From a virus, in the IMG/VR virus record IMGVR_UViG_3300020472_000040, positions 1 through 50,666 of that record: DNA of 50,666 nucleotides; one strand, written 5' to 3'. Below the pieces are notes generated by a model, which saw nothing but the letters and a program-made list of their open reading frames with translations, ran no database searches and was not told the origin of the DNA. Below, piece by piece: positions 1 through 50,666 of the stretch; within the stretch, counting starts at the first letter, position 1; every line of letters begins with the position of its first letter. The position numbers and the translations under genes were made by a program.

Positions 1-224
1 AAGAGTCTTATGATGAGATGGTAAAATCTTTTTATAAAACATTACCTCTTCCAACTATTAGAGCTATACTATATAGAATGGGACTTAAACGAGCTATTTA
101 TGAAGAGCCTTTTGATTGGGAAAAAGCTACTTCTCCATCAGCACGAACAGAGGCTACCACTAGGTTTAGTAAGGGTGGTCAAGTTACAGAATTAAAAAAA
201 AGATTACAACAAAGGAATAAATAA
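1..224 (+). CDS. C-terminal end of a structural (ejection-type) protein, cut by the window edge
   Basis: The frame is open from base 3 with no start needed, so this is the tail of a longer gene; an ATG at 18 exists but has no clear ribosome site. The residues are basic and end in FSKGGQVTELKKRLQQRNK. The KGG motif recurs in other virion-type proteins of this window. If the window is circular, the gene starting at 49166 continues in frame into this piece, giving a protein of about 574 residues. The function is inferred only from that link. Confidence 0.6.
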   Translation, partial: ESYDEMVKSFYKTLPLPTIRAILYRMGLKRAIYEEPFDWEKATSPSARTEATTRFSKGGQVTELKKRLQQRNK

Positions 225-225
225 T

Positions 226-1005
<780 letters not shown>

Positions 1006-1068
1006 GGTATAGCTTCTTAAAGACAACAAAAACAATAACAATAACTTGCTTAATGAAAGGAGTTAATT

Positions 1069-1503
1069 ATGAATATACCTACAACAAGAGGTCTGGTATT
1101 TAATGCAGACCCATTTAAAAACTTAACAGTCGGCTTTGATTCTATCTTTGACCAACTGTCTTCAATGTCAAACTTTGAAGCACCGAGCTACCCACCTTAC
1201 AACATTCGTAAGATTGGTACTGATGGTTATGAATTGGAAATGGCTTTAGCAGGATTCACTAAAGATGATATCGATGTTGAAGTTAAAGAAGATGTCTTAA
1301 CTGTCTCAGCTTCTAAGGAGACTAAAGATAAGGAAGAAAGTTTCCTTCATAAAGGAATAGCCAAGAGAGCTTTCACTAGACGATGGACTCTTGCAGAACA
1401 TCTTGAAGTAAAGGATGCAGAATTTAAAGATGGTATCCTTTTAGTTAAGATGAAACTTAATCTTCCTGAAGAAAAGAAGAGTAAAACAATCGAAATAAAA
1501 TAA
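1069..1503 (+). CDS. hsp20: Small heat shock protein, Hsp20/alpha-crystallin family (IbpA-like)
   Basis: This 144-residue protein has an alpha-crystallin domain at about 42-132. Features typical of IbpA-type chaperones are present: YPPYNIRKIG at the domain start, ELEMALAGFTKDDIDV, and a C-terminal half with HKGIAKRAFTRRW followed by DGILLVKMKL. Hsp20 proteins are ATP-independent holdases that bind unfolding proteins in the cytoplasm. The start has a strong ribosome site (AAAGGAG). It sits late in the rightward arm, next to lysis-type genes, so it may protect virion proteins during assembly; Hsp20 genes are known in large marine phages. Family assignment is firm, role is inference. Confidence 0.93.
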   Translation: MNIPTTRGLVFNADPFKNLTVGFDSIFDQLSSMSNFEAPSYPPYNIRKIGTDGYELEMALAGFTKDDIDVEVKEDVLTVSASKETKDKEESFLHKGIAKRAFTRRWTLAEHLEVKDAEFKDGILLVKMKLNLPEEKKSKTIEIK

Positions 1504-1573
1504 CCTCGTGTTTGGGGCAGGAGGAAATTTCAGTGCATTCTAGACAAAAAAAAACGCTCTAGGATGCACGAGG
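1504..1573 (+). other. Structured intergenic RNA element (long hairpin)
   Basis: The arms 1533-1544 (GTGCATTCTAGA) and 1558-1569 (TCTAGGATGCAC) pair over 12 bp with one U-G pair and a 13-nt A-rich loop. CCTC at 1504 can extend the fold with GAGG ending at 1573; an alternative pairing is CCTCGTG with CACGAGG. No U-tract follows, so it is not a standard terminator. Confidence 0.6.
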
Positions 1574-1628
1574 ATTAACAAATCGGAGGTGTCTAATACC
1601 GTAGCACCCCTTAAAAAAGGAGAAAAAA

Positions 1629-1739
1629 ATGGAAAAACTAATACAAATAAAAGATTGGTTTATAGACCTAGAAAAGAAATGGAAGATTGCTATTGCCGTT
1701 GGTGTAGTAATTATCATTGCTCTTATTGTAGGTGTTTAA
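1629..1739 (+). CDS. Small single-pass membrane protein (36 aa)
   Basis: The ATG lies behind AAAAAAGGAGAAAAAA, a good ribosome site. The first 18 residues are amphipathic (MEKLIQIKDWFIDLEKKW) and the rest is one hydrophobic span (KIAIAVGVVIIIALIVGV). Its TAA is followed immediately by the ATG of the holin-like gene. A longer, Cys-rich frame covering the same bases is a shadow. Position and shape suggest a lysis or envelope accessory protein; no family is recognised. Confidence 0.72.
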   Translation: MEKLIQIKDWFIDLEKKWKIAIAVGVVIIIALIVGV

Positions 1740-2126
1740 ATGATTTTAGATGTACTAAAACTAGCAGTCGGTGCTGGTACTCATATAATGAAGAACAGAC
1801 AAAAGCGTAAGATGCTTGAGTCTGATGCAGCTATGGTTCATGCACAGAAGATGGCTAATGGTGAGATTGAATATCAACAAGTTGTCAGGAAATCACAGGA
1901 CAATGGATGGAAAGACGAGTTCGTTTTGATTTTAATTTCGCTCCCGATTTTACTTTTAATATGGAGTGTCTTTAGTGACGACCCAATGATTAAAGAAAAA
2001 ATAGATATATTCTTTGTACAGTTTGCAGCTCTCCCGATGTGGTACCAGATGCTATTTGTCGGCGTGGTCGGTAGTATATACGGACTCAAGGGCGTGGATA
2101 TATTTAAGAACAATCAGAAAAAATGA
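1740..2126 (+). CDS. Holin-like membrane protein
   Basis: This 128-residue protein has an N-terminal basic/amphipathic region with a possible weak hydrophobic start (MILDVLKLAVGAG). A charged stretch and two clear membrane spans follow (about 61-79 and 100-119). The order resembles three-span phage holins such as those of gene transfer agents, in which a short C-terminal tail is basic (KNNQKK here). Holins form inner-membrane lesions that time lysis. Both lysozyme-type genes of this phage lie in the other arm, so pairing with them is inferred. It overlaps the next gene by ATGA. Confidence 0.6.
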   Translation: MILDVLKLAVGAGTHIMKNRQKRKMLESDAAMVHAQKMANGEIEYQQVVRKSQDNGWKDEFVLILISLPILLLIWSVFSDDPMIKEKIDIFFVQFAALPMWYQMLFVGVVGSIYGLKGVDIFKNNQKK

Positions 2127-2356
2127 TTTGGTTAATAACAGCTATGTTAGTGTATGCTGACCCACAAAACCCAGTATACACTGACTATCTTACAAAGTCT
2201 TTTGAGACAAAAACAGAATGTTTAAATTATGTTCATTGGAATATGGTTCATTTAGTGGATGGTGTTTATGAATCACATCGTTTTAAAGAAGGGGAAGAGT
2301 TAACTACATTCTCTTTTTTCTGTGAAAATAGATATGTAAATCTGGATGAAGTCTAA
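2123..2356 (+). CDS. Small exported protein with conserved Cys, unknown function
   Basis: This 77-residue protein overlaps the holin-like gene by four bases (ATGA). A short hydrophobic N-terminus (MIWLITAMLVYA) looks like a minimal signal peptide or anchor. Two Cys follow (TKTECLNY and FFCENRY). The same layout, a short hydrophobic start and two Cys about 30 residues apart, is seen in the gene at 42989. Its stop overlaps the stop of the convergent gene, so the two arms end here with no intervening terminator. Confidence 0.6.
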   Translation: MIWLITAMLVYADPQNPVYTDYLTKSFETKTECLNYVHWNMVHLVDGVYESHRFKEGEELTTFSFFCENRYVNLDEV

Positions 2357-2739
2357 TATAAGTTAGTCCATTCTTTTATATTATTTTTTATAGATATAAA
2401 ATCATTTGATACATTCATTGTTGGTTCGTTTGGATAAAGAAAGATAACACATTTTTCTGTTAAATCTAAATCTACTTTTATTTCAGAAGGAACATAACCA
2501 GCTCCAATTTCTAAACGATGTACAGTTTCCTCTGCATCTTTATTTAATCTATAAGCCTCTCCTTTAATTTTAAATCCTTCCTTTTCTTTTCTATATACTA
2601 TAGGAAAAGCACCATAAGAAAAATCTTTAATATCAAAACTGTTATCTACAGTTTCAACTTCCCCTAAAAAATCTGACTGTTCTACAATAAAATGTAGTCT
2701 ATGGTCTTTCTTTAATGTACCGTACAAAAAATAAATCAT
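2353..2739 (-). CDS. Gamma-glutamylcyclotransferase-like (GGCT/AIG2) protein
   Basis: This 128-residue protein has the family signature near the N-terminus, FLYGTLKK (residues 4-11), and GEAYRLNKDAEETVHRLEIGAGY (split here: GEAYRLNK then RLEIGAGY, about 60-82), with E77 as candidate catalytic acid. GGCT-type enzymes release 5-oxoproline from gamma-glutamyl amines or peptides. In phages such genes are known to occur with amidoligases and class II amidotransferases, both present in this window at 14337-16694. It may trim or recycle a gamma-glutamyl product. It is the last gene of the leftward arm. Confidence 0.82.
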   Translation of the reverse strand: MIYFLYGTLKKDHRLHFIVEQSDFLGEVETVDNSFDIKDFSYGAFPIVYRKEKEGFKIKGEAYRLNKDAEETVHRLEIGAGYVPSEIKVDLDLTEKCVIFLYPNEPTMNVSNDFISIKNNIKEWTNLY

Positions 2740-2741
2740 TA

Positions 2742-2984
2742 TTAATTAATAGAATTAATATATCTTTGTATCCACTTTTCAACTTCTTGAAATTTTATTT
2801 TTAGTTCTTTGACTAAACCAATATAAAAATGTTTTTCTTCTTCACTTCTTTTAAAAGTTTCATTTAATATATCGGACTTATCTTCTGGAAGAGTCGATAC
2901 TTCTGATATTAATTCTCCTTTAGTGTTTACTAGAATACTATAACTAGCAACTACCCCTTCATTAATTTTCTTTTTTCTTTTCAT
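2742..2984 (-). CDS. Hypothetical protein (80 aa)
   Basis: Lies tightly between the ribonucleotide reductase and the GGCT-like gene, with two-base gaps, so it is co-transcribed with them. It has a basic start (MKRKKKINEG), a beta-type middle (ASYSILVNTKGELISEV) and a C-terminal helix. No family is recognised. Confidence 0.6.
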   Translation of the reverse strand: MKRKKKINEGVVASYSILVNTKGELISEVSTLPEDKSDILNETFKRSEEEKHFYIGLVKELKIKFQEVEKWIQRYINSIN

Positions 2985-2986
2985 TA

Positions 2987-4921
2987 TTAATCCTCTTGAG
3001 GAGCAGACACATCAACTAATTCACATACTCCCCCAGTACAAGCAAGTTCTTGAGAACCTGTTGTGTTGTCTTCTGATTCATAATTTTTTAATAAAGAAAA
3101 ATCTATAGTACGTGGCATTTTCTTTTTTAACTCAAGGTATTCATCTTTTGTTACATCTTGATAAGGTGCTTGTTTGTAAACGTGGTCAGTATAAGGAAGA
3201 AAACTTATACCAGATATTTTATCAAAGTTCTCATACACCCAAGCTCCAACAGACATCCACTCCTCTTCCTTTACACTTACCGTACAAGAAGGTTTGTGTT
3301 CACACCACTCATCTTGATATTTTTTCCACATTTTTAATTGCTCTATAGCTCCCATTGAATGTCTAGTAATAGAATTCTTTGGAGAAGCTGTAGGAAAAGA
3401 AAACACTATAACAGAATCTGGTTTAGTTATATCAGGTTCATTAGGTATTCCTTTGTCCATCATTAATTGTGTAAGAGGGTCTTTCTTATCACACCTGACA
3501 GTTCTAATATAATAAGGACTATGTCTTGTATGAATTCCAGAAGCACTATCAACTAACTGACTTACCGTGCCACTAGGTTTTACACAAGTAATGGCTGTAG
3601 ACTGAGGTATCTTTAGTCTCTTAGCAAATTCCTTATTAGTATCAATAGATACTTGTTTTAATCCAGAAAGAAAATTCTTTTGTGGATTATTTGTTAAAGT
3701 TGAATCCATAATACCAGTCAATGATACACCTAATAATCTTTCATCTTCCGTATTTTGTTTCCATATCTTTCTAATATATTTAAAATCAGTAAGAGTTGAT
3801 TGGAATGTTCCAAGTATTGTTGCCAATCTAACTTTCTCTCTTAAAGATTTCTCTGTATCAGAAGCACGAACAACTACCTCAGTTAAATTACAAAACTGAT
3901 AAGGTCTAAGTATAATTTCTGAACAAGGGTTAGTTCCAAATTCATGTTCAATATCACGACGACCATTCTCTGATGCTTTATCTTTAGCGGCTTGTCTATT
4001 AAAGATTCCTCTCTCTCCAGACTTACTATCATAAAGAGATTTCCACTCAGACATATACAAAGCCATGTCTGGTGTACGAGAATAACAAGCAGAGTTATTT
4101 GATAATGCTCTTTGTGGGTCAGTTAACCACCATTGTCCACTCTTAGCATTACGAAGTCTATCGTCTTGGATATTACTAAGTGATATTAAAGCTGACCTAC
4201 GAACACCACCTACAACTACAACTTCTCCTATCTTACAAACTAAATCATGACACTCAAGAGCATCAAGCTTTCTACCAGCAGCATTTTTAAATGTTGTAAT
4301 CGCAAAGTCAAATAAATCTACAAGAGGTTGAGGCCCACTAGCACGACCACCAAATGTTTTAAGTCTTGCACCTGCTGGTCTTATTCTTGTTACATCTATC
4401 TTTGGTACTTGACCACTATAAAGCATAGCAAGTAATTCTCTTAAAGATTTTGCCCAACCAGTTCTACTATCTTGTACTACGACAACAGTATCACTATCTT
4501 CAAATTCTTCAGCTATGGTTGGTAACTCTTCTACATAATCTCTTTCAACAGAAAAACCTACACCAGTTCCACACATAAGAATATACATAACTTCATCAAA
4601 ACTTCTTACATCGTTAATAGGAAGATAACTACAGTTATATCCTGCAGTATGGTCTCTTTTTAAAGCATTACCTGCCGTCATTAGTGACCTCATTGATGGC
4701 ATAATACCCAAACTTAATACTTGTTCTTCTAATTCTTTTCTTAATTCTTTAGGCAACACATATTTTTGAGTTTCTTTTAAATGTTCCTCCATAAAATTAA
4801 AGTATCTACTTACAGTTTCATCCCAACTCTCCCTTCTTTTTTCTTCATCTATAAATCTTGCATACCTAGATGCGTGAATAAATTGTTGGTATGTAGTAGG
4901 TAGATAATTATTATTGGTCAT
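2987..4921 (-). CDS. nrdJ: Adenosylcobalamin-dependent (class II) ribonucleoside-triphosphate reductase
   Basis: This 644-residue protein makes deoxynucleotides from ribonucleoside triphosphates using a B12-derived thiyl radical. It matches the monomeric class II type (as in Lactobacillus and several cyanophages). C97 lies in AGYNCSYLP (first active-site Cys), the radical Cys is C333 in NPCSEI followed by CNLTE (344-348), and the redox-shuttle pair at the C-terminus is CTGGVC (C628 and C633). CVKPSGTVSQ and the glycine-rich MCGTGVGFS also fit. No R2 subunit gene is needed or present. It supplies dNTPs for phage replication and implies that the host makes or imports B12. Length is slightly below the 700-740 of bacterial enzymes. 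Confidence 0.95.
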   Translation of the reverse strand: MTNNNYLPTTYQQFIHASRYARFIDEEKRRESWDETVSRYFNFMEEHLKETQKYVLPKELRKELEEQVLSLGIMPSMRSLMTAGNALKRDHTAGYNCSYLPINDVRSFDEVMYILMCGTGVGFSVERDYVEELPTIAEEFEDSDTVVVVQDSRTGWAKSLRELLAMLYSGQVPKIDVTRIRPAGARLKTFGGRASGPQPLVDLFDFAITTFKNAAGRKLDALECHDLVCKIGEVVVVGGVRRSALISLSNIQDDRLRNAKSGQWWLTDPQRALSNNSACYSRTPDMALYMSEWKSLYDSKSGERGIFNRQAAKDKASENGRRDIEHEFGTNPCSEIILRPYQFCNLTEVVVRASDTEKSLREKVRLATILGTFQSTLTDFKYIRKIWKQNTEDERLLGVSLTGIMDSTLTNNPQKNFLSGLKQVSIDTNKEFAKRLKIPQSTAITCVKPSGTVSQLVDSASGIHTRHSPYYIRTVRCDKKDPLTQLMMDKGIPNEPDITKPDSVIVFSFPTASPKNSITRHSMGAIEQLKMWKKYQDEWCEHKPSCTVSVKEEEWMSVGAWVYENFDKISGISFLPYTDHVYKQAPYQDVTKDEYLELKKKMPRTIDFSLLKNYESEDNTTGSQELACTGGVCELVDVSAPQED

Positions 4922-5213
4922 TGTTATTTTCTCCTTCTGCTAATTCTCCTGCTATGACACTATATCCTGCCATATCTATATAATCATCTGGGTTATGACA
5001 CCCTGCTTTTGTTCTTGCTGTTTTTAATAACACCATCATCAATGCAACATCAAGACCATTTATTTTTGTGTCAAGATATGCTGACCACATCTTAGCAATA
5101 TTATCGTGATTAATTTTTTTATTTCCGTGTGTGTTTTCTCTATCTATAGAAACAATATCTCTTACTTTATCTACTATCTCTATAACTTTATCATCAGTGT
5201 AAACTTGGGTCAT
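4911..5213 (-). CDS. DUF6378-type conserved phage protein
   Basis: This 100-residue helical protein overlaps the nrdJ start by 11 bases, so translation is coupled. The pattern ENTHGNKKINHDNIAKMWSA, then LDVALMMVLLKTARTK and HNPDDYIDMAGY, is characteristic of a common phage family of unknown function, often near nucleotide-metabolism genes. Conserved His, Asn and Asp residues hint at a nucleotide pyrophosphohydrolase-like fold, but that is inference. Confidence 0.75.
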   Translation of the reverse strand: MTQVYTDDKVIEIVDKVRDIVSIDRENTHGNKKINHDNIAKMWSAYLDTKINGLDVALMMVLLKTARTKAGCHNPDDYIDMAGYSVIAGELAEGENNNDQ

Positions 5214-5451
5214 TATTTTTTTTTACCTTTCCTTGTGCTAATAAACTTAATACTTCCATTTCCATTTCTCTTGCTCCTATATAATATAAAAGCTCTGTGT
5301 TATGTGTAACTAACCACTTTATACCGTGAGATATGGTATCAACTCCTGGGTCTTCAGTATAATTTATTAGTTCAAAACCAACATCTCCTTTTCTTGGAGT
5401 GTTAGGAGTTAATATTATATATGCTTTATCTTTCGATATTTTTGTTGACAT
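5194..5451 (-). CDS. Hypothetical protein (85 aa)
   Basis: Overlaps the downstream gene by 20 bases and abuts the endonuclease I gene with no gap. Contains RKGDVGFELINYTEDPGVDT and a helical C-terminal half. No family recognised; the tight packing in the replication operon supports it as a real gene. Confidence 0.6.
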   Translation of the reverse strand: MSTKISKDKAYIILTPNTPRKGDVGFELINYTEDPGVDTISHGIKWLVTHNTELLYYIGAREMEMEVLSLLAQGKVKKNNDPSLH

Positions 5452-5817
5452 TTATTTCATCCAATCTAAAGGCACTTCTTTTTCACACCAAATAAAATCA
5501 TTAGCTTCACACCAATCACTATACTTAGTCTTTGAACCTTTTCTTATTTTATTATTCGCATTCATAAAACAAAAACGAACATCGTAATTAGTTTGTTGTT
5601 GTATCCATAAATGTTTTTTTCTATCGTCTAAAGTTAAAACTCCTTTTAACTCTACAAAAATATCAGTCTTTGGAAAATATAAATCGGGTAAGTAAGTCCT
5701 ATTTATTTCTGGTTGAACAAATTTAATAATATATTCTTCATATTTATATTTTATTTTTTTTCTTTTAATTTTTTCAACAACTATTTTCTCAAACTTAGAG
5801 CGGTATCGGGCCTTCAT
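5452..5817 (-). CDS. Endonuclease I, T7 gp3-like Holliday junction resolvase
   Basis: This 121-residue protein cuts branched DNA and helps resolve concatemers and degrade host DNA. It follows T7 endonuclease I closely: E10, D45 (YLPDLYFP), E56 and K58 (IFVELKG) match the T7 catalytic set E20, D55, E65, K67 with nearly the same spacing. DDRKKHLWIQQQ, KGSKTKYSDWCE and the ending VPLDWMK also match. The start is the ATG at 5817, preceded by GAGAGAAG; the codon before it is TTG. It overlaps the upstream gene by 23 bases. Confidence 0.93.
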   Translation of the reverse strand: MKARYRSKFEKIVVEKIKRKKIKYKYEEYIIKFVQPEINRTYLPDLYFPKTDIFVELKGVLTLDDRKKHLWIQQQTNYDVRFCFMNANNKIRKGSKTKYSDWCEANDFIWCEKEVPLDWMK

Positions 5818-6106
5818 CAATCATCTTCTCTCTTCTTAATTGTCTCTCACTAGGCTGAGCACTTTTATTTAAATCATCATAAGTCCAATGAGGATTTCTT
5901 TTTAATCTTTTCATTACCCATTTAAAAGACCAAGCACTTAAATGTAATTGAAAGTTATTTATATAATGTGTTTGTGTGGGCATCAATGAGATTATGTTTT
6001 TAATGTTAACTTTTTTTTGTTCTTCTTCTGGTAAAAGATTTCTTAACCACTCAACTAATATCTCTTTAGTTTTTCTTCTTAAAATTTTTATTTTTTTTCT
6101 ATTCAT
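5795..6106 (-). CDS. Conserved hypothetical protein in replication operon (103 aa)
   Basis: Basic, helical protein with RRKTKEILVEWLRNLLPEEE and an aromatic stretch LHLSAWSFKWVMKRLKRNP. It overlaps both neighbours (exonuclease upstream by 8 bases, endonuclease I downstream), so it is translated with the DNA-processing genes. I recognise the pattern only loosely from marine podoviruses, where it has no known function. A DNA-binding or nuclease-partner role is possible because of charge and place. Confidence 0.62.
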   Translation of the reverse strand: MNRKKIKILRRKTKEILVEWLRNLLPEEEQKKVNIKNIISLMPTQTHYINNFQLHLSAWSFKWVMKRLKRNPHWTYDDLNKSAQPSERQLRREKMIDEGPIPL

Positions 6107-7013
6107 ATTGTGATGTTATCTCTTCTACCTTTGGTAGATTAGCTACAGTTGTCATAAACACATTGGAATTAGAATATTTAAATACTCTCAACCCATTGCC
6201 TTCATTAGAATCACTATGACAAACAAACTTATGAGGACAGTACACACACCCAACAGGAAGTTTGAAGTTTCCAGTCTTATCGTGAGGAATCGGCTCATAA
6301 CATTTCTTAGGTGGTTCATTAGCTTTTAGTTTCTCCTTTAAATCTTTAATTAATTTTTCTGCATTTGGTTTCATTAGTTCGTCGGGTCTAAATAAAGTAA
6401 TCTCTCCAGATGATTTGTTTATTGCAAGTAATCCCCCACCACTTGTACTTTCATTGTGTTCATATCCAGATAGTTGAGGGATATATCCAAACGGGTCGTC
6501 TTCATAGAGAGTACCGTTTTTAAATTTTTTAAAAGACATAGCAGACGCAGACTTAACATCAACTACTTCCCCATCAATCTTACAATCCATATGTCCATTA
6601 ACATCTTCTACTTGTACTTTCTTTTGTTGGTCAGTAACTTTGTGTCCTGCGACATCAACAAGAAACAGAAGAAGATGTTCTAGTAAATGACCGTATAAAA
6701 ATTTTAGTTGTGTAGCAGGGTCATATACTTCTTCTTTATCATCTCTTTTTAAATGTTTATCATACCAAAGTTGTCTAGCTGGTCTACCTATCACAGACAT
6801 TCTTAATTCTTTACCAGAACTTTTTCTCGGTTGAAGCCAATCAAGTAAAGCTAATTTAGTATTGTTTAAAAATTTATCTATCTGTTCTTCTTTTACATCT
6901 GGAGCTTTACCACTAGATATATTTGTAAGAACATTATTTATATCTTTAATTAAAGTATCTAAAGTTTTATTAGTGTGTTTGTTCCCAGTTGTTTCCATAT
7001 TTATATTCTCCAT
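6099..7013 (-). CDS. PD-(D/E)XK exonuclease, RecB/Cas4-type, with Cys cluster
   Basis: This 304-residue nuclease shows D143 (GHMDCKI), the D152-V-K154 core (VVDVKSAS) and the RecB-family motif IV Q180-x3-Y184. C238, C256, C259 and C265 could bind an iron-sulphur cluster as in Cas4/AddB nucleases, though here all four are on the C-terminal side. It sits next to DNA polymerase in the position held by the gp6 exonuclease in T7-like phages and likely recycles DNA and makes recombination ends. It overlaps the polymerase gene by 44 bases. An inner ATG (M6, 6998) behind GGAG is an alternative start. Confidence 0.85.
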   Translation of the reverse strand: MENINMETTGNKHTNKTLDTLIKDINNVLTNISSGKAPDVKEEQIDKFLNNTKLALLDWLQPRKSSGKELRMSVIGRPARQLWYDKHLKRDDKEEVYDPATQLKFLYGHLLEHLLLFLVDVAGHKVTDQQKKVQVEDVNGHMDCKIDGEVVDVKSASAMSFKKFKNGTLYEDDPFGYIPQLSGYEHNESTSGGGLLAINKSSGEITLFRPDELMKPNAEKLIKDLKEKLKANEPPKKCYEPIPHDKTGNFKLPVGCVYCPHKFVCHSDSNEGNGLRVFKYSNSNVFMTTVANLPKVEEITSQYE

Positions 7014-8703
7014 TTAAAGGACATCTAATTCCTAATTCTTTACCTGCATTGATAATAGAATCAACAGCAATACTTCCAAAATCTTCGGCTTGAGATTCAA
7101 GAACTTCATACTGAAATTCATCATGAACATTAGCTACTGGTCTTGCTTTTAAATTTAATTCTTTTATTTTCTTATCAAGAATAATTAAAGCTTTCTTCAT
7201 TACAATAGCTCCTCCCCCTTGAATTAAGGTGTTGAGTGCCGAGTGTTTGTTTCTGATTTTAAGTCTTCTTCCATCAATTCCTTTGAGCCAACCTTTGCCA
7301 GAAGCTCTGTCCACTCTCTCTCTAAATTTTGCAAGGGCAGGAGTACTTCTGAGAAATCTTGCTTTAATCTTTTTACCATAGTTTCTGGAGCCTCCACAGA
7401 TAGCTCCGAGTTTTTCGTCACCTGCTCCATATATGAAGGCATAGATGAAAGTCTTTGCTTGGTCTCTCGTGCTAAGTCCAGCAAGAGTTTGATTTGTAAT
7501 GTGTATATCTCCATTGATGATAGCATCTATATATCCTTTATCATTCATATAGTGAGAAAGTATTCTTAACTCAAGACCAGAAGCATCTACTCCCACTAGT
7601 TTATAGCCTTCTGGAACTACCCATAATTCTCTACATTCTTTACCGTAGGGAGAATACACTGCAGGAACTTGAGCCATGTTGGGCGACTGGTGACTCATTC
7701 TACCAGTGATAGCACCATTGGTTATCACTCTTCCGTGTACTCTCCCGTCATCTGCTACTGCCTCTACCCAAGATTCAACTTGAGCAATTCGTTTCTGCAG
7801 TAGAAGAAACTCTTTAATAAGCTCTGCTTCTGGTATATCTGTAATACCTTCAAGAACTTTTTCATCTACAATAACGTGTCCTTTATCAGTAAACTTCTTC
7901 GGTTCCCATCCAAAGTATTGTAGATATCTAGCAATCTGCTGTCGACTACCAAGATTAAACTCTTTCATTTCTATAAGAGAAAAATCTCCTTTAACATTTA
8001 CCCACCCCTCTCCCAGACTATTGAGTCCAACCGTACTAAGAGAACCGTCTTTACGATAACGAGGTTTTATTATCTTGACAAAGGTTGGCAGTGGTATAAA
8101 TCTTTCTTTAACCTTTTGTTCAATTTCATTTATCTTTTCTTTCAGTTTACCTAACAAAAGGTCTGCCTTCATTAAATCAAAAAGAAAACCATTGTTCTCT
8201 TGTTGAGCTATTATTCTAGATATCTCATGCTCTATCCTAATAGCCTCACTTGAAAAATCTGGGCTACCTTTAATAAGATAAGCCAAAACTTTTTCAGTAA
8301 GCTCTACATCCCTGATACAATACTCAAGCATTTCATCAGAGTACTCAGAGAAATCTTTGAAGTCTAACTTACCAAACCTCAATCTCTCTCCGAAAGATTT
8401 TAAAGAATGTCCACCGTCTCTAACTGGGTCAAACAATCTTGATAAAACTAAAGTATCAATAACTTTACCTGTCTTATGTAAGTCTACTCCAATAACTTTT
8501 TTAATTACTGGAGCATCAAAACCTATTATGTTATGACCAACAAACTCATCACAGCTATTAATATAACTGGTAAACTTATCAAAATCATTCTCTTTAAAAT
8601 ATGTAATTCCTTTGTCATCTTTACATACAATAAGAAATATTTTTTCTGGTAAGGTACCAGCAATAATTTCTGTTGTTTCAACATCTAAAAATACTCGTTT
8701 CAT
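6970..8703 (-). CDS. DNA polymerase, family A, T7-like, with 3'-5' exonuclease
   Basis: This 577-residue replicative polymerase has all key motifs. Exo I is DVETT (D7, E9), Exo II NIIGFDAP (D63) and Exo III YCIRDVELT (D132). Polymerase motif A is VGVDASGLELR (D373, E378), motif B RDQAKTFIYAFIYGAG (R413, K417, Y421, Y425) and motif C NVHDEF (H527, D528, E529). The residue equivalent to E. coli Phe762 is Tyr421, as in T7, a state associated with lytic phages. It is shorter than T7 gp5 (704). The start follows AAGGGCGAAG, one of several GGGCGA leaders in this genome. It lies downstream of the primase-helicase. Confidence 0.97.
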   Translation of the reverse strand: MKRVFLDVETTEIIAGTLPEKIFLIVCKDDKGITYFKENDFDKFTSYINSCDEFVGHNIIGFDAPVIKKVIGVDLHKTGKVIDTLVLSRLFDPVRDGGHSLKSFGERLRFGKLDFKDFSEYSDEMLEYCIRDVELTEKVLAYLIKGSPDFSSEAIRIEHEISRIIAQQENNGFLFDLMKADLLLGKLKEKINEIEQKVKERFIPLPTFVKIIKPRYRKDGSLSTVGLNSLGEGWVNVKGDFSLIEMKEFNLGSRQQIARYLQYFGWEPKKFTDKGHVIVDEKVLEGITDIPEAELIKEFLLLQKRIAQVESWVEAVADDGRVHGRVITNGAITGRMSHQSPNMAQVPAVYSPYGKECRELWVVPEGYKLVGVDASGLELRILSHYMNDKGYIDAIINGDIHITNQTLAGLSTRDQAKTFIYAFIYGAGDEKLGAICGGSRNYGKKIKARFLRSTPALAKFRERVDRASGKGWLKGIDGRRLKIRNKHSALNTLIQGGGAIVMKKALIILDKKIKELNLKARPVANVHDEFQYEVLESQAEDFGSIAVDSIINAGKELGIRCPLNGEYKYGNNWEQTH

Positions 8704-8717
8704 CTTCGCCCTTTTTG

Positions 8718-10373
8718 TTATAAACTTTCATCTTCAAACTCTTCTCCAGTCGGCTTCTCTGTTTCATGTAACCTACCCGTATCCTTATCATAATATAAGT
8801 AAGTGGCTGGGCCAGTCATACCAACAAATCTATTCTTTAATACTCTAATACAAGTCGTATTTCTAATGATAGGGTTATCATGTTGAGCATCTCGTTCAAG
8901 ACCAATAACCATATCAGATAGCTGACCAATAGAAGCTGAGCCTCTTAGTTGAGATAAAGAAGTCGCAGCTCCATCTTCGTGTCCTTTGCCTTCTGGTCTG
9001 CGTAAGTGAGAGATAAGTAATAAAGATATGTCTGTCTCTTCAACAAGTGTTCTTAGCTTTGTCATAATCTCATCAAGTGCTTTTCTTTCATCACCATACT
9101 CTTGAGAGGATACAACCATACTTATATGGTCTAGTATAATATATCTACAATCAAGAGCTTTAGCCATATACCTTACTCTTGCTACTATATTATCTACTGA
9201 GTTAGAACCAAAATGTTTATAGAAATAAAATCGACCAGTACCTACAGTAGAGTCAAAGTACTTTCTTTTTTCCTCTTCACTCATATGAATGTCTGGTCTT
9301 CTTAAAGGTAGGTTAGCTTCGACACTCATAATATCTAGTGCAGTAATCTTAGGACTTTCCTCAAGCATAATCATACCAATTTGAGAATCAGTATTTTTAA
9401 ATAGATTATAAACTAATTCTTTTATAACAGAAGTTTTACCTAGCCCAGTACCTGCAGTAAAAGTAACTAACTCACCACTACGGATACCATAGGTCATATC
9501 ATCTAGACCTTCCCACCCATAGTTAACTGTCGACCTTACTACTGGAGCAAGTACTTCTTCAAGTAAAGATTCTCCTTTTACAATTCCGTCAGGAGCATAC
9601 ACTGGTGCGTTCCACCAAGATTTAATATACTCTTGATATTTATTTGCTTTAAGTAAATCATTGGCATCTTTATAACCCTCTGGTAGTTTTAGTATTCGTA
9701 CCTTTGAAGGAGAAAATAGCTCTGCTACTTTTTTACTTGCCTCTCTACCAACATCATCATTATCAAAGTTAATAACAATATTATCAAACTGGTCTAACCA
9801 ATCATAACTTTTCTTTATATCTTTAATAGCAGAAGCTACACCATTTTTAATACTAACTACTGCATACTTTGAACCAAGTAATTGATAGACTGATAACGCA
9901 TCAATCTCACCCTCTGTTATGGTAACATACTTACCACCATTAAACAACTGCTGACCGAACAATCCAGATTCAGAGGTTGAACCCTTTATCGAAAATTGTT
10001 TTCCCTTGACGTACCTAGTTTTAGTAGCCAATAAAGAACCAGTAGAGTCGTAGTATGGGTAGATGTGTCTATCAACAACACCACTTGCCTCGCTGATGAC
10101 CTTAACTCCGTACTTTCTAACCGTGTCTTCGTTGATACATCTATCGCCGATAGCACTAAAAGTACCTGCGTTATTTTCTATTACTATTGGTTTTGTTTGA
10201 ACTGCTTGAATGCCCATTGCGTCGCCCTCTTCTATGTTTGTTTGTTCTGGTGGAAAGTAAGTGTTGCAAGAGAAACAGTAAGAACTACCGTTTTTATTTA
10301 CACTTCTTGCATCACTACTTCCACACTTATCACAAGCTATGTGATACTTAACAAAGTTATTATCTTCATCCAT
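8718..10373 (-). CDS. Primase-helicase, T7 gp4-like
   Basis: This 551-residue protein unwinds DNA and primes the lagging strand. Zinc-binding Cys are 14, 17, 33 and 36 (CDKC and CFSC). The TOPRIM primase core has ITEGEIDAL (E154) and NFDNDDVG (D204, D206). The RecA-type helicase has Walker A GTGLGKT (308-314) and a Walker B-like YIILDHIS, followed by the motif RGSASIGQLSDMVIGLERD. The C-terminus is acidic (EEFEDESL), as in T7 gp4, where it contacts the polymerase. I chose the ATG at 10373 because AGGGCGACAACA precedes it; an ATG six codons upstream (10391) lacks a ribosome site. A second start at 10217 is described separately. Confidence 0.96.
   Translation of the reverse strand: MDEDNNFVKYHIACDKCGSSDARSVNKNGSSYCFSCNTYFPPEQTNIEEGDAMGIQAVQTKPIVIENNAGTFSAIGDRCINEDTVRKYGVKVISEASGVVDRHIYPYYDSTGSLLATKTRYVKGKQFSIKGSTSESGLFGQQLFNGGKYVTITEGEIDALSVYQLLGSKYAVVSIKNGVASAIKDIKKSYDWLDQFDNIVINFDNDDVGREASKKVAELFSPSKVRILKLPEGYKDANDLLKANKYQEYIKSWWNAPVYAPDGIVKGESLLEEVLAPVVRSTVNYGWEGLDDMTYGIRSGELVTFTAGTGLGKTSVIKELVYNLFKNTDSQIGMIMLEESPKITALDIMSVEANLPLRRPDIHMSEEEKRKYFDSTVGTGRFYFYKHFGSNSVDNIVARVRYMAKALDCRYIILDHISMVVSSQEYGDERKALDEIMTKLRTLVEETDISLLLISHLRRPEGKGHEDGAATSLSQLRGSASIGQLSDMVIGLERDAQHDNPIIRNTTCIRVLKNRFVGMTGPATYLYYDKDTGRLHETEKPTGEEFEDESL
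10215..10229 (-). promoter_or_regulatory. Candidate internal translation start of primase-helicase
   Basis: The ATG with its A at 10217 (codon 53) is preceded by GAGGGCGACGCA, a ribosome site of the same form as those used by the full-length gene and the polymerase. It lies just after the zinc-binding domain, so the short product would lack that domain. This is the arrangement of T7 gene 4, where 4B starts at codon 64. Confidence 0.6.
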
Positions 10374-10401
10374 TGTTGTCGCCCTATTCATTCTGAATTA
10401 A

Positions 10402-10830
10402 TTAAAATTCATCAACGGAATCAGTTGATACAAAGCCGTCAACTTTATCGAACTCTTCTCCGTAAGGGACAAGGTCGATTACTTGAACAGCTTGTAAGTC
10501 TAACCCTACACCAGTCTTACCTGCATAGTTCCAATCGTATTCTTTGTACATAACTTTAACAGTTGAACCGTTACCTACAAGAACATCAATAGGATTCTTA
10601 GATGCATCGACTAGTTTAGGAGCAGGATTATTCGTACCGTCTGCACGACTTACTCTGCGTTTAAACTTAACTATCTTTCCTCGTTCATCTTCTTTAACAG
10701 TAATGCCTTTGCCACTAAAATCTTTAGCGACATCGTCATCAACTGCTAAGTCAATCTGATAAACAGGGTCGAAAGTTGTATTGGGTCTAGTGATAGATGC
10801 CCAATAGGATTTACCTTGAACTGTAGCCAT
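10402..10830 (-). CDS. Single-stranded DNA-binding protein, T7 gp2.5-like
   Basis: This 142-residue protein has a beta-rich body fitting an OB fold (GKSYWASITRPNTTFDPVYQ, VKFKRRVSRADGT, GSTVKVMYKEYDW, LQAVQVIDLVPYG). The acidic C-terminal tail ends in a single Phe (VSTDSVDEF), the hallmark of gp2.5-type proteins, which use it to contact polymerase and helicase. It is first in the replication operon, behind an exact consensus promoter (10874-10902) and the ribosome site TAGGAG. This order (SSB, primase-helicase, polymerase, exonuclease, endonuclease I) fits a coordinated replication module. Confidence 0.9.
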   Translation of the reverse strand: MATVQGKSYWASITRPNTTFDPVYQIDLAVDDDVAKDFSGKGITVKEDERGKIVKFKRRVSRADGTNNPAPKLVDASKNPIDVLVGNGSTVKVMYKEYDWNYAGKTGVGLDLQAVQVIDLVPYGEEFDKVDGFVSTDSVDEF

Positions 10831-10873
10831 AATGTTATCTCCTAATGTTATTTATTAATGTTATTATAATTGA

Positions 10874-10902
10874 ATTATACCATAAAACAAATCATTTGTC
10901 AA
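10874..10902 (-). promoter_or_regulatory. Exact sigma-70 promoter for the SSB/replication operon
   Basis: On the minus strand TTGACA (10902-10897), a 17-base spacer and TATAAT (10879-10874), with TGG just before the -10 (extended -10 TGn). The leader to the SSB start codon is about 38 bases. Confidence 0.9.
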
Positions 10903-10920
10903 CAATATAATTATCTGTAA

Positions 10921-11025
10921 TTAAAAAACATATCCAATTACAAATACCGCAAGTAGAAAAACAATAAACACCCAAGTATCTATCTTATATTTTTCTACAA
11001 ATTTAAACCATTGTTCTTTATTCAT
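10921..11025 (-). CDS. Small single-pass membrane protein (34 aa)
   Basis: The ATG at 11025 follows AAAGGAATTAGA, a good ribosome site. The product starts MNKEQWFKFVEKYKIDTW, then a hydrophobic span (VFIVFLLAVFVIGYVF) to the end. It has its own exact promoter at 11098-11126. The layout is like the 31-residue gene at 13838 (MNKDFTF...). Function unknown. Confidence 0.68.
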   Translation of the reverse strand: MNKEQWFKFVEKYKIDTWVFIVFLLAVFVIGYVF

Positions 11026-11052
11026 TTCTAATTCCTTTAAAATATTATTATT

Positions 11053-11078
11053 GTTATTATTAATATTATAATAATAAC
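11053..11078 (-). other. Perfect 10-bp hairpin in a transcript leader
   Basis: GTTATTATTA and TAATAATAAC pair exactly around a six-base loop, between the promoter at 11098-11126 and the start at 11025. No U-tract follows; it may affect stability or translation of the small membrane-protein message. All pairs but two are A-T, so it could also be a by-product of composition. Confidence 0.4.
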
Positions 11079-11097
11079 TCTTTAAAAATCTATATAG

Positions 11098-11126
11098 ATT
11101 ATATCACGATTCATCTCCGTTGTCAA
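11098..11126 (-). promoter_or_regulatory. Exact sigma-70 promoter within the end of a gene
   Basis: Minus-strand TTGACA (11126-11121), 17-base spacer and TATAAT (11103-11098), with TGA before the -10. The -35 and spacer lie in the last codons of the gene at 11104-11343. It drives the 34-residue membrane protein and may read on into the SSB operon. Confidence 0.88.
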
Positions 11127-11343
11127 GAACTTTTTTATTGTTATCCACAATTCTTAAATGGTTTCTTTTTTTAATGTTCTCCTTTTGTTCTCTTAAATAA
11201 TCAAGGTACTGAATATCTTTGAGTTTTACTTGAGGCAAACAATCCCATACTGTTTGTATATACCATGCTATATTATCCTCATTTATTTCTCCCTTAATTA
11301 GAATATTAAATAACTCTTTAGCTTCCTTTGTTATCGTAGTCAT
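11104..11343 (-). CDS. Hypothetical protein (79 aa)
   Basis: Acidic N-terminal helix (MTTITKEAKELFNILIKGEI) followed by a Lys-rich C-terminal half. It has the ribosome site GAGAGGAG and overlaps the upstream gene by 26 bases. Its last codons hold the -35 and spacer of an exact promoter. No family recognised. Confidence 0.6.
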   Translation of the reverse strand: MTTITKEAKELFNILIKGEINEDNIAWYIQTVWDCLPQVKLKDIQYLDYLREQKENIKKRNHLRIVDNNKKVLDNGDES

Positions 11344-11512
11344 TTAATCTTTCTCCTCTCTTAATTAATGTCCAATAAGTTTGTGCTTCTCTAAATAGTT
11401 TTTTAATTGTAGTTCTTTTTACATTCATATTCTTTTCATTTAGTGAAGAAGATATATATTCACTTACAAAATCTTCAAAGTCATTCCCAAATAATAATTT
11501 ATATGTTTTCAT
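11318..11512 (-). CDS. Hypothetical protein (64 aa)
   Basis: A small mixed-charge protein (MKTYKLLFGNDFEDFVSEYI start). Its start overlaps the stop of the small membrane protein at 11512-11598 as TAATG, so translation is probably coupled. No family recognised. Confidence 0.58.
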   Translation of the reverse strand: MKTYKLLFGNDFEDFVSEYISSSLNEKNMNVKRTTIKKLFREAQTYWTLIKRGERLNDYDNKGS

Positions 11513-11598
11513 TATAACTGTAAAAGTAAAAATAATATAATTAAAAATAAAATAGCTTTATCTATTTTATCTGGAGGAGGTTTAAGATTCCAACCCAT
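11512..11598 (-). CDS. Small membrane protein coupled to the lysozyme gene (28 aa)
   Basis: The ATG lies inside the last codons of the lysozyme gene, in another frame. The product is MGWNLKPPPDKIDKAILFLI followed by more hydrophobic residues (ILFLLLQL). A Pro-rich polar head and one C-terminal membrane span directly after an endolysin gene suggest a lysis accessory role (small holin, antiholin or similar), by position only. Confidence 0.62.
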   Translation of the reverse strand: MGWNLKPPPDKIDKAILFLIILFLLLQL

Positions 11599-12037
11599 TG
11601 ATAATACTACTTAAATCTTTTGCTCTGTTAGGTGTTTGTCTTGCCCATAAACTATCAAGCATTTCTTCTGAGGCTCTTGATAAATCTCCCTCGTCTAACG
11701 CCTTTAGAAAATTTTTAAATTTAAGTACACCATACTTACCTAATTGATATACCATTTCTACTAGCACTCCTTTAACTACATCAATAGTATTTTGGTCTAA
11801 GCCTTGAGTGTATATGTTATCTACTTTACCCTCAAAAATTTCCATAGCTCCTTCATATGCTCTATCAAAATCTTTATCAAAGAGTTCTTCCCAGCCCTCT
11901 TTAGTTGTTGGTAAAGTTTCTCCGTCAAGTATCTTATGTCCAAAACCCCCAGTTAAAAAACCCTCGGTATCGGTGTATGGTTCAAGACGGAACCCTTCAT
12001 GAAGTTTAATTCTAGTCTTTACTGCTTCTATGTTCAT
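11582..12037 (-). CDS. Endolysin, T4-type lysozyme (GH24)
   Basis: This 151-residue muramidase cleaves peptidoglycan between N-acetylmuramic acid and N-acetylglucosamine. The triad of T4 lysozyme (E11, D20, T26) is present as E14 (LHEGFRLEPY), D23 (TDTEG) and T29 (FLTGGFGH). No signal peptide is seen, so release would need a holin; the 28-residue membrane protein next to it and the holin-like gene at 1740 are candidates. It overlaps the upstream gene by four bases (ATGA). Confidence 0.94.
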   Translation of the reverse strand: MNIEAVKTRIKLHEGFRLEPYTDTEGFLTGGFGHKILDGETLPTTKEGWEELFDKDFDRAYEGAMEIFEGKVDNIYTQGLDQNTIDVVKGVLVEMVYQLGKYGVLKFKNFLKALDEGDLSRASEEMLDSLWARQTPNRAKDLSSIINGLES

Positions 12038-12435
12038 TTGTTTTCTCCTTCTTTGTAAAATGTTTCATTAAAGATTTGTTTTATTGGTATGAGTACACAC
12101 TTAGAAGCCTTACTATCTCCTACATTTTTTGTAAGTTTATCTTTGTATGTATCTACAATTTTTTTAAGTATAGGTGTAGGAAAAACAAGGGTACAAAATT
12201 CTCCCTCGTCTAACTCTAATCGGTGAAACCAGTAATCACTTTCAGTTTTATATATACCACTTGGTTTTCCTCTATACTCATACTCAATAGCTATGTTTCC
12301 AGTCTTTCTCCACCAAGACCTTTCACTTTTAACCTCAATAGTTTTGTTCTCAAACATATCTTTAACTTTATTTTCTCTTACTTGTCCGTAAGCCAAGTCA
12401 ATATCAAACTTTGTAAATCCTTTTTTTCTAGGCAT
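12034..12435 (-). CDS. Probable PD-(D/E)XK nuclease-like phage protein
   Basis: This 133-residue protein has the layout of a widespread phage restriction-endonuclease-fold family: FDIDLAYGQVRENKV near the N-terminus, then the core IEVKSERSWWRKTGN (E34, K36), IAIEYEYRGKPSGI and SDYWFHRLE. E34-x-K36 would be the metal and catalytic pair. It could join the other nucleases in DNA turnover. It sits between the lysozyme and the glucosaminidase, overlapping both slightly. Substrate unknown. Confidence 0.7.
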   Translation of the reverse strand: MPRKKGFTKFDIDLAYGQVRENKVKDMFENKTIEVKSERSWWRKTGNIAIEYEYRGKPSGIYKTESDYWFHRLELDEGEFCTLVFPTPILKKIVDTYKDKLTKNVGDSKASKCVLIPIKQIFNETFYKEGENK

Positions 12436-12970
12436 TATTTAAATATCCCTTCTTATAAAGATAGTTTATTGTGTTAATTAATTTTTGTTCATACTCTTCG
12501 TCTTCTGCATATATCTTTAGAGTATTAATTAATTTATTTAAATCTTGATTATTAGATAAGTCTTGTGTTATTATTTCAAATCTAAAATGATGGTACAACT
12601 TACTCGTGTTTAACATATGCATATAATCTTTAACTGAATCACATTTGTTTTTATATTTTCTTAATTTTATTTTACTATTATCTAAAGAAATAATATAAGG
12701 TTTGTCGGTATTAAATTCTTTAATCCCAAACAAATTGTTTCCTTGTTCTGCAAATCTTGAGGTACCATACCCACTTTCAAGACTTGCTTGTCCTACTACA
12801 ATAGGTAGTGGTATACTATTCTCATACCCCATTATATTGTTATACTCGTTAGCACATTTTATAACTTGCTCTACGAATTCTTGTTCGTTTGAGTAAACAA
12901 ACCCACTATCCTTACCACAATTACTTATAAAAAAAAGTAAGAAAGATAAGAATATTATTTTTTTAATCAT
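12428..12970 (-). CDS. Lipoprotein N-acetylglucosaminidase-like peptidoglycan hydrolase (Bax/FlgJ type)
   Basis: This 180-residue protein starts with a lipoprotein signal (hydrophobic MIKKIIFLSFLLFFISN, then C18). The catalytic region has QASLESGYGTSRFAEQGNNL (61-80) then FGIKEF, typical of the Bax/GH73 glucosaminidases, with E65 as the general acid. Anchored in the envelope, it could loosen peptidoglycan from outside the cytoplasm, independently of a holin. It is the second wall hydrolase in this arm. It overlaps the next upstream gene by ATGA. Confidence 0.88.
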   Translation of the reverse strand: MIKKIIFLSFLLFFISNCGKDSGFVYSNEQEFVEQVIKCANEYNNIMGYENSIPLPIVVGQASLESGYGTSRFAEQGNNLFGIKEFNTDKPYIISLDNSKIKLRKYKNKCDSVKDYMHMLNTSKLYHHFRFEIITQDLSNNQDLNKLINTLKIYAEDEEYEQKLINTINYLYKKGYLNNA

Positions 12971-13176
12971 AATTTAATAGCTAAAGTAATTAAAATTCCT
13001 GCTAAGAGTATAATTATAAAGAGTAATTCTATTCCTAGTATTGTGTGATACCAAATCCACCTAGTTTTATAAGCATTATCTACTGTCAAATCTTCTGGGT
13101 CTGGTTCAGTATTATAATTAGCTATATCTTTTGTGGGGTTTTGTACCCATAATGTTTTTATTATTCTTTTAAGCAT
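12967..13176 (-). CDS. Small membrane protein (69 aa)
   Basis: A soluble N-terminal part of about 43 residues is followed by one membrane span (LGIELLFIIILLAGILITLA). The ATG lies only eight bases beyond the TATAAT of an exact promoter (13185-13213), so its message would be leaderless or nearly so. Its stop overlaps the start of the wall hydrolase lipoprotein gene, which suggests a joint envelope or lysis role. Confidence 0.68.
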   Translation of the reverse strand: MLKRIIKTLWVQNPTKDIANYNTEPDPEDLTVDNAYKTRWIWYHTILGIELLFIIILLAGILITLAIKL

Positions 13177-13184
13177 AGTATTAT

Positions 13185-13213
13185 ATTATATCATATTATT
13201 TAACTAATGTCAA
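13185..13213 (-). promoter_or_regulatory. Exact sigma-70 promoter for the wall-hydrolase operon
   Basis: Minus-strand TTGACA (13213-13208), 17-base spacer, TATAAT (13190-13185) with TGA before the -10. It overlaps the end of the 51-residue gene at 13200-13355 and lies directly before the ATG at 13176. Confidence 0.9.
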
Positions 13214-13355
13214 ATTGTTTTTCAAATAATTTAAATTCTTCTTCGTAATCATTTGTAATAGTATTTATTTTAGATATACATTGAGCCTCATCTATTTTAG
13301 CATTATAATATTCATCTAATATTTTAACGATATTATACATCCATTCGTTAGGCAT
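13200..13355 (-). CDS. Hypothetical protein (51 aa)
   Basis: Starts MPNEWMYNIVKILDEYYNAK, with one Cys and an acidic helical rest. It overlaps the end of the upstream gene by eight bases and carries a promoter in its last codons. No family recognised. Confidence 0.55.
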   Translation of the reverse strand: MPNEWMYNIVKILDEYYNAKIDEAQCISKINTITNDYEEEFKLFEKQFDIS

Positions 13356-13632
13356 TGTTTATTTCCCCTAAATCTATATTCAATCTTTCAAGTAGCTCTT
13401 CATCTTTACACATAGAATAGTCAGCATAGTTTTCTTCTATGCCAAAAGGATTTGCATTAAAGAAATCTATTAGTTGCTCTCGCATAATATCCATAGCAAG
13501 TTGACCCAATCTAATTTGTTTAATGATATACATTTCATTATCTGAAAAATGTTTTTCATACTCAACACCTATCTCTTCTTGATACTGTTCAAATTTATTT
13601 TCAAGATACTCATCATGTTCTAACATACTCAT
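13348..13632 (-). CDS. Hypothetical acidic protein (94 aa)
   Basis: Helical acidic protein (LEHDEYLENKFEQYQEEI, then KHFSDNEMYIIKQIRLGQLA). I place the start at the first ATG (13632); upstream codons include a TTG at 13644 that overlaps the previous stop. Another ATG is two codons on. No family recognised. Confidence 0.55.
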   Translation of the reverse strand: MSMLEHDEYLENKFEQYQEEIGVEYEKHFSDNEMYIIKQIRLGQLAMDIMREQLIDFFNANPFGIEENYADYSMCKDEELLERLNIDLGEINNA

Positions 13633-13637
13633 TACTA

Positions 13638-13835
13638 TTACCAATCTAAAAATAGTTGCGACTCATTCAATAACCCCTCATAAGAACTATCAAATACATC
13701 TACTTGGTTAGTACCATACTTATCAATAAATAATTGTCTGGTATGTGTTAAAGATAATTCTTCTTCTTGCATTTTATCTAATAAGTACCAAGAATATTCT
13801 TGCATTTCCATTAACCAATTTTTTATTTTACTCAT
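13638..13835 (-). CDS. Hypothetical protein (65 aa)
   Basis: Trp/Glu-rich small protein (MSKIKNWLMEMQEYSWYLLD start), part of a tight row of small leftward genes. No family recognised. Confidence 0.55.
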   Translation of the reverse strand: MSKIKNWLMEMQEYSWYLLDKMQEEELSLTHTRQLFIDKYGTNQVDVFDSSYEGLLNESQLFLDW

Positions 13836-13837
13836 GA

Positions 13838-13933
13838 TTATATTACCCCATTTACTGTTAAGATTATTAAAGATATAGTTATTCCTAGTACAACACCAGA
13901 CGCAACTAATAAAAATGTAAAATCTTTATTCAT
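13838..13933 (-). CDS. Small single-pass membrane protein (31 aa)
   Basis: The ATG follows AAAGGGAGTATAAAAT, a strong ribosome site. The short polar start MNKDFTF leads into one long hydrophobic stretch (LLVASGVVLGITISLIILTV). It resembles the gene at 10921-11025 in size, start and layout, so the two may be related. Unknown function. Confidence 0.66.
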   Translation of the reverse strand: MNKDFTFLLVASGVVLGITISLIILTVNGVI

Positions 13934-13957
13934 ATTTTATACTCCCTTTGTTATTTA

Positions 13958-14113
13958 TTAATCGTAAGTTTCATCTTCAACTTGATTGATTCCACTAACA
14001 ATAGTATCATCATCTTGCCCAAATAAAAACTCATCTACATTTTCATCTAGTATAGCAGACTCATCATAAATGTCAAGAAGTTTTTTCTTTTTTTTATAAG
14101 TGTTTGATTTCAT
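13958..14113 (-). CDS. Small acidic protein with basic start (51 aa)
   Basis: MKSNTYKKKKKLLDIYDESA start, then an Asp/Glu-rich C-terminal part (DDDTIVSGINQVEDETYD). The ribosome site is GGAAAG. A promoter-like TTGACA-N16-TATACT lies inside it. No family recognised. Confidence 0.55.
   Translation of the reverse strand: MKSNTYKKKKKLLDIYDESAILDENVDEFLFGQDDDTIVSGINQVEDETYD
14049..14076 (-). promoter_or_regulatory. Near-consensus sigma-70 promoter inside a small gene
   Basis: Minus-strand TTGACA (14076-14071), 16-base spacer, TATACT (14054-14049) with TGC before the -10. It would drive the row of small genes from 13933 down. Confidence 0.6.
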
Positions 14114-14130
14114 TATATTTTCTTTCCTTT

Positions 14131-14325
14131 TTATTTGTCATCATACAAATAGCACATGCATTCTTTAATTAAAAAGTCATCAAGGGTTTCTTTAAAACCC
14201 TCTTGTCTATTCTCATTGTTTTCTTTTAACCACCTCTCAAGATTATTTGTAGTACCTAAATATTGAGGAGGATTACAATCTTGGTAATCAAAATAAATGT
14301 TATAAAGTTTTTTAATATTCATCAT
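14131..14325 (-). CDS. Hypothetical protein (64 aa)
   Basis: The ATG at 14325 is preceded by AGAAGGGAAAGC. YFDYQDCNPPQYLGTTNNLE and a Cys pair CMC near the end are notable; the rest is charged. It lies downstream of the amidotransferase gene in the same operon. No family recognised. Confidence 0.6.
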   Translation of the reverse strand: MMNIKKLYNIYFDYQDCNPPQYLGTTNNLERWLKENNENRQEGFKETLDDFLIKECMCYLYDDK

Positions 14326-14336
14326 GCTTTCCCTTC

Positions 14337-15236
14337 TTATTCTTTATTGTTTCCATAGTTATATAAATCGTGAACAAAGATACCCAAACCAACTGGATTT
14401 GTTTCAGCTATCTCAATCATTTCATCAACTGTTAAATGTCCCAAGTCATCATCAGTTAAGGGTTCACCATTTGAATATACATCTATGTCATCTTCAACAC
14501 TATCCCAATTTGTAGTGTAGGATTTATTATATTTAGTAGAATAGTTTCCGTAATTACTATAACTACCATCATAATTTCCATACAAATCATAATCACTTAA
14601 CCAATTTGACTTAACAACTTTTTTACCTTTGTCAATGTCATAGTCATAGCCAACACCACGACTAATAGAATAAGTGTTAGACACCCAACCTACATTCTTA
14701 ACATCTTTACCCTCATCTTGATTAATGATAGTAAACTCTTGCGTCTTACCATCAAGAAACAATAACTTGTCCGAGCCTATTAAATCTTCAAGTGATTCCG
14801 TCCACTCGGCATTGTAAAGTAAGTTAGGATTGTTAAGTAATTGAGGTCTTATCACCCACTTAATAAATTGGTGGGTGTCCGACTTGTTCTTATCAATCAT
14901 TGGTGTTGGTAGCTTTGCTCCATTATGCATTACCCATAAATCTCTATCAGCTCCATTCTCACCTTTTTTTAAGACTTGGAATGGGTGTGATAAATCTCTA
15001 CAAGTATTACCTGCTGTTGTAAATCTGAAATGAATACCAACTTGTGTATTCAAATCTTTATAGCTCTTCCACATTTTGTGAATGTCCTTATAGTTTTTTG
15101 GAACTATCTTATGCGTATGGATTTTACCTTTGTTGTAAAACATAACTCCAAACCCATCAGAATTATTCTGATAAGCACATTCCATAAGTGTTTCATCTAA
15201 CTCTCTAGGATTATTAGCTTTAATTATTAAACACAT
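14337..15236 (-). CDS. Class II glutamine amidotransferase-like (Ntn hydrolase) protein
   Basis: This 299-residue protein begins Met-Cys, so after Met removal Cys2 would be the N-terminal nucleophile that releases ammonia from glutamine or attacks an amide. NSDGFG (25-30), HFRFTT (69-74), SHPF (83-86) and WVMHNG (101-106) match class II amidotransferases. A Tyr/Asn/Ser-rich low-complexity stretch (about 222-245) and an acidic C-terminus follow. It is 45 bases downstream of an amidoligase gene; such pairs are predicted in other phages and bacteria to make or modify peptides. Confidence 0.85.
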   Translation of the reverse strand: MCLIIKANNPRELDETLMECAYQNNSDGFGVMFYNKGKIHTHKIVPKNYKDIHKMWKSYKDLNTQVGIHFRFTTAGNTCRDLSHPFQVLKKGENGADRDLWVMHNGAKLPTPMIDKNKSDTHQFIKWVIRPQLLNNPNLLYNAEWTESLEDLIGSDKLLFLDGKTQEFTIINQDEGKDVKNVGWVSNTYSISRGVGYDYDIDKGKKVVKSNWLSDYDLYGNYDGSYSNYGNYSTKYNKSYTTNWDSVEDDIDVYSNGEPLTDDDLGHLTVDEMIEIAETNPVGLGIFVHDLYNYGNNKE

Positions 15237-15281
15237 ATATTTACTTTCCTTTCATTGTTGTTATTTAAAGTTAAAAGTTTG

Positions 15282-16694
15282 TTAGGCATTACTAACATTT
15301 TCAAATTGCCTTGCGATACTCCGACTAGGTGTTCCAAGTACATATCCATTAGTAATTAACCAACTCCAGAAATTAGGATATTCACACCTAACTTCTGGTT
15401 TCTTCATGTAGTGAACAAAGGCTTTATAGTTTAAACTTTGTTCTCTTATTGAAGTCTGTTTCAAATAATGTACCAATGCGTCAGTAAATTCTAAGGCTCT
15501 CATAAAACCATACTCCGATACATTACTCCTAAATATTCTTAATTCTACTGTATTTCTATTGCTTGTATTAACAGCTTGGTATCTATCGTCATTTAGATAC
15601 TGCCCATCTTTAACATTTTTGGGGTGAGATAAACACCAACGATTCATATTTCTTCCAGCAATATCTTCTATAAATCTCTTATTCTTTTTTTCATTAATGA
15701 ATACTAACATTTTACCAATTTCAAGAGGGGTTAATGCTTTTTTATTAATATGAATATGCAACCCTGCACAATTAGTATTCCAACCCTTAACATAGGTACT
15801 CCCATTTTCATCTGTCCAATAATTACTATTAAACATATCTGAAAATCTATCTTTTAAAAATTTATATGTACTCGGAGCAGTACATATCTCAAACCCACCA
15901 TTACCTTCTTCTAATGAGCCATCTCTTTTACATAAAAACCAATCGTTATAATCGGTTAGTGTTTCAGGAAACTCATCAGGCATTGAATTTCTAGCCATAA
16001 CCTCTAATTCTACACCATATAACAATGCCTTAGTAGTATTCAAATTAGTATCAATAGTTTCATCTTCTCGATACTTAACTCCAATTCGTTCTTCAACCCG
16101 TGTTGTATAATTCGAACAGTATCTCTCATGGTCATAACAACTATCTTCATCTTCATAATTTTCATCATATTCTTCTTCTCGGTATGCGTCAGCACAACTC
16201 CCACACACCTCGTATTCTGAATTATACTCATCATCTGGAAAAATTTCTTCACACCTATTACAAGTAAATACATCATCTTCAAACATATCATATAACAACC
16301 ATTGTTCAATGTTTCTATATAAGTCGTTGAGTTTACTGCCTAAGTCTAATTCACACCTTCTCGCTCCAAAATTATTATTAGAAACATCTAGTTCATCTAC
16401 ATTAATTTGATATGGTCTTACTTCATGGCATAATTGCATTAATTCATTTAGTATATTTTGATTATTAAAAAAACCTCTCTCAATTATATCTTGATACTCA
16501 ACTGATTCATATAAAAAATCTAAGTCTGTATCATTATGTACATAACACTTATATACTTTAATCAAATTATATAAATCTCTTCTTTGCTCTCGGCTATTTC
16601 TTTTCCATAGCTTTTTTATTAGTCTATCTCGATAATTAAAAACTTGATATTGGTATTCCTGAATATCTGTTTCTACATTTTCATAAGATGGCAT
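15282..16694 (-). CDS. Amidoligase (ATP-dependent COOH-NH2 ligase) with zinc ribbon
   Basis: This 470-residue protein has an N-terminal helical part and a treble-clef or zinc-ribbon region with C145, C148, C164 and C167 in an acidic context. The catalytic domain (about 222-410) has GVELEV (227-232), KRDGSL and GGFEICTAP (256-273), GLHIHI (311-316) and VELRIFRS (383-390). These are the conserved acids and basic residues of the phage amidoligase family related to glutamine synthetase. The enzyme should join a carboxylate to an amine using ATP; substrate unknown. It is paired with a class II amidotransferase and, more distantly, a GGCT-like gene. Confidence 0.86.
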   Translation of the reverse strand: MPSYENVETDIQEYQYQVFNYRDRLIKKLWKRNSREQRRDLYNLIKVYKCYVHNDTDLDFLYESVEYQDIIERGFFNNQNILNELMQLCHEVRPYQINVDELDVSNNNFGARRCELDLGSKLNDLYRNIEQWLLYDMFEDDVFTCNRCEEIFPDDEYNSEYEVCGSCADAYREEEYDENYEDEDSCYDHERYCSNYTTRVEERIGVKYREDETIDTNLNTTKALLYGVELEVMARNSMPDEFPETLTDYNDWFLCKRDGSLEEGNGGFEICTAPSTYKFLKDRFSDMFNSNYWTDENGSTYVKGWNTNCAGLHIHINKKALTPLEIGKMLVFINEKKNKRFIEDIAGRNMNRWCLSHPKNVKDGQYLNDDRYQAVNTSNRNTVELRIFRSNVSEYGFMRALEFTDALVHYLKQTSIREQSLNYKAFVHYMKKPEVRCEYPNFWSWLITNGYVLGTPSRSIARQFENVSNA

Positions 16695-16709
16695 TTTGTA
16701 CTCCTTCTG

Positions 16710-16889
16710 TTAGTCATTAATATAATTAGTAAATAGTTTACTACTAAATTTTTCATTGTCAAGATAAAAAATATCCATAGTGCTATTTATAAAATCTTGT
16801 AAATGAGATTCAGCAATATAGTTTCCTTTAACATCTTGTTTTAATTGCTTAAAACCCTTTGCGAATTTTATATAATCTTCTCTAGTCAT
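16710..16889 (-). CDS. Hypothetical protein (59 aa)
   Basis: The ATG at 16889 follows AAAGGGGAATAAAATT, a strong ribosome site. MTREDYIKFAKGFKQLKQDV start, mixed-charge helical protein. It lies 15 bases upstream of the amidoligase gene, so the two are probably co-translated. No family recognised. Confidence 0.65.
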   Translation of the reverse strand: MTREDYIKFAKGFKQLKQDVKGNYIAESHLQDFINSTMDIFYLDNEKFSSKLFTNYIND

Positions 16890-16906
16890 AATTTTATTCC
16901 CCTTTA

Positions 16907-17299
16907 TTACACTCTATATTTTTCTTCTATTGCTTTAGCTAACCAACCTTTAGCACAATTACTTCCACTAAGTGTTTCCCCACAACATAATTCTGCCTTT
17001 TCATCTGCCCATATCTTTTCTTTGTAATCAACATCAAAATATGTTTCTTTATAAATATAGTCTTTAAATTTATTTTCATTAAATCGTCTATTATCAACTT
17101 TAAATCTTTTAATCATATTTTCTACTATATAAAGAATAGTATCTTTTTTTACTATTCTCATCATATCTTTTTTGCTATATCCTAACTTGCCCGTTTTGAA
17201 TCGTAAGTCTTTACTCCCATACGAATCATAATTACTTTCATTAGATATTATATCACAAATTATATCTGCTAACATAATATAATGCTTTCCTTTCATCAT
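16907..17299 (-). CDS. Hypothetical protein with C-terminal Cys cluster (130 aa)
   Basis: A helical basic body ends in a short Cys segment (ELCCGETLSGSNCAKGWLA). The ribosome site AGAGGT lies before two adjacent ATG codons. It is upstream of the amidoligase operon genes and in the same direction. The Cys set could bind metal but no family is recognised. Confidence 0.62.
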   Translation of the reverse strand: MMKGKHYIMLADIICDIISNESNYDSYGSKDLRFKTGKLGYSKKDMMRIVKKDTILYIVENMIKRFKVDNRRFNENKFKDYIYKETYFDVDYKEKIWADEKAELCCGETLSGSNCAKGWLAKAIEEKYRV

Positions 17300-17316
17300 A
17301 ATTTTTTACCTCTTTA

Positions 17317-17466
17317 TTAATCTAATAATTTTAAAAAGCTATAAGCTATTCTTAATATGCCATAAGTACCAAGTATAAATGCCATAAAAGGATAGCCACT
17401 AATCGCAATCATTATACTACATAAAAATACTAATACAATGACTATTACATCAAATGCACTTTCCAT
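17317..17466 (-). CDS. Small two-span membrane protein (49 aa)
   Basis: The ATG at 17466 follows GAGGAG. It has two hydrophobic segments (FDVIVIVLVFLCSIMIAI and YPFMAFILGTYGILRIAY) split by SG. Too short for usual gene finding but well supported by its ribosome site and hydrophobic pattern. Function unknown. Confidence 0.66.
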   Translation of the reverse strand: MESAFDVIVIVLVFLCSIMIAISGYPFMAFILGTYGILRIAYSFLKLLD

Positions 17467-17471
17467 TTTTT

Positions 17472-17654
17472 TTACTCCTCTATTAAGTTATATACTATAT
17501 CTTCTAATTCCCCAATTTTATTATAAGTATCATAAATGCAATCAGGGTTATTTTTTTCAATACAATCTACTAATTCGCTATCTTCTAGTAAACTACGAGC
17601 AATTGCTAAATGCTCATGTAATTCTCTTATATACTCATTCATTGTTTTTTTCAT
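17472..17654 (-). CDS. Hypothetical acidic helical protein (60 aa)
   Basis: MKKTMNEYIRELHEHLAIAR start, acidic and helical, with Cys at CIEKNNPDC. AAAAGGA precedes the ATG. It sits five bases upstream of the small membrane protein gene. No family recognised. Confidence 0.6.
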   Translation of the reverse strand: MKKTMNEYIRELHEHLAIARSLLEDSELVDCIEKNNPDCIYDTYNKIGELEDIVYNLIEE

Positions 17655-17730
17655 TCCTTTTTAGTTATTAAAATTAATAGTTTTTTTTAGTCATATATTT
17701 TAGATATAAAAACTATCAAAAATTTTCTAA

Positions 17731-17750
17731 AATTCTTTTTTTTAAGAATT
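17731..17750 (-). terminator. Possible weak hairpin terminator
   Basis: AATTCTT and AAGAATT pair exactly around a six-T loop, in the gap after the basic protein gene. On the minus strand it is followed by an A/T-rich stretch without a clean U-tract, so it is only a weak candidate. Confidence 0.3.
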
Positions 17751-17797
17751 GCCTAAAAACATCTATGCGTATTATATCAGGTCTTTACTTTTTTTTC

Positions 17798-18025
17798 TTA
17801 TAACTTACCCAAGCTCCCACTTGTTTCATTTCTATAACTCATTCTATGAAAAACATAATTCGCACTTGCTCGGCTTGTCAATGCCTTGTATTCATTTATT
17901 GACTTTTTAAAATCATTGTTTTTTATAACTGTTTTAAATTTCATTCTTTGCTTTTTATCAGGTCTTTTCTTAAATGAAATAAATCTTTTATGATTTTTTC
18001 TAGTTATGTGAATTTTATTTTTCAT
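17798..18025 (-). CDS. Small highly basic protein (75 aa)
   Basis: Strongly Lys/Arg-rich (MKNKIHITRKNHKRFISFKK start, then RPDKKQRMKFKTVIKN). It is the first gene of the main leftward row after the control region. Charge and early place suggest nucleic-acid or ribosome binding, possibly host take-over; this is inference. No family recognised and no clear ribosome site is seen. Confidence 0.5.
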   Translation of the reverse strand: MKNKIHITRKNHKRFISFKKRPDKKQRMKFKTVIKNNDFKKSINEYKALTSRASANYVFHRMSYRNETSGSLGKL

Positions 18026-18255
18026 AATGATTAGAATATGCCATAATATTTAAAAAAATCTATATTAATTTTTATAATCTTTTTAAGTCATTGAAATTAA
18101 AAGAAACTTTTTATAATTTTTTTTCATATTTTATTTAAAAAATATAAGTTTATTCATTCGCTGTTTAACTTATTGATTTCATTAATGAATTATGAACACT
18201 TTTAATTGTGTGATATTTATGAAACACTTGTGATATTTATGCAACACTATAAACA
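18026..18255. other. Gene-poor, very AT-rich control region (left part)
   Basis: About 230 bases of very A+T-rich sequence with no supported gene. It holds long A/T runs and, at its right end, the iteron-like repeats at 18190-18248. A good place for a replication origin, by composition and position only. Confidence 0.5.
18190..18248 (+). repeat. Iteron-like tandem repeats
   Basis: Two adjacent 20-base units (18209-18228 and 18229-18248), TGTGATATTTATGAAACACT and the same with one change (A to C in GAAACACT). A third partial copy, TTATGAACACT, lies at 18190-18200. Such short tandem repeats in an AT-rich gap are typical of origin or protein-binding sites. Confidence 0.65.
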
Positions 18256-18295
18256 TAAAAAAGCCCACTACTAGAATTTGTTTTAGTAATGGGCT
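18256..18295 (-). terminator. Rho-independent terminator, leftward
   Basis: On the minus strand AGCCCATTACTA and TAGTAGTGGGCT form a 12-bp stem with one U-G pair, followed directly by TTTTTT. It lies just beyond the 46-residue gene and would end leftward transcripts from the control region. Confidence 0.85.
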
Positions 18296-18322
18296 AATTG
18301 TTATATATAATTATTGTATATA

Positions 18323-18463
18323 TTATTTAGAACTATATTCTATATCTATTAATTGTCTATTGTTTTTATCTATAATATATGTAGGTATTTTATTATTTAG
18401 TTTACAATATCCCGTATATAATTTGATAAATCTACCAAGTAATAATTTATTTTTAAAAGTCAT
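18323..18463 (-). CDS. Small basic protein in a one-gene mini-operon (46 aa)
   Basis: I chose the ATG at 18463, behind AAAAAAAGGAAAAATTA; upstream in-frame codons to 18532 have no ribosome site. It starts MTFKNKLLLGRFIKLYTGYC and is basic with a polar C-terminal half. It stands alone between a TTGACA box (18524-18529) and a strong terminator (18256-18295), so it is expressed independently, perhaps first after infection. No family recognised. Confidence 0.6.
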   Translation of the reverse strand: MTFKNKLLLGRFIKLYTGYCKLNNKIPTYIIDKNNRQLIDIEYSSK

Positions 18464-18501
18464 ATTAATTTTTCCTTTTTTTAAGTTTATATAATGATGC
18501 A

Positions 18502-18529
18502 AAATTAAACTATTAAAAAAGGTTGTCAA
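18502..18529 (-). promoter_or_regulatory. Possible promoter for the mini-operon
   Basis: Minus-strand TTGACA (18529-18524) is exact, but the best -10 at 16 bases is only TAATTT. Its place before a lone gene with a terminator supports it; the weak -10 argues against high strength. Confidence 0.4.
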
Positions 18530-18816
18530 CAATAAAAATAGATTAAATGTATATTAAATATATATCTAAAAAATATATCTATATAAATGCTGTAAATTAT
18601 TGATTAAATTAAAATATTAGTCAAATGAATAATATATAATATGTGTATGATTTTTGATATATGTATGTAAACTAGATATAAATTTTATACATAATTAGAG
18701 CTTGACTTTTAAAAATTCCATGATATTCTATCAATGGGTTAGAATATCTTAAATATATAGAATATAGGTCATAGATTCTGACATATCTATTGAGGCTAGG
18801 CAGGTTAGGGCGAGAG

Positions 18817-18831
18817 CCACCCCCACCCCCC
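18817..18831 (-). other. G-run tract (possible G-quadruplex) on the minus strand
   Basis: The minus strand reads GGGGGGTGGGGGTGG, striking in so AT-rich a genome. RNA from the promoter at 19055-19083 would contain it, and it could instead pair with the C5 runs encoded at 18903-18924. Confidence 0.45.
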
Positions 18832-18954
18832 ATACCCATATATAGCAATGTCATACAAAATTACTAGATAAAGGTGTTAACCAGTAGCTGAGCCACTTCA
18901 AAGGGGGTTGCAATGTATAGGGGGAATATTGGGAGAGACTTAAAATGTTAACCA

Positions 18955-18976
18955 GTACCTCGCCCATTGCGAGTAC
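18955..18976. other. Stable hairpin in control region
   Basis: CTCGC (18959-18963) and GCGAG (18969-18973) pair exactly around CCATT; GTA and TAC extend the stem with one bulged C. It is GC-rich and directly follows a TGTTAACCAG repeat. No U-tract on either side. Confidence 0.5.
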
Positions 18977-19054
18977 AAGGGTCGGGTGTGGTTTATCTTC
19001 ATAGATTATATAAGGTATGATAGGTATATAACCGCCCCCAGGGGGACTAATTAT

Positions 19055-19083
19055 ATTATACACCTAGTTATCGGTTTTGTCAA
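19055..19083 (-). promoter_or_regulatory. Exact sigma-70 promoter, leftward, of the divergent pair
   Basis: Minus-strand TTGACA (19083-19078), 17-base spacer, TATAAT (19060-19055). It points into the GC-rich non-coding stretch. Its spacer ends in ATAACTAGGTG, similar to the spacer of the rightward partner. Confidence 0.9.
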
Positions 19084-19106
19084 CAACAAAATTAATTATT
19101 TTTTAC

Positions 19107-19135
19107 TTGACAAAGTGTTAACTAGATGTTATAAT
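19107..19135 (+). promoter_or_regulatory. Exact sigma-70 promoter, rightward, for the terminase/late arm
   Basis: TTGACA (19107-19112), 17-base spacer with TGTTAACTAG, TGT before TATAAT (19130-19135). The first ATG of the late arm is only seven bases beyond the -10. Confidence 0.92.
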
Positions 19136-19142
19136 AGGGAGT

Positions 19143-19586
19143 ATGAGTTTTTTACAAACAACAGATAATCAAAAGAAAAGAAAACTAACTGATAAACAAG
19201 AAAAATTTCTAAGTGCCCTTGCTGGTGAAGCAAAAGGTGACGCTAGACAGGCTCTTGTAGTGGCAGGTTATGAACCTACATCTTACTATGCTGTACTTGA
19301 TTCCCTAAAGGAAGAGGTAGTAGATGTTGCAAATACTATATTAGCCCATAGTGCTCCAAAGGCGGCAGCCAAATTGGTGGATGTACTTGATAGTGATGCA
19401 CCAATTCCTCAAGTAGGTGCTAAGTTACAGGCGGCTCAGACTCTTTTGGATAGAGTCGGCATTAGCAAAAGAGAAAGAGTTGATGTTACTCATAATATGG
19501 GTGGTGGTATTTTTCTTTTACCTGATAAAGAAGAAATGATTATAGAAGCAAAGGATGCTGAATACGAAGAAGTAAAAAATGAATAA
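19143..19586 (+). CDS. terS: Terminase small subunit
   Basis: This 147-residue protein has an N-terminal helix-turn-helix-type region (LTDKQEKFLSALAGEAKGDA, then RQALVVAGYEPT). A helical oligomerisation part follows (ILAHSAPKAAAKLVDVLDSD, then QVGAKLQAAQTLLDRVGISK), and the tail is acidic. This is the usual layout of DNA-recognition subunits of packaging motors, and it lies just upstream of the large subunit. No other in-frame ATG occurs before residue 118, so the ATG beside the promoter is likely the true start, giving a leaderless or very short-leader message from that promoter. It may bind a packaging site in the adjacent control region. Confidence 0.85.
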   Translation: MSFLQTTDNQKKRKLTDKQEKFLSALAGEAKGDARQALVVAGYEPTSYYAVLDSLKEEVVDVANTILAHSAPKAAAKLVDVLDSDAPIPQVGAKLQAAQTLLDRVGISKRERVDVTHNMGGGIFLLPDKEEMIIEAKDAEYEEVKNE

Positions 19587-19857
19587 AGTTATTTATAAAA
19601 GAAAGACAAGTTCTACTATTCCTTTTGGTTATAAGCAATCGGAAAGCATGGAAGGATTTATGGAGCCAGTACCTGAACAACTCAGTGCTCTAGAAGAAGC
19701 AAAAGGACATATTATAAATGGTGCTTTATCTCTTCGTGGAGCAGCTGAACAACTTCAGTACAGAACAGGACGAAGTATCTCTGCTGTTGGTTTAAAGAAA
19801 ATAGTAGATAAGGAAAAGAAAAAAGAAAGAAGTTTATTATCAAAAAATATCTATTGA
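19579..19857 (+). CDS. Helix-turn-helix-like phage protein (92 aa)
   Basis: Overlaps the small terminase gene by eight bases. FGYKQSESMEGFMEPVPEQL is followed by LSLRGAAEQLQYRTGRSISA and VGLKKIVDKE, which fits a resolvase-type helix-turn-helix as found in small proteins next to terminases of marine phages. It may help DNA recognition for packaging; this is inferred from position. Confidence 0.65.
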   Translation: MNKVIYKRKTSSTIPFGYKQSESMEGFMEPVPEQLSALEEAKGHIINGALSLRGAAEQLQYRTGRSISAVGLKKIVDKEKKKERSLLSKNIY

Positions 19858-19870
19858 TTATTTATATTAT

Positions 19871-20065
19871 ATGGAAGAAGATTTTAAAATAAGAAGTGAA
19901 TTACTACGAAGAGCAAAAGAAAAAGAAAAAAGAAAACCATTTGATGAACATTGGACAGAAGAAGACAAACTTTGGGATATCAGTATGAAAGAATCTTTTA
20001 GACAAAGAGATGAAAGATTAAAAAGAAAAAATGGAAGAAGAGATAAAAAAGAAAAAACCAGGTAG
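19871..20065 (+). CDS. Small charged protein before terminase (64 aa)
   Basis: Almost wholly charged (EEDFKIRSELLRRAKEKEKR, then RERLK-type helix and KNGRRDKKEKTR at the end). It overlaps the start of the large terminase by 35 bases. No ribosome site is clear, and the composition is low-complexity, so it is less certain than its neighbours. Confidence 0.45.
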   Translation: MEEDFKIRSELLRRAKEKEKRKPFDEHWTEEDKLWDISMKESFRQRDERLKRKNGRRDKKEKTR

Positions 20066-21623
20066 ACCTAAAGGTTCTAAAAGTCCAAGGCATTTAACTC
20101 GTGAGCATCAAGCGAAACTTCAAGCTGCTAGAGAGTTAAAAGCTAAACGAAAAAAGATTGAAAGGTTAAGTGTTAAGCTTCATAAGGAAAAAGAAAAACT
20201 AAAAGATACTAAAGAAGCTTTAACTTCTCCTGTGTTAACTGAAAGCACTAAGGAGAACTTACCTACAAAGGTAAAAGATTTTATAGAAGAAAACAAAGAA
20301 TCGATTGTCTTTAAACCTAACAAAGGCCCACAGACAGATTTCTTAGCCGCACCAGAACAAGATGTGTTATATGGTGGAGCTGCAGGTGGTGGTAAATCTT
20401 ATGCAATGTTAGTTGACCCATTAAGATTTATGCATCGACCGAGTCATAGAGCATTATTACTTAGAAGGTCTATGCCAGAACTACGAGAGCTTATAGATAA
20501 ATCAAGAGAACTTTATCCAAAAGCTTTTCCTGGAGCAAAGTTTAGAGAAGTTGAAAAGATTTGGCGGTTTCCTTCTGGGGCATTACTTGAGTTTGGTTAT
20601 CTTGATAGAGACGCTGATGTGTACAGATATCAAGGACAAGCTTATAGTTGGATAGGAATTGACGAGTTAACTCAGTATCCAACTGAGTTTCCACTTCAGT
20701 ATTTGCAATCACGATTGAGGACAACTGACCCAGAAATTAAAACCTATATTCGGTGTACTGCAAACCCTGGAGGCGTTGGTGGCCATTGGGTAAAAAAGAG
20801 ATATCTTGACCCATCACCACCTAATGAAAGTTTTGAAGGTAACGACGGTTTAAGTCGTAAGTTTATTCCTGCAAGACTTGATGATAATCCGTATCTTGCT
20901 GAAGACGGTAGATACGAGCAGATGTTAGCATCACTACCTCCAGTACAAAGAAAACAATTAATGGAAGGTAACTGGGATGTTAGCGAAGGTGCAGCCTTTG
21001 CAGAGTTTGATGTAGAGAAACATATCATACCTCCATTTCAAATACCTTATCATTGGCAAAAGTATAAAGGTATTGATTATGGTTACGCTGCTGAGTCTTG
21101 TTGTGTGTGGGCAACCTTAGACCCTGAAGATGATACTCTTATTATTTATAGAGAACTTTATCAAAAAGGTTTAACAGGTGAAGACCTTGCTTCACTAATA
21201 ACTGAGATGGAACAAGAAGAGCGTAAAAGTATACAAGGTGTTCTTGATACTGCTGCTTGGAATAGAACAGGAACAACAGGTCCTACAGTTGGTGAAACTT
21301 TAGTAAGAGCTGGACATAAACTTAGACCAGCAGATAAAAATAGAATACAAGGTAAAATACAAATACACGAAAAATTAAAACCTAATAAAGAAACAGGAAG
21401 ACCAAGATTACAAATTATGTCTAACTGTGTAAATTTAATTAGAGAGTTACAAAGTATTCCATGTGACCCTAATAGACCAGAGGATGTTGATACAAAAGCA
21501 TCTGACCATGCATATGATGCATTAAGATATCTAATTATGTCTAGGCCAAGAATGCCTAGTGCATATAGAGAGATGGGCGACATAAAAAGATTTACTCCTT
21601 CAGACCCAACTTTTGGATATTAA
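20031..21623 (+). CDS. terL: Terminase large subunit (packaging ATPase-nuclease)
   Basis: This 530-residue protein drives DNA into the capsid and cuts concatemers. The ATPase has Walker A GGAAGGGKS (115-123), Walker B SWIGIDE (D211, E212) and the coupling motif CTANPGG (242-248). The RNase H-like nuclease has D349 (KGIDYGY), D406 (VLDTAAWN) and D492/D496 (SDHAYDALRYL). The N-terminus adds about 95 basic residues with KPGRPKGSKSPR, an AT-hook-like DNA-binding motif, then a coiled-coil stretch. Confidence 0.96.
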   Translation: MEEEIKKKKPGRPKGSKSPRHLTREHQAKLQAARELKAKRKKIERLSVKLHKEKEKLKDTKEALTSPVLTESTKENLPTKVKDFIEENKESIVFKPNKGPQTDFLAAPEQDVLYGGAAGGGKSYAMLVDPLRFMHRPSHRALLLRRSMPELRELIDKSRELYPKAFPGAKFREVEKIWRFPSGALLEFGYLDRDADVYRYQGQAYSWIGIDELTQYPTEFPLQYLQSRLRTTDPEIKTYIRCTANPGGVGGHWVKKRYLDPSPPNESFEGNDGLSRKFIPARLDDNPYLAEDGRYEQMLASLPPVQRKQLMEGNWDVSEGAAFAEFDVEKHIIPPFQIPYHWQKYKGIDYGYAAESCCVWATLDPEDDTLIIYRELYQKGLTGEDLASLITEMEQEERKSIQGVLDTAAWNRTGTTGPTVGETLVRAGHKLRPADKNRIQGKIQIHEKLKPNKETGRPRLQIMSNCVNLIRELQSIPCDPNRPEDVDTKASDHAYDALRYLIMSRPRMPSAYREMGDIKRFTPSDPTFGY

Positions 21624-21625
21624 AA

Positions 21626-21895
21626 ATGCCTACTTATACATTTAGAAATAAAAAAACAAAAGAAGTTTATGATGTGGTTATGTCATATGAAGAGTTATTA
21701 AAATATAGAAAGAAACGAAACATAGAACAAGTACTACAGCCTTATAAGGTATTTCGTTTAAATGATATGGGTGGACCAGAAGATAGTTTTAGAGAATGGT
21801 GTCGTCAATCTGTTGATGATATAGACACTAATAAATCAAATAATTTCAGACAATCAAAGAAGGAGTATCTATATTCAGATGTCAAAGATAAATAA
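21626..21895 (+). CDS. FmdB-like small phage protein lacking zinc Cys (89 aa)
   Basis: The start MPTYTFRNKKTKEVYDVVMS follows the FmdB zinc-ribbon pattern (MPTYxFxCxxCGxxFxxxMS), but the Cys pairs are replaced by Asn/Lys-Thr-Lys residues. Similar Cys-free versions are known in T4-like phages without known function. It lies between the terminase and a metallopeptidase-like gene. Confidence 0.65.
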   Translation: MPTYTFRNKKTKEVYDVVMSYEELLKYRKKRNIEQVLQPYKVFRLNDMGGPEDSFREWCRQSVDDIDTNKSNNFRQSKKEYLYSDVKDK

Positions 21896-22253
21896 GAAAA
21901 ACGAACTAAACGGTAAAATAGTAAGAATAGGGTTTGCAGATGTAGAACTTAAAGAACAAGCACCTCAATTTAAAAAATCAAACATGACAGATTGTTTTGG
22001 TCAATATACTCATAGAGAAAATTTAATTGAGATACAGCCTGGACTTTCTGATATAGATGAGGCAAATACATTGCTACATGAGATAATTCACGGATGTGTT
22101 TATATCTCATCGCTTAATACTGAGGGTCAACCACTATCTTCAGATAATGATGAAGAAGTAGTGGTTAACAGTCTTTCTAATTATTTAATACAAGTATTTA
22201 GAGATAATAAATGGTTACTTCCATATTTAAATAAAAAAGTACTTGACAAGTAG
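21879..22253 (+). CDS. HExxH metallopeptidase-like protein
   Basis: This 124-residue protein has LLHEIIHGCVYI, giving H67, E68 and H71 as zinc ligands and base. An acidic downstream patch DNDEEVVVNSLSNYL (E92/E93) could give the third ligand. This matches small phage zincins of the ImmA/SprT-like kind. It overlaps its upstream neighbour by 17 bases and lies just before the portal gene. Role could be in prohead processing or in blocking a host protein; neither is shown. Its last codons contain the -35 of the portal promoter. Confidence 0.72.
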   Translation: MSKINKKNELNGKIVRIGFADVELKEQAPQFKKSNMTDCFGQYTHRENLIEIQPGLSDIDEANTLLHEIIHGCVYISSLNTEGQPLSSDNDEEVVVNSLSNYLIQVFRDNKWLLPYLNKKVLDK

Positions 22254-22271
22254 TTAAAATGACTGTATAAT
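22243..22271 (+). promoter_or_regulatory. Exact sigma-70 promoter for the portal/head operon
   Basis: TTGACA (22243-22248), 17-base spacer, TATAAT (22266-22271). The leader to the portal ATG at 22318 is about 40 bases and contains AATGGGGATAA as ribosome site. Confidence 0.9.
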
Positions 22272-22317
22272 AGAAATTACGAGATTTTATAAATACTTAA
22301 CGAATTAATGGGGATAA

Positions 22318-24555
22318 ATGGCTATAGATAATAATAATAATAGTGATGATATACAAAAGAAAAGCGTAGAAGAAATAGCAAGAGAGCAAGAAAAATCAAG
22401 GCTTTCTGCGTATATCTATAATAAATTTTCTGATGCTGAGTCCTCTCGAAGAACTGAAGAGGATAGGTGGCTAGAATCATATCACAACTATCGTGGACAA
22501 TACTTTAAAAACGTTAAGTTTAGAGACCATGAAAAATCAAGAGTCTTTGTAAAGGTAACAAAAACAAAGGTTTTAGCAGCTTATGGACAAATTACAGATG
22601 TCCTATTCTCTGCAAATAAGTTTCCCATCTCTGTAGAAGAGACTAAGGTACCAGAAGGTGTAGCAACTTTTGCACATCTCAATCCATTAAAAGAGCAATT
22701 AGGTGACGGTCTTCAACAACCCACACCATCTATCGAAGGAAACTTGATGGGAATGGGTATTTCAAGTGAGACTCCTGCCCCAACACCAGATATCGCTCCC
22801 CTTGGTTTTGAAGGGGATGGGAAAACCCTAGAACCAGGAGCTACTCTTCAAACTGTTAACGAAGATTTTTTAGCATCTCTTAGAAAAGAGTATAATGGAG
22901 CAGACCTTGAAGAAGGTCCAGCACCTATGCCTGAGATGCCACAAATAAAACCAGCTCAAATAGCAGCTCGTCGTATGGAAAAACTAATACACGATGAGAT
23001 TGAAGAATCCAATGGTGGTAGCGAATTAAGAAATTCTATATTTGAATCCGTACTGTTAGGTACTGGAATTATTAAAGGACCTTTTACTTTTAATAAAACT
23101 CTTCACGTTTATAATAAGAGTGAAGAGGGAGCTAATAAATATGCACCTAAACAAGTAAAGGTACCGAAGGTAGAGCATGTAAGTCTTTGGGATTTTTATC
23201 CTGACCCAAATGCTAAGAATATTGAAGAATGTGAGTTCACAATTCAGCGACATAAATTTAATAGAAATCAATTAAGGAATTTGCTGAACCGACCATTCTT
23301 TGATAAAAAAGCAATACTAGAAGTATTGGAAAAAGGACCCAATTATAAAAACAGAAGTTTCGAAGCAAGTTTAGATTTAGGTGAAGATACTCACGATTCT
23401 ACAGAAGCCTCTACTAGATTTGAAGTTTTAGAATATTGGGGTATTGTAGATAAGTCAGTACTTGAAGCTTCTGGTATGGAAATTCCAGAGGAGTTTACAG
23501 AAGAGTCTGAATTACAAATTAATGCTTGGGTAACTGAAGATAAGGTTTTAAGAATGGTTGTTAATCCATTTAAGCCTTATAGAATACCTTATCATTCTTT
23601 TCCTTACGAAAAAAATCCTTATAGTTTCTTTGGTATCGGTGTTCCAGAAAACATGTCAGATGCTCAAGCAATTATGAATGGACATGCAAGGATGGCTATT
23701 GACAACCTTGCACTATCAGGTTCACTTGTTTTTGACATAGATGAATCAGCTCTTGTAGCTGGTCAGTCAATGGATGTGTATCCTGGAAAAATATTTAGAA
23801 GACAAGCAGGTATGCCTGGACAAGCTGTACATGGACTTAAGTTTCCAAATACAGCAACAGAGAACATGATGATGTTCGATAAGTTTAGACAACTTGCTGA
23901 TGAATCAACAGGTATTCCGTCGTACTCTCACGGACAAACTGGTGTGCAAAGTATGACAAGAACTGCATCTGGTATGTCTATGTTATTAAGTGCAGCGAAC
24001 TTGAACGTAAAAACTGTAATCAAAAACATTGATGACTATTTACTAAGACCACTTGGTGAAAGTTTCTTTCAATGGAATATGCAATTTTACGAAGGCGACT
24101 TAAACATTGAAGGTGACTTAGAGATAAAGGCAACAGGTACTTCAAGCTTGATGCAAAAAGAAGTAAGGTCTCAAAGGCTAACAATGTTCTTACAAACTGT
24201 TCAGAATCCAGCGATTGCACCATTCGTTAAGATTTCTGAAATAATAAAAGAACTTGCATATAGCTTAGACTTAGACCCTAATGAAGTTATCAATGACCCA
24301 GCGGCTGCTGAGATATATGCTAAAATTATAGGATTACAAAACAATGTTCAGCAACAAGGAAATCAAGACCCTGCACCAACTGACGACCAGCCCCCAATGG
24401 ACGGTTCTCAAGAATTACCTCCTGAAGCTTCAGGAACAGACAGTCAAGGAACTGGCAATGGGACAATCGGAACAAGCAATGTACCGCAGCCAGGGGAAAT
24501 GGAGTTTACTGGAACAGTTAATACACCTCCAGGAAACAACCAAAACTTACAATGA
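22318..24555 (+). CDS. Portal protein (head-tail connector)
   Basis: This 745-residue protein would form the ring through which DNA enters and leaves. It follows the large terminase and precedes the scaffold and coat genes. The N-terminal region has EEDRWLESYHNYRGQY, the centre has HVSLWDFYPDPNAKNIEECE, SFPYEKNPYSFFGIGVPENM and TASGMSMLLSAANLNVKTVI, a series typical of podovirus portals. The last 70 residues are Pro/Gln/Gly-rich and probably disordered. The length fits large marine podovirus portals (T7 gp8 is 536). Confidence 0.9.
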   Translation: MAIDNNNNSDDIQKKSVEEIAREQEKSRLSAYIYNKFSDAESSRRTEEDRWLESYHNYRGQYFKNVKFRDHEKSRVFVKVTKTKVLAAYGQITDVLFSANKFPISVEETKVPEGVATFAHLNPLKEQLGDGLQQPTPSIEGNLMGMGISSETPAPTPDIAPLGFEGDGKTLEPGATLQTVNEDFLASLRKEYNGADLEEGPAPMPEMPQIKPAQIAARRMEKLIHDEIEESNGGSELRNSIFESVLLGTGIIKGPFTFNKTLHVYNKSEEGANKYAPKQVKVPKVEHVSLWDFYPDPNAKNIEECEFTIQRHKFNRNQLRNLLNRPFFDKKAILEVLEKGPNYKNRSFEASLDLGEDTHDSTEASTRFEVLEYWGIVDKSVLEASGMEIPEEFTEESELQINAWVTEDKVLRMVVNPFKPYRIPYHSFPYEKNPYSFFGIGVPENMSDAQAIMNGHARMAIDNLALSGSLVFDIDESALVAGQSMDVYPGKIFRRQAGMPGQAVHGLKFPNTATENMMMFDKFRQLADESTGIPSYSHGQTGVQSMTRTASGMSMLLSAANLNVKTVIKNIDDYLLRPLGESFFQWNMQFYEGDLNIEGDLEIKATGTSSLMQKEVRSQRLTMFLQTVQNPAIAPFVKISEIIKELAYSLDLDPNEVINDPAAAEIYAKIIGLQNNVQQQGNQDPAPTDDQPPMDGSQELPPEASGTDSQGTGNGTIGTSNVPQPGEMEFTGTVNTPPGNNQNLQ

Positions 24556-24585
24556 TACTAATAAAGAATAAAAGGAGATAATACT

Positions 24586-24822
24586 ATGGGCATATTTGAT
24601 AAATTTTTATCCGACCCCAATCCAAATTTTTATAAAATTGAAGGGAAGGGAAAAGGCTTTGTTTTAAAAAATGAAGCAAGAACAAAGCAACATAGGTTTG
24701 AACCTGTAAAAAAGAAGAGTATATTTGACAAGGTGAGATATAATAGATTTACGACTGATGCATCAAAACCTGCAGGACCTAAAAAAGCTGGTAAGAAAAC
24801 AACAAAGTTATTTGAATATTGA
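24586..24822 (+). CDS. Small basic structural-module protein (78 aa)
   Basis: AAAGGAG precedes the ATG. MGIFDKFLSDPNPNFYKIEG start, then Lys-rich with KSIFDKVRYNRF and KKAGKKTTKLFEY. It is the first of five small basic genes between portal and scaffold. No family recognised. Confidence 0.6.
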   Translation: MGIFDKFLSDPNPNFYKIEGKGKGFVLKNEARTKQHRFEPVKKKSIFDKVRYNRFTTDASKPAGPKKAGKKTTKLFEY

Positions 24823-24829
24823 GGGTAGT

Positions 24830-25087
24830 ATGGATTTTTATAAAACAAAATTTGCTGCATTATTTTCGAGGCCCAAAAATCCAGGAGAAGTTCAGAGAGA
24901 TTATGCTAGTAACCAAAGCATTAAAATTCAAACTAATAAAGCTAAATGGAAACCTAAACCTACTCCTAAAAATCCAGGAGAAGTTCAAAGAAACTACGCT
25001 AGTAAACAAAGTATGAAAATTCAAACTAATAAAGCTAAATGGAACAAAGGTTTTATTTATGAAAAAGGGAGTCCGCATAAGAGATGA
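24830..25087 (+). CDS. Small protein built of a duplicated 31-residue unit (85 aa)
   Basis: I place the start at 24830, behind GAGGGT; the frame also extends upstream over the previous gene. Two copies of the unit KNPGEVQR-x-YAS-x-QS-x-KIQTNKAKW (about 16-38 and 47-69) are joined by KPKPTP. The DNA copies at about 24875 and 24968 are also similar, so the duplication is fairly recent. No family recognised. Confidence 0.62.
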   Translation: MDFYKTKFAALFSRPKNPGEVQRDYASNQSIKIQTNKAKWKPKPTPKNPGEVQRNYASKQSMKIQTNKAKWNKGFIYEKGSPHKR

Positions 25088-25374
25088 GTGATAGAAAAGT
25101 AATTAAACTACAGCCTGTTAAAATAGGTAATCTTTTTGACAAGATAATTCGAGATGCTGCTAAGAAAGCTCTCGATAAGGGAAACATATCTCAAAGTTAT
25201 TATAATAAAAAATTTGGTAATGGTATGAACAAAGGCGGAGTAGCTAAAAGAAAAGGATATAGATGGGGTGGAAATGTTATGCCTGAAAGTAATATCCAAG
25301 AAGGTCCTTTACATAAAAGTCAATTTACTATTTATGGTTCACATAAAAAAGGATTTATAAATACAGATGAGTAA
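25084..25374 (+). CDS. Small basic protein with NKGG motif (96 aa)
   Basis: Overlaps the previous gene by ATGA. An N-terminal helical part (IGNLFDKIIRDAAKKALDKG) is followed by a basic part with GNGMNKGGVAKRKGYRWGGN. The KGG motif links it to other virion-type proteins of this window. Unknown function. Confidence 0.6.
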   Translation: MSDRKVIKLQPVKIGNLFDKIIRDAAKKALDKGNISQSYYNKKFGNGMNKGGVAKRKGYRWGGNVMPESNIQEGPLHKSQFTIYGSHKKGFINTDE

Positions 25375-25579
25375 CAAGAAAATTCAAGTTGCTGATTGGT
25401 ATGATAAACATTGGGACCACTGGCTTAATACAAAAGAAAAAATATCTCCTAAAGAAATAGATGGACTTTTTCCAAAAGAATTTAAACAAGAATTACATAA
25501 AGAATATTTAAAAGATACCTATCCAACAAAAGGTTTAGCAAAACTAAAAAAGAAAAACTATAAAGGATTTATAGCGTGA
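25367..25579 (+). CDS. Small basic protein (70 aa)
   Basis: Overlaps the previous gene by eight bases. MSNKKIQVADWYDKHWDHWL start, with repeated Lys-rich segments and PTKGLAKLKKKNYKGFI at the end. No family recognised. Confidence 0.58.
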   Translation: MSNKKIQVADWYDKHWDHWLNTKEKISPKEIDGLFPKEFKQELHKEYLKDTYPTKGLAKLKKKNYKGFIA

Positions 25580-25761
25580 GTGATAATAATAAAAAATATA
25601 TACGATTTAATACAGGAGCTATGTCACCTAAAAATCCAATTCAAGTTTCTAGTTCAAACATGAAGTTTATGCAAGGTTGGAAAAAACAAGGAAAAGATTA
25701 TGACATAGTTCGTAAAATAAACTTTATGAAAAAGGGTGGAGTAGTTGGGAAACAAAAATAA
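25576..25761 (+). CDS. Small protein with C-terminal KKGG motif, GTG start (61 aa)
   Basis: Starts with GTG overlapping the previous stop (GTGA). It contains MSPKNPIQVSSSNMKFMQGW and ends FMKKGGVVGKQK. Note NPIQV and NPGEVQ in nearby genes, which may hint at shared ancestry. No family recognised. Confidence 0.52.
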   Translation: MSDNNKKYIRFNTGAMSPKNPIQVSSSNMKFMQGWKKQGKDYDIVRKINFMKKGGVVGKQK

Positions 25762-25957
25762 AATATCTGTAGAAGGTCATTCATCTAGTCATGGACCTAG
25801 TTATACAAAAGTAAAGTACGGAAATTCTACAAAGAATTTAAGTTTTGATAATTATAATTGGGTTGGTGCAGAATTTAATAAAAATAATTTTAGTGCAAAC
25901 ATAGGCTACAATACTGAATCAAAAGATAAAGGAATAAAAATTAAATGGGAATTTTAA
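25745..25957 (+). CDS. Small beta-rich protein, TTG start (70 aa)
   Basis: No ATG is available; a TTG at 25745 behind GGTGGAG is the best start. The product alternates polar and aromatic residues (GHSSSHGPSYTKVKYGNSTK, then NYNWVGAEFNKNNFSANIGY), as in beta-barrel or beta-sheet proteins. No family recognised. Confidence 0.48.
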   Translation: MGNKNKISVEGHSSSHGPSYTKVKYGNSTKNLSFDNYNWVGAEFNKNNFSANIGYNTESKDKGIKIKWEF

Positions 25958-25975
25958 TTAATAAGGAATAATATT

Positions 25976-26833
25976 ATGGCAACACCAGGATACGCAGCAT
26001 TATATAGAGTACCAGGCTCAAATAAAACTGGTAGTGAAGATAAACCTCTTTCTACTATTACTGGAGAAATTAAAGCTCCTACTATGGGATTACAAGCTCC
26101 ACAAGTTCCTTCTTCAGTACAAAACCCAGGACAACCTCAAAGATTATTTGATTCATCAAGAGCTAGGTATGCTGCAGGTGGAATAGCTGGTCTTGAAGAA
26201 AAAGTATTTAGTATTAAAGATGACCCTGGTTATCGTGCTTATGATGATGGTGGTATGGTTATCCCAGAATTACAAGACTCACCTAATAGTGGAATGCCTG
26301 TTGATATGATAGAAGAACAAAACGAAGAAGTAGAAGCTGTTGCAGAAACAGATAAAATGTTAGAAAATGACCAAGCAGTATTAGATGAAGATGAAGAACC
26401 TGATATTGACGAACTAGATAATGAAGATTTACAAGTTAGTATTGATACAACAATGTTAACTACAGAAGATGAACAAGTTTTAGAACAAGCTATAGAAACA
26501 TTTCCAGCGTTATTGGATATAATTCCAAAAATGTTTATAGCTAATGCTACTAATGAATTCTCTGGTGAAGGCGAAGTCGATGGACCAGGAACAGAAACAT
26601 CCGACTCAATCCCTGCAAGATTATCAGACGGAGAGTTTGTATTTACAGCTAAGTCTGTAAAACACTTAGGTGTAGACAAACTTCGTAAGATGATGGCAAA
26701 AGCAGAGGATGATTACGATAAAGATATGAACATCCAAGACGAACAACAAATGGAGTCTACTCCTATGGATATTGTTCCAACGGATGTCATGAGTTCTGCT
26801 CGTGGTGGTTTAATGAAAAACCCCTACAAGTAG
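25976..26833 (+). CDS. Head-module structural protein with SDSIPARLSDGEFV motif (285 aa)
   Basis: It has a Pro-rich N-terminus, an AAGGIAGLE segment and a strongly acidic middle (about 115-155). A conserved domain at about 196-240 follows, with GEVDGPGTETSDSIPARLSD then GEFVFTAKSVKHLGVDKLRK. From memory this motif recurs in structural proteins of many tailed phages, with no agreed function. The C-terminus is RGGLMKNPYK. It lies directly before the scaffold gene, so a head or neck role is likely. Confidence 0.7.
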   Translation: MATPGYAALYRVPGSNKTGSEDKPLSTITGEIKAPTMGLQAPQVPSSVQNPGQPQRLFDSSRARYAAGGIAGLEEKVFSIKDDPGYRAYDDGGMVIPELQDSPNSGMPVDMIEEQNEEVEAVAETDKMLENDQAVLDEDEEPDIDELDNEDLQVSIDTTMLTTEDEQVLEQAIETFPALLDIIPKMFIANATNEFSGEGEVDGPGTETSDSIPARLSDGEFVFTAKSVKHLGVDKLRKMMAKAEDDYDKDMNIQDEQQMESTPMDIVPTDVMSSARGGLMKNPYK

Positions 26834-26857
26834 ACTTTATAAATAGAGCGACCCTGG

Positions 26858-26931
26858 AATCACCAAGGCACTCTGTTTTCGGCTACTCTTGCAATTCTGC
26901 AAGACCCCAACAATAACAACGAAAGGTGATT
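26858..26931 (+). promoter_or_regulatory. Candidate ribosome-site-masking fold before the scaffold gene
   Basis: AATCACC (26858-26864) is the exact complement of GGTGATT (26925-26931), which contains part of the scaffold ribosome site GAAAGGTG. Between them CTTGCA and TGCAAG (26888-26903) form a six-bp hairpin. The fold could lower scaffold translation until opened. Confidence 0.42.
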
Positions 26932-26935
26932 AAAA

Positions 26936-27916
26936 ATGACTGAAAGTAAAGAGAACCCTCTTTTGAAAAAAAGAACTACTTCTCCGAAGAACGATGAACA
27001 AGAAGCTAATCCATATAATCAAAAAAAAGATTATCTTGATTATGATACTATGGATGAAGCAGTACAAAAACCATACGAAGGTGCAAATGATGCGATGGGT
27101 TATAAACAACCAAAACCTAAAGTAGTTGTGGATACAATGATAGACACAGAAGAAACTGCTCAGGAAGAGGAAGTAACTCAAGAAGCTCAACCTTATAAAA
27201 AAGTTGACTATAAAAAAAGGTATGATGATTTAAAAAAACATTATGATACTAAGGTTAACTCTTTTAAACAAAAAGAAGAAGAACTTCATGCACAATTAAG
27301 AGCTAATAGACCAAAATATAAAGCTCCTAAAAGTAAAGAAGAACTTCAAGAGTTTAAAAAGAATTATCCAGATGTTTACGATGTTGTTGAATCAGTTGCT
27401 CATACTCAAACTTCAAAAGAACTTGATGATTTAAAAGAAGAATTAAAAGTTCTTCAGGATAAAAATCAAGAAATTTCTATAAAAGAAGCAGAGTTAACTT
27501 TAGAAAAACTACACCCAGACTTCTCAGAGATTCGAGAATCCGATGAGTTTCATGAATGGGCTGATAGACAACCTGAAGAAATAAAAGGTTGGATTTATAG
27601 TAATGGTTCAAATGCTACTTTAGCTGCTCGTGCAATCGACCTCTTCAAACAGGATGTCGGCAAGTTTAAATCTTCTAATACTAAAAGGAATGTCTCAGGC
27701 GATTTAGTACCTGCTTCAGAAATGATACAGGTAAAAAATAGTAAAGAGATAGGATATGGAAGTAAAAAGATTTGGACTCGTTCACAAATTGCAGCTATGT
27801 CTCAAAGTGAATTTGATAAGAATGAAAAATCTATTACAGAAGCTATGTCTGAAGGTCGTGTCATTAATGATATAAGCCAAAGAAAATATGGCGGTAGTGG
27901 AAATCCGACTTACTAA
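26936..27916 (+). CDS. Scaffolding protein
   Basis: This 326-residue hydrophilic protein lies directly before the major capsid gene, the standard place for the scaffold. It has an acidic N-terminal part, a long charged coiled-coil (about 92-190) with YKKRYDDLKKHYDTKVNSFK and LDDLKEELKVLQDKNQEIS, then a helical C-terminal part that should bind coat protein. It would guide prohead assembly and then leave. No sequence signature is family-specific, so the call rests on place, charge and coiled coil. Confidence 0.85.
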   Translation: MTESKENPLLKKRTTSPKNDEQEANPYNQKKDYLDYDTMDEAVQKPYEGANDAMGYKQPKPKVVVDTMIDTEETAQEEEVTQEAQPYKKVDYKKRYDDLKKHYDTKVNSFKQKEEELHAQLRANRPKYKAPKSKEELQEFKKNYPDVYDVVESVAHTQTSKELDDLKEELKVLQDKNQEISIKEAELTLEKLHPDFSEIRESDEFHEWADRQPEEIKGWIYSNGSNATLAARAIDLFKQDVGKFKSSNTKRNVSGDLVPASEMIQVKNSKEIGYGSKKIWTRSQIAAMSQSEFDKNEKSITEAMSEGRVINDISQRKYGGSGNPTY

Positions 27917-27965
27917 TTTTACTCGTACTTAGTTGCTAAATTAACAACTAACTAAGGAGGAAGTA

Positions 27966-28943
27966 ATGGGTACATTACAAAATGCGTCGAATGCAAACCT
28001 CTCTAACTTTGATGTAGGAGTTTCAACCCAAACAGGAGAATATTGGGTTCCAGAAATTTTCTCGAAGAAGATTCAAAACTTCTTCAGGAAATCCTCTGTC
28101 ATTGAAGCTATAACTAATACAGATTACGCTGGTGAAATTAGTGGTTTTGGCGATACCGTTAAAATCATTAAAGAACCAACTGTATCTGTGGCAGCTTATA
28201 CGAGAGCAGCAGCGACAACAAAACAATACCTTACTGATGCCCAAGCGACACTTGTTATTGATAAAGCAAACTCATTTAAGTTTATTATCGATGACATTGA
28301 GGAAAGAATGTCTCATGTCAATTTTGCATCTGTAGGCGCTTCAAGTGCGGCGTACACACTAAAAGACACAATGGACAGTGAAGTATTATCTACAATGTTC
28401 GGAGGTGTGTCTACTTCAAGTCCAGACCATCAACTTGGTGGTGATGGAAACGGTTCAGCAATCGCTAACTTTACTTCAGGTGACCCTATTGATATGGGTA
28501 ATGGAAGTTCAGAAATTAGTCCTTTGGCAATTATGGCTAGAATGGCTAGACTTCTTGACGATTCATCTGTACCAGAAGAAGGAAGATGGTTTGTTGCAAA
28601 ACCTGAGTTCTATGAAGAACTAGCAAGTACTGATTCTAAACTAATGTCATCTGATTTTAATCAAGGTGATGGTGGTGTAAGAAATGGTTTAGTTGCGTCT
28701 GGTTCAATTAGAGGATTCCAAATGTATAAATCTTCTAACTGTCCTGCAGTTTCAGGCACGAACTCAACTGGTCAATGCTTAGGAGGACATATATCTTCTA
28801 CAGCAACTGCTCAGTCAATCCTTAATATTGAAACTCTACGAGACACTGATACTTTCGGTGATATCGTAAGAGGTCTTCATGTTTATGGAAGAAGTGTTCT
28901 TAGAGACGATGCGATTGTGAAAGCAGTCTACGCTATCGACTAA
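27966..28943 (+). CDS. Major capsid protein
   Basis: This 325-residue protein has the strongest ribosome site in the window (AAGGAGG, five bases before ATG), fitting the most abundant virion protein. The start has GEYWVPEIFSKKIQNFFRKS, followed by GDTVKIIKEPTVSVAAYTRA and IIDDIEERMSHVNF, as in HK97-fold coat proteins of podoviruses. It follows the scaffold and is followed by a terminator (28958-28986), as T7 gene 10 is. A leader hairpin (TTAGTTG/CAACTAA) lies just before the ribosome site. Confidence 0.92.
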   Translation: MGTLQNASNANLSNFDVGVSTQTGEYWVPEIFSKKIQNFFRKSSVIEAITNTDYAGEISGFGDTVKIIKEPTVSVAAYTRAAATTKQYLTDAQATLVIDKANSFKFIIDDIEERMSHVNFASVGASSAAYTLKDTMDSEVLSTMFGGVSTSSPDHQLGGDGNGSAIANFTSGDPIDMGNGSSEISPLAIMARMARLLDDSSVPEEGRWFVAKPEFYEELASTDSKLMSSDFNQGDGGVRNGLVASGSIRGFQMYKSSNCPAVSGTNSTGQCLGGHISSTATAQSILNIETLRDTDTFGDIVRGLHVYGRSVLRDDAIVKAVYAID

Positions 28944-28957
28944 TAATACATAATTAG

Positions 28958-28986
28958 AAGGGGCGATTAATTTCGCCCTTTCTTTT
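28958..28986 (+). terminator. Rho-independent terminator after the capsid gene
   Basis: AAGGGGCGA (28958-28966) and TCGCCCTTT (28973-28981) pair over nine bp with one G-U, loop TTAATT, followed by CTTTTA. It would lower tail-gene transcripts relative to capsid, as T7 T-phi does. Confidence 0.82.
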
Positions 28987-29005
28987 ATAATAAGGAATTT
29001 AAAAA

Positions 29006-29206
29006 ATGGCTAAAATGAAAAACGGAATTGAATATACTGATGTTATAACAGAACATTTACCTTTCTTAAAAGAAGGGAATAATGTAGATTCTTGTGATTA
29101 TAGTAAAGAAAAATATCCAAGACAATATGGTAAAATGGATTTAAGAAGAAAAGCTGATATTGGTGCACCTGACATTGGTACCCCTTCTTACAAAGTTTCA
29201 GAATAG
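29006..29206 (+). CDS. Small protein between capsid and tail genes (66 aa)
   Basis: AAGGAATT precedes the ATG. MAKMKNGIEYTDVITEHLPF start and a polar Lys/Asp-rich rest, with one Cys. Its place between the coat and tail tubular protein A suggests a head-completion or decoration role, without sequence proof. Confidence 0.58.
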   Translation: MAKMKNGIEYTDVITEHLPFLKEGNNVDSCDYSKEKYPRQYGKMDLRRKADIGAPDIGTPSYKVSE

Positions 29207-29220
29207 TAAAGGATTAAATA

Positions 29221-29994
29221 ATGGCTGCTCCATTTAGAACATATTTGGATTTAACTAATACTTTAATTAGAGAAATTAATGAAGTTGAATTAACTTCTTC
29301 TAATTTTTCTAGTTCTGCGTTAGGTATACAAAAATATATTAAAGACGCTATTAATAGAGCTTACTTTGATATATGCAACGCTGAAGATAAATGGAGTTTT
29401 TTATCTGCAGGAGACCCTTCTAATAATTATTATGGTAATACTTATATTGAAACATCATCAGGAACAAGATGGTATGATTTAAGAAGCGCTCAAACAATAC
29501 TAAATGAATATAGTTTTATTGATTGGGATAATATGGTAGTTACTGAAGAAGGAGTATCAGGTAAATCTGCTCCTTATGAAATACATAAATTATCTCCACT
29601 ATCTTTAAGTAGTTGGCAAAGAACTCACGGAATATCTGAAGCCAGAGATAAAAGTGATACACAATCTTACGGTATTCCTAGAAGAGTAATAAGAGTACCA
29701 GAAAATAATAAACTTGGATTATCTCCTATACCTGATGGAGTTTATAGAATTTATTTTTATGCTTATACACAACCTACAGAATTATCAGCACATGGTGATA
29801 CTGTAGTATTTCCAAAACAATATACTTCTGTTTTATTAGCAAAAGCAAGATACTATATTCATCAATTTAAAGATAATATGTCTCAAGCTCAGTTAGCAGA
29901 TGTAGAATTTCAAAATGGTTTAAGAACAATGAGAGAACAACTACTTGAACCTTTCCCTGTTATAATGGATGATAGAAGAAGTTTTTATGTGTAA
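29221..29994 (+). CDS. Tail tubular protein A (T7 gp11-like)
   Basis: This 257-residue protein has the N-terminal helical region of podovirus head-tail adaptors (YLDLTNTLIREINEVELTSS, then GIQKYIKDAINRAYFDICNA EDKWSF with the gap mine). It also has a C-terminal part with YRIYFYAYTQPTEL and LLAKARYYIHQFKDN. In T7 gp11 forms the ring below the portal. It is followed by the gp12-like gene after one small gene, the expected order. Confidence 0.85.
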   Translation: MAAPFRTYLDLTNTLIREINEVELTSSNFSSSALGIQKYIKDAINRAYFDICNAEDKWSFLSAGDPSNNYYGNTYIETSSGTRWYDLRSAQTILNEYSFIDWDNMVVTEEGVSGKSAPYEIHKLSPLSLSSWQRTHGISEARDKSDTQSYGIPRRVIRVPENNKLGLSPIPDGVYRIYFYAYTQPTELSAHGDTVVFPKQYTSVLLAKARYYIHQFKDNMSQAQLADVEFQNGLRTMREQLLEPFPVIMDDRRSFYV

Positions 29995-30014
29995 TAAAAA
30001 ATTTATAATTTAAT

Positions 30015-30263
30015 ATGGCTGAATATCAAGGTAGAAAAGTTAAATTAAACAAACCCATGAAAGGTGATGTTAAAAAATTTAAAGTGTATGTTAAAAATGA
30101 TAAGGGTAAAGTTATTAAAGTAAATTTTGGGGACCCTAATATGTCAATTAAAAAAAATAACCCAGCTCGGAAAGCATCTTATTGTGCTAGGTCTAGTGGT
30201 ATAAAAGGAACAAAAGATAAAACTTCGGCTAACTACTGGTCAAGAAGAGCATGGAATTGTTAA
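30015..30263 (+). CDS. Small conserved basic protein between tail tubular genes (82 aa)
   Basis: Basic with a C-terminal block KASYCARSSGIKGTKDKTSA followed by NYWSRRAWNC. The pattern of ordered Cys, Arg and the ending SRRAWNC recurs, from memory, in marine podoviruses at the same place. It could be a tail completion factor or assembly protein; no function is known to me. Confidence 0.7.
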   Translation: MAEYQGRKVKLNKPMKGDVKKFKVYVKNDKGKVIKVNFGDPNMSIKKNNPARKASYCARSSGIKGTKDKTSANYWSRRAWNC

Positions 30264-32063
30264 ATGGCTGAACAAGGTATCTCTATAAATTGTGAAGGTG
30301 GGTTAGACTTAGTTTCTAGTACCTCATTACTTTTTAGAACTCCAGGAGTAGCACAAAGACTTAATAATTTTGAGTCTTCTATTCACGGAGGATACAGAAG
30401 AGTTAATGGTTATAGTAAATTTGGAAACAATCAACCAGCTGGAAATGCAGATGATATTGAAGGTATATATAGATATGCTAAAGGTGTTGTAGCTTGTCAA
30501 GGTTCTAATATTTATTATAGTGCAGACGGTACTACTTGGACACAAGTTAATAAAGATACTTATCAATCTAAAACAGGTACTGTATCAGTAAGTTCAGGAG
30601 GTGCTACAATAACTGGAAGTGGTACTTCTTTTTCTTCAGAGTTTGCAGTAGGTGACGATATATTAATTAATAACGAACAGTTTCTTGTTCTAAGTATTGC
30701 TAGTGATACATCAATGACAGCAGATGGTAATTTTGCTTCAAGTGCATCATCTCAAGTTATAAAAAAGAATGGAGCTACTGCCGCTCAATTATCTAGTGGA
30801 AGTGCAGTATCAAGAGGTTCTCAAAGTCTTTGTGAGTTTGCTTTTTATGAAGGAAATAAACAATATGGTAAACTTTATATAGCTGATGGTACTAATAAGA
30901 TTGGTGAATTAGTTATAGAAATTACAAATGCAGGAGTACATACTTATTCATTTAAAGAAGTAAAAAGGTCAGCTCCAGTAGACCCAGAAGTAGTTACTAT
31001 TTTTGGAGAAAGATTAATAGTTTCAGGTCATTCTGAAAATCCACAAGTAGTTTCCTGGAGTACTAGGTTATCACCAGAAAATTTTACAGGTAGTTCTGCA
31101 GGTACAGTAGATGTTGGAGACCAAATAGTAGGTATAAAATCTTTTCGTAATAAACTTATTATATTTTGTAAAAATAGTATATATCAATTATCTGGCCTAG
31201 ATACAACTGCAGTCTTATCATCCGTAACTAAAAATATTGGTTGTGTAAGTGGTAAAACTATTCAAGAGATTGGTGGAGATTTAATTTTTCTTTCTCCAGA
31301 TGGTTTAAGAACTATCGCAGGAACAGCTCGTATTGATGATATTGAATTAGGTTCTATTAGTAGAAAGATACTTCCTATATTTAGAGATGATATTTTTCCA
31401 AGTTTAACAACTATTACGTTTTCAAGTATGGTTATTAGAGAAAAAAATCAATACAGATTATTTTATTATAAGTCTGGTACAGCAGATTTACAACAAAAAG
31501 GAATACTAGGAACATTTAAAATATCTTCTGAAGGTGTTCCTTTATACGAATGGAGTGAATGTACAGGCATACCAGCTCGGATGACTCACTCAGGGTTTGA
31601 TGAAAATGGTGATGAAGTTTATTATCATTCTAGTATTGACGGTTATATATACAATCACGATTCTGGAAATAATTTTAATGGTAGTACTATAAGTGCTGAG
31701 TATAAAACACCTGATTTAGATTACGGAGATTCAGGTGTTCGTAAAACATTATATTATTGTAAAACAAGTATTCGTGCAGAAGGAGCCAATAATAATTTAA
31801 AATTGCTTTGTCGTTATGATTTCGATGATGCAAATGTACCACAACCATCAGAATTATCAATAGGTACTTTATCTAGTCCATCTTTATTTGGCACAGGTGT
31901 TTTTGGAACAGCTTTATTTGGACAAACATTATACCCACAACAAAAAGTAAATTTAACTGGTAGTGGGTTTACTAATAATTTTAGAATATCAAGTACTGGA
32001 ACAGGCTCTTCATATACTGTTTCAGGATTTTATGTAGACTACATCCCAGGAGGAAGGATTTAA
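30264..32063 (+). CDS. Tail tubular protein B (T7 gp12-like nozzle)
   Basis: This 599-residue beta-rich protein has the family start INCEGGLDLVSSTSLLFRTP GVAQRLNNFE (gap mine) and GGYRRVNGYSKFG. Later come IVGIKSFRNKLIIFCKNSIY and a C-terminal region FGTGVFGTALFGQTLYPQQK. gp12-type proteins form the tail nozzle. It starts one base after the previous stop. Confidence 0.88.
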   Translation: MAEQGISINCEGGLDLVSSTSLLFRTPGVAQRLNNFESSIHGGYRRVNGYSKFGNNQPAGNADDIEGIYRYAKGVVACQGSNIYYSADGTTWTQVNKDTYQSKTGTVSVSSGGATITGSGTSFSSEFAVGDDILINNEQFLVLSIASDTSMTADGNFASSASSQVIKKNGATAAQLSSGSAVSRGSQSLCEFAFYEGNKQYGKLYIADGTNKIGELVIEITNAGVHTYSFKEVKRSAPVDPEVVTIFGERLIVSGHSENPQVVSWSTRLSPENFTGSSAGTVDVGDQIVGIKSFRNKLIIFCKNSIYQLSGLDTTAVLSSVTKNIGCVSGKTIQEIGGDLIFLSPDGLRTIAGTARIDDIELGSISRKILPIFRDDIFPSLTTITFSSMVIREKNQYRLFYYKSGTADLQQKGILGTFKISSEGVPLYEWSECTGIPARMTHSGFDENGDEVYYHSSIDGYIYNHDSGNNFNGSTISAEYKTPDLDYGDSGVRKTLYYCKTSIRAEGANNNLKLLCRYDFDDANVPQPSELSIGTLSSPSLFGTGVFGTALFGQTLYPQQKVNLTGSGFTNNFRISSTGTGSSYTVSGFYVDYIPGGRI

Positions 32064-32065
32064 AC

Positions 32066-35000
32066 ATGGCGGCATACACAAGACAAAGTACATTTTCAGA
32101 TGGAGATACTATTAGTGCATCATTATTTAATAATGAATATGATGCAATAGCAGCAACATTTGTTAATACATCTGGACATAAACATGACGGAACAACTGGT
32201 GAAGGTCCTGTTATAGGTCTTATTGGTGATGCTGGTGTTGCGACTCCTCTTAATAAAGTTTTAATTGATTCTTCAAATAATCATATTGAATTTTATGTAG
32301 ATGTTTCTTCAGCAGCAGTTCAACAAATGCATCTTGAAGATGGTAAACTTTTACCTAATGTTGATAGTGATATTGATTTAGGTAGCTCTACAAAATATTT
32401 TGCAAATGGTTATATTGATGCTATTACTACTACAGGTAATGTAACAGTTGGTGGTAATTTAACTGTTACTGGAACAACAACATTTAATGGTGGTACAATT
32501 AATCTAGGGGATGCAGCTACAGATAATGTTGCATTTAATGGTACTATCACAACTAACTTAATATTTGAAGGTTCTACTGCTGATGCACATGAAACAACTT
32601 TAGCACCAGGTAATCCTGGTAGTGATATTACTTTAACTTTACCTTCTTCAGCAACAGATACTTTAGTAGGTAGAGCAACAACAGATACACTTACAAACAA
32701 AACATTAACTTCACCTAAGATAAATGAAGATGTAGTAGTAACTTCTACTGCAACAGAATTAAATTTATTAGACGGTGTAACAGCTACTACTTCAGAATTA
32801 AATATATTAGACGGAGTAACTTCTACTGCATCAGAACTTAATATTCTTGATGGAGTAACTTCTACTGCATCAGAATTAAACATATTAGATGGAGTAACTT
32901 CTACCGCAACTGAATTAAATATATTAGACGGTGTAACTTCGACAACATCGGAATTAAACATATTAGATGGAGTTACTTCAACAGCAGCTGAGTTAAATGC
33001 ACTAGATGGTATTACAGCAGTTGTTGGCGAACTTAACGCATTAGATATAGGAAGCACAGCTATAGGAACAGCTGTTGCGTCTAAAGCAGTTATTTTAGAT
33101 GCTAACAAAGATTACACGGGTATTAGAAATTTAACTGTTACTGGAGAATTAGATGGAGCATCTCTTGATATAGAAGGCGATGCTGATATTAATGGCACAT
33201 TAGAAGCAGATGCTATAACTATTGCAGGAACAGCTCTTGATACTCATATAGCAGGAGTTACAGTTACTAATGCTACAACTGCTACAAATGCAAATCATAT
33301 TTCTGTAGCTGATAATGAAAGCACAAATGAAAATAATTTAATTACATTTATTGAAGATGCTTCTGCAACTGGTAATGTTGGATTAGAATCTGATGGAGAT
33401 TTTTATTATAATCCGAGTACAGGAACTGTAACGGCAACAGGATTTGCAGGAGCACTTACAGGTAATGCTTCTACAGCTACTGCTTTAGCTACAGCTAGAA
33501 CAATACATGGAGTATCTTTTGATGGCTCAGGTAATATTGATTTAAGTGAAGTTATTCAAGATACAGTTGGAGCTATGTTTGATGGTAATACAGAAACAGA
33601 TATTACTGCAACATATCAAGATGCTGATGGTACTATTGATTTAGTTGTAAGTGGGTCAAGTGTTGGAGGAAGTACTGGAATAGATTTTAACGATGGTGTT
33701 AAAACAAGATATGGCACTGGTAATGATTTAGAAGTTTATCATGATGGTACAAACGGGTATATTACAAATTCAGATGGAGCTTTAAAACTTGCTACTGAAA
33801 CATCAGGTATAGCAGTAACGATAGGACACGCTACTTCAGAAGTTACTGTTGCAGATAATTTAACAGTGACTGGAAACTTAACCGTAAGCGGAACAACAAC
33901 AACTGTTTCTTCTACAACTGTTGAAGTAGCAGATGCAATGTTAAAACTTGCTAAAGACCAAGGTACAAGTGCAGATGCAGTAGACTTTGGATTCTATGGT
34001 AAGTATGGAGTTGGTGGTACTGCTAAATATGCAGGTATATTTAGAGACCAAAGTGCTACAGGCACACCTTTTACATTTTTTGATACATTAGAAGCAGACC
34101 CTGGAACTACCGTAAATACTGGTGGTACTGGTTATGATTTAGCAGATATTTCTGCAGGTGGAGCAACTTTTGCAGATAGTGTAACAATTACTGGAGACTT
34201 GACTATAAGTGGTGATGACATTACTATGGGGACAAATACATCGGGCCATATTATGGTTGCAGATGGTACTAATTTTAATCCAGTAGCAGTATCAGGTGAT
34301 GTTACAATTTCTAATGCTGGAGCTGTTACAATAGCAAGTACAGCTGTTGAAACTGGTATGATTGCAGCTGATGCTATTACAGGAGCTAAGATTGCAGATG
34401 ATGCGGTTGATTCTGAACACTATACAGACGGTAGTATTGATACAGCTCATATTGCTGACTTAAATGTAACTACAGCAAAGATTGCAGCCGATGCAATAAC
34501 TGGAGCAAAGATAGCTGACGATGCTATTGATAGTGAACACTATGTTGATGGTAGTATTGATACAGCTCATATTGGAGATGATAATGTAACTCAAGCAAAA
34601 ATAGCAGATGATGCTGTAGGTGCTGACCAACTAGCAGCTAGTGCAGTAGTTACTGCGTCTATGGTTGACGATGCTGTAACTCAAGCTAAAATTGCTGATG
34701 AGGCAGTAGATGAAGCTAGACTTCAAATCAGTAATGCTGGTAGTAATGGACAATATTTACAAAAACAATCAGGAAATACTGGTGGACTAACATGGGCAGA
34801 TGCAAGTTCAGTCGGTGGAGCAACAGGTGTAGATTTCAACGATAATGTTAAAGCAAGATTTGGAACTACTGATAATGATTTAGAAATTTACCATGATGGT
34901 TCCAATAGCATAATTGCTGATACAGGAACAGGTGGTTTACAAATACTTTCTAACGAATTTAAAGTTATGAATGCTGCAGGTAATGCAAATCAAGTTATTG

Positions 35001-35611
35001 GTACTCAAGCTGCAGCAGTAGAACTTTATCACAACGGAACTAAGAAACTTGAAACTGCAAGTGGTGGAGTAACCATAACAGGAACTGCAACTGCAACAAC
35101 TTTTGACGGTTTATTAGATACAGGAGCTGCTTTAAAAGTAGGAGCTTGGTATAATGACAATGGTACAAGTGCAAAAGGAAGATTTTGGTTTAGTGACGGT
35201 GGAACAACTCAAATTAATACTGCTGCTGATATTGACTTTTCTTATGAAACAACAAATAAAGCTAGAATAGAATCTGACGGTGATTTTATTTGTGTCGGTA
35301 ACATTACCGCTTATGGAAGTTTATCAGATGAAAAACTAAAAGAAAATATTGAGATAATTCCAGATGCTCTTGATAAAGTTTGTCAGCTTAAAGGTGTTAC
35401 TTTTGATTACAAAAAAGATGGTAAGAGGTCTACAGGATTGATTGCTCAAGATTTACAAAAAGTTTTACCAGAGGTTGTTTATGAAACAAAAGATATTAAT
35501 AATGAAAATGAAAGCTATCTAGCAGTAAATTATGAAAATACAATTGGACTTTTAGTTGAGGCAATTAAAGAATTAAAGGCTGAGGTTAAAGAATTAAAGG
35601 AGGCTAAATAA
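32066..35611 (+). CDS. Tail fibre with tandem repeats and C-terminal S74 autocleaving chaperone
   Basis: This 1181-residue protein likely binds the host receptor. The start (YTRQSTFSDGDTISASLFNN) is a typical virion-attachment part. Eight tandem 13-residue units of the form ELNILDGVTSTAS occur at about 231-334, then repeats of the TVTGNLTVSGTT and ADAITGAKIADDAIDSEHY kinds. The C-terminal 95 residues (SDEKLKENIEIIPDALDKVC start) form a Peptidase_S74 intramolecular chaperone: S1087 and K1092 match the Ser-Lys dyad that cuts just before the Ser after trimerisation. The end is a coiled coil (AIKELKAEVKELKEAK). Confidence 0.93.
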   Translation: MAAYTRQSTFSDGDTISASLFNNEYDAIAATFVNTSGHKHDGTTGEGPVIGLIGDAGVATPLNKVLIDSSNNHIEFYVDVSSAAVQQMHLEDGKLLPNVDSDIDLGSSTKYFANGYIDAITTTGNVTVGGNLTVTGTTTFNGGTINLGDAATDNVAFNGTITTNLIFEGSTADAHETTLAPGNPGSDITLTLPSSATDTLVGRATTDTLTNKTLTSPKINEDVVVTSTATELNLLDGVTATTSELNILDGVTSTASELNILDGVTSTASELNILDGVTSTATELNILDGVTSTTSELNILDGVTSTAAELNALDGITAVVGELNALDIGSTAIGTAVASKAVILDANKDYTGIRNLTVTGELDGASLDIEGDADINGTLEADAITIAGTALDTHIAGVTVTNATTATNANHISVADNESTNENNLITFIEDASATGNVGLESDGDFYYNPSTGTVTATGFAGALTGNASTATALATARTIHGVSFDGSGNIDLSEVIQDTVGAMFDGNTETDITATYQDADGTIDLVVSGSSVGGSTGIDFNDGVKTRYGTGNDLEVYHDGTNGYITNSDGALKLATETSGIAVTIGHATSEVTVADNLTVTGNLTVSGTTTTVSSTTVEVADAMLKLAKDQGTSADAVDFGFYGKYGVGGTAKYAGIFRDQSATGTPFTFFDTLEADPGTTVNTGGTGYDLADISAGGATFADSVTITGDLTISGDDITMGTNTSGHIMVADGTNFNPVAVSGDVTISNAGAVTIASTAVETGMIAADAITGAKIADDAVDSEHYTDGSIDTAHIADLNVTTAKIAADAITGAKIADDAIDSEHYVDGSIDTAHIGDDNVTQAKIADDAVGADQLAASAVVTASMVDDAVTQAKIADEAVDEARLQISNAGSNGQYLQKQSGNTGGLTWADASSVGGATGVDFNDNVKARFGTTDNDLEIYHDGSNSIIADTGTGGLQILSNEFKVMNAAGNANQVIGTQAAAVELYHNGTKKLETASGGVTITGTATATTFDGLLDTGAALKVGAWYNDNGTSAKGRFWFSDGGTTQINTAADIDFSYETTNKARIESDGDFICVGNITAYGSLSDEKLKENIEIIPDALDKVCQLKGVTFDYKKDGKRSTGLIAQDLQKVLPEVVYETKDINNENESYLAVNYENTIGLLVEAIKELKAEVKELKEAK
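32756..33067 (+). repeat. Eight tandem 39-base units in the tail-fibre gene
   Basis: Each unit encodes ELN(I/L/A)LDG(V/I)T plus four variable residues (last unit LDIG). Unit length is a multiple of three, so copy number can change by recombination without frameshift and alter fibre length. Confidence 0.88.
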
Positions 35612-36177
35612 TGGCTCTGCAAAGTAGTGGCGCAATCTCTCTTAATGAGATGCATATTGAAGCAGGAGGCAGTACAGGCTCAAACTGTACTATTAATGAC
35701 TCTGATATTAGAGATTTAATAAGTAAAAGCTCTGGCGCAGCTATGTCATTTAATGAGTGGTATGGAGCAAGTGCTGGTCTTTCAAGTTATAGCTACACGA
35801 TGACAAATGGAACTTACACATCAGGTACAACTTATACAGGTTTTGACTCAGCTGCAAGTGGTGGAACTGCCCATGGCTCTTTAAGTAATAACCCTCAAAG
35901 TACAGCTTTGACGAGTGGTTTTAATCCTACATGGACTGCAATACGACATTCAATTTTAAAGACTAATCAACTCGATATGACTATTGGCTCTGCTGTAGCA
36001 AATTCAGGTTGGACTTCTATAACTTTTAGTGCAGGTGGAATTACAAGTTCATCAAATGAAACAGTTAATAGGTCAGCTATGACTTATCAACAAATAGGTA
36101 GCTTGACACAATGGTACGTAACTACAAGTTGGACGATGCTCACCTCAGGAACTACAACAGTAACTATTAATGTTTAA
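35611..36177 (+). CDS. Tail-associated protein with ALQSSGAISL start (188 aa)
   Basis: Starts inside TAATG with the fibre stop. MALQSSGAISLNEMHIEAGG and SFNEWYGA form an N-terminal module common in tail or neck fibre proteins of marine phages. The rest is Ser/Thr/Gly-rich beta sequence (YSYTMTNGTYTSGTTYTGFD, then ITFSAGGITSSS). It is likely a second receptor-contact or fibre-tip protein attached by its N-terminus. Confidence 0.75.
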   Translation: MALQSSGAISLNEMHIEAGGSTGSNCTINDSDIRDLISKSSGAAMSFNEWYGASAGLSSYSYTMTNGTYTSGTTYTGFDSAASGGTAHGSLSNNPQSTALTSGFNPTWTAIRHSILKTNQLDMTIGSAVANSGWTSITFSAGGITSSSNETVNRSAMTYQQIGSLTQWYVTTSWTMLTSGTTTVTINV

Positions 36178-36180
36178 AAT

Positions 36181-36324
36181 ATGACAGAAGATAAAAATAA
36201 ATTACACAAAAGAGAGGATGGAATTTGGATTATGCCTCATCCTGATAAAGACAATGAACAACTTAGCCCTCAAAATCCTTACAAGAGGTCGCAAGTAAAG
36301 CAAGAAGAGGTAGAGGAAATATGA
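36181..36324 (+). CDS. Small hydrophilic protein (47 aa)
   Basis: ATG lies three bases after the previous stop; the TGA overlaps the next ATG (ATGA). MTEDKNKLHKREDGIWIMPH start, acidic end (KQEEVEE). No family recognised; the coupled overlaps support it. Confidence 0.6.
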   Translation: MTEDKNKLHKREDGIWIMPHPDKDNEQLSPQNPYKRSQVKQEEVEEI

Positions 36325-37007
36325 GTGTCTTTAATATTAATTTTGGTACAGTTAAAAATGTTGGTAACAATTTACAAATATGTGTAGCTACTAATACAAA
36401 AGTAGGGCAGGAAATGTCGAGGCAACAGCTAAATGAGCAACCTCACTTTGATAACATAGAATATCATCCTGATAACAGTAAAGTATTTAAGAGATTAAAT
36501 AGAAATGAACTTGTTAGAGGAAAGATTAAATTATTTTGGAAATGGACTGCAGAAGATAATATTACTCAAACTGATATAAATTTTGTTAAAAGTATTTACG
36601 CTGCAAACAACTCAGAAGATAGTTATGCTGCTTACGAGCAAGGAGAAGATTATCTAAATATTACTATTGAAAAACCAGAAACCAACACAACTTGGTCAGA
36701 CACATCTGTTGGTTGGGAACTTGCATCTTCAGAGGCAGGTATTGAAATATTAAAAGATGATACAGTTTTATTCTGCTCATTGTCAGAAGATTTTGGATGG
36801 AAACATAAGACCATTGATTTAGCTGATGGAGCAACAGTAGATACATCTAAAAGTGGTGAACATTGTTATTTATGGTTTGACGGTGAGTGTGAACTCAATG
36901 GAACTAAAAATGTTTATGCTGGGGATGTTAAGAAATTAATTAATGAAACTGTTAATATTAAAAATGTAAATGCAACAAATACAAAAATAATAATGGTATG
37001 GAAATAA
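36321..37007 (+). CDS. Hypothetical tail-module protein (228 aa)
   Basis: Has FNINFGTVKNVGNNLQICVA at the start and a beta-rich C-terminal part (FGWKHKTIDLADGATVDTSK, then HCYLWFDGECELNGTK and NTKIIMVWK). The centre is acidic and helical. It lies between fibre-type genes and the COQ4-like gene, so it may be a fibre or chaperone accessory. No family recognised. Confidence 0.6.
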   Translation: MSVFNINFGTVKNVGNNLQICVATNTKVGQEMSRQQLNEQPHFDNIEYHPDNSKVFKRLNRNELVRGKIKLFWKWTAEDNITQTDINFVKSIYAANNSEDSYAAYEQGEDYLNITIEKPETNTTWSDTSVGWELASSEAGIEILKDDTVLFCSLSEDFGWKHKTIDLADGATVDTSKSGEHCYLWFDGECELNGTKNVYAGDVKKLINETVNIKNVNATNTKIIMVWK

Positions 37008-37010
37008 TGA

Positions 37011-37814
37011 ATGAACGACATACTAAAACGAATAAAGTTTATTTATGAATATGCTACACACTTACAAACAGATAATAGCCCTCCATTAGAATTAATTTAT
37101 AAGTTTATTAATGAACTAGATAAGAAAGAGGCAAAAGCTATCTTTCATAAATTTTCTAAAGATAAGTCTAGTGAAAGAATATTTAATGAAGAAAAAGCAG
37201 CATTAGACAGATTAAATGAAGATGAATTTAAAGAGAATACATTAGGAGCTGAGTTTAAAGGGTGGTTAAAACAATCAGAAGGAGCTGTAGATTTATTTAA
37301 GTTTGGTGTATTTGGAAGAACCGAAGGTAAGACAAAATTTAAAAAGTTTTTAAAACATACTTGTTTACAACACGATTTAATTCATTTCTTAAATGGATAT
37401 GATGTTACGCCATTAGGTGAGGTTGGAGTTATCACTTTTAATTTAGCTCAAGAATGGAGACCTTCTTTTGCAACAATATTATATGCCTCATTCTTAATGA
37501 GTATCAGAAATACTTTTCTACCATCTAAATATCCAGCCAATACACAATGGCATAAGGCAATAAAATATTCACCTCTTATGGTATTTTGTAAAGTTGTAAG
37601 AGAAGCATGGAAAAGAGGAAAACAATCTGAATGGTTTTTAACTGTAGATTGGAATGGTTATTTAGATACGGATTTAAAACAAGTTAAAGAAAAACTTAAA
37701 TTAGAAAAATCACCTACTTATTGGGATGAAGTTCAGCCTGTATGGGCAAGAGCTTTAAGACATTACAAAAAATATGAAAAAAACAAAAGAGAACGACAAG
37801 AAGATGTGGCGTGA
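37011..37814 (+). CDS. COQ4-like protein (ubiquinone biosynthesis family)
   Basis: This 267-residue protein carries the full COQ4 signature: H121, D122, H125 and E137 in HDLIHFLNGYDVTPLGE, that is HDxxHx11E, followed by VGVITFNLAQEWRPSFATIL. The C-terminal YWDEVQPVWARALRHYKKYE matches the family end. COQ4 binds a metal through this motif and takes part in ring modification (C1) and complex organisation in ubiquinone synthesis at the inner membrane. As a phage gene it would be an auxiliary metabolic gene or a reused fold. Flanked by small genes in the late arm. Confidence 0.85.
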   Translation: MNDILKRIKFIYEYATHLQTDNSPPLELIYKFINELDKKEAKAIFHKFSKDKSSERIFNEEKAALDRLNEDEFKENTLGAEFKGWLKQSEGAVDLFKFGVFGRTEGKTKFKKFLKHTCLQHDLIHFLNGYDVTPLGEVGVITFNLAQEWRPSFATILYASFLMSIRNTFLPSKYPANTQWHKAIKYSPLMVFCKVVREAWKRGKQSEWFLTVDWNGYLDTDLKQVKEKLKLEKSPTYWDEVQPVWARALRHYKKYEKNKRERQEDVA

Positions 37815-37857
37815 TTGGTTACACAAGTGGAGTGAGATTTTTAGGAGAATGAAATAA
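37774..37857 (+). CDS. Possible small basic protein (27 aa)
   Basis: Begins inside the COQ4-like gene in another frame and ends in TAATG with the next gene. MKKTKENDKKMWRDWLHKWS, then EIFRRMK. No ribosome site before it; it may serve only to couple translation. Confidence 0.35.
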   Translation: MKKTKENDKKMWRDWLHKWSEIFRRMK

Positions 37858-38129
37858 TGGCACTACAGTTTACTGGACATAAATATAAGTATATAGGTAG
37901 TGTAAATATTGTTGATACTGATAAAAAATATATAGAAGAATTGGAAAGACAAGTTGAAGATTCAGTAGATGTTTGGAAAATAACTTGTGAACAAATTTAT
38001 GGTGGCAAAGGATATGTTGTTGAGATGTGCAGATTAAAACAAGAAAATAGAGAATTAAAAGCAGAGCTACATTTAATTAGAAAGTTTCTAGAAAAAGCAA
38101 AAAGAATGACTAACGAAAGATTTGAATAA
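37857..38129 (+). CDS. Coiled-coil hypothetical protein (90 aa)
   Basis: AGGAGAATGAAATA precedes the ATG. A beta start (MALQFTGHKYKYIGSVNIVD) leads to a long helix (KKYIEELERQVEDSV, later RLKQENRELKAELHLIRKFL) with heptad-like Leu spacing. Unknown function. Confidence 0.62.
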   Translation: MALQFTGHKYKYIGSVNIVDTDKKYIEELERQVEDSVDVWKITCEQIYGGKGYVVEMCRLKQENRELKAELHLIRKFLEKAKRMTNERFE

Positions 38130-38135
38130 TAGTTA

Positions 38136-38164
38136 TTGACAATATTTAAAAAATATGATATAAT
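38136..38164 (+). promoter_or_regulatory. Exact sigma-70 promoter in the late arm
   Basis: TTGACA (38136-38141), 17-base spacer, TATAAT (38159-38164) with TGA before the -10. About 32 bases of leader run to the ATG at 38203, with GGGCGA and AAAAGGAAA. Confidence 0.92.
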
Positions 38165-38202
38165 ATATAAACTAATGTGGGCGAAGAAAAGGAAAAAAAT
38201 AA

Positions 38203-38409
38203 ATGTTTACACTAGATAATAAAGAGTATGATGAGACTAAATTAAATAAAGAAGGTAAGTTTGCCTATGCTCAGCTTCAAGTTTTAGCAACAAAGAAAAA
38301 CTCTATTCTTGCAGATTTAAATAATTTAGATATATTAATTTCTCACTATTCAGATATTCTTAAAAAAGAGCTTCCAAAAGAAGAAAAAGAAAAAAAAGGA
38401 AAGAAATAG
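38203..38409 (+). CDS. DUF6447-like small protein (68 aa)
   Basis: FTLDNKEYDETKLNKEGKFA followed by a helix (YAQLQVLATKKNSILADLNN) and a Lys/Glu tail resembles a small family found in marine T4-like phages, of unknown function. First gene after the promoter at 38136. Confidence 0.6.
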   Translation: MFTLDNKEYDETKLNKEGKFAYAQLQVLATKKNSILADLNNLDILISHYSDILKKELPKEEKEKKGKK

Positions 38410-38613
38410 ATGACAATAGAACAAGATAATAAAGAATCAATTATTCGTATAGAAGGTGATTTAAAATTACTTAATCAAAAAATAGATACGATTAAAGATA
38501 ATCATCTTAACCATATGTCTCAAGACATAGATAAACTATCTAAGTTTATTTGGATAATAGGTTCAACTGTCTTTGTTCAAATGTGTTATCTTATTGTCAG
38601 AACTTTAATGTAA
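38410..38613 (+). CDS. Coiled-coil plus C-terminal membrane span, XhlA-like (67 aa)
   Basis: An N-terminal helix of heptads (IRIEGDLKLLNQKIDTIKDN) is followed by SKFIWIIGSTVFVQMCYLIV, one membrane span. This layout is that of haemolysin XhlA-type phage proteins, which assist lysis or anchor complexes. It is in the late arm, away from the endolysin. Confidence 0.62.
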   Translation: MTIEQDNKESIIRIEGDLKLLNQKIDTIKDNHLNHMSQDIDKLSKFIWIIGSTVFVQMCYLIVRTLM

Positions 38614-38615
38614 TA

Positions 38616-38759
38616 ATGGCTAAAAAATGGAAATCTTATAATGAACACGAAGCAATATACCATGGAACATCTATTGGTCGTAATCCAAAAATGAGTTCTA
38701 TGAATAAACATAAGAGAAAAAGTTTTAAAAAATATAAAGGCCAAGGAAAGAGAAGATAA
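38616..38759 (+). CDS. Small Lys-rich protein (47 aa)
   Basis: ATG at 38616 is two bases after the previous stop. MAKKWKSYNEHEAIYHGTSI then GRNPK and KHKRKSFKKYKGQGKRR. Highly basic; similar small proteins seem common in marine podoviruses. May bind DNA or RNA. Confidence 0.6.
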   Translation: MAKKWKSYNEHEAIYHGTSIGRNPKMSSMNKHKRKSFKKYKGQGKRR

Positions 38760-38764
38760 ATATT

Positions 38765-40804
38765 ATGGCATATGAAATACCAGTAGAATCACGACCAAGA
38801 GGAAGAATAAGTAATAGACCTATTACTGATATTCTTGATGACCAAGCGTCTAATCCTGTAATACCTTCTGCAGCTGTACAACAATATACTGACCAAACCG
38901 TACAGAGTAATGAACTTATGAGTTCTCCTACTACTGTAGGTACAACAACGGCTGGTCAACAAACTGTACAAGCTCCTAGTAATATAACTGCAACTACTGG
39001 AACAGGTACAAATATAGCAGCTCCTACTACTATACAACCTACTAGTGTTACTGCAGCAACAGCTGGAACTCCGCAAACTGTTGCAGGTGTTTCTGGAAGT
39101 GGTTTAACTCAACAAGTTACTGGTCAAACAAGAGGTACTGTTACTGGTGCTGCGTCTGGAGCAAACCAAACTGCTGGAAATGCTCAAGGTGTAATAACTG
39201 CTGCTGCTCAAGGACAAGTAAGTTCTGGAGCATTAGCTAGTGCTGTTACAGGACAAAGTGCTACTGTTCAAGCGCAAACATCTACATTACCAAGTGATAT
39301 TCAATCAGCAGTAGGAACAAACCCTGCGGCTGTTACTGCTACAGTTGTTAGTCAACCTACAAGTGTTGTTGCACAAATTGCTTCATTACCTGCAGATACT
39401 CTTGTTTCAGGACAATTAGAAACTTTATTAAGTGGAATTGATAGTGGTACTATTCCAACATGGGCAAGAGCTGCTGTTGAAGCAGTGGATGCAAACCTTG
39501 CTTCAAGAGGAATGAGTCGTTCTTCTATAGGTAGAGAAGCTTTAGTTAATTCTATTATTCAAAGTGCTATTCCAATCGCACAAGCTAATGCAACTCAACT
39601 ACAACAAGTAGCTATGGCTAATCTTAATAATCAACAACAAGCTGAAGTATTAACAAAACAACAACAATTTCAAGCTCAACTAACAGGAGCCGAGTTTCAA
39701 CAACAAGCTGCTTTAACAACTGCTGGTAATACTCAACAGTTATTAATGGCTAATTTAAATAATCAACAACAAGCTATTCTTTCTAGTGCACAACAACAGC
39801 AACAAGTAAGATTACAAAATCTTGCAAATAATCAACAAGGTGCTGTAACTAATGCTGAGTTACAACAACAAATGACAATGGCTGGGATGAATAATCAACA
39901 GTCTGTTGCTCTTGCTAATGCTCAGACAACTGCTGGTATGGATGTTCTTAATCTTAATAATGAACAACAAAAAGTAATTTCTAATTCTAATTTATTTAGA
40001 ACATTTGGTTTACAAAATTTAACAAACGAACAACAAGCTGTAATGCAAAATGCTGCTAATCTTGCAGCACTTGATATGGCTGAATTAACTAATAGACAAC
40101 AAGCTCAAGTATTAAATGCTCAGTCTTTTTTACAACTTGATATGACTAATCTTAGTAATTCTCAACAAGCTGCTATGTTAACTGCACAACAAAGACAACA
40201 AGCCATGTTATCTGACCAAGCTTCTGAAAATGCATCTAGACAATTTAATGCCACAAGTGATATGCAAACAGACCAATTTATGGCGAACCTTGCTTCAACT
40301 ATTTCACAAAATAATGCAGCTCGTGCAGATGCTATGTCTCAGTTTAATTCTACTCAAGAAAATCAAATAGCTCAAATTAATGCTGGTAATCAACTTGAAT
40401 CTGAAAGATTAACAGACCAACTTAATGCACAAATAGACCAGTTCAATTCTAACTTAGGTTTTCAAAAAGACCAATTTAATGCACAAAACTCTATGGCTAT
40501 AGAACAATCTAATGTACAATGGAGAAGACAAACAAATACAGCAAATACTGCAGGAGTTAATGCTGTTAATCAAGCAAACGCTATGAATGCTTTTAATCTT
40601 AGTAATCAAGGATTATCTTTTCTTTGGCAAGAAATGAGAGATGCTGCTAAGTGGGAATTTGAAGCTTCAGAAAATGATGATGATAGAGATGCTAAAATTA
40701 CTATAGCTGCTCTTGGTAACGAAGCAGCGGATACTGCTGCTAAAAGACAGTCTTTAGTTGACCTTGCTAACTGGGCAGCAGATTTATGGACTCAAGGACA
40801 ATAA
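38765..40804 (+). CDS. Large Gln/Asn/Ala-rich repetitive virion protein (679 aa)
   Basis: The N-terminal 240 residues are Thr/Ala/Gln/Val-rich. A folded-looking part follows (PTWARAAVEAVDANLASRGM and SIGREALVNSIIQSA). Then about twelve loose repeats of the form NLNNQQQA-x-L-x-x-A-Q occur to about residue 480, and helical Gln/Asn-rich segments (QFNAQNSMAIEQSNVQWRRQ). Similar helical repeat proteins are known in cyanophage virions. It may form a long fibre or line the DNA ejection path. It is in one operon with the acyltransferase-like gene. Confidence 0.75.
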   Translation: MAYEIPVESRPRGRISNRPITDILDDQASNPVIPSAAVQQYTDQTVQSNELMSSPTTVGTTTAGQQTVQAPSNITATTGTGTNIAAPTTIQPTSVTAATAGTPQTVAGVSGSGLTQQVTGQTRGTVTGAASGANQTAGNAQGVITAAAQGQVSSGALASAVTGQSATVQAQTSTLPSDIQSAVGTNPAAVTATVVSQPTSVVAQIASLPADTLVSGQLETLLSGIDSGTIPTWARAAVEAVDANLASRGMSRSSIGREALVNSIIQSAIPIAQANATQLQQVAMANLNNQQQAEVLTKQQQFQAQLTGAEFQQQAALTTAGNTQQLLMANLNNQQQAILSSAQQQQQVRLQNLANNQQGAVTNAELQQQMTMAGMNNQQSVALANAQTTAGMDVLNLNNEQQKVISNSNLFRTFGLQNLTNEQQAVMQNAANLAALDMAELTNRQQAQVLNAQSFLQLDMTNLSNSQQAAMLTAQQRQQAMLSDQASENASRQFNATSDMQTDQFMANLASTISQNNAARADAMSQFNSTQENQIAQINAGNQLESERLTDQLNAQIDQFNSNLGFQKDQFNAQNSMAIEQSNVQWRRQTNTANTAGVNAVNQANAMNAFNLSNQGLSFLWQEMRDAAKWEFEASENDDDRDAKITIAALGNEAADTAAKRQSLVDLANWAADLWTQGQ

Positions 40805-40820
40805 TATAATATAAAAAAAA

Positions 40821-41276
40821 ATGAATGATGTAGAAGCTGCAGTACATTTAGTAAGTACTGCTAAAGTTTATAAAAATATATTTAAAGGAGATGTTGAACA
40901 TATTCTACAACAAGTTTTACCACCAATAAAACTTAATCAGTATAGAGTTTTTAGAAGAGGAGATAGACCTTTTGCTTATACTAGTTGGGCTTTTATGAAT
41001 AATAACTCTTCTGAAAAATTTAAAAGAACAGGTTTAATAGAAGACGAAAGCTGGTGGAACAATGGTAATAATATATGGCATATGGACACTATTTGTAATG
41101 ATGGTAATTTACTAACATTACATAGATGGACACAAAGAAATTTAGCTGAACAAGTTGGTAATAAAAAGAAAATAAATTGGATACGATTAGGTTACGATAA
41201 GTTCGGCGGAGTTAAAGTTAAAAAACAAGGATACGCATTTACAAAAGGAGAAAAAGAAAATGGGTTCGATAGTTAA
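40821..41276 (+). CDS. RTX toxin-activating lysine acyltransferase-like (HlyC family) protein
   Basis: This 151-residue protein aligns with HlyC along most of its length. VHLVSTAK carries H9 (HlyC H23), then LPPIKLNQYRVFRRGDRPFA (HlyC has LPAIRANQY), AYTSWAFMN (HlyC AYCSWANLS) and ESWWNNGNNIWHMDTIC with D89 (HlyC D92). HlyC moves fatty acids from acyl-carrier protein to lysines of RTX toxins, enabling membrane insertion. No RTX toxin is in the window; the overlapping downstream gene makes a lysine-rich, membrane-active-looking protein, the best substrate candidate. Confidence 0.82.
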   Translation: MNDVEAAVHLVSTAKVYKNIFKGDVEHILQQVLPPIKLNQYRVFRRGDRPFAYTSWAFMNNNSSEKFKRTGLIEDESWWNNGNNIWHMDTICNDGNLLTLHRWTQRNLAEQVGNKKKINWIRLGYDKFGGVKVKKQGYAFTKGEKENGFDS

Positions 41277-42588
41277 AAAAATAAAAAAGAAAGTTAAAAA
41301 GGTTATTAAAAAAAACCCTGTTACTAGAATAGTAAAAAAAGCTACTAAAAATATTAGAAAACTTGGAAGTAAACTATGGACTAAAGTTAAAAAGTTTGGT
41401 AAAAGTGCTTTTAGAAAATTTGCAAAGTTTAGTGATAAGATAGGACCAATAGGAATGATTGCTTTATCTTTTGCCATGCCATATTTAATGGCTGGTATGG
41501 GTCAAGCATGGGCAGGTTTAGGTAATTGGTTAGGTGCAGCAGCAAAAGTAGCTCCTAATGCAGGAATGACATTTGGTAATACACTAGCACAACTAGGACA
41601 CAGTGCTTGGTCAGGTATTAGTAGAGCAGGACATTTTATAAAAGGAACATATCAAGGTATTACTCAAACTTTAAGTAAAACTTTTGAAGGTTTTGCTGGA
41701 GTTAAAAATGCAGCAGGTGTAAGAACAGGCGGAAGTGTATCTGAAGGTTTTAGTAATCTTTGGAAAGGTACTGGAGATGTTCTTTCTGGTAGAGCTGGAA
41801 TGGGTACAGAAAAATTAATAACTAAAGCTGTTGAAACTGGTGCTAACTGGTCTCCAACTATAGCGAGGACAACTCCAATGCAAGTTGGTACTGGACAGTT
41901 TACTAGAAGTACAGGTGTTTGGGGAACATCTAGCGGTGTAGTTCAAACTGGTGGTGTTCAAGCTTTTAATGCTAATCAAATGAATATGGCTTCACAACAA
42001 ATTATTAATCAAGCTATGTCTGGTACAACATCAATGTATACTCCTGATGTTCAAACATATGCTAATACACTTTCAAAAGAACATGGATTAAATTCTTATG
42101 ATGCTCATAAACATATGATGGAAAATGGAGTATCTGTAGGAGATGCTAATAAATATACATTAGATTTTAGTCAATCTAAAGATTTTGGTATGACACAATT
42201 TAGAGAAGGGGCTAGTGGTGTGAACTATCACTGGACAGGAGATACTGCTAATGTTCAATTTAAAGATTACGGAATGGACTATGTTGGTATAAAAGATAGT
42301 AAACTTCGTTACCAAGGACCAGATAATTTTACTTATGGAAGCCAAGATAAAACTCCTAGTTTATTACAAAGAGGAGGCTCTGCTGCTATGAGTTATCTAA
42401 CTTCTCTTGGTCAAGACCCTGGAGAAAATCCATATGTTCCTATGGGAGGAAGTGCTGGTTTAGACCCGTTTGGAACTAGATATGCTGGTTCTGATGTATA
42501 TGCAGCAACTTCAGGACAGTTCTTAAATAGAGCACAATCAGATTGGTTTATGGGTGCAAAAGAAAGAATGGATTATCGAGGCAACTAA
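41260..42588 (+). CDS. Virion protein with Lys-rich amphipathic N-terminus and membrane segment
   Basis: Overlaps the acyltransferase-like gene by 17 bases. Residues 1-60 hold about 21 Lys and three Arg spaced by Ile/Val/Phe (MGSIVKKIKKKVKKVIKKNP start), as in membrane-active cationic helices. A hydrophobic segment follows (IGPIGMIALSFAMPYLMAGM, 61-80), then a Gly/Ser/Thr-rich body to residue 442. A role in getting DNA across the envelope is inferred. GAAAAAGAAA precedes the ATG. Confidence 0.75.
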   Translation: MGSIVKKIKKKVKKVIKKNPVTRIVKKATKNIRKLGSKLWTKVKKFGKSAFRKFAKFSDKIGPIGMIALSFAMPYLMAGMGQAWAGLGNWLGAAAKVAPNAGMTFGNTLAQLGHSAWSGISRAGHFIKGTYQGITQTLSKTFEGFAGVKNAAGVRTGGSVSEGFSNLWKGTGDVLSGRAGMGTEKLITKAVETGANWSPTIARTTPMQVGTGQFTRSTGVWGTSSGVVQTGGVQAFNANQMNMASQQIINQAMSGTTSMYTPDVQTYANTLSKEHGLNSYDAHKHMMENGVSVGDANKYTLDFSQSKDFGMTQFREGASGVNYHWTGDTANVQFKDYGMDYVGIKDSKLRYQGPDNFTYGSQDKTPSLLQRGGSAAMSYLTSLGQDPGENPYVPMGGSAGLDPFGTRYAGSDVYAATSGQFLNRAQSDWFMGAKERMDYRGN

Positions 42589-42600
42589 TAGTAAATTTAA

Positions 42601-42996
42601 ATGAAAATTTCAGACGCAACGCAAATTTCTCTCCCTGCTCGTAATTTAATTGCCATCCTCGCAGCAGTCGCAATAGGAACTATGAGTTTTTTCTCAATCC
42701 AGGAAAGATTAAACAAGCTGGAGACAAATCAACAGTTAATGGCACAAGACATGGAAGCCGCTAATGAGTTTATAGACGGAGTCCCCAAAGGCACCATGGT
42801 CAGTCCACAAGTAAACGAGCTCTACATGTTGGTAGAATGGCTGTCAAAAACACAAGAAGAACTTCGTACTCATGTTAATTCAGAGATTCCAGAGATTGCA
42901 AAACTAAATATGCAAATACAATTCATTGAAGAACGTATGATAGATGTTGAAATGTTAATTGATAAGATAAGACAGAACGGAATATCATATGATTGA
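42601..42996 (+). CDS. Membrane-anchored coiled-coil protein (131 aa)
   Basis: One N-terminal membrane span (ARNLIAILAAVAIGTMSFFS) is followed by a coiled coil (IQERLNKLETNQQLMAQDM) and another helix at the C-terminus. Proteins of this layout, beginning KISDATQISLP, are common in marine phages. It may be part of an ejection or lysis complex. Overlaps the next gene by eight bases. Confidence 0.65.
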   Translation: MKISDATQISLPARNLIAILAAVAIGTMSFFSIQERLNKLETNQQLMAQDMEAANEFIDGVPKGTMVSPQVNELYMLVEWLSKTQEELRTHVNSEIPEIAKLNMQIQFIEERMIDVEMLIDKIRQNGISYD

Positions 42997-43222
42997 GACA
43001 TTGTTTGCAGTATTATTAATTGTAAATGGCGGTGTAATAGAATCAGTGCCGACCGAAGGCATGGCTGATTGTCTTAAAACTAAACGCACAGCTATGCAAA
43101 ACATAGGCCCAGACCAAGAAGGAGTTTACATGCAGTGTGTACAGGTAGAGGCTGAGGTCGAGATAGACATGGGGAGGAAGAGAATTGTCAAAATCCTCAC
43201 AGAAAACCCAACGGGGAATTAA
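42989..43222 (+). CDS. Small exported protein with two Cys (77 aa)
   Basis: Short hydrophobic start (MIETLFAVLLIVNGGV), then DCLKTKRTAMQNIGPDQEGV YMQCVQ (gap mine), with Cys at C28 and C49. Layout is like the gene at 2123. It overlaps both neighbours. Periplasmic location is likely. Confidence 0.6.
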   Translation: MIETLFAVLLIVNGGVIESVPTEGMADCLKTKRTAMQNIGPDQEGVYMQCVQVEAEVEIDMGRKRIVKILTENPTGN

Positions 43223-43424
43223 GAAATATTTTAATTTAGATAACATAGTTGATACAGGAGTAGATGTATCTCTTGTTGTATTTGATGTTTTATCCAGCCC
43301 CATTCTTATTGTGATGCGTGTAGTAAGATGGTTTTTAAATGAGTTTGTATTAGGACATATTAAAAGGTTTATAAAATTTATATTAAGACTTTTTATTAAA
43401 ACAAAGAAAAATAATAAAGATTGA
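43185..43424 (+). CDS. Small membrane-associated protein, TTG start (79 aa)
   Basis: Start is TTG at 43185, seven bases after GGAGG (43173 region), a near-perfect ribosome site; no ATG fits. A basic head, then hydrophobic and amphipathic stretches (VSLVVFDVLSSPILIVMRVV and HIKRFIKFILRLFIKTKK). Could be a small pore-like protein or a phage envelope factor. Confidence 0.6.
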   Translation: MSKSSQKTQRGIKKYFNLDNIVDTGVDVSLVVFDVLSSPILIVMRVVRWFLNEFVLGHIKRFIKFILRLFIKTKKNNKD

Positions 43425-43446
43425 TTAATTAATAAGGGCGACATAA

Positions 43447-44142
43447 ATGAAAAATATTTTAATGGCAGTTGTTATTACAGCTGTAATGTTTTGTAGTCTT
43501 AGTATTGCAATGGCAGATAATGATGTTACATCTAGTGGAGCAACTACAAATGACCAAGTAAATTCAAGTGGAAGTAATACCGCTATTACAGGAGGATATA
43601 ATTCAGAAAGTACAACGAATTATCAAAGTGGTTCATCTTCTAATACTACTACAAATGCAACTACTAATAATAATTCCTATACTGGTGATACTCGTACAGT
43701 TCCATCAGCATCTGCTCCAGGAATTTCAGCAATGTCGCAAGACCTTTGTACAGTTGGTGTTAGTTTAGGAATACAAAAACCTTTAATAGGTGGTAGCATT
43801 GGAATTACTAAAAGAGATATGAATTGTGAAAGAATGAAACTTTCTAAACTTCTTTTTGATTTTAATATGAAGGTAGCAGCGGTAAGTATTTTATGTCAAG
43901 ATGCTAGAGTATTTTCAGCTATGGCTCATGCGGGAACACCGTGCCCATTCAATGGTAAAATAGGAGGAGACGCTCTAGAAGAATGGAATAAATACGACGA
44001 ACAAAGACCAGACTACGAAGAGTACACAAAAACTCTAAGATACATGGAAGAAGTTGATGCAAAGATTACGGAGGCAATGGATGATAAGGAAGCTTATATC
44101 GTTGACGGCAATGGTAATGCTGTTCAGCTCGGTAGCAAATAG
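43447..44142 (+). CDS. Exported Ser/Asn/Thr-rich protein with conserved Cys domain (231 aa)
   Basis: A signal peptide (MKNILMAVVITAVMFCSLSI AMA, cut after AMA; gap mine) is followed by a low-complexity Ser/Thr/Asn region to about residue 80. A folded part follows with Cys at DLCTVGVSLGIQ, DMNCERMK, ILCQDARVF and TPCPFNG, probably disulphide-bonded. The start has AAGGGCGACATAA, a GGGCGA-type leader. Similar proteins are known in marine T4-like phages, without function. It may act in the periplasm or at the cell surface. Confidence 0.7.
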   Translation: MKNILMAVVITAVMFCSLSIAMADNDVTSSGATTNDQVNSSGSNTAITGGYNSESTTNYQSGSSSNTTTNATTNNNSYTGDTRTVPSASAPGISAMSQDLCTVGVSLGIQKPLIGGSIGITKRDMNCERMKLSKLLFDFNMKVAAVSILCQDARVFSAMAHAGTPCPFNGKIGGDALEEWNKYDEQRPDYEEYTKTLRYMEEVDAKITEAMDDKEAYIVDGNGNAVQLGSK

Positions 44143-46024
44143 CCAGACTGTAACTATTGAAGACACTCCCAACCCAGGTGATACTACTACAGTAACTACT
44201 GTTACAACTGGTAATTCTGTAACTACAGATAATTTAATATCTCAGAAATGGAATGATGGTAGTTGGCAAGGCACTATGTTTCCAGACTCATCTGATATTA
44301 ATGAGTCAGTTTATCTTACAGGAAAAGATGGAAAGTATGCAGAAACAACTATTCAATCTCAAGATATATTAACAGAACAAGAATTACAACAAGGATTAAC
44401 TTCTGAATTATCTGCAGACATAAGATGGTGGAATCCACAAGAGTCTACTGTCACTATGACACAGACAGCAACTAATGGTATTGATACTACAACACAAAGT
44501 ATAACTTTAGAAGATACTACAAATCATAACTATCAGTTTAATAATTATTCTAATACATTAACTATTACACCTAATACAGAAAATAGTCACGGTTCTTTAA
44601 CTGCTAGGTTTAGTTTTGATATACAAGGGAACGCCAACTATAACGGAGGCCACAGCGGTGTCGATGTGAAAGACCCGAAATTAAAACTAACATATGATGT
44701 TCTTTCTTCTACAACAGTAACTACAGTTCAGTATTGTTGGGAAAAGACACCACCAACATGTGTAGGTCAAGATGAAATAGCTGAAGTCGAAACTTTTTTA
44801 GATACATTTGAAAGTGACATATATCTAGATGATATATATCTTTATGAACAGCCAGGCATAATAGAAGATATGGATTTTGATTATTCATTTAATGATAACT
44901 TTTATGAAGAAGAAGAATTTGAAATACAAGAAGACTATTTAACACTTGATGAATTTTTTTTTGAAGAAGATTACTTTACGGATGACTATTACGAAGAGTT
45001 TGAACTGGAAGAATTTATTCCAGAAGATATGGCCTTTGAAGAAGTAGAGTTCTTTGATGAACTACCAGAAATAACTTTTGAAGATGAATACTTTGAAGAG
45101 TTTAATATAACTGAGCTACCTCCAATGGAAGAAATGTTCTTTGAAGAAGAAATGTACTTTGAAGAAGAAATATATATGGAAGCATTTACAGATGAAGCAT
45201 TCATAGAAGAGTTTGATGAGATGTTTGAAGAAATACCTATGGAAGAAATGAATGTAGAAATGGCAGAAGAGATGTTTGAGGAAATGTTTGAAGAATATTT
45301 TGAAGAAGAACCACCAATGGAAATGGTTGAAGAGTTTAAAGAAGAAGTTATAGTAGAAAATGAAGAACCTTTGATGGAAGAACCTACTGAAGAAATAGCT
45401 ATGACTAATGAAGAACCAATTGAGGAAACAAGTAATGAACAGATTGAAGAACAACCCAGTAGCGAAAGCGTTATTACAGACGAGCCGCAGGAGACAACAG
45501 ACGTTGCCGAACAAGAAGAATCACTTGACGAGGAGTCAGCTGAACTCACAGTTGTTGAAGGAGACTCAAATAAAGAACCAAGTTCTAGCGGAGAATCTAT
45601 CTCAAATGAATCCGAAACTAACGAAAGAGTGGAAGTTGATTTAGATATCAAGGTTGCTGCGTTAGAAAAAGTAATTAAAAATAAAATATCTAATGAAATG
45701 CAAAGAGTTAGTATAACTTTAGATGCGGTTAATGAAATAGTATCTAAAGAAATGGTAGCTTCTCAACCAGATATTTCTAGTTATATGGATATAAATCAAG
45801 CTTTATTTGATACACGGCAATTACCTCAAGGTAATCCTGAGTTTTTTAATCAAGTTAGTTTAGATTCTTATTCTAATGAAATTTATACAAATGTTGCAGC
45901 TATAAATAAAATGATTGGTTTTGACCCAATAGTTCAATATCAACTAAAAGTAAAAGATGCAAAAGATAATACTAATAAAGCTTATTTTAAATTAAAGGAG
46001 TTAATGGATGCCAGACTTAATTAA
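44081..46024 (+). CDS. Exported, extremely acidic Glu/Phe/Tyr/Met-rich protein (647 aa)
   Basis: The start chosen is ATG 44081, behind GGAGG, giving a clean signal peptide (MIRKLISLTAMVMLFSSVAN, cut near NSQT). Residues about 22-215 are Thr-rich beta sequence with a domain ending NYNGGHSGVDVKDPKLKLTY. About 235-425 is a repeat-like stretch of Glu with Phe, Tyr, Met and Asp. Then comes an acidic Ser/Thr/Glu linker and a helical C-terminal part of about 130 residues (EKVIKNKISNEMQRVSITLD). It overlaps the previous gene by 62 bases in another frame. No family is recognised; it may bind cations or act on the cell surface. Confidence 0.65.
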   Translation: MIRKLISLTAMVMLFSSVANSQTVTIEDTPNPGDTTTVTTVTTGNSVTTDNLISQKWNDGSWQGTMFPDSSDINESVYLTGKDGKYAETTIQSQDILTEQELQQGLTSELSADIRWWNPQESTVTMTQTATNGIDTTTQSITLEDTTNHNYQFNNYSNTLTITPNTENSHGSLTARFSFDIQGNANYNGGHSGVDVKDPKLKLTYDVLSSTTVTTVQYCWEKTPPTCVGQDEIAEVETFLDTFESDIYLDDIYLYEQPGIIEDMDFDYSFNDNFYEEEEFEIQEDYLTLDEFFFEEDYFTDDYYEEFELEEFIPEDMAFEEVEFFDELPEITFEDEYFEEFNITELPPMEEMFFEEEMYFEEEIYMEAFTDEAFIEEFDEMFEEIPMEEMNVEMAEEMFEEMFEEYFEEEPPMEMVEEFKEEVIVENEEPLMEEPTEEIAMTNEEPIEETSNEQIEEQPSSESVITDEPQETTDVAEQEESLDEESAELTVVEGDSNKEPSSSGESISNESETNERVEVDLDIKVAALEKVIKNKISNEMQRVSITLDAVNEIVSKEMVASQPDISSYMDINQALFDTRQLPQGNPEFFNQVSLDSYSNEIYTNVAAINKMIGFDPIVQYQLKVKDAKDNTNKAYFKLKELMDARLN

Positions 46025-46364
46025 TAAATTATCAAGCTATGCAGCATTGATTGGCGTAGTAGGAGCTATCGGTGGAGGATTTTATGCCTGGGGTGAATTC
46101 AACACAAGACTTAGTTCACTTGAAGGAGTATCTTATGAGTCAACTGATTTATCAGGAATAAACGAAGACATAAAAGAACTTAATGAAAAAATAAACGATA
46201 GAGTAAATGCACTTGGTGCCTCTCAAGAAGAAGACTATCAAGAACTAAAAGAAGAAATAGATGGTCTTAAAAAAGATGTAGCAATTAATGGTGCAGCTAT
46301 GGAATATCTAGATGCTAAGATAGAAGAATTAAAAGCAGAACAATCTAACCCATTGTTAAATTAA
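46008..46364 (+). CDS. Membrane-anchored coiled-coil protein (118 aa)
   Basis: An N-terminal span (YAALIGVVGAIGGGFYAW) is followed by two heptad regions (INEDIKELNEKINDRVNALG and YQELKEEIDGLKKDVA). It overlaps the previous gene by 17 bases. Layout resembles the genes at 42601 and 38410; all three might be parts of one membrane complex. Confidence 0.62.
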   Translation: MPDLINKLSSYAALIGVVGAIGGGFYAWGEFNTRLSSLEGVSYESTDLSGINEDIKELNEKINDRVNALGASQEEDYQELKEEIDGLKKDVAINGAAMEYLDAKIEELKAEQSNPLLN

Positions 46365-46367
46365 TTC

Positions 46368-46396
46368 TTGACTTTTCATAAATAATATGATATAAT
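46368..46396 (+). promoter_or_regulatory. Near-exact sigma-70 promoter before ejection-type genes
   Basis: TTGACT (46368-46373; one change from TTGACA), 17-base spacer, TATAAT (46391-46396) with TGA before the -10. It overlaps the end of the previous gene. Confidence 0.82.
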
Positions 46397-46399
46397 ATT

Positions 46400-46558
46400 A
46401 TGGTATCTGATAAATCTTTAAAAGATAAAGAAAAACAACTTGAATTTGAATTCATGAAACTAAGAGAAAAACAGGAAAAAGAAAGAAAAAAAGAATTGAA
46501 CTTACCTGATAATCCCTTAGATGAATTATTAAAAGATAAATTAAAGGATAAAAAATAA
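46400..46558 (+). CDS. Small charged helical protein (52 aa)
   Basis: MVSDKSLKDKEKQLEFEFMK start, then Lys/Glu-rich to the end (LDELLKDKLKDKK). Its first ATG is only three bases after TATAAT, so it cannot be translated from a transcript of that promoter unless a later start (M19, 46454) is used or the message comes from upstream. No ribosome site is clear. Confidence 0.45.
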   Translation: MVSDKSLKDKEKQLEFEFMKLREKQEKERKKELNLPDNPLDELLKDKLKDKK

Positions 46559-46559
46559 C

Positions 46560-47171
46560 ATGGTAGAACAAATAAAAGAAAAACCTAAAGGAGCAGATGT
46601 TCCAGGTGGAGTAGTATTGTCAGATGGTAAAGTTTTAAACCCATTTGATGCTCCTACGCCAGGAGAAAGTTTAACAGCTAATCCAGAACAAAAGTTTCCT
46701 TGGGAGAGTCCACCTCAATATACAGAAGTTAGACCTTTTATGGAAGATTTGTTTATGCAAATTACTGAAGAAGAAAGGTATATTAAATTACTTGGTTCTA
46801 TAATGAATAAAACTCCTATTGATGAAATAGCACAAACTATTCTGTATGTTTCAGTTAGGAGTGGAAAAATTAATCCTGATTTAATGTTATTATTAGTTGA
46901 GCCAGTATTATATTTATTATTAGCTATGACTGAAAATGCAGGAATAGATGATTATGTTCTTTATGAAGGTGAAGATGCAGATGAAATGAGTCTTGAAGAT
47001 AAAGAACTATATCTTTCAGAATCTGAAAAAGTAAAAAAAATAAAACCAGAAAATATTAAAAGTTCTAGTGTTGAACCTTCTTTACTTGCAAGAGTTGAAG
47101 AGCTTCCTACAGCAGAAGAAGCAGGAGTTTTACCCGCAGAACAAATAACACAAGAAGAAGAAGAGGTATAA
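46560..47171 (+). CDS. Structural-module protein (203 aa)
   Basis: N-terminal PTPGESLTANPEQKFPWESP and VRPFMEDLFMQITEEERYIK, then a helical region with IDEIAQTILYVSVRSGKINP and LMLLLVEPVLYLLLAMTENAG (last hydrophobic part may be a buried helix). I recognise the GxSLT...PWExPP pattern from marine phage virion proteins. It starts one base after the previous stop and lies before two large ejection-type genes. Confidence 0.7.
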   Translation: MVEQIKEKPKGADVPGGVVLSDGKVLNPFDAPTPGESLTANPEQKFPWESPPQYTEVRPFMEDLFMQITEEERYIKLLGSIMNKTPIDEIAQTILYVSVRSGKINPDLMLLLVEPVLYLLLAMTENAGIDDYVLYEGEDADEMSLEDKELYLSESEKVKKIKPENIKSSSVEPSLLARVEELPTAEEAGVLPAEQITQEEEEV

Positions 47172-47172
47172 T

Positions 47173-49149
47173 ATGGCTTGGGATAAAGGTGATTGGTTAA
47201 ATTTAGCAGGAGCGTTTGCAAGAGATGACCAACTTAATAAAGCAGAGAAAATTAAAGAGCGTGGTGAACAACTAGCAGAATTAAATAAGTTATATATGGC
47301 TATCGCTACTCAAAAATATGCTACTGATGAAGCAATATATAAAAAAAATGAAGAAGCATGGTTAGCTAGAGATGTTAAATTAAAAGCTATAGGGCCTTCA
47401 TCTTCAAAAACAAATATAGCAGAACAATTAGCATCAATTGATGGAAAAACTTGGACAAATGAAGAACAAAAAGAAGCTATCATTAGCACTTATATGAATA
47501 ATATAATACCTATAAACTATACTGACGAAGATGATATTCCTGAAGGTAAAAAAGTAGGTGATGTAAAACAATGGAAATTAAGTAGTAACTATAATCCATC
47601 GCCTATTGCTCCACAGTGGGGTAAAGAATACTATGATATGGATATGTACCCAAAGAAAATAGATGAATTAAAAGATTCAACTAGAGGTAAATGGACTACT
47701 TTTCTTAGAGGAAAAAATTGGGATAGTGGGGATGAAGTTCTTGCTAATCTTCAAACTAACTTAGAAGAAGGAAGTAAAAGAAGCAATAAAGAGTTTAGTG
47801 ACTACTATAATGCTGGACAAGAGTATGCATGGGATGCTACTGATGATGATAGTAGCACTAGCTTAAGAAGTGTTGAAGCAGGAACTGAGGGAATAGTTAG
47901 TAGTTACTGGGACGGTGAGCTTATTGATTTAAATAACCCTTTACAATTTCTTGATATGGATAAAAATGAAGTCCAAGAAGAGAATTGGAAAATAATTAAT
48001 GATAGATTTATACAAAGTACAGATGAAAATTCTGGAGCATTTGCTGATAATACACAGAAGGCTCTCTTATCAAGTCTTACTGTTAACGATGTTGAGGTAT
48101 TAGGTAAGTGGGATACCGCAACTGGAAAAATTGACGGGTTAAAACCAGAAGCTGCTTTTCTAGTTAGTAGAGCGGATAGTATACAAAATGATGTTGCAAT
48201 AGCTCTTTATCATAGAGCTGGGTGGATAACTGGTAATACTATTACCAATAGTAGTGGTAAACTTAAAGACAGATTTAATTTTGAAATAGCTAGAAGAGCA
48301 ATAGAAGTAGATACTACAGATAATTGGGATGGTATAGCAGATATTTTCTTTTTAGGTGGTGACCCAATAGCAGGAACTTATTTAATACCTACTAAGGTTT
48401 TACCTTTATGGAAAGACTTACCAGAAGAAGTTAAGCATCTCGACACAGGTGAGTTAACGAATACTCAGGAGTATTTACAAACCGTATTAACTGATATAGT
48501 AAAAGCAAATGGTGAAGGTAAGACAACTATGGGTGCTTTAACTCATATAATAGATGCAGAAGTATTTAAAATATTAAATCAAGATGCTACACAAGAAGAG
48601 ATTAATAATGTAATAAGAAGTACAGTTGTTGTAGATGATGATGGACAAGGATTTACTGAATTAGGTGTACACAGAACATTTGAAGAACTCAAAAATATGA
48701 TTGAAGCGACTGAAGGTAAATTTAAAGATGTAACTATTGATAGTTTATCTGATGATTTAAAGGAGAAATATAAAGAGTGGGAATTAACGCAAAACTCTGA
48801 TGAGGAAATTGTTGAGGAGGAATCACAAGATGTTTCTAAAATGAACTTATCTGAAGCTACGGAAAAAAATTTAATAACAGCTGATTATCTTAATAATTTA
48901 TCTTACGAAGCTCCAGGTGGTGCTCAACAAGAAATGTTTAGAACTGGTGGTAATAATATGATGAGTGTTGGAGACATTATAACTACTAAAGATGGTAAAA
49001 AATATGAGTCATATCATGACACTGTAAAAAATGAATATGGCCGTGATGTAACTACTATTAGATTTAGACCAATCACAGAAGTAAAAGTTCCTACAACAGA
49101 TGAAGAATTTGTTGGTGGAATACAAGATGCTATAAATAATACTCAATAA
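47173..49149 (+). CDS. Large structural (internal virion/ejection-type) protein (658 aa)
   Basis: This acidic helical protein (MAWDKGDWLNLAGAFARDDQ start, then LNKAEKIKERGEQLAELNKL) has no signal peptide or enzyme motif. It starts one base after the previous stop and precedes another large virion-type gene, where podoviruses place ejection proteins. The call rests on length, order and helical character. Confidence 0.65.
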   Translation: MAWDKGDWLNLAGAFARDDQLNKAEKIKERGEQLAELNKLYMAIATQKYATDEAIYKKNEEAWLARDVKLKAIGPSSSKTNIAEQLASIDGKTWTNEEQKEAIISTYMNNIIPINYTDEDDIPEGKKVGDVKQWKLSSNYNPSPIAPQWGKEYYDMDMYPKKIDELKDSTRGKWTTFLRGKNWDSGDEVLANLQTNLEEGSKRSNKEFSDYYNAGQEYAWDATDDDSSTSLRSVEAGTEGIVSSYWDGELIDLNNPLQFLDMDKNEVQEENWKIINDRFIQSTDENSGAFADNTQKALLSSLTVNDVEVLGKWDTATGKIDGLKPEAAFLVSRADSIQNDVAIALYHRAGWITGNTITNSSGKLKDRFNFEIARRAIEVDTTDNWDGIADIFFLGGDPIAGTYLIPTKVLPLWKDLPEEVKHLDTGELTNTQEYLQTVLTDIVKANGEGKTTMGALTHIIDAEVFKILNQDATQEEINNVIRSTVVVDDDGQGFTELGVHRTFEELKNMIEATEGKFKDVTIDSLSDDLKEKYKEWELTQNSDEEIVEEESQDVSKMNLSEATEKNLITADYLNNLSYEAPGGAQQEMFRTGGNNMMSVGDIITTKDGKKYESYHDTVKNEYGRDVTTIRFRPITEVKVPTTDEEFVGGIQDAINNTQ

Positions 49150-49165
49150 TAATAATAATAATAAT
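49147..49165 (+). repeat. AAT microsatellite between two genes
   Basis: A run of AAT units fills the short gap up to the ATG at 49166, with no Shine-Dalgarno site. Length changes here could alter translation of the following gene. Confidence 0.6.
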
Positions 49166-50666
49166 ATGAATAATTCTAATCTTCCTTTATATTTACAGGA
49201 TGAAGATTCTTCTACAGAATCTATTACTGTTCCTTCTGAAAGTAATTCTAATCTTCCTTTATATTTACAGGATGAAGATTCTTCTATAAAATCTAATAAT
49301 ACTCTTCCTTTATATTTACAGGATGAAGATTCTAAAATTATCCAACCAAATATAGATAAACCTACTAATGCTCAATTAGCTCAATACGGAGCTTCTCTAG
49401 AAACTTATTTAATTGGGGATATGTTAAGGCTAGGAGAAGCTGCTTTTACTTCTAAAACTGCTAAACAAATAGAAAAAGAAAGAATGGAAGCAATTTATGA
49501 AAAGTTTCCTTGGGCTAAAAGTGGGGAGTATGATAACAATGCTTATGTATGGGGTGGTCGTGGTTTAGTTATGGTAAGTGACCCAGTATATTTACTTATG
49601 CCTTGGGCAAGAGCCGCACAAGCAGGACGAGCTTACAAAGGATGGAAAAAATATACAGCAGCTGGTGGAGCTACTGCAGCTTTAGGAGCAGGAGTAGGAG
49701 TAGGAGCTTCTTCAATTCATGTCGGAGCTAAAGAAGGAAGAATGCTTACAAAAGAGGAAGCATTACTTGCAGGAGGAGCAGGTGCAATACTATCTCCTAT
49801 TGCTCTTGGAGTAACTGCTGGTATTTCTAAAGTAGCAGGTAAAGTTGCCCCTAATTTATTTAGTAAAGATAAGATTACTCAAGAAGGTGTAAAAAAATTA
49901 CTAGCAGAAAATCAAATAAAAAGTTTAAATCTTAGTGCTAAACAATTAGCAGATATAAAAAAGATAAGTAATATTCCATCAGTACAAAAATTATTTAGAG
50001 AATTAACAGCTCAAGATAATAATTATATAAAGTATGTTTTACCTAGAGAAAATATTATAAAATTAATTAATAAATTTAAAGGAACAATTACTACTAAAGA
50101 GTATAAAAAAATATATGCTAAATTAAGTCCAGAAGAAAAAAAACTTTTAAGTGGTACTAAAGTAAAAGACTTAAAGGGTAATATAAAAGACTTAAATAAA
50201 TTAAAAATAGAGTATGGTCGTCAAGCACATAAGGCTATTGAAAATCAAGCTAAAGCTGAAAGTAGATATAATCTAGAAATAGTTAAACAAGTTCATGCTA
50301 TTGGAGGTTTAAAATCTCAACTAGGTAGAGCACTTGCATATAACTTTACTAGACCTTTTATAGGTGCGGGTATGGGTGCTGGAGTAGGTACTCTTTATGG
50401 AGAGACTGAAGAAGAATTTTATAGCTACTTGCGTGGAGGATTGGTTCTTGGTTTTATGAGTAGAAGCTTAAGAGCTGGTGCTCTTAAAGGCATTCCTTTA
50501 AAAGAACAACAAGGGTTTGCTAAACTTTTGAGTGGTAACTACATACAAAATCTTTTAAGAAAAATAAACATAGGTTTATCTACTAGTACATCAACAAGAT
50601 TATCTGCTAGAGGTGGTATTGTAGATGAATTTTCTACAATGATGTTCCCTAAATTTGATACAAGTG
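49166..50666 (+). CDS. Large virion (ejection-type) protein, cut by the right edge
   Basis: Five hundred codons are open with no stop. The N-terminus carries three copies of LPLYLQDEDS (residues 6-15, 30-39 and 47-56). After a helical part with PWAKSGEYDNNAYVWGGRGL come Gly/Ala-rich hydrophobic stretches (about 165-230, e.g. ALLAGGAGAILSPIALGVTA) and a second at about 390-440. Such segments suit a protein inserted into membranes during DNA ejection. The frame would continue into base 1 of the window if it is circular. No ribosome site precedes the ATG. Confidence 0.68.
   Translation, partial: MNNSNLPLYLQDEDSSTESITVPSESNSNLPLYLQDEDSSIKSNNTLPLYLQDEDSKIIQPNIDKPTNAQLAQYGASLETYLIGDMLRLGEAAFTSKTAKQIEKERMEAIYEKFPWAKSGEYDNNAYVWGGRGLVMVSDPVYLLMPWARAAQAGRAYKGWKKYTAAGGATAALGAGVGVGASSIHVGAKEGRMLTKEEALLAGGAGAILSPIALGVTAGISKVAGKVAPNLFSKDKITQEGVKKLLAENQIKSLNLSAKQLADIKKISNIPSVQKLFRELTAQDNNYIKYVLPRENIIKLINKFKGTITTKEYKKIYAKLSPEEKKLLSGTKVKDLKGNIKDLNKLKIEYGRQAHKAIENQAKAESRYNLEIVKQVHAIGGLKSQLGRALAYNFTRPFIGAGMGAGVGTLYGETEEEFYSYLRGGLVLGFMSRSLRAGALKGIPLKEQQGFAKLLSGNYIQNLLRKINIGLSTSTSTRLSARGGIVDEFSTMMFPKFDTS
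49181..49333 (+). repeat. Three exact 30-base repeats at the start of a virion gene
   Basis: Copies at 49181-49210, 49253-49282 and 49304-49333 are identical and in frame, each encoding LPLYLQDEDS. The spacing differs (72 and 51 bases). Confidence 0.9.

Follow-up and report, generated by a model that had tools for sequence, protein, structure and literature searches.

What would a marine phage gain from an amidoligase gene lying directly beside a glutamine amidotransferase gene, with a gamma-glutamyl cyclotransferase (GGCT) gene further along the same strand? The question is raised by a virus record of 50.7 kb and 33% G+C (IMGVR_UViG_3300020472_000040), analyzed here over a stretch of 50,666 nucleotides that we call the window. 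Its terminase is nearest to those of the Pelagibacter phages HTVC115P, HTVC103P and HTVC104P (73-79% identity), and as far as sequence can tell the virus is likely marine and Pelagibacter-phage-like, with a Pelagibacter-like host; tblastn searches of these three phages with the ligase, the amidotransferase or GGCT gave zero matches. A preliminary description of the locus had proposed that the three genes form a candidate peptide-modifying pathway. Its observation is confirmed, with all three open reading frames (ORFs) in place on the minus strand (Table 1) and the ligase motifs GVELEV (residues 227-232), GLHIHI (311-316) and VELRIFRS (383-390) present, and its interpretation is partly supported. 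The reading that we favor, with a probability of about 0.5, is that ligase and amidotransferase make up an enzyme of two parts that draws on glutamine and ATP to build an amide bond, and that GGCT serves this gamma-glutamyl chemistry as an accessory.

Table 1. Positions in the window of the three enzyme genes and of the neighboring features discussed in the text.
Feature	Position	Strand	Basis or remark
GGCT/AIG2-like gamma-glutamyl cyclotransferase, 128 aa	2353-2739	minus	PF06094, 8.6e-11
Lysozyme	11582-12037	minus	wall hydrolase
Glucosaminidase	12428-12970	minus	wall hydrolase
Small 65-aa protein with the N-terminal motif KNWLMEMQEY	13638-13835	minus	found with the pair in two groups of carriers
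Class II (Ntn, Cys2) glutamine amidotransferase, 299 aa	14337-15236	minus	ORF
Amidoligase_2-type ligase, 470 aa	15282-16694	minus	ORF
CxxC...CxxC zinc-binding segment of the amidoligase (residues 145-167)	16194-16262	minus	alignment

The ligase consists of a helical N-terminal region, the CxxC...CxxC segment and a C-terminal glutamine-synthetase-like catalytic domain (residues ~224-450). Across an alignment of 24 sequences, residues E229, E231, D258, E269, H313, R348, E384 and R386 are invariant and the glutamine-synthetase-type pattern of metal and ATP residues (ExE, DGS...E, HxH, R, ExR) is kept; we take the invariant positions to correspond to the residues for metal, ATP and substrate in glutamine synthetase. 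The relatives do not display the loss of metal or ATP-binding residues that, by the preliminary description, would have spoken against its reading. The zinc motif (C145-x2-C148...C164-x2-C167) is equally real, with C145, C148 and C167 invariant among the 24 relatives, while the suggestion that it chooses a protein target is speculation. As a single sequence, the window ligase matches the Pfam Amidoligase_2 family (PF12224) weakly (E=0.15) and the PHROG amidoligase family at 1e-9, and 13 of the 24 aligned homologues match PF12224, the best at 5.9e-7. PF12224 alone, run on the window's own record, overlooks the ligase gene, and therefore an absence called by this one model carries no meaning here. 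The predicted structure (mean pLDDT 82) resembles gamma-glutamylmethylamide synthetase (GmaS), YbdK, glutamine synthetase and PafA in the PDB (prob 0.94-1.00, low TM), the best matches being GmaS and YbdK, both gamma-glutamyl ligases, and in BFVD it resembles phage amidoligases (E 1e-17), the Tesla enzyme among them.

The amidotransferase begins 45 bases past the ligase stop and carries a cysteine as its second residue; C2, R71, H84, N105, G106 and D120 are invariant among 26 sequences. Its own match to Pfam GATase_4 is weak (E=0.015, single sequence), and 16 of the 26 homologues match that family, the best at 3.2e-6. A model of moderate quality (pLDDT 72.6) retrieved the GlmS glutaminase and EgtC about equally with Foldseek (prob 1.00, E 2e-4), and the GlmS-type residues are common to glutaminases and EgtC-like gamma-glutamyl hydrolases, so that they do not separate the two. 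TM-scores in the PDB fold searches with ligase and amidotransferase were low (about 0.2-0.5), which supports the fold class and not the details; PDB sequence searches with the profiles of both proteins gave nothing useful. The GGCT match to PF06094 (GGACT) is strong and above the cutoff, its relatives invariantly keep the YGTLK motif and E77 (the catalytic Glu), and its profile aligns with UPF0131 and AIG2-like (GGACT) structures. Ratios of non-synonymous to synonymous changes (dN/dS) against close relatives are 0.30-0.33 for the ligase, 0.13-0.22 for the amidotransferase and 0.23-0.58 for GGCT, all well below 1, and thus correspond to purifying selection on all three genes. Overall, the family assignments of the preliminary description are backed by residues and predicted folds, and its functional link between the three families by these and by co-occurrence.

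The gene survey that had been named beforehand as a check came out positive. Of 40 viral loci retrieved by the amidotransferase alone, 35 are on contigs that extend to the site, and each of these has the ligase immediately upstream. When loci were instead chosen by the ligase alone, the amidotransferase adjoins it in 78/78 untruncated viral loci (75 downstream, 3 upstream) and in 72/76 bacterial loci, one of these 72 as part of the same open frame. That case (L270, 1533-3842, a Clostridia MAG) is weak proof of a fusion, since it is a single contig and the amidotransferase cysteine would be internal. GGCT, sought in 43 records, is on the same strand in all 13 records with the pair and absent from all 26 relatives without it, 11 of which are 47-53 kb long and probably near-complete; the remaining 4 records hold GGCT only, on contigs that end before the pair's site. 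Of the viral loci selected by the ligase, 46 continue for 6 kb or more downstream, and 31 of them have a same-strand GGCT within 6 kb; at least 7 further loci, from the window's own group, carry it at a distance of about 11 kb (11.6 kb in the window), and in six distant loci the flank contains none. The records are kin to one another, and these counts are not independent trials.

The trio is also kept on other backbones. Carriers G007-G010 and G013 have a polymerase about 23% identical to that of the window and no terminase match, and in G013 the three genes plus two others are the only recognizable genes in common with the window. Conversely, three carriers of the pair (MEP402, ctgrD200 and Tesla) do without GGCT, which is therefore accessory and not essential to the chemistry. 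Outside this phage group, an amidoligase lies beside a GGCT gene in C. difficile Tn6164 (PMC3485107), and linked trios have been reported from RIO-1-like phages (PMC5498523). Two side observations concern the surroundings of GGCT. A small protein of the window (21879-22253, plus strand) has a metalloprotease-like motif, LHEIIHG, and its homologues in G007-G010 sit between the amidotransferase and GGCT; in the distant carrier L022, proteins judged by eye to be 2-oxoglutarate-dependent oxygenase-like (12930-13502, 15624-16181 and 16162-16806) surround GGCT.

From the tight pairing, the nearly fixed order and the 45-base gap, we infer that ligase and amidotransferase are two subunits of one enzyme and form a complex. 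The N-terminal cysteine of the class II amidotransferase would hydrolyze glutamine and hand the ammonia, presumably by channelling, to the amidoligase. There, a glutamine-synthetase-like active site would use ATP to phosphorylate a carboxylate before forming the amide, and the zinc-binding N-terminal part may help to hold the substrate. GGCT could then remove or recycle gamma-glutamyl products of the same chemistry. An analogy, and an analogy only, is offered by MurT/GatD, whose folds (a Mur ligase and a class I amidotransferase) are unrelated to those of our pair. The logic of this lipid II amidating enzyme is the same, with an ATP-dependent ligase subunit and a glutamine amidotransferase subunit (PMC3267633).

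The association of the three genes is itself already described, from phiEco32, RIO-1, LUZ24-like and other phages (PMC5498523; PMC10580990). The closest known case is the proposed peptidoglycan modification cassette of the RIO-1-like phages RIO-1 (gp8-gp14) and PSA-HP1 (Hardies 2013, as cited in PMC5498523). RIO-1 has GGCT, the amidotransferase, a COOH-NH2 ligase, the amidoligase and an ATP-grasp gene in one run, and the LUZ24 and phiEco32 sets are similar. As in the window, these phages combine GGCT, a class II amidotransferase and an Amidoligase_2 protein in one genome, and their cassettes lie in the early or replication region; hhalign of the window's three families against cassette profiles gave 95% (E 3.7e-8), 82% (E 1e-5) and 98% (E 5.8e-13). 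The differences lie in layout and content. GGCT is 11.6 kb from the pair in the window instead of in the same run, and the zinc-binding N-terminus of the window ligase is missing from the RIO-1, LUZ24 and phiEco32 enzymes. No ATP-grasp gene or second ligase was found among the window proteins scanned, and the second COOH-NH2 ligase (PF14395) is absent from the window-type records G001, G003, G007 and G013, in a search that was positive in the LUZ24 and phiEco32 controls and overlooked RIO-1's divergent copy. The window set is thus a reduced, zinc-ribbon version of the RIO-1/phiEco32/LUZ24 cassette.

A homologous pair, adjacent and in the same order as in the window, is found in the OM43 phages MEP401 and MEP402 and in Marvin-type mycobacteriophages (Tesla), at 23-29% identity, and MEP402 and Tesla differ from the window in having no GGCT; the amidoligase and amidotransferase pair of such phages was described earlier (PMC10580990). 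More remote is the likeness to EgtA/EgtC and gamma-glutamylmethylamide synthetase, which share with the window the folds of a glutamine-synthetase-like gamma-glutamyl ligase and a class II Ntn hydrolase, but are distant in sequence, and the window has no ergothioneine or methylamine context. Our search of the literature found no amidoligase-family enzyme with a demonstrated activity.

The gamma-glutamyl enzymes nevertheless define the main rival to an amide-forming pair, because the ligase's best structural matches are gamma-glutamyl ligases (GmaS and YbdK at the top in the PDB) and EgtC removes gamma-glutamyl groups. Here, the ligase would join the glutamate gamma-carboxyl to an amine of a protein, peptide or small molecule (compare EgtA, PuuA and GmaS), the EgtC-like Ntn hydrolase would take this tag off again, and GGCT would clear it as 5-oxoproline. 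A single bond type would then be the target of all three enzymes, which accounts for GGCT, and the Ntn enzyme does resemble EgtC about as well as GlmS. However, one maker and two removers of the same bond are an odd set to retain, and the amidotransferase is linked to the ligase far more tightly than GGCT is, which is more what one would expect of a subunit than of an eraser; we regard the tagging cycle, taken as a whole, as possible if rather doubtful. A contribution to host nitrogen assimilation during infection, through nitrogen or glutathione metabolism, has been proposed for Phage-ZRK32, which carries an amidotransferase, an amidoligase, a glutathione synthase and GGCT (PMC10945688, in the text available to us). 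That text reports a growth effect of the phage with no mutational tie to these genes, no other nitrogen-assimilation genes were found among the window proteins scanned, and a larger substrate is suggested both by the zinc-binding N-terminus and by how little the ligase resembles true glutamine synthetase, all of which makes a nitrogen role quite unlikely here. As for a chance neighborhood of unrelated genes, the 11.6 kb that separate GGCT from the pair might be read that way, yet the adjacency of ligase and amidotransferase is near-obligate and GGCT accompanies the pair in 13/13 records against 0/26 without it. Kinship of the records weakens this count, but the differing backbones show the same pattern, and we give chance next to no weight.

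If the genes form an amide-forming enzyme with GGCT as its accessory, what is its target? Peptides of the host envelope are the usual guess, which we consider less likely than not; for phiEco32 and RIO-1-like phages, a role in wall modification and superinfection is put forward as a hypothesis (PMC5498523; PMC10580990). The preliminary description had pointed to peptidoglycan by way of two wall hydrolases in the same arm. Both genes exist, but they are present in one close relative only (L002) and missing from most, and the corresponding arm of the close carrier L009 has neither lysozyme nor glucosaminidase; we therefore rejected them as a sign of a wall target. In the window, the two flank a conserved gene, phrog_13596 (within 11582-12970, minus strand).

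Another candidate target is the 65-aa neighbor, which would make the locus a peptide-maturation module. The protein combines a conserved N-terminal motif with a variable acidic C-terminus and keeps its place next to the pair in two groups of carriers that differ in backbone. However, a third group of carriers (G013, L345-L371) lacks it, as does every isolate that has the pair, and on this ground it was rejected as a universal substrate; two weak relatives (L240 and L241) have no pair nearby, and annotated phages lack the protein. Maturation of this peptide is very improbable in our view, and the protein possibly lies outside the system. A further reading is that in marine hosts the minimal module (zinc-ribbon ligase, amidotransferase, GGCT and, in some phages, the 65-aa protein) both adds and takes off an amide or gamma-glutamyl mark of a kind not yet described, borne by one particular macromolecule of host or phage and having nothing to do with peptidoglycan; this joint claim we hold to be unlikely.

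Two further proteins of the window belong to other families of potential interest. An HlyC-like protein (RTX acyltransferase family, PF02794, 1.6e-17; 40821-41276, plus strand) lies amid virion genes and adjoins a 679-aa protein with no assigned family (38765-40804), which could be its target, and a Coq4-like protein (PF05019, 2.8e-9; 37011-37814, plus strand) lies amid late genes and has a relative in carriers G007 and G010.

What phage amidoligase cassettes act on has been a puzzle ever since such cassettes were proposed. With three genes in the window's group against five to seven in known cassettes, reconstitution and the hunt for a substrate would be simpler here, and because ligase and amidotransferase are paired nearly without exception in phages and bacteria alike, an enzyme of two subunits is clearly predicted.
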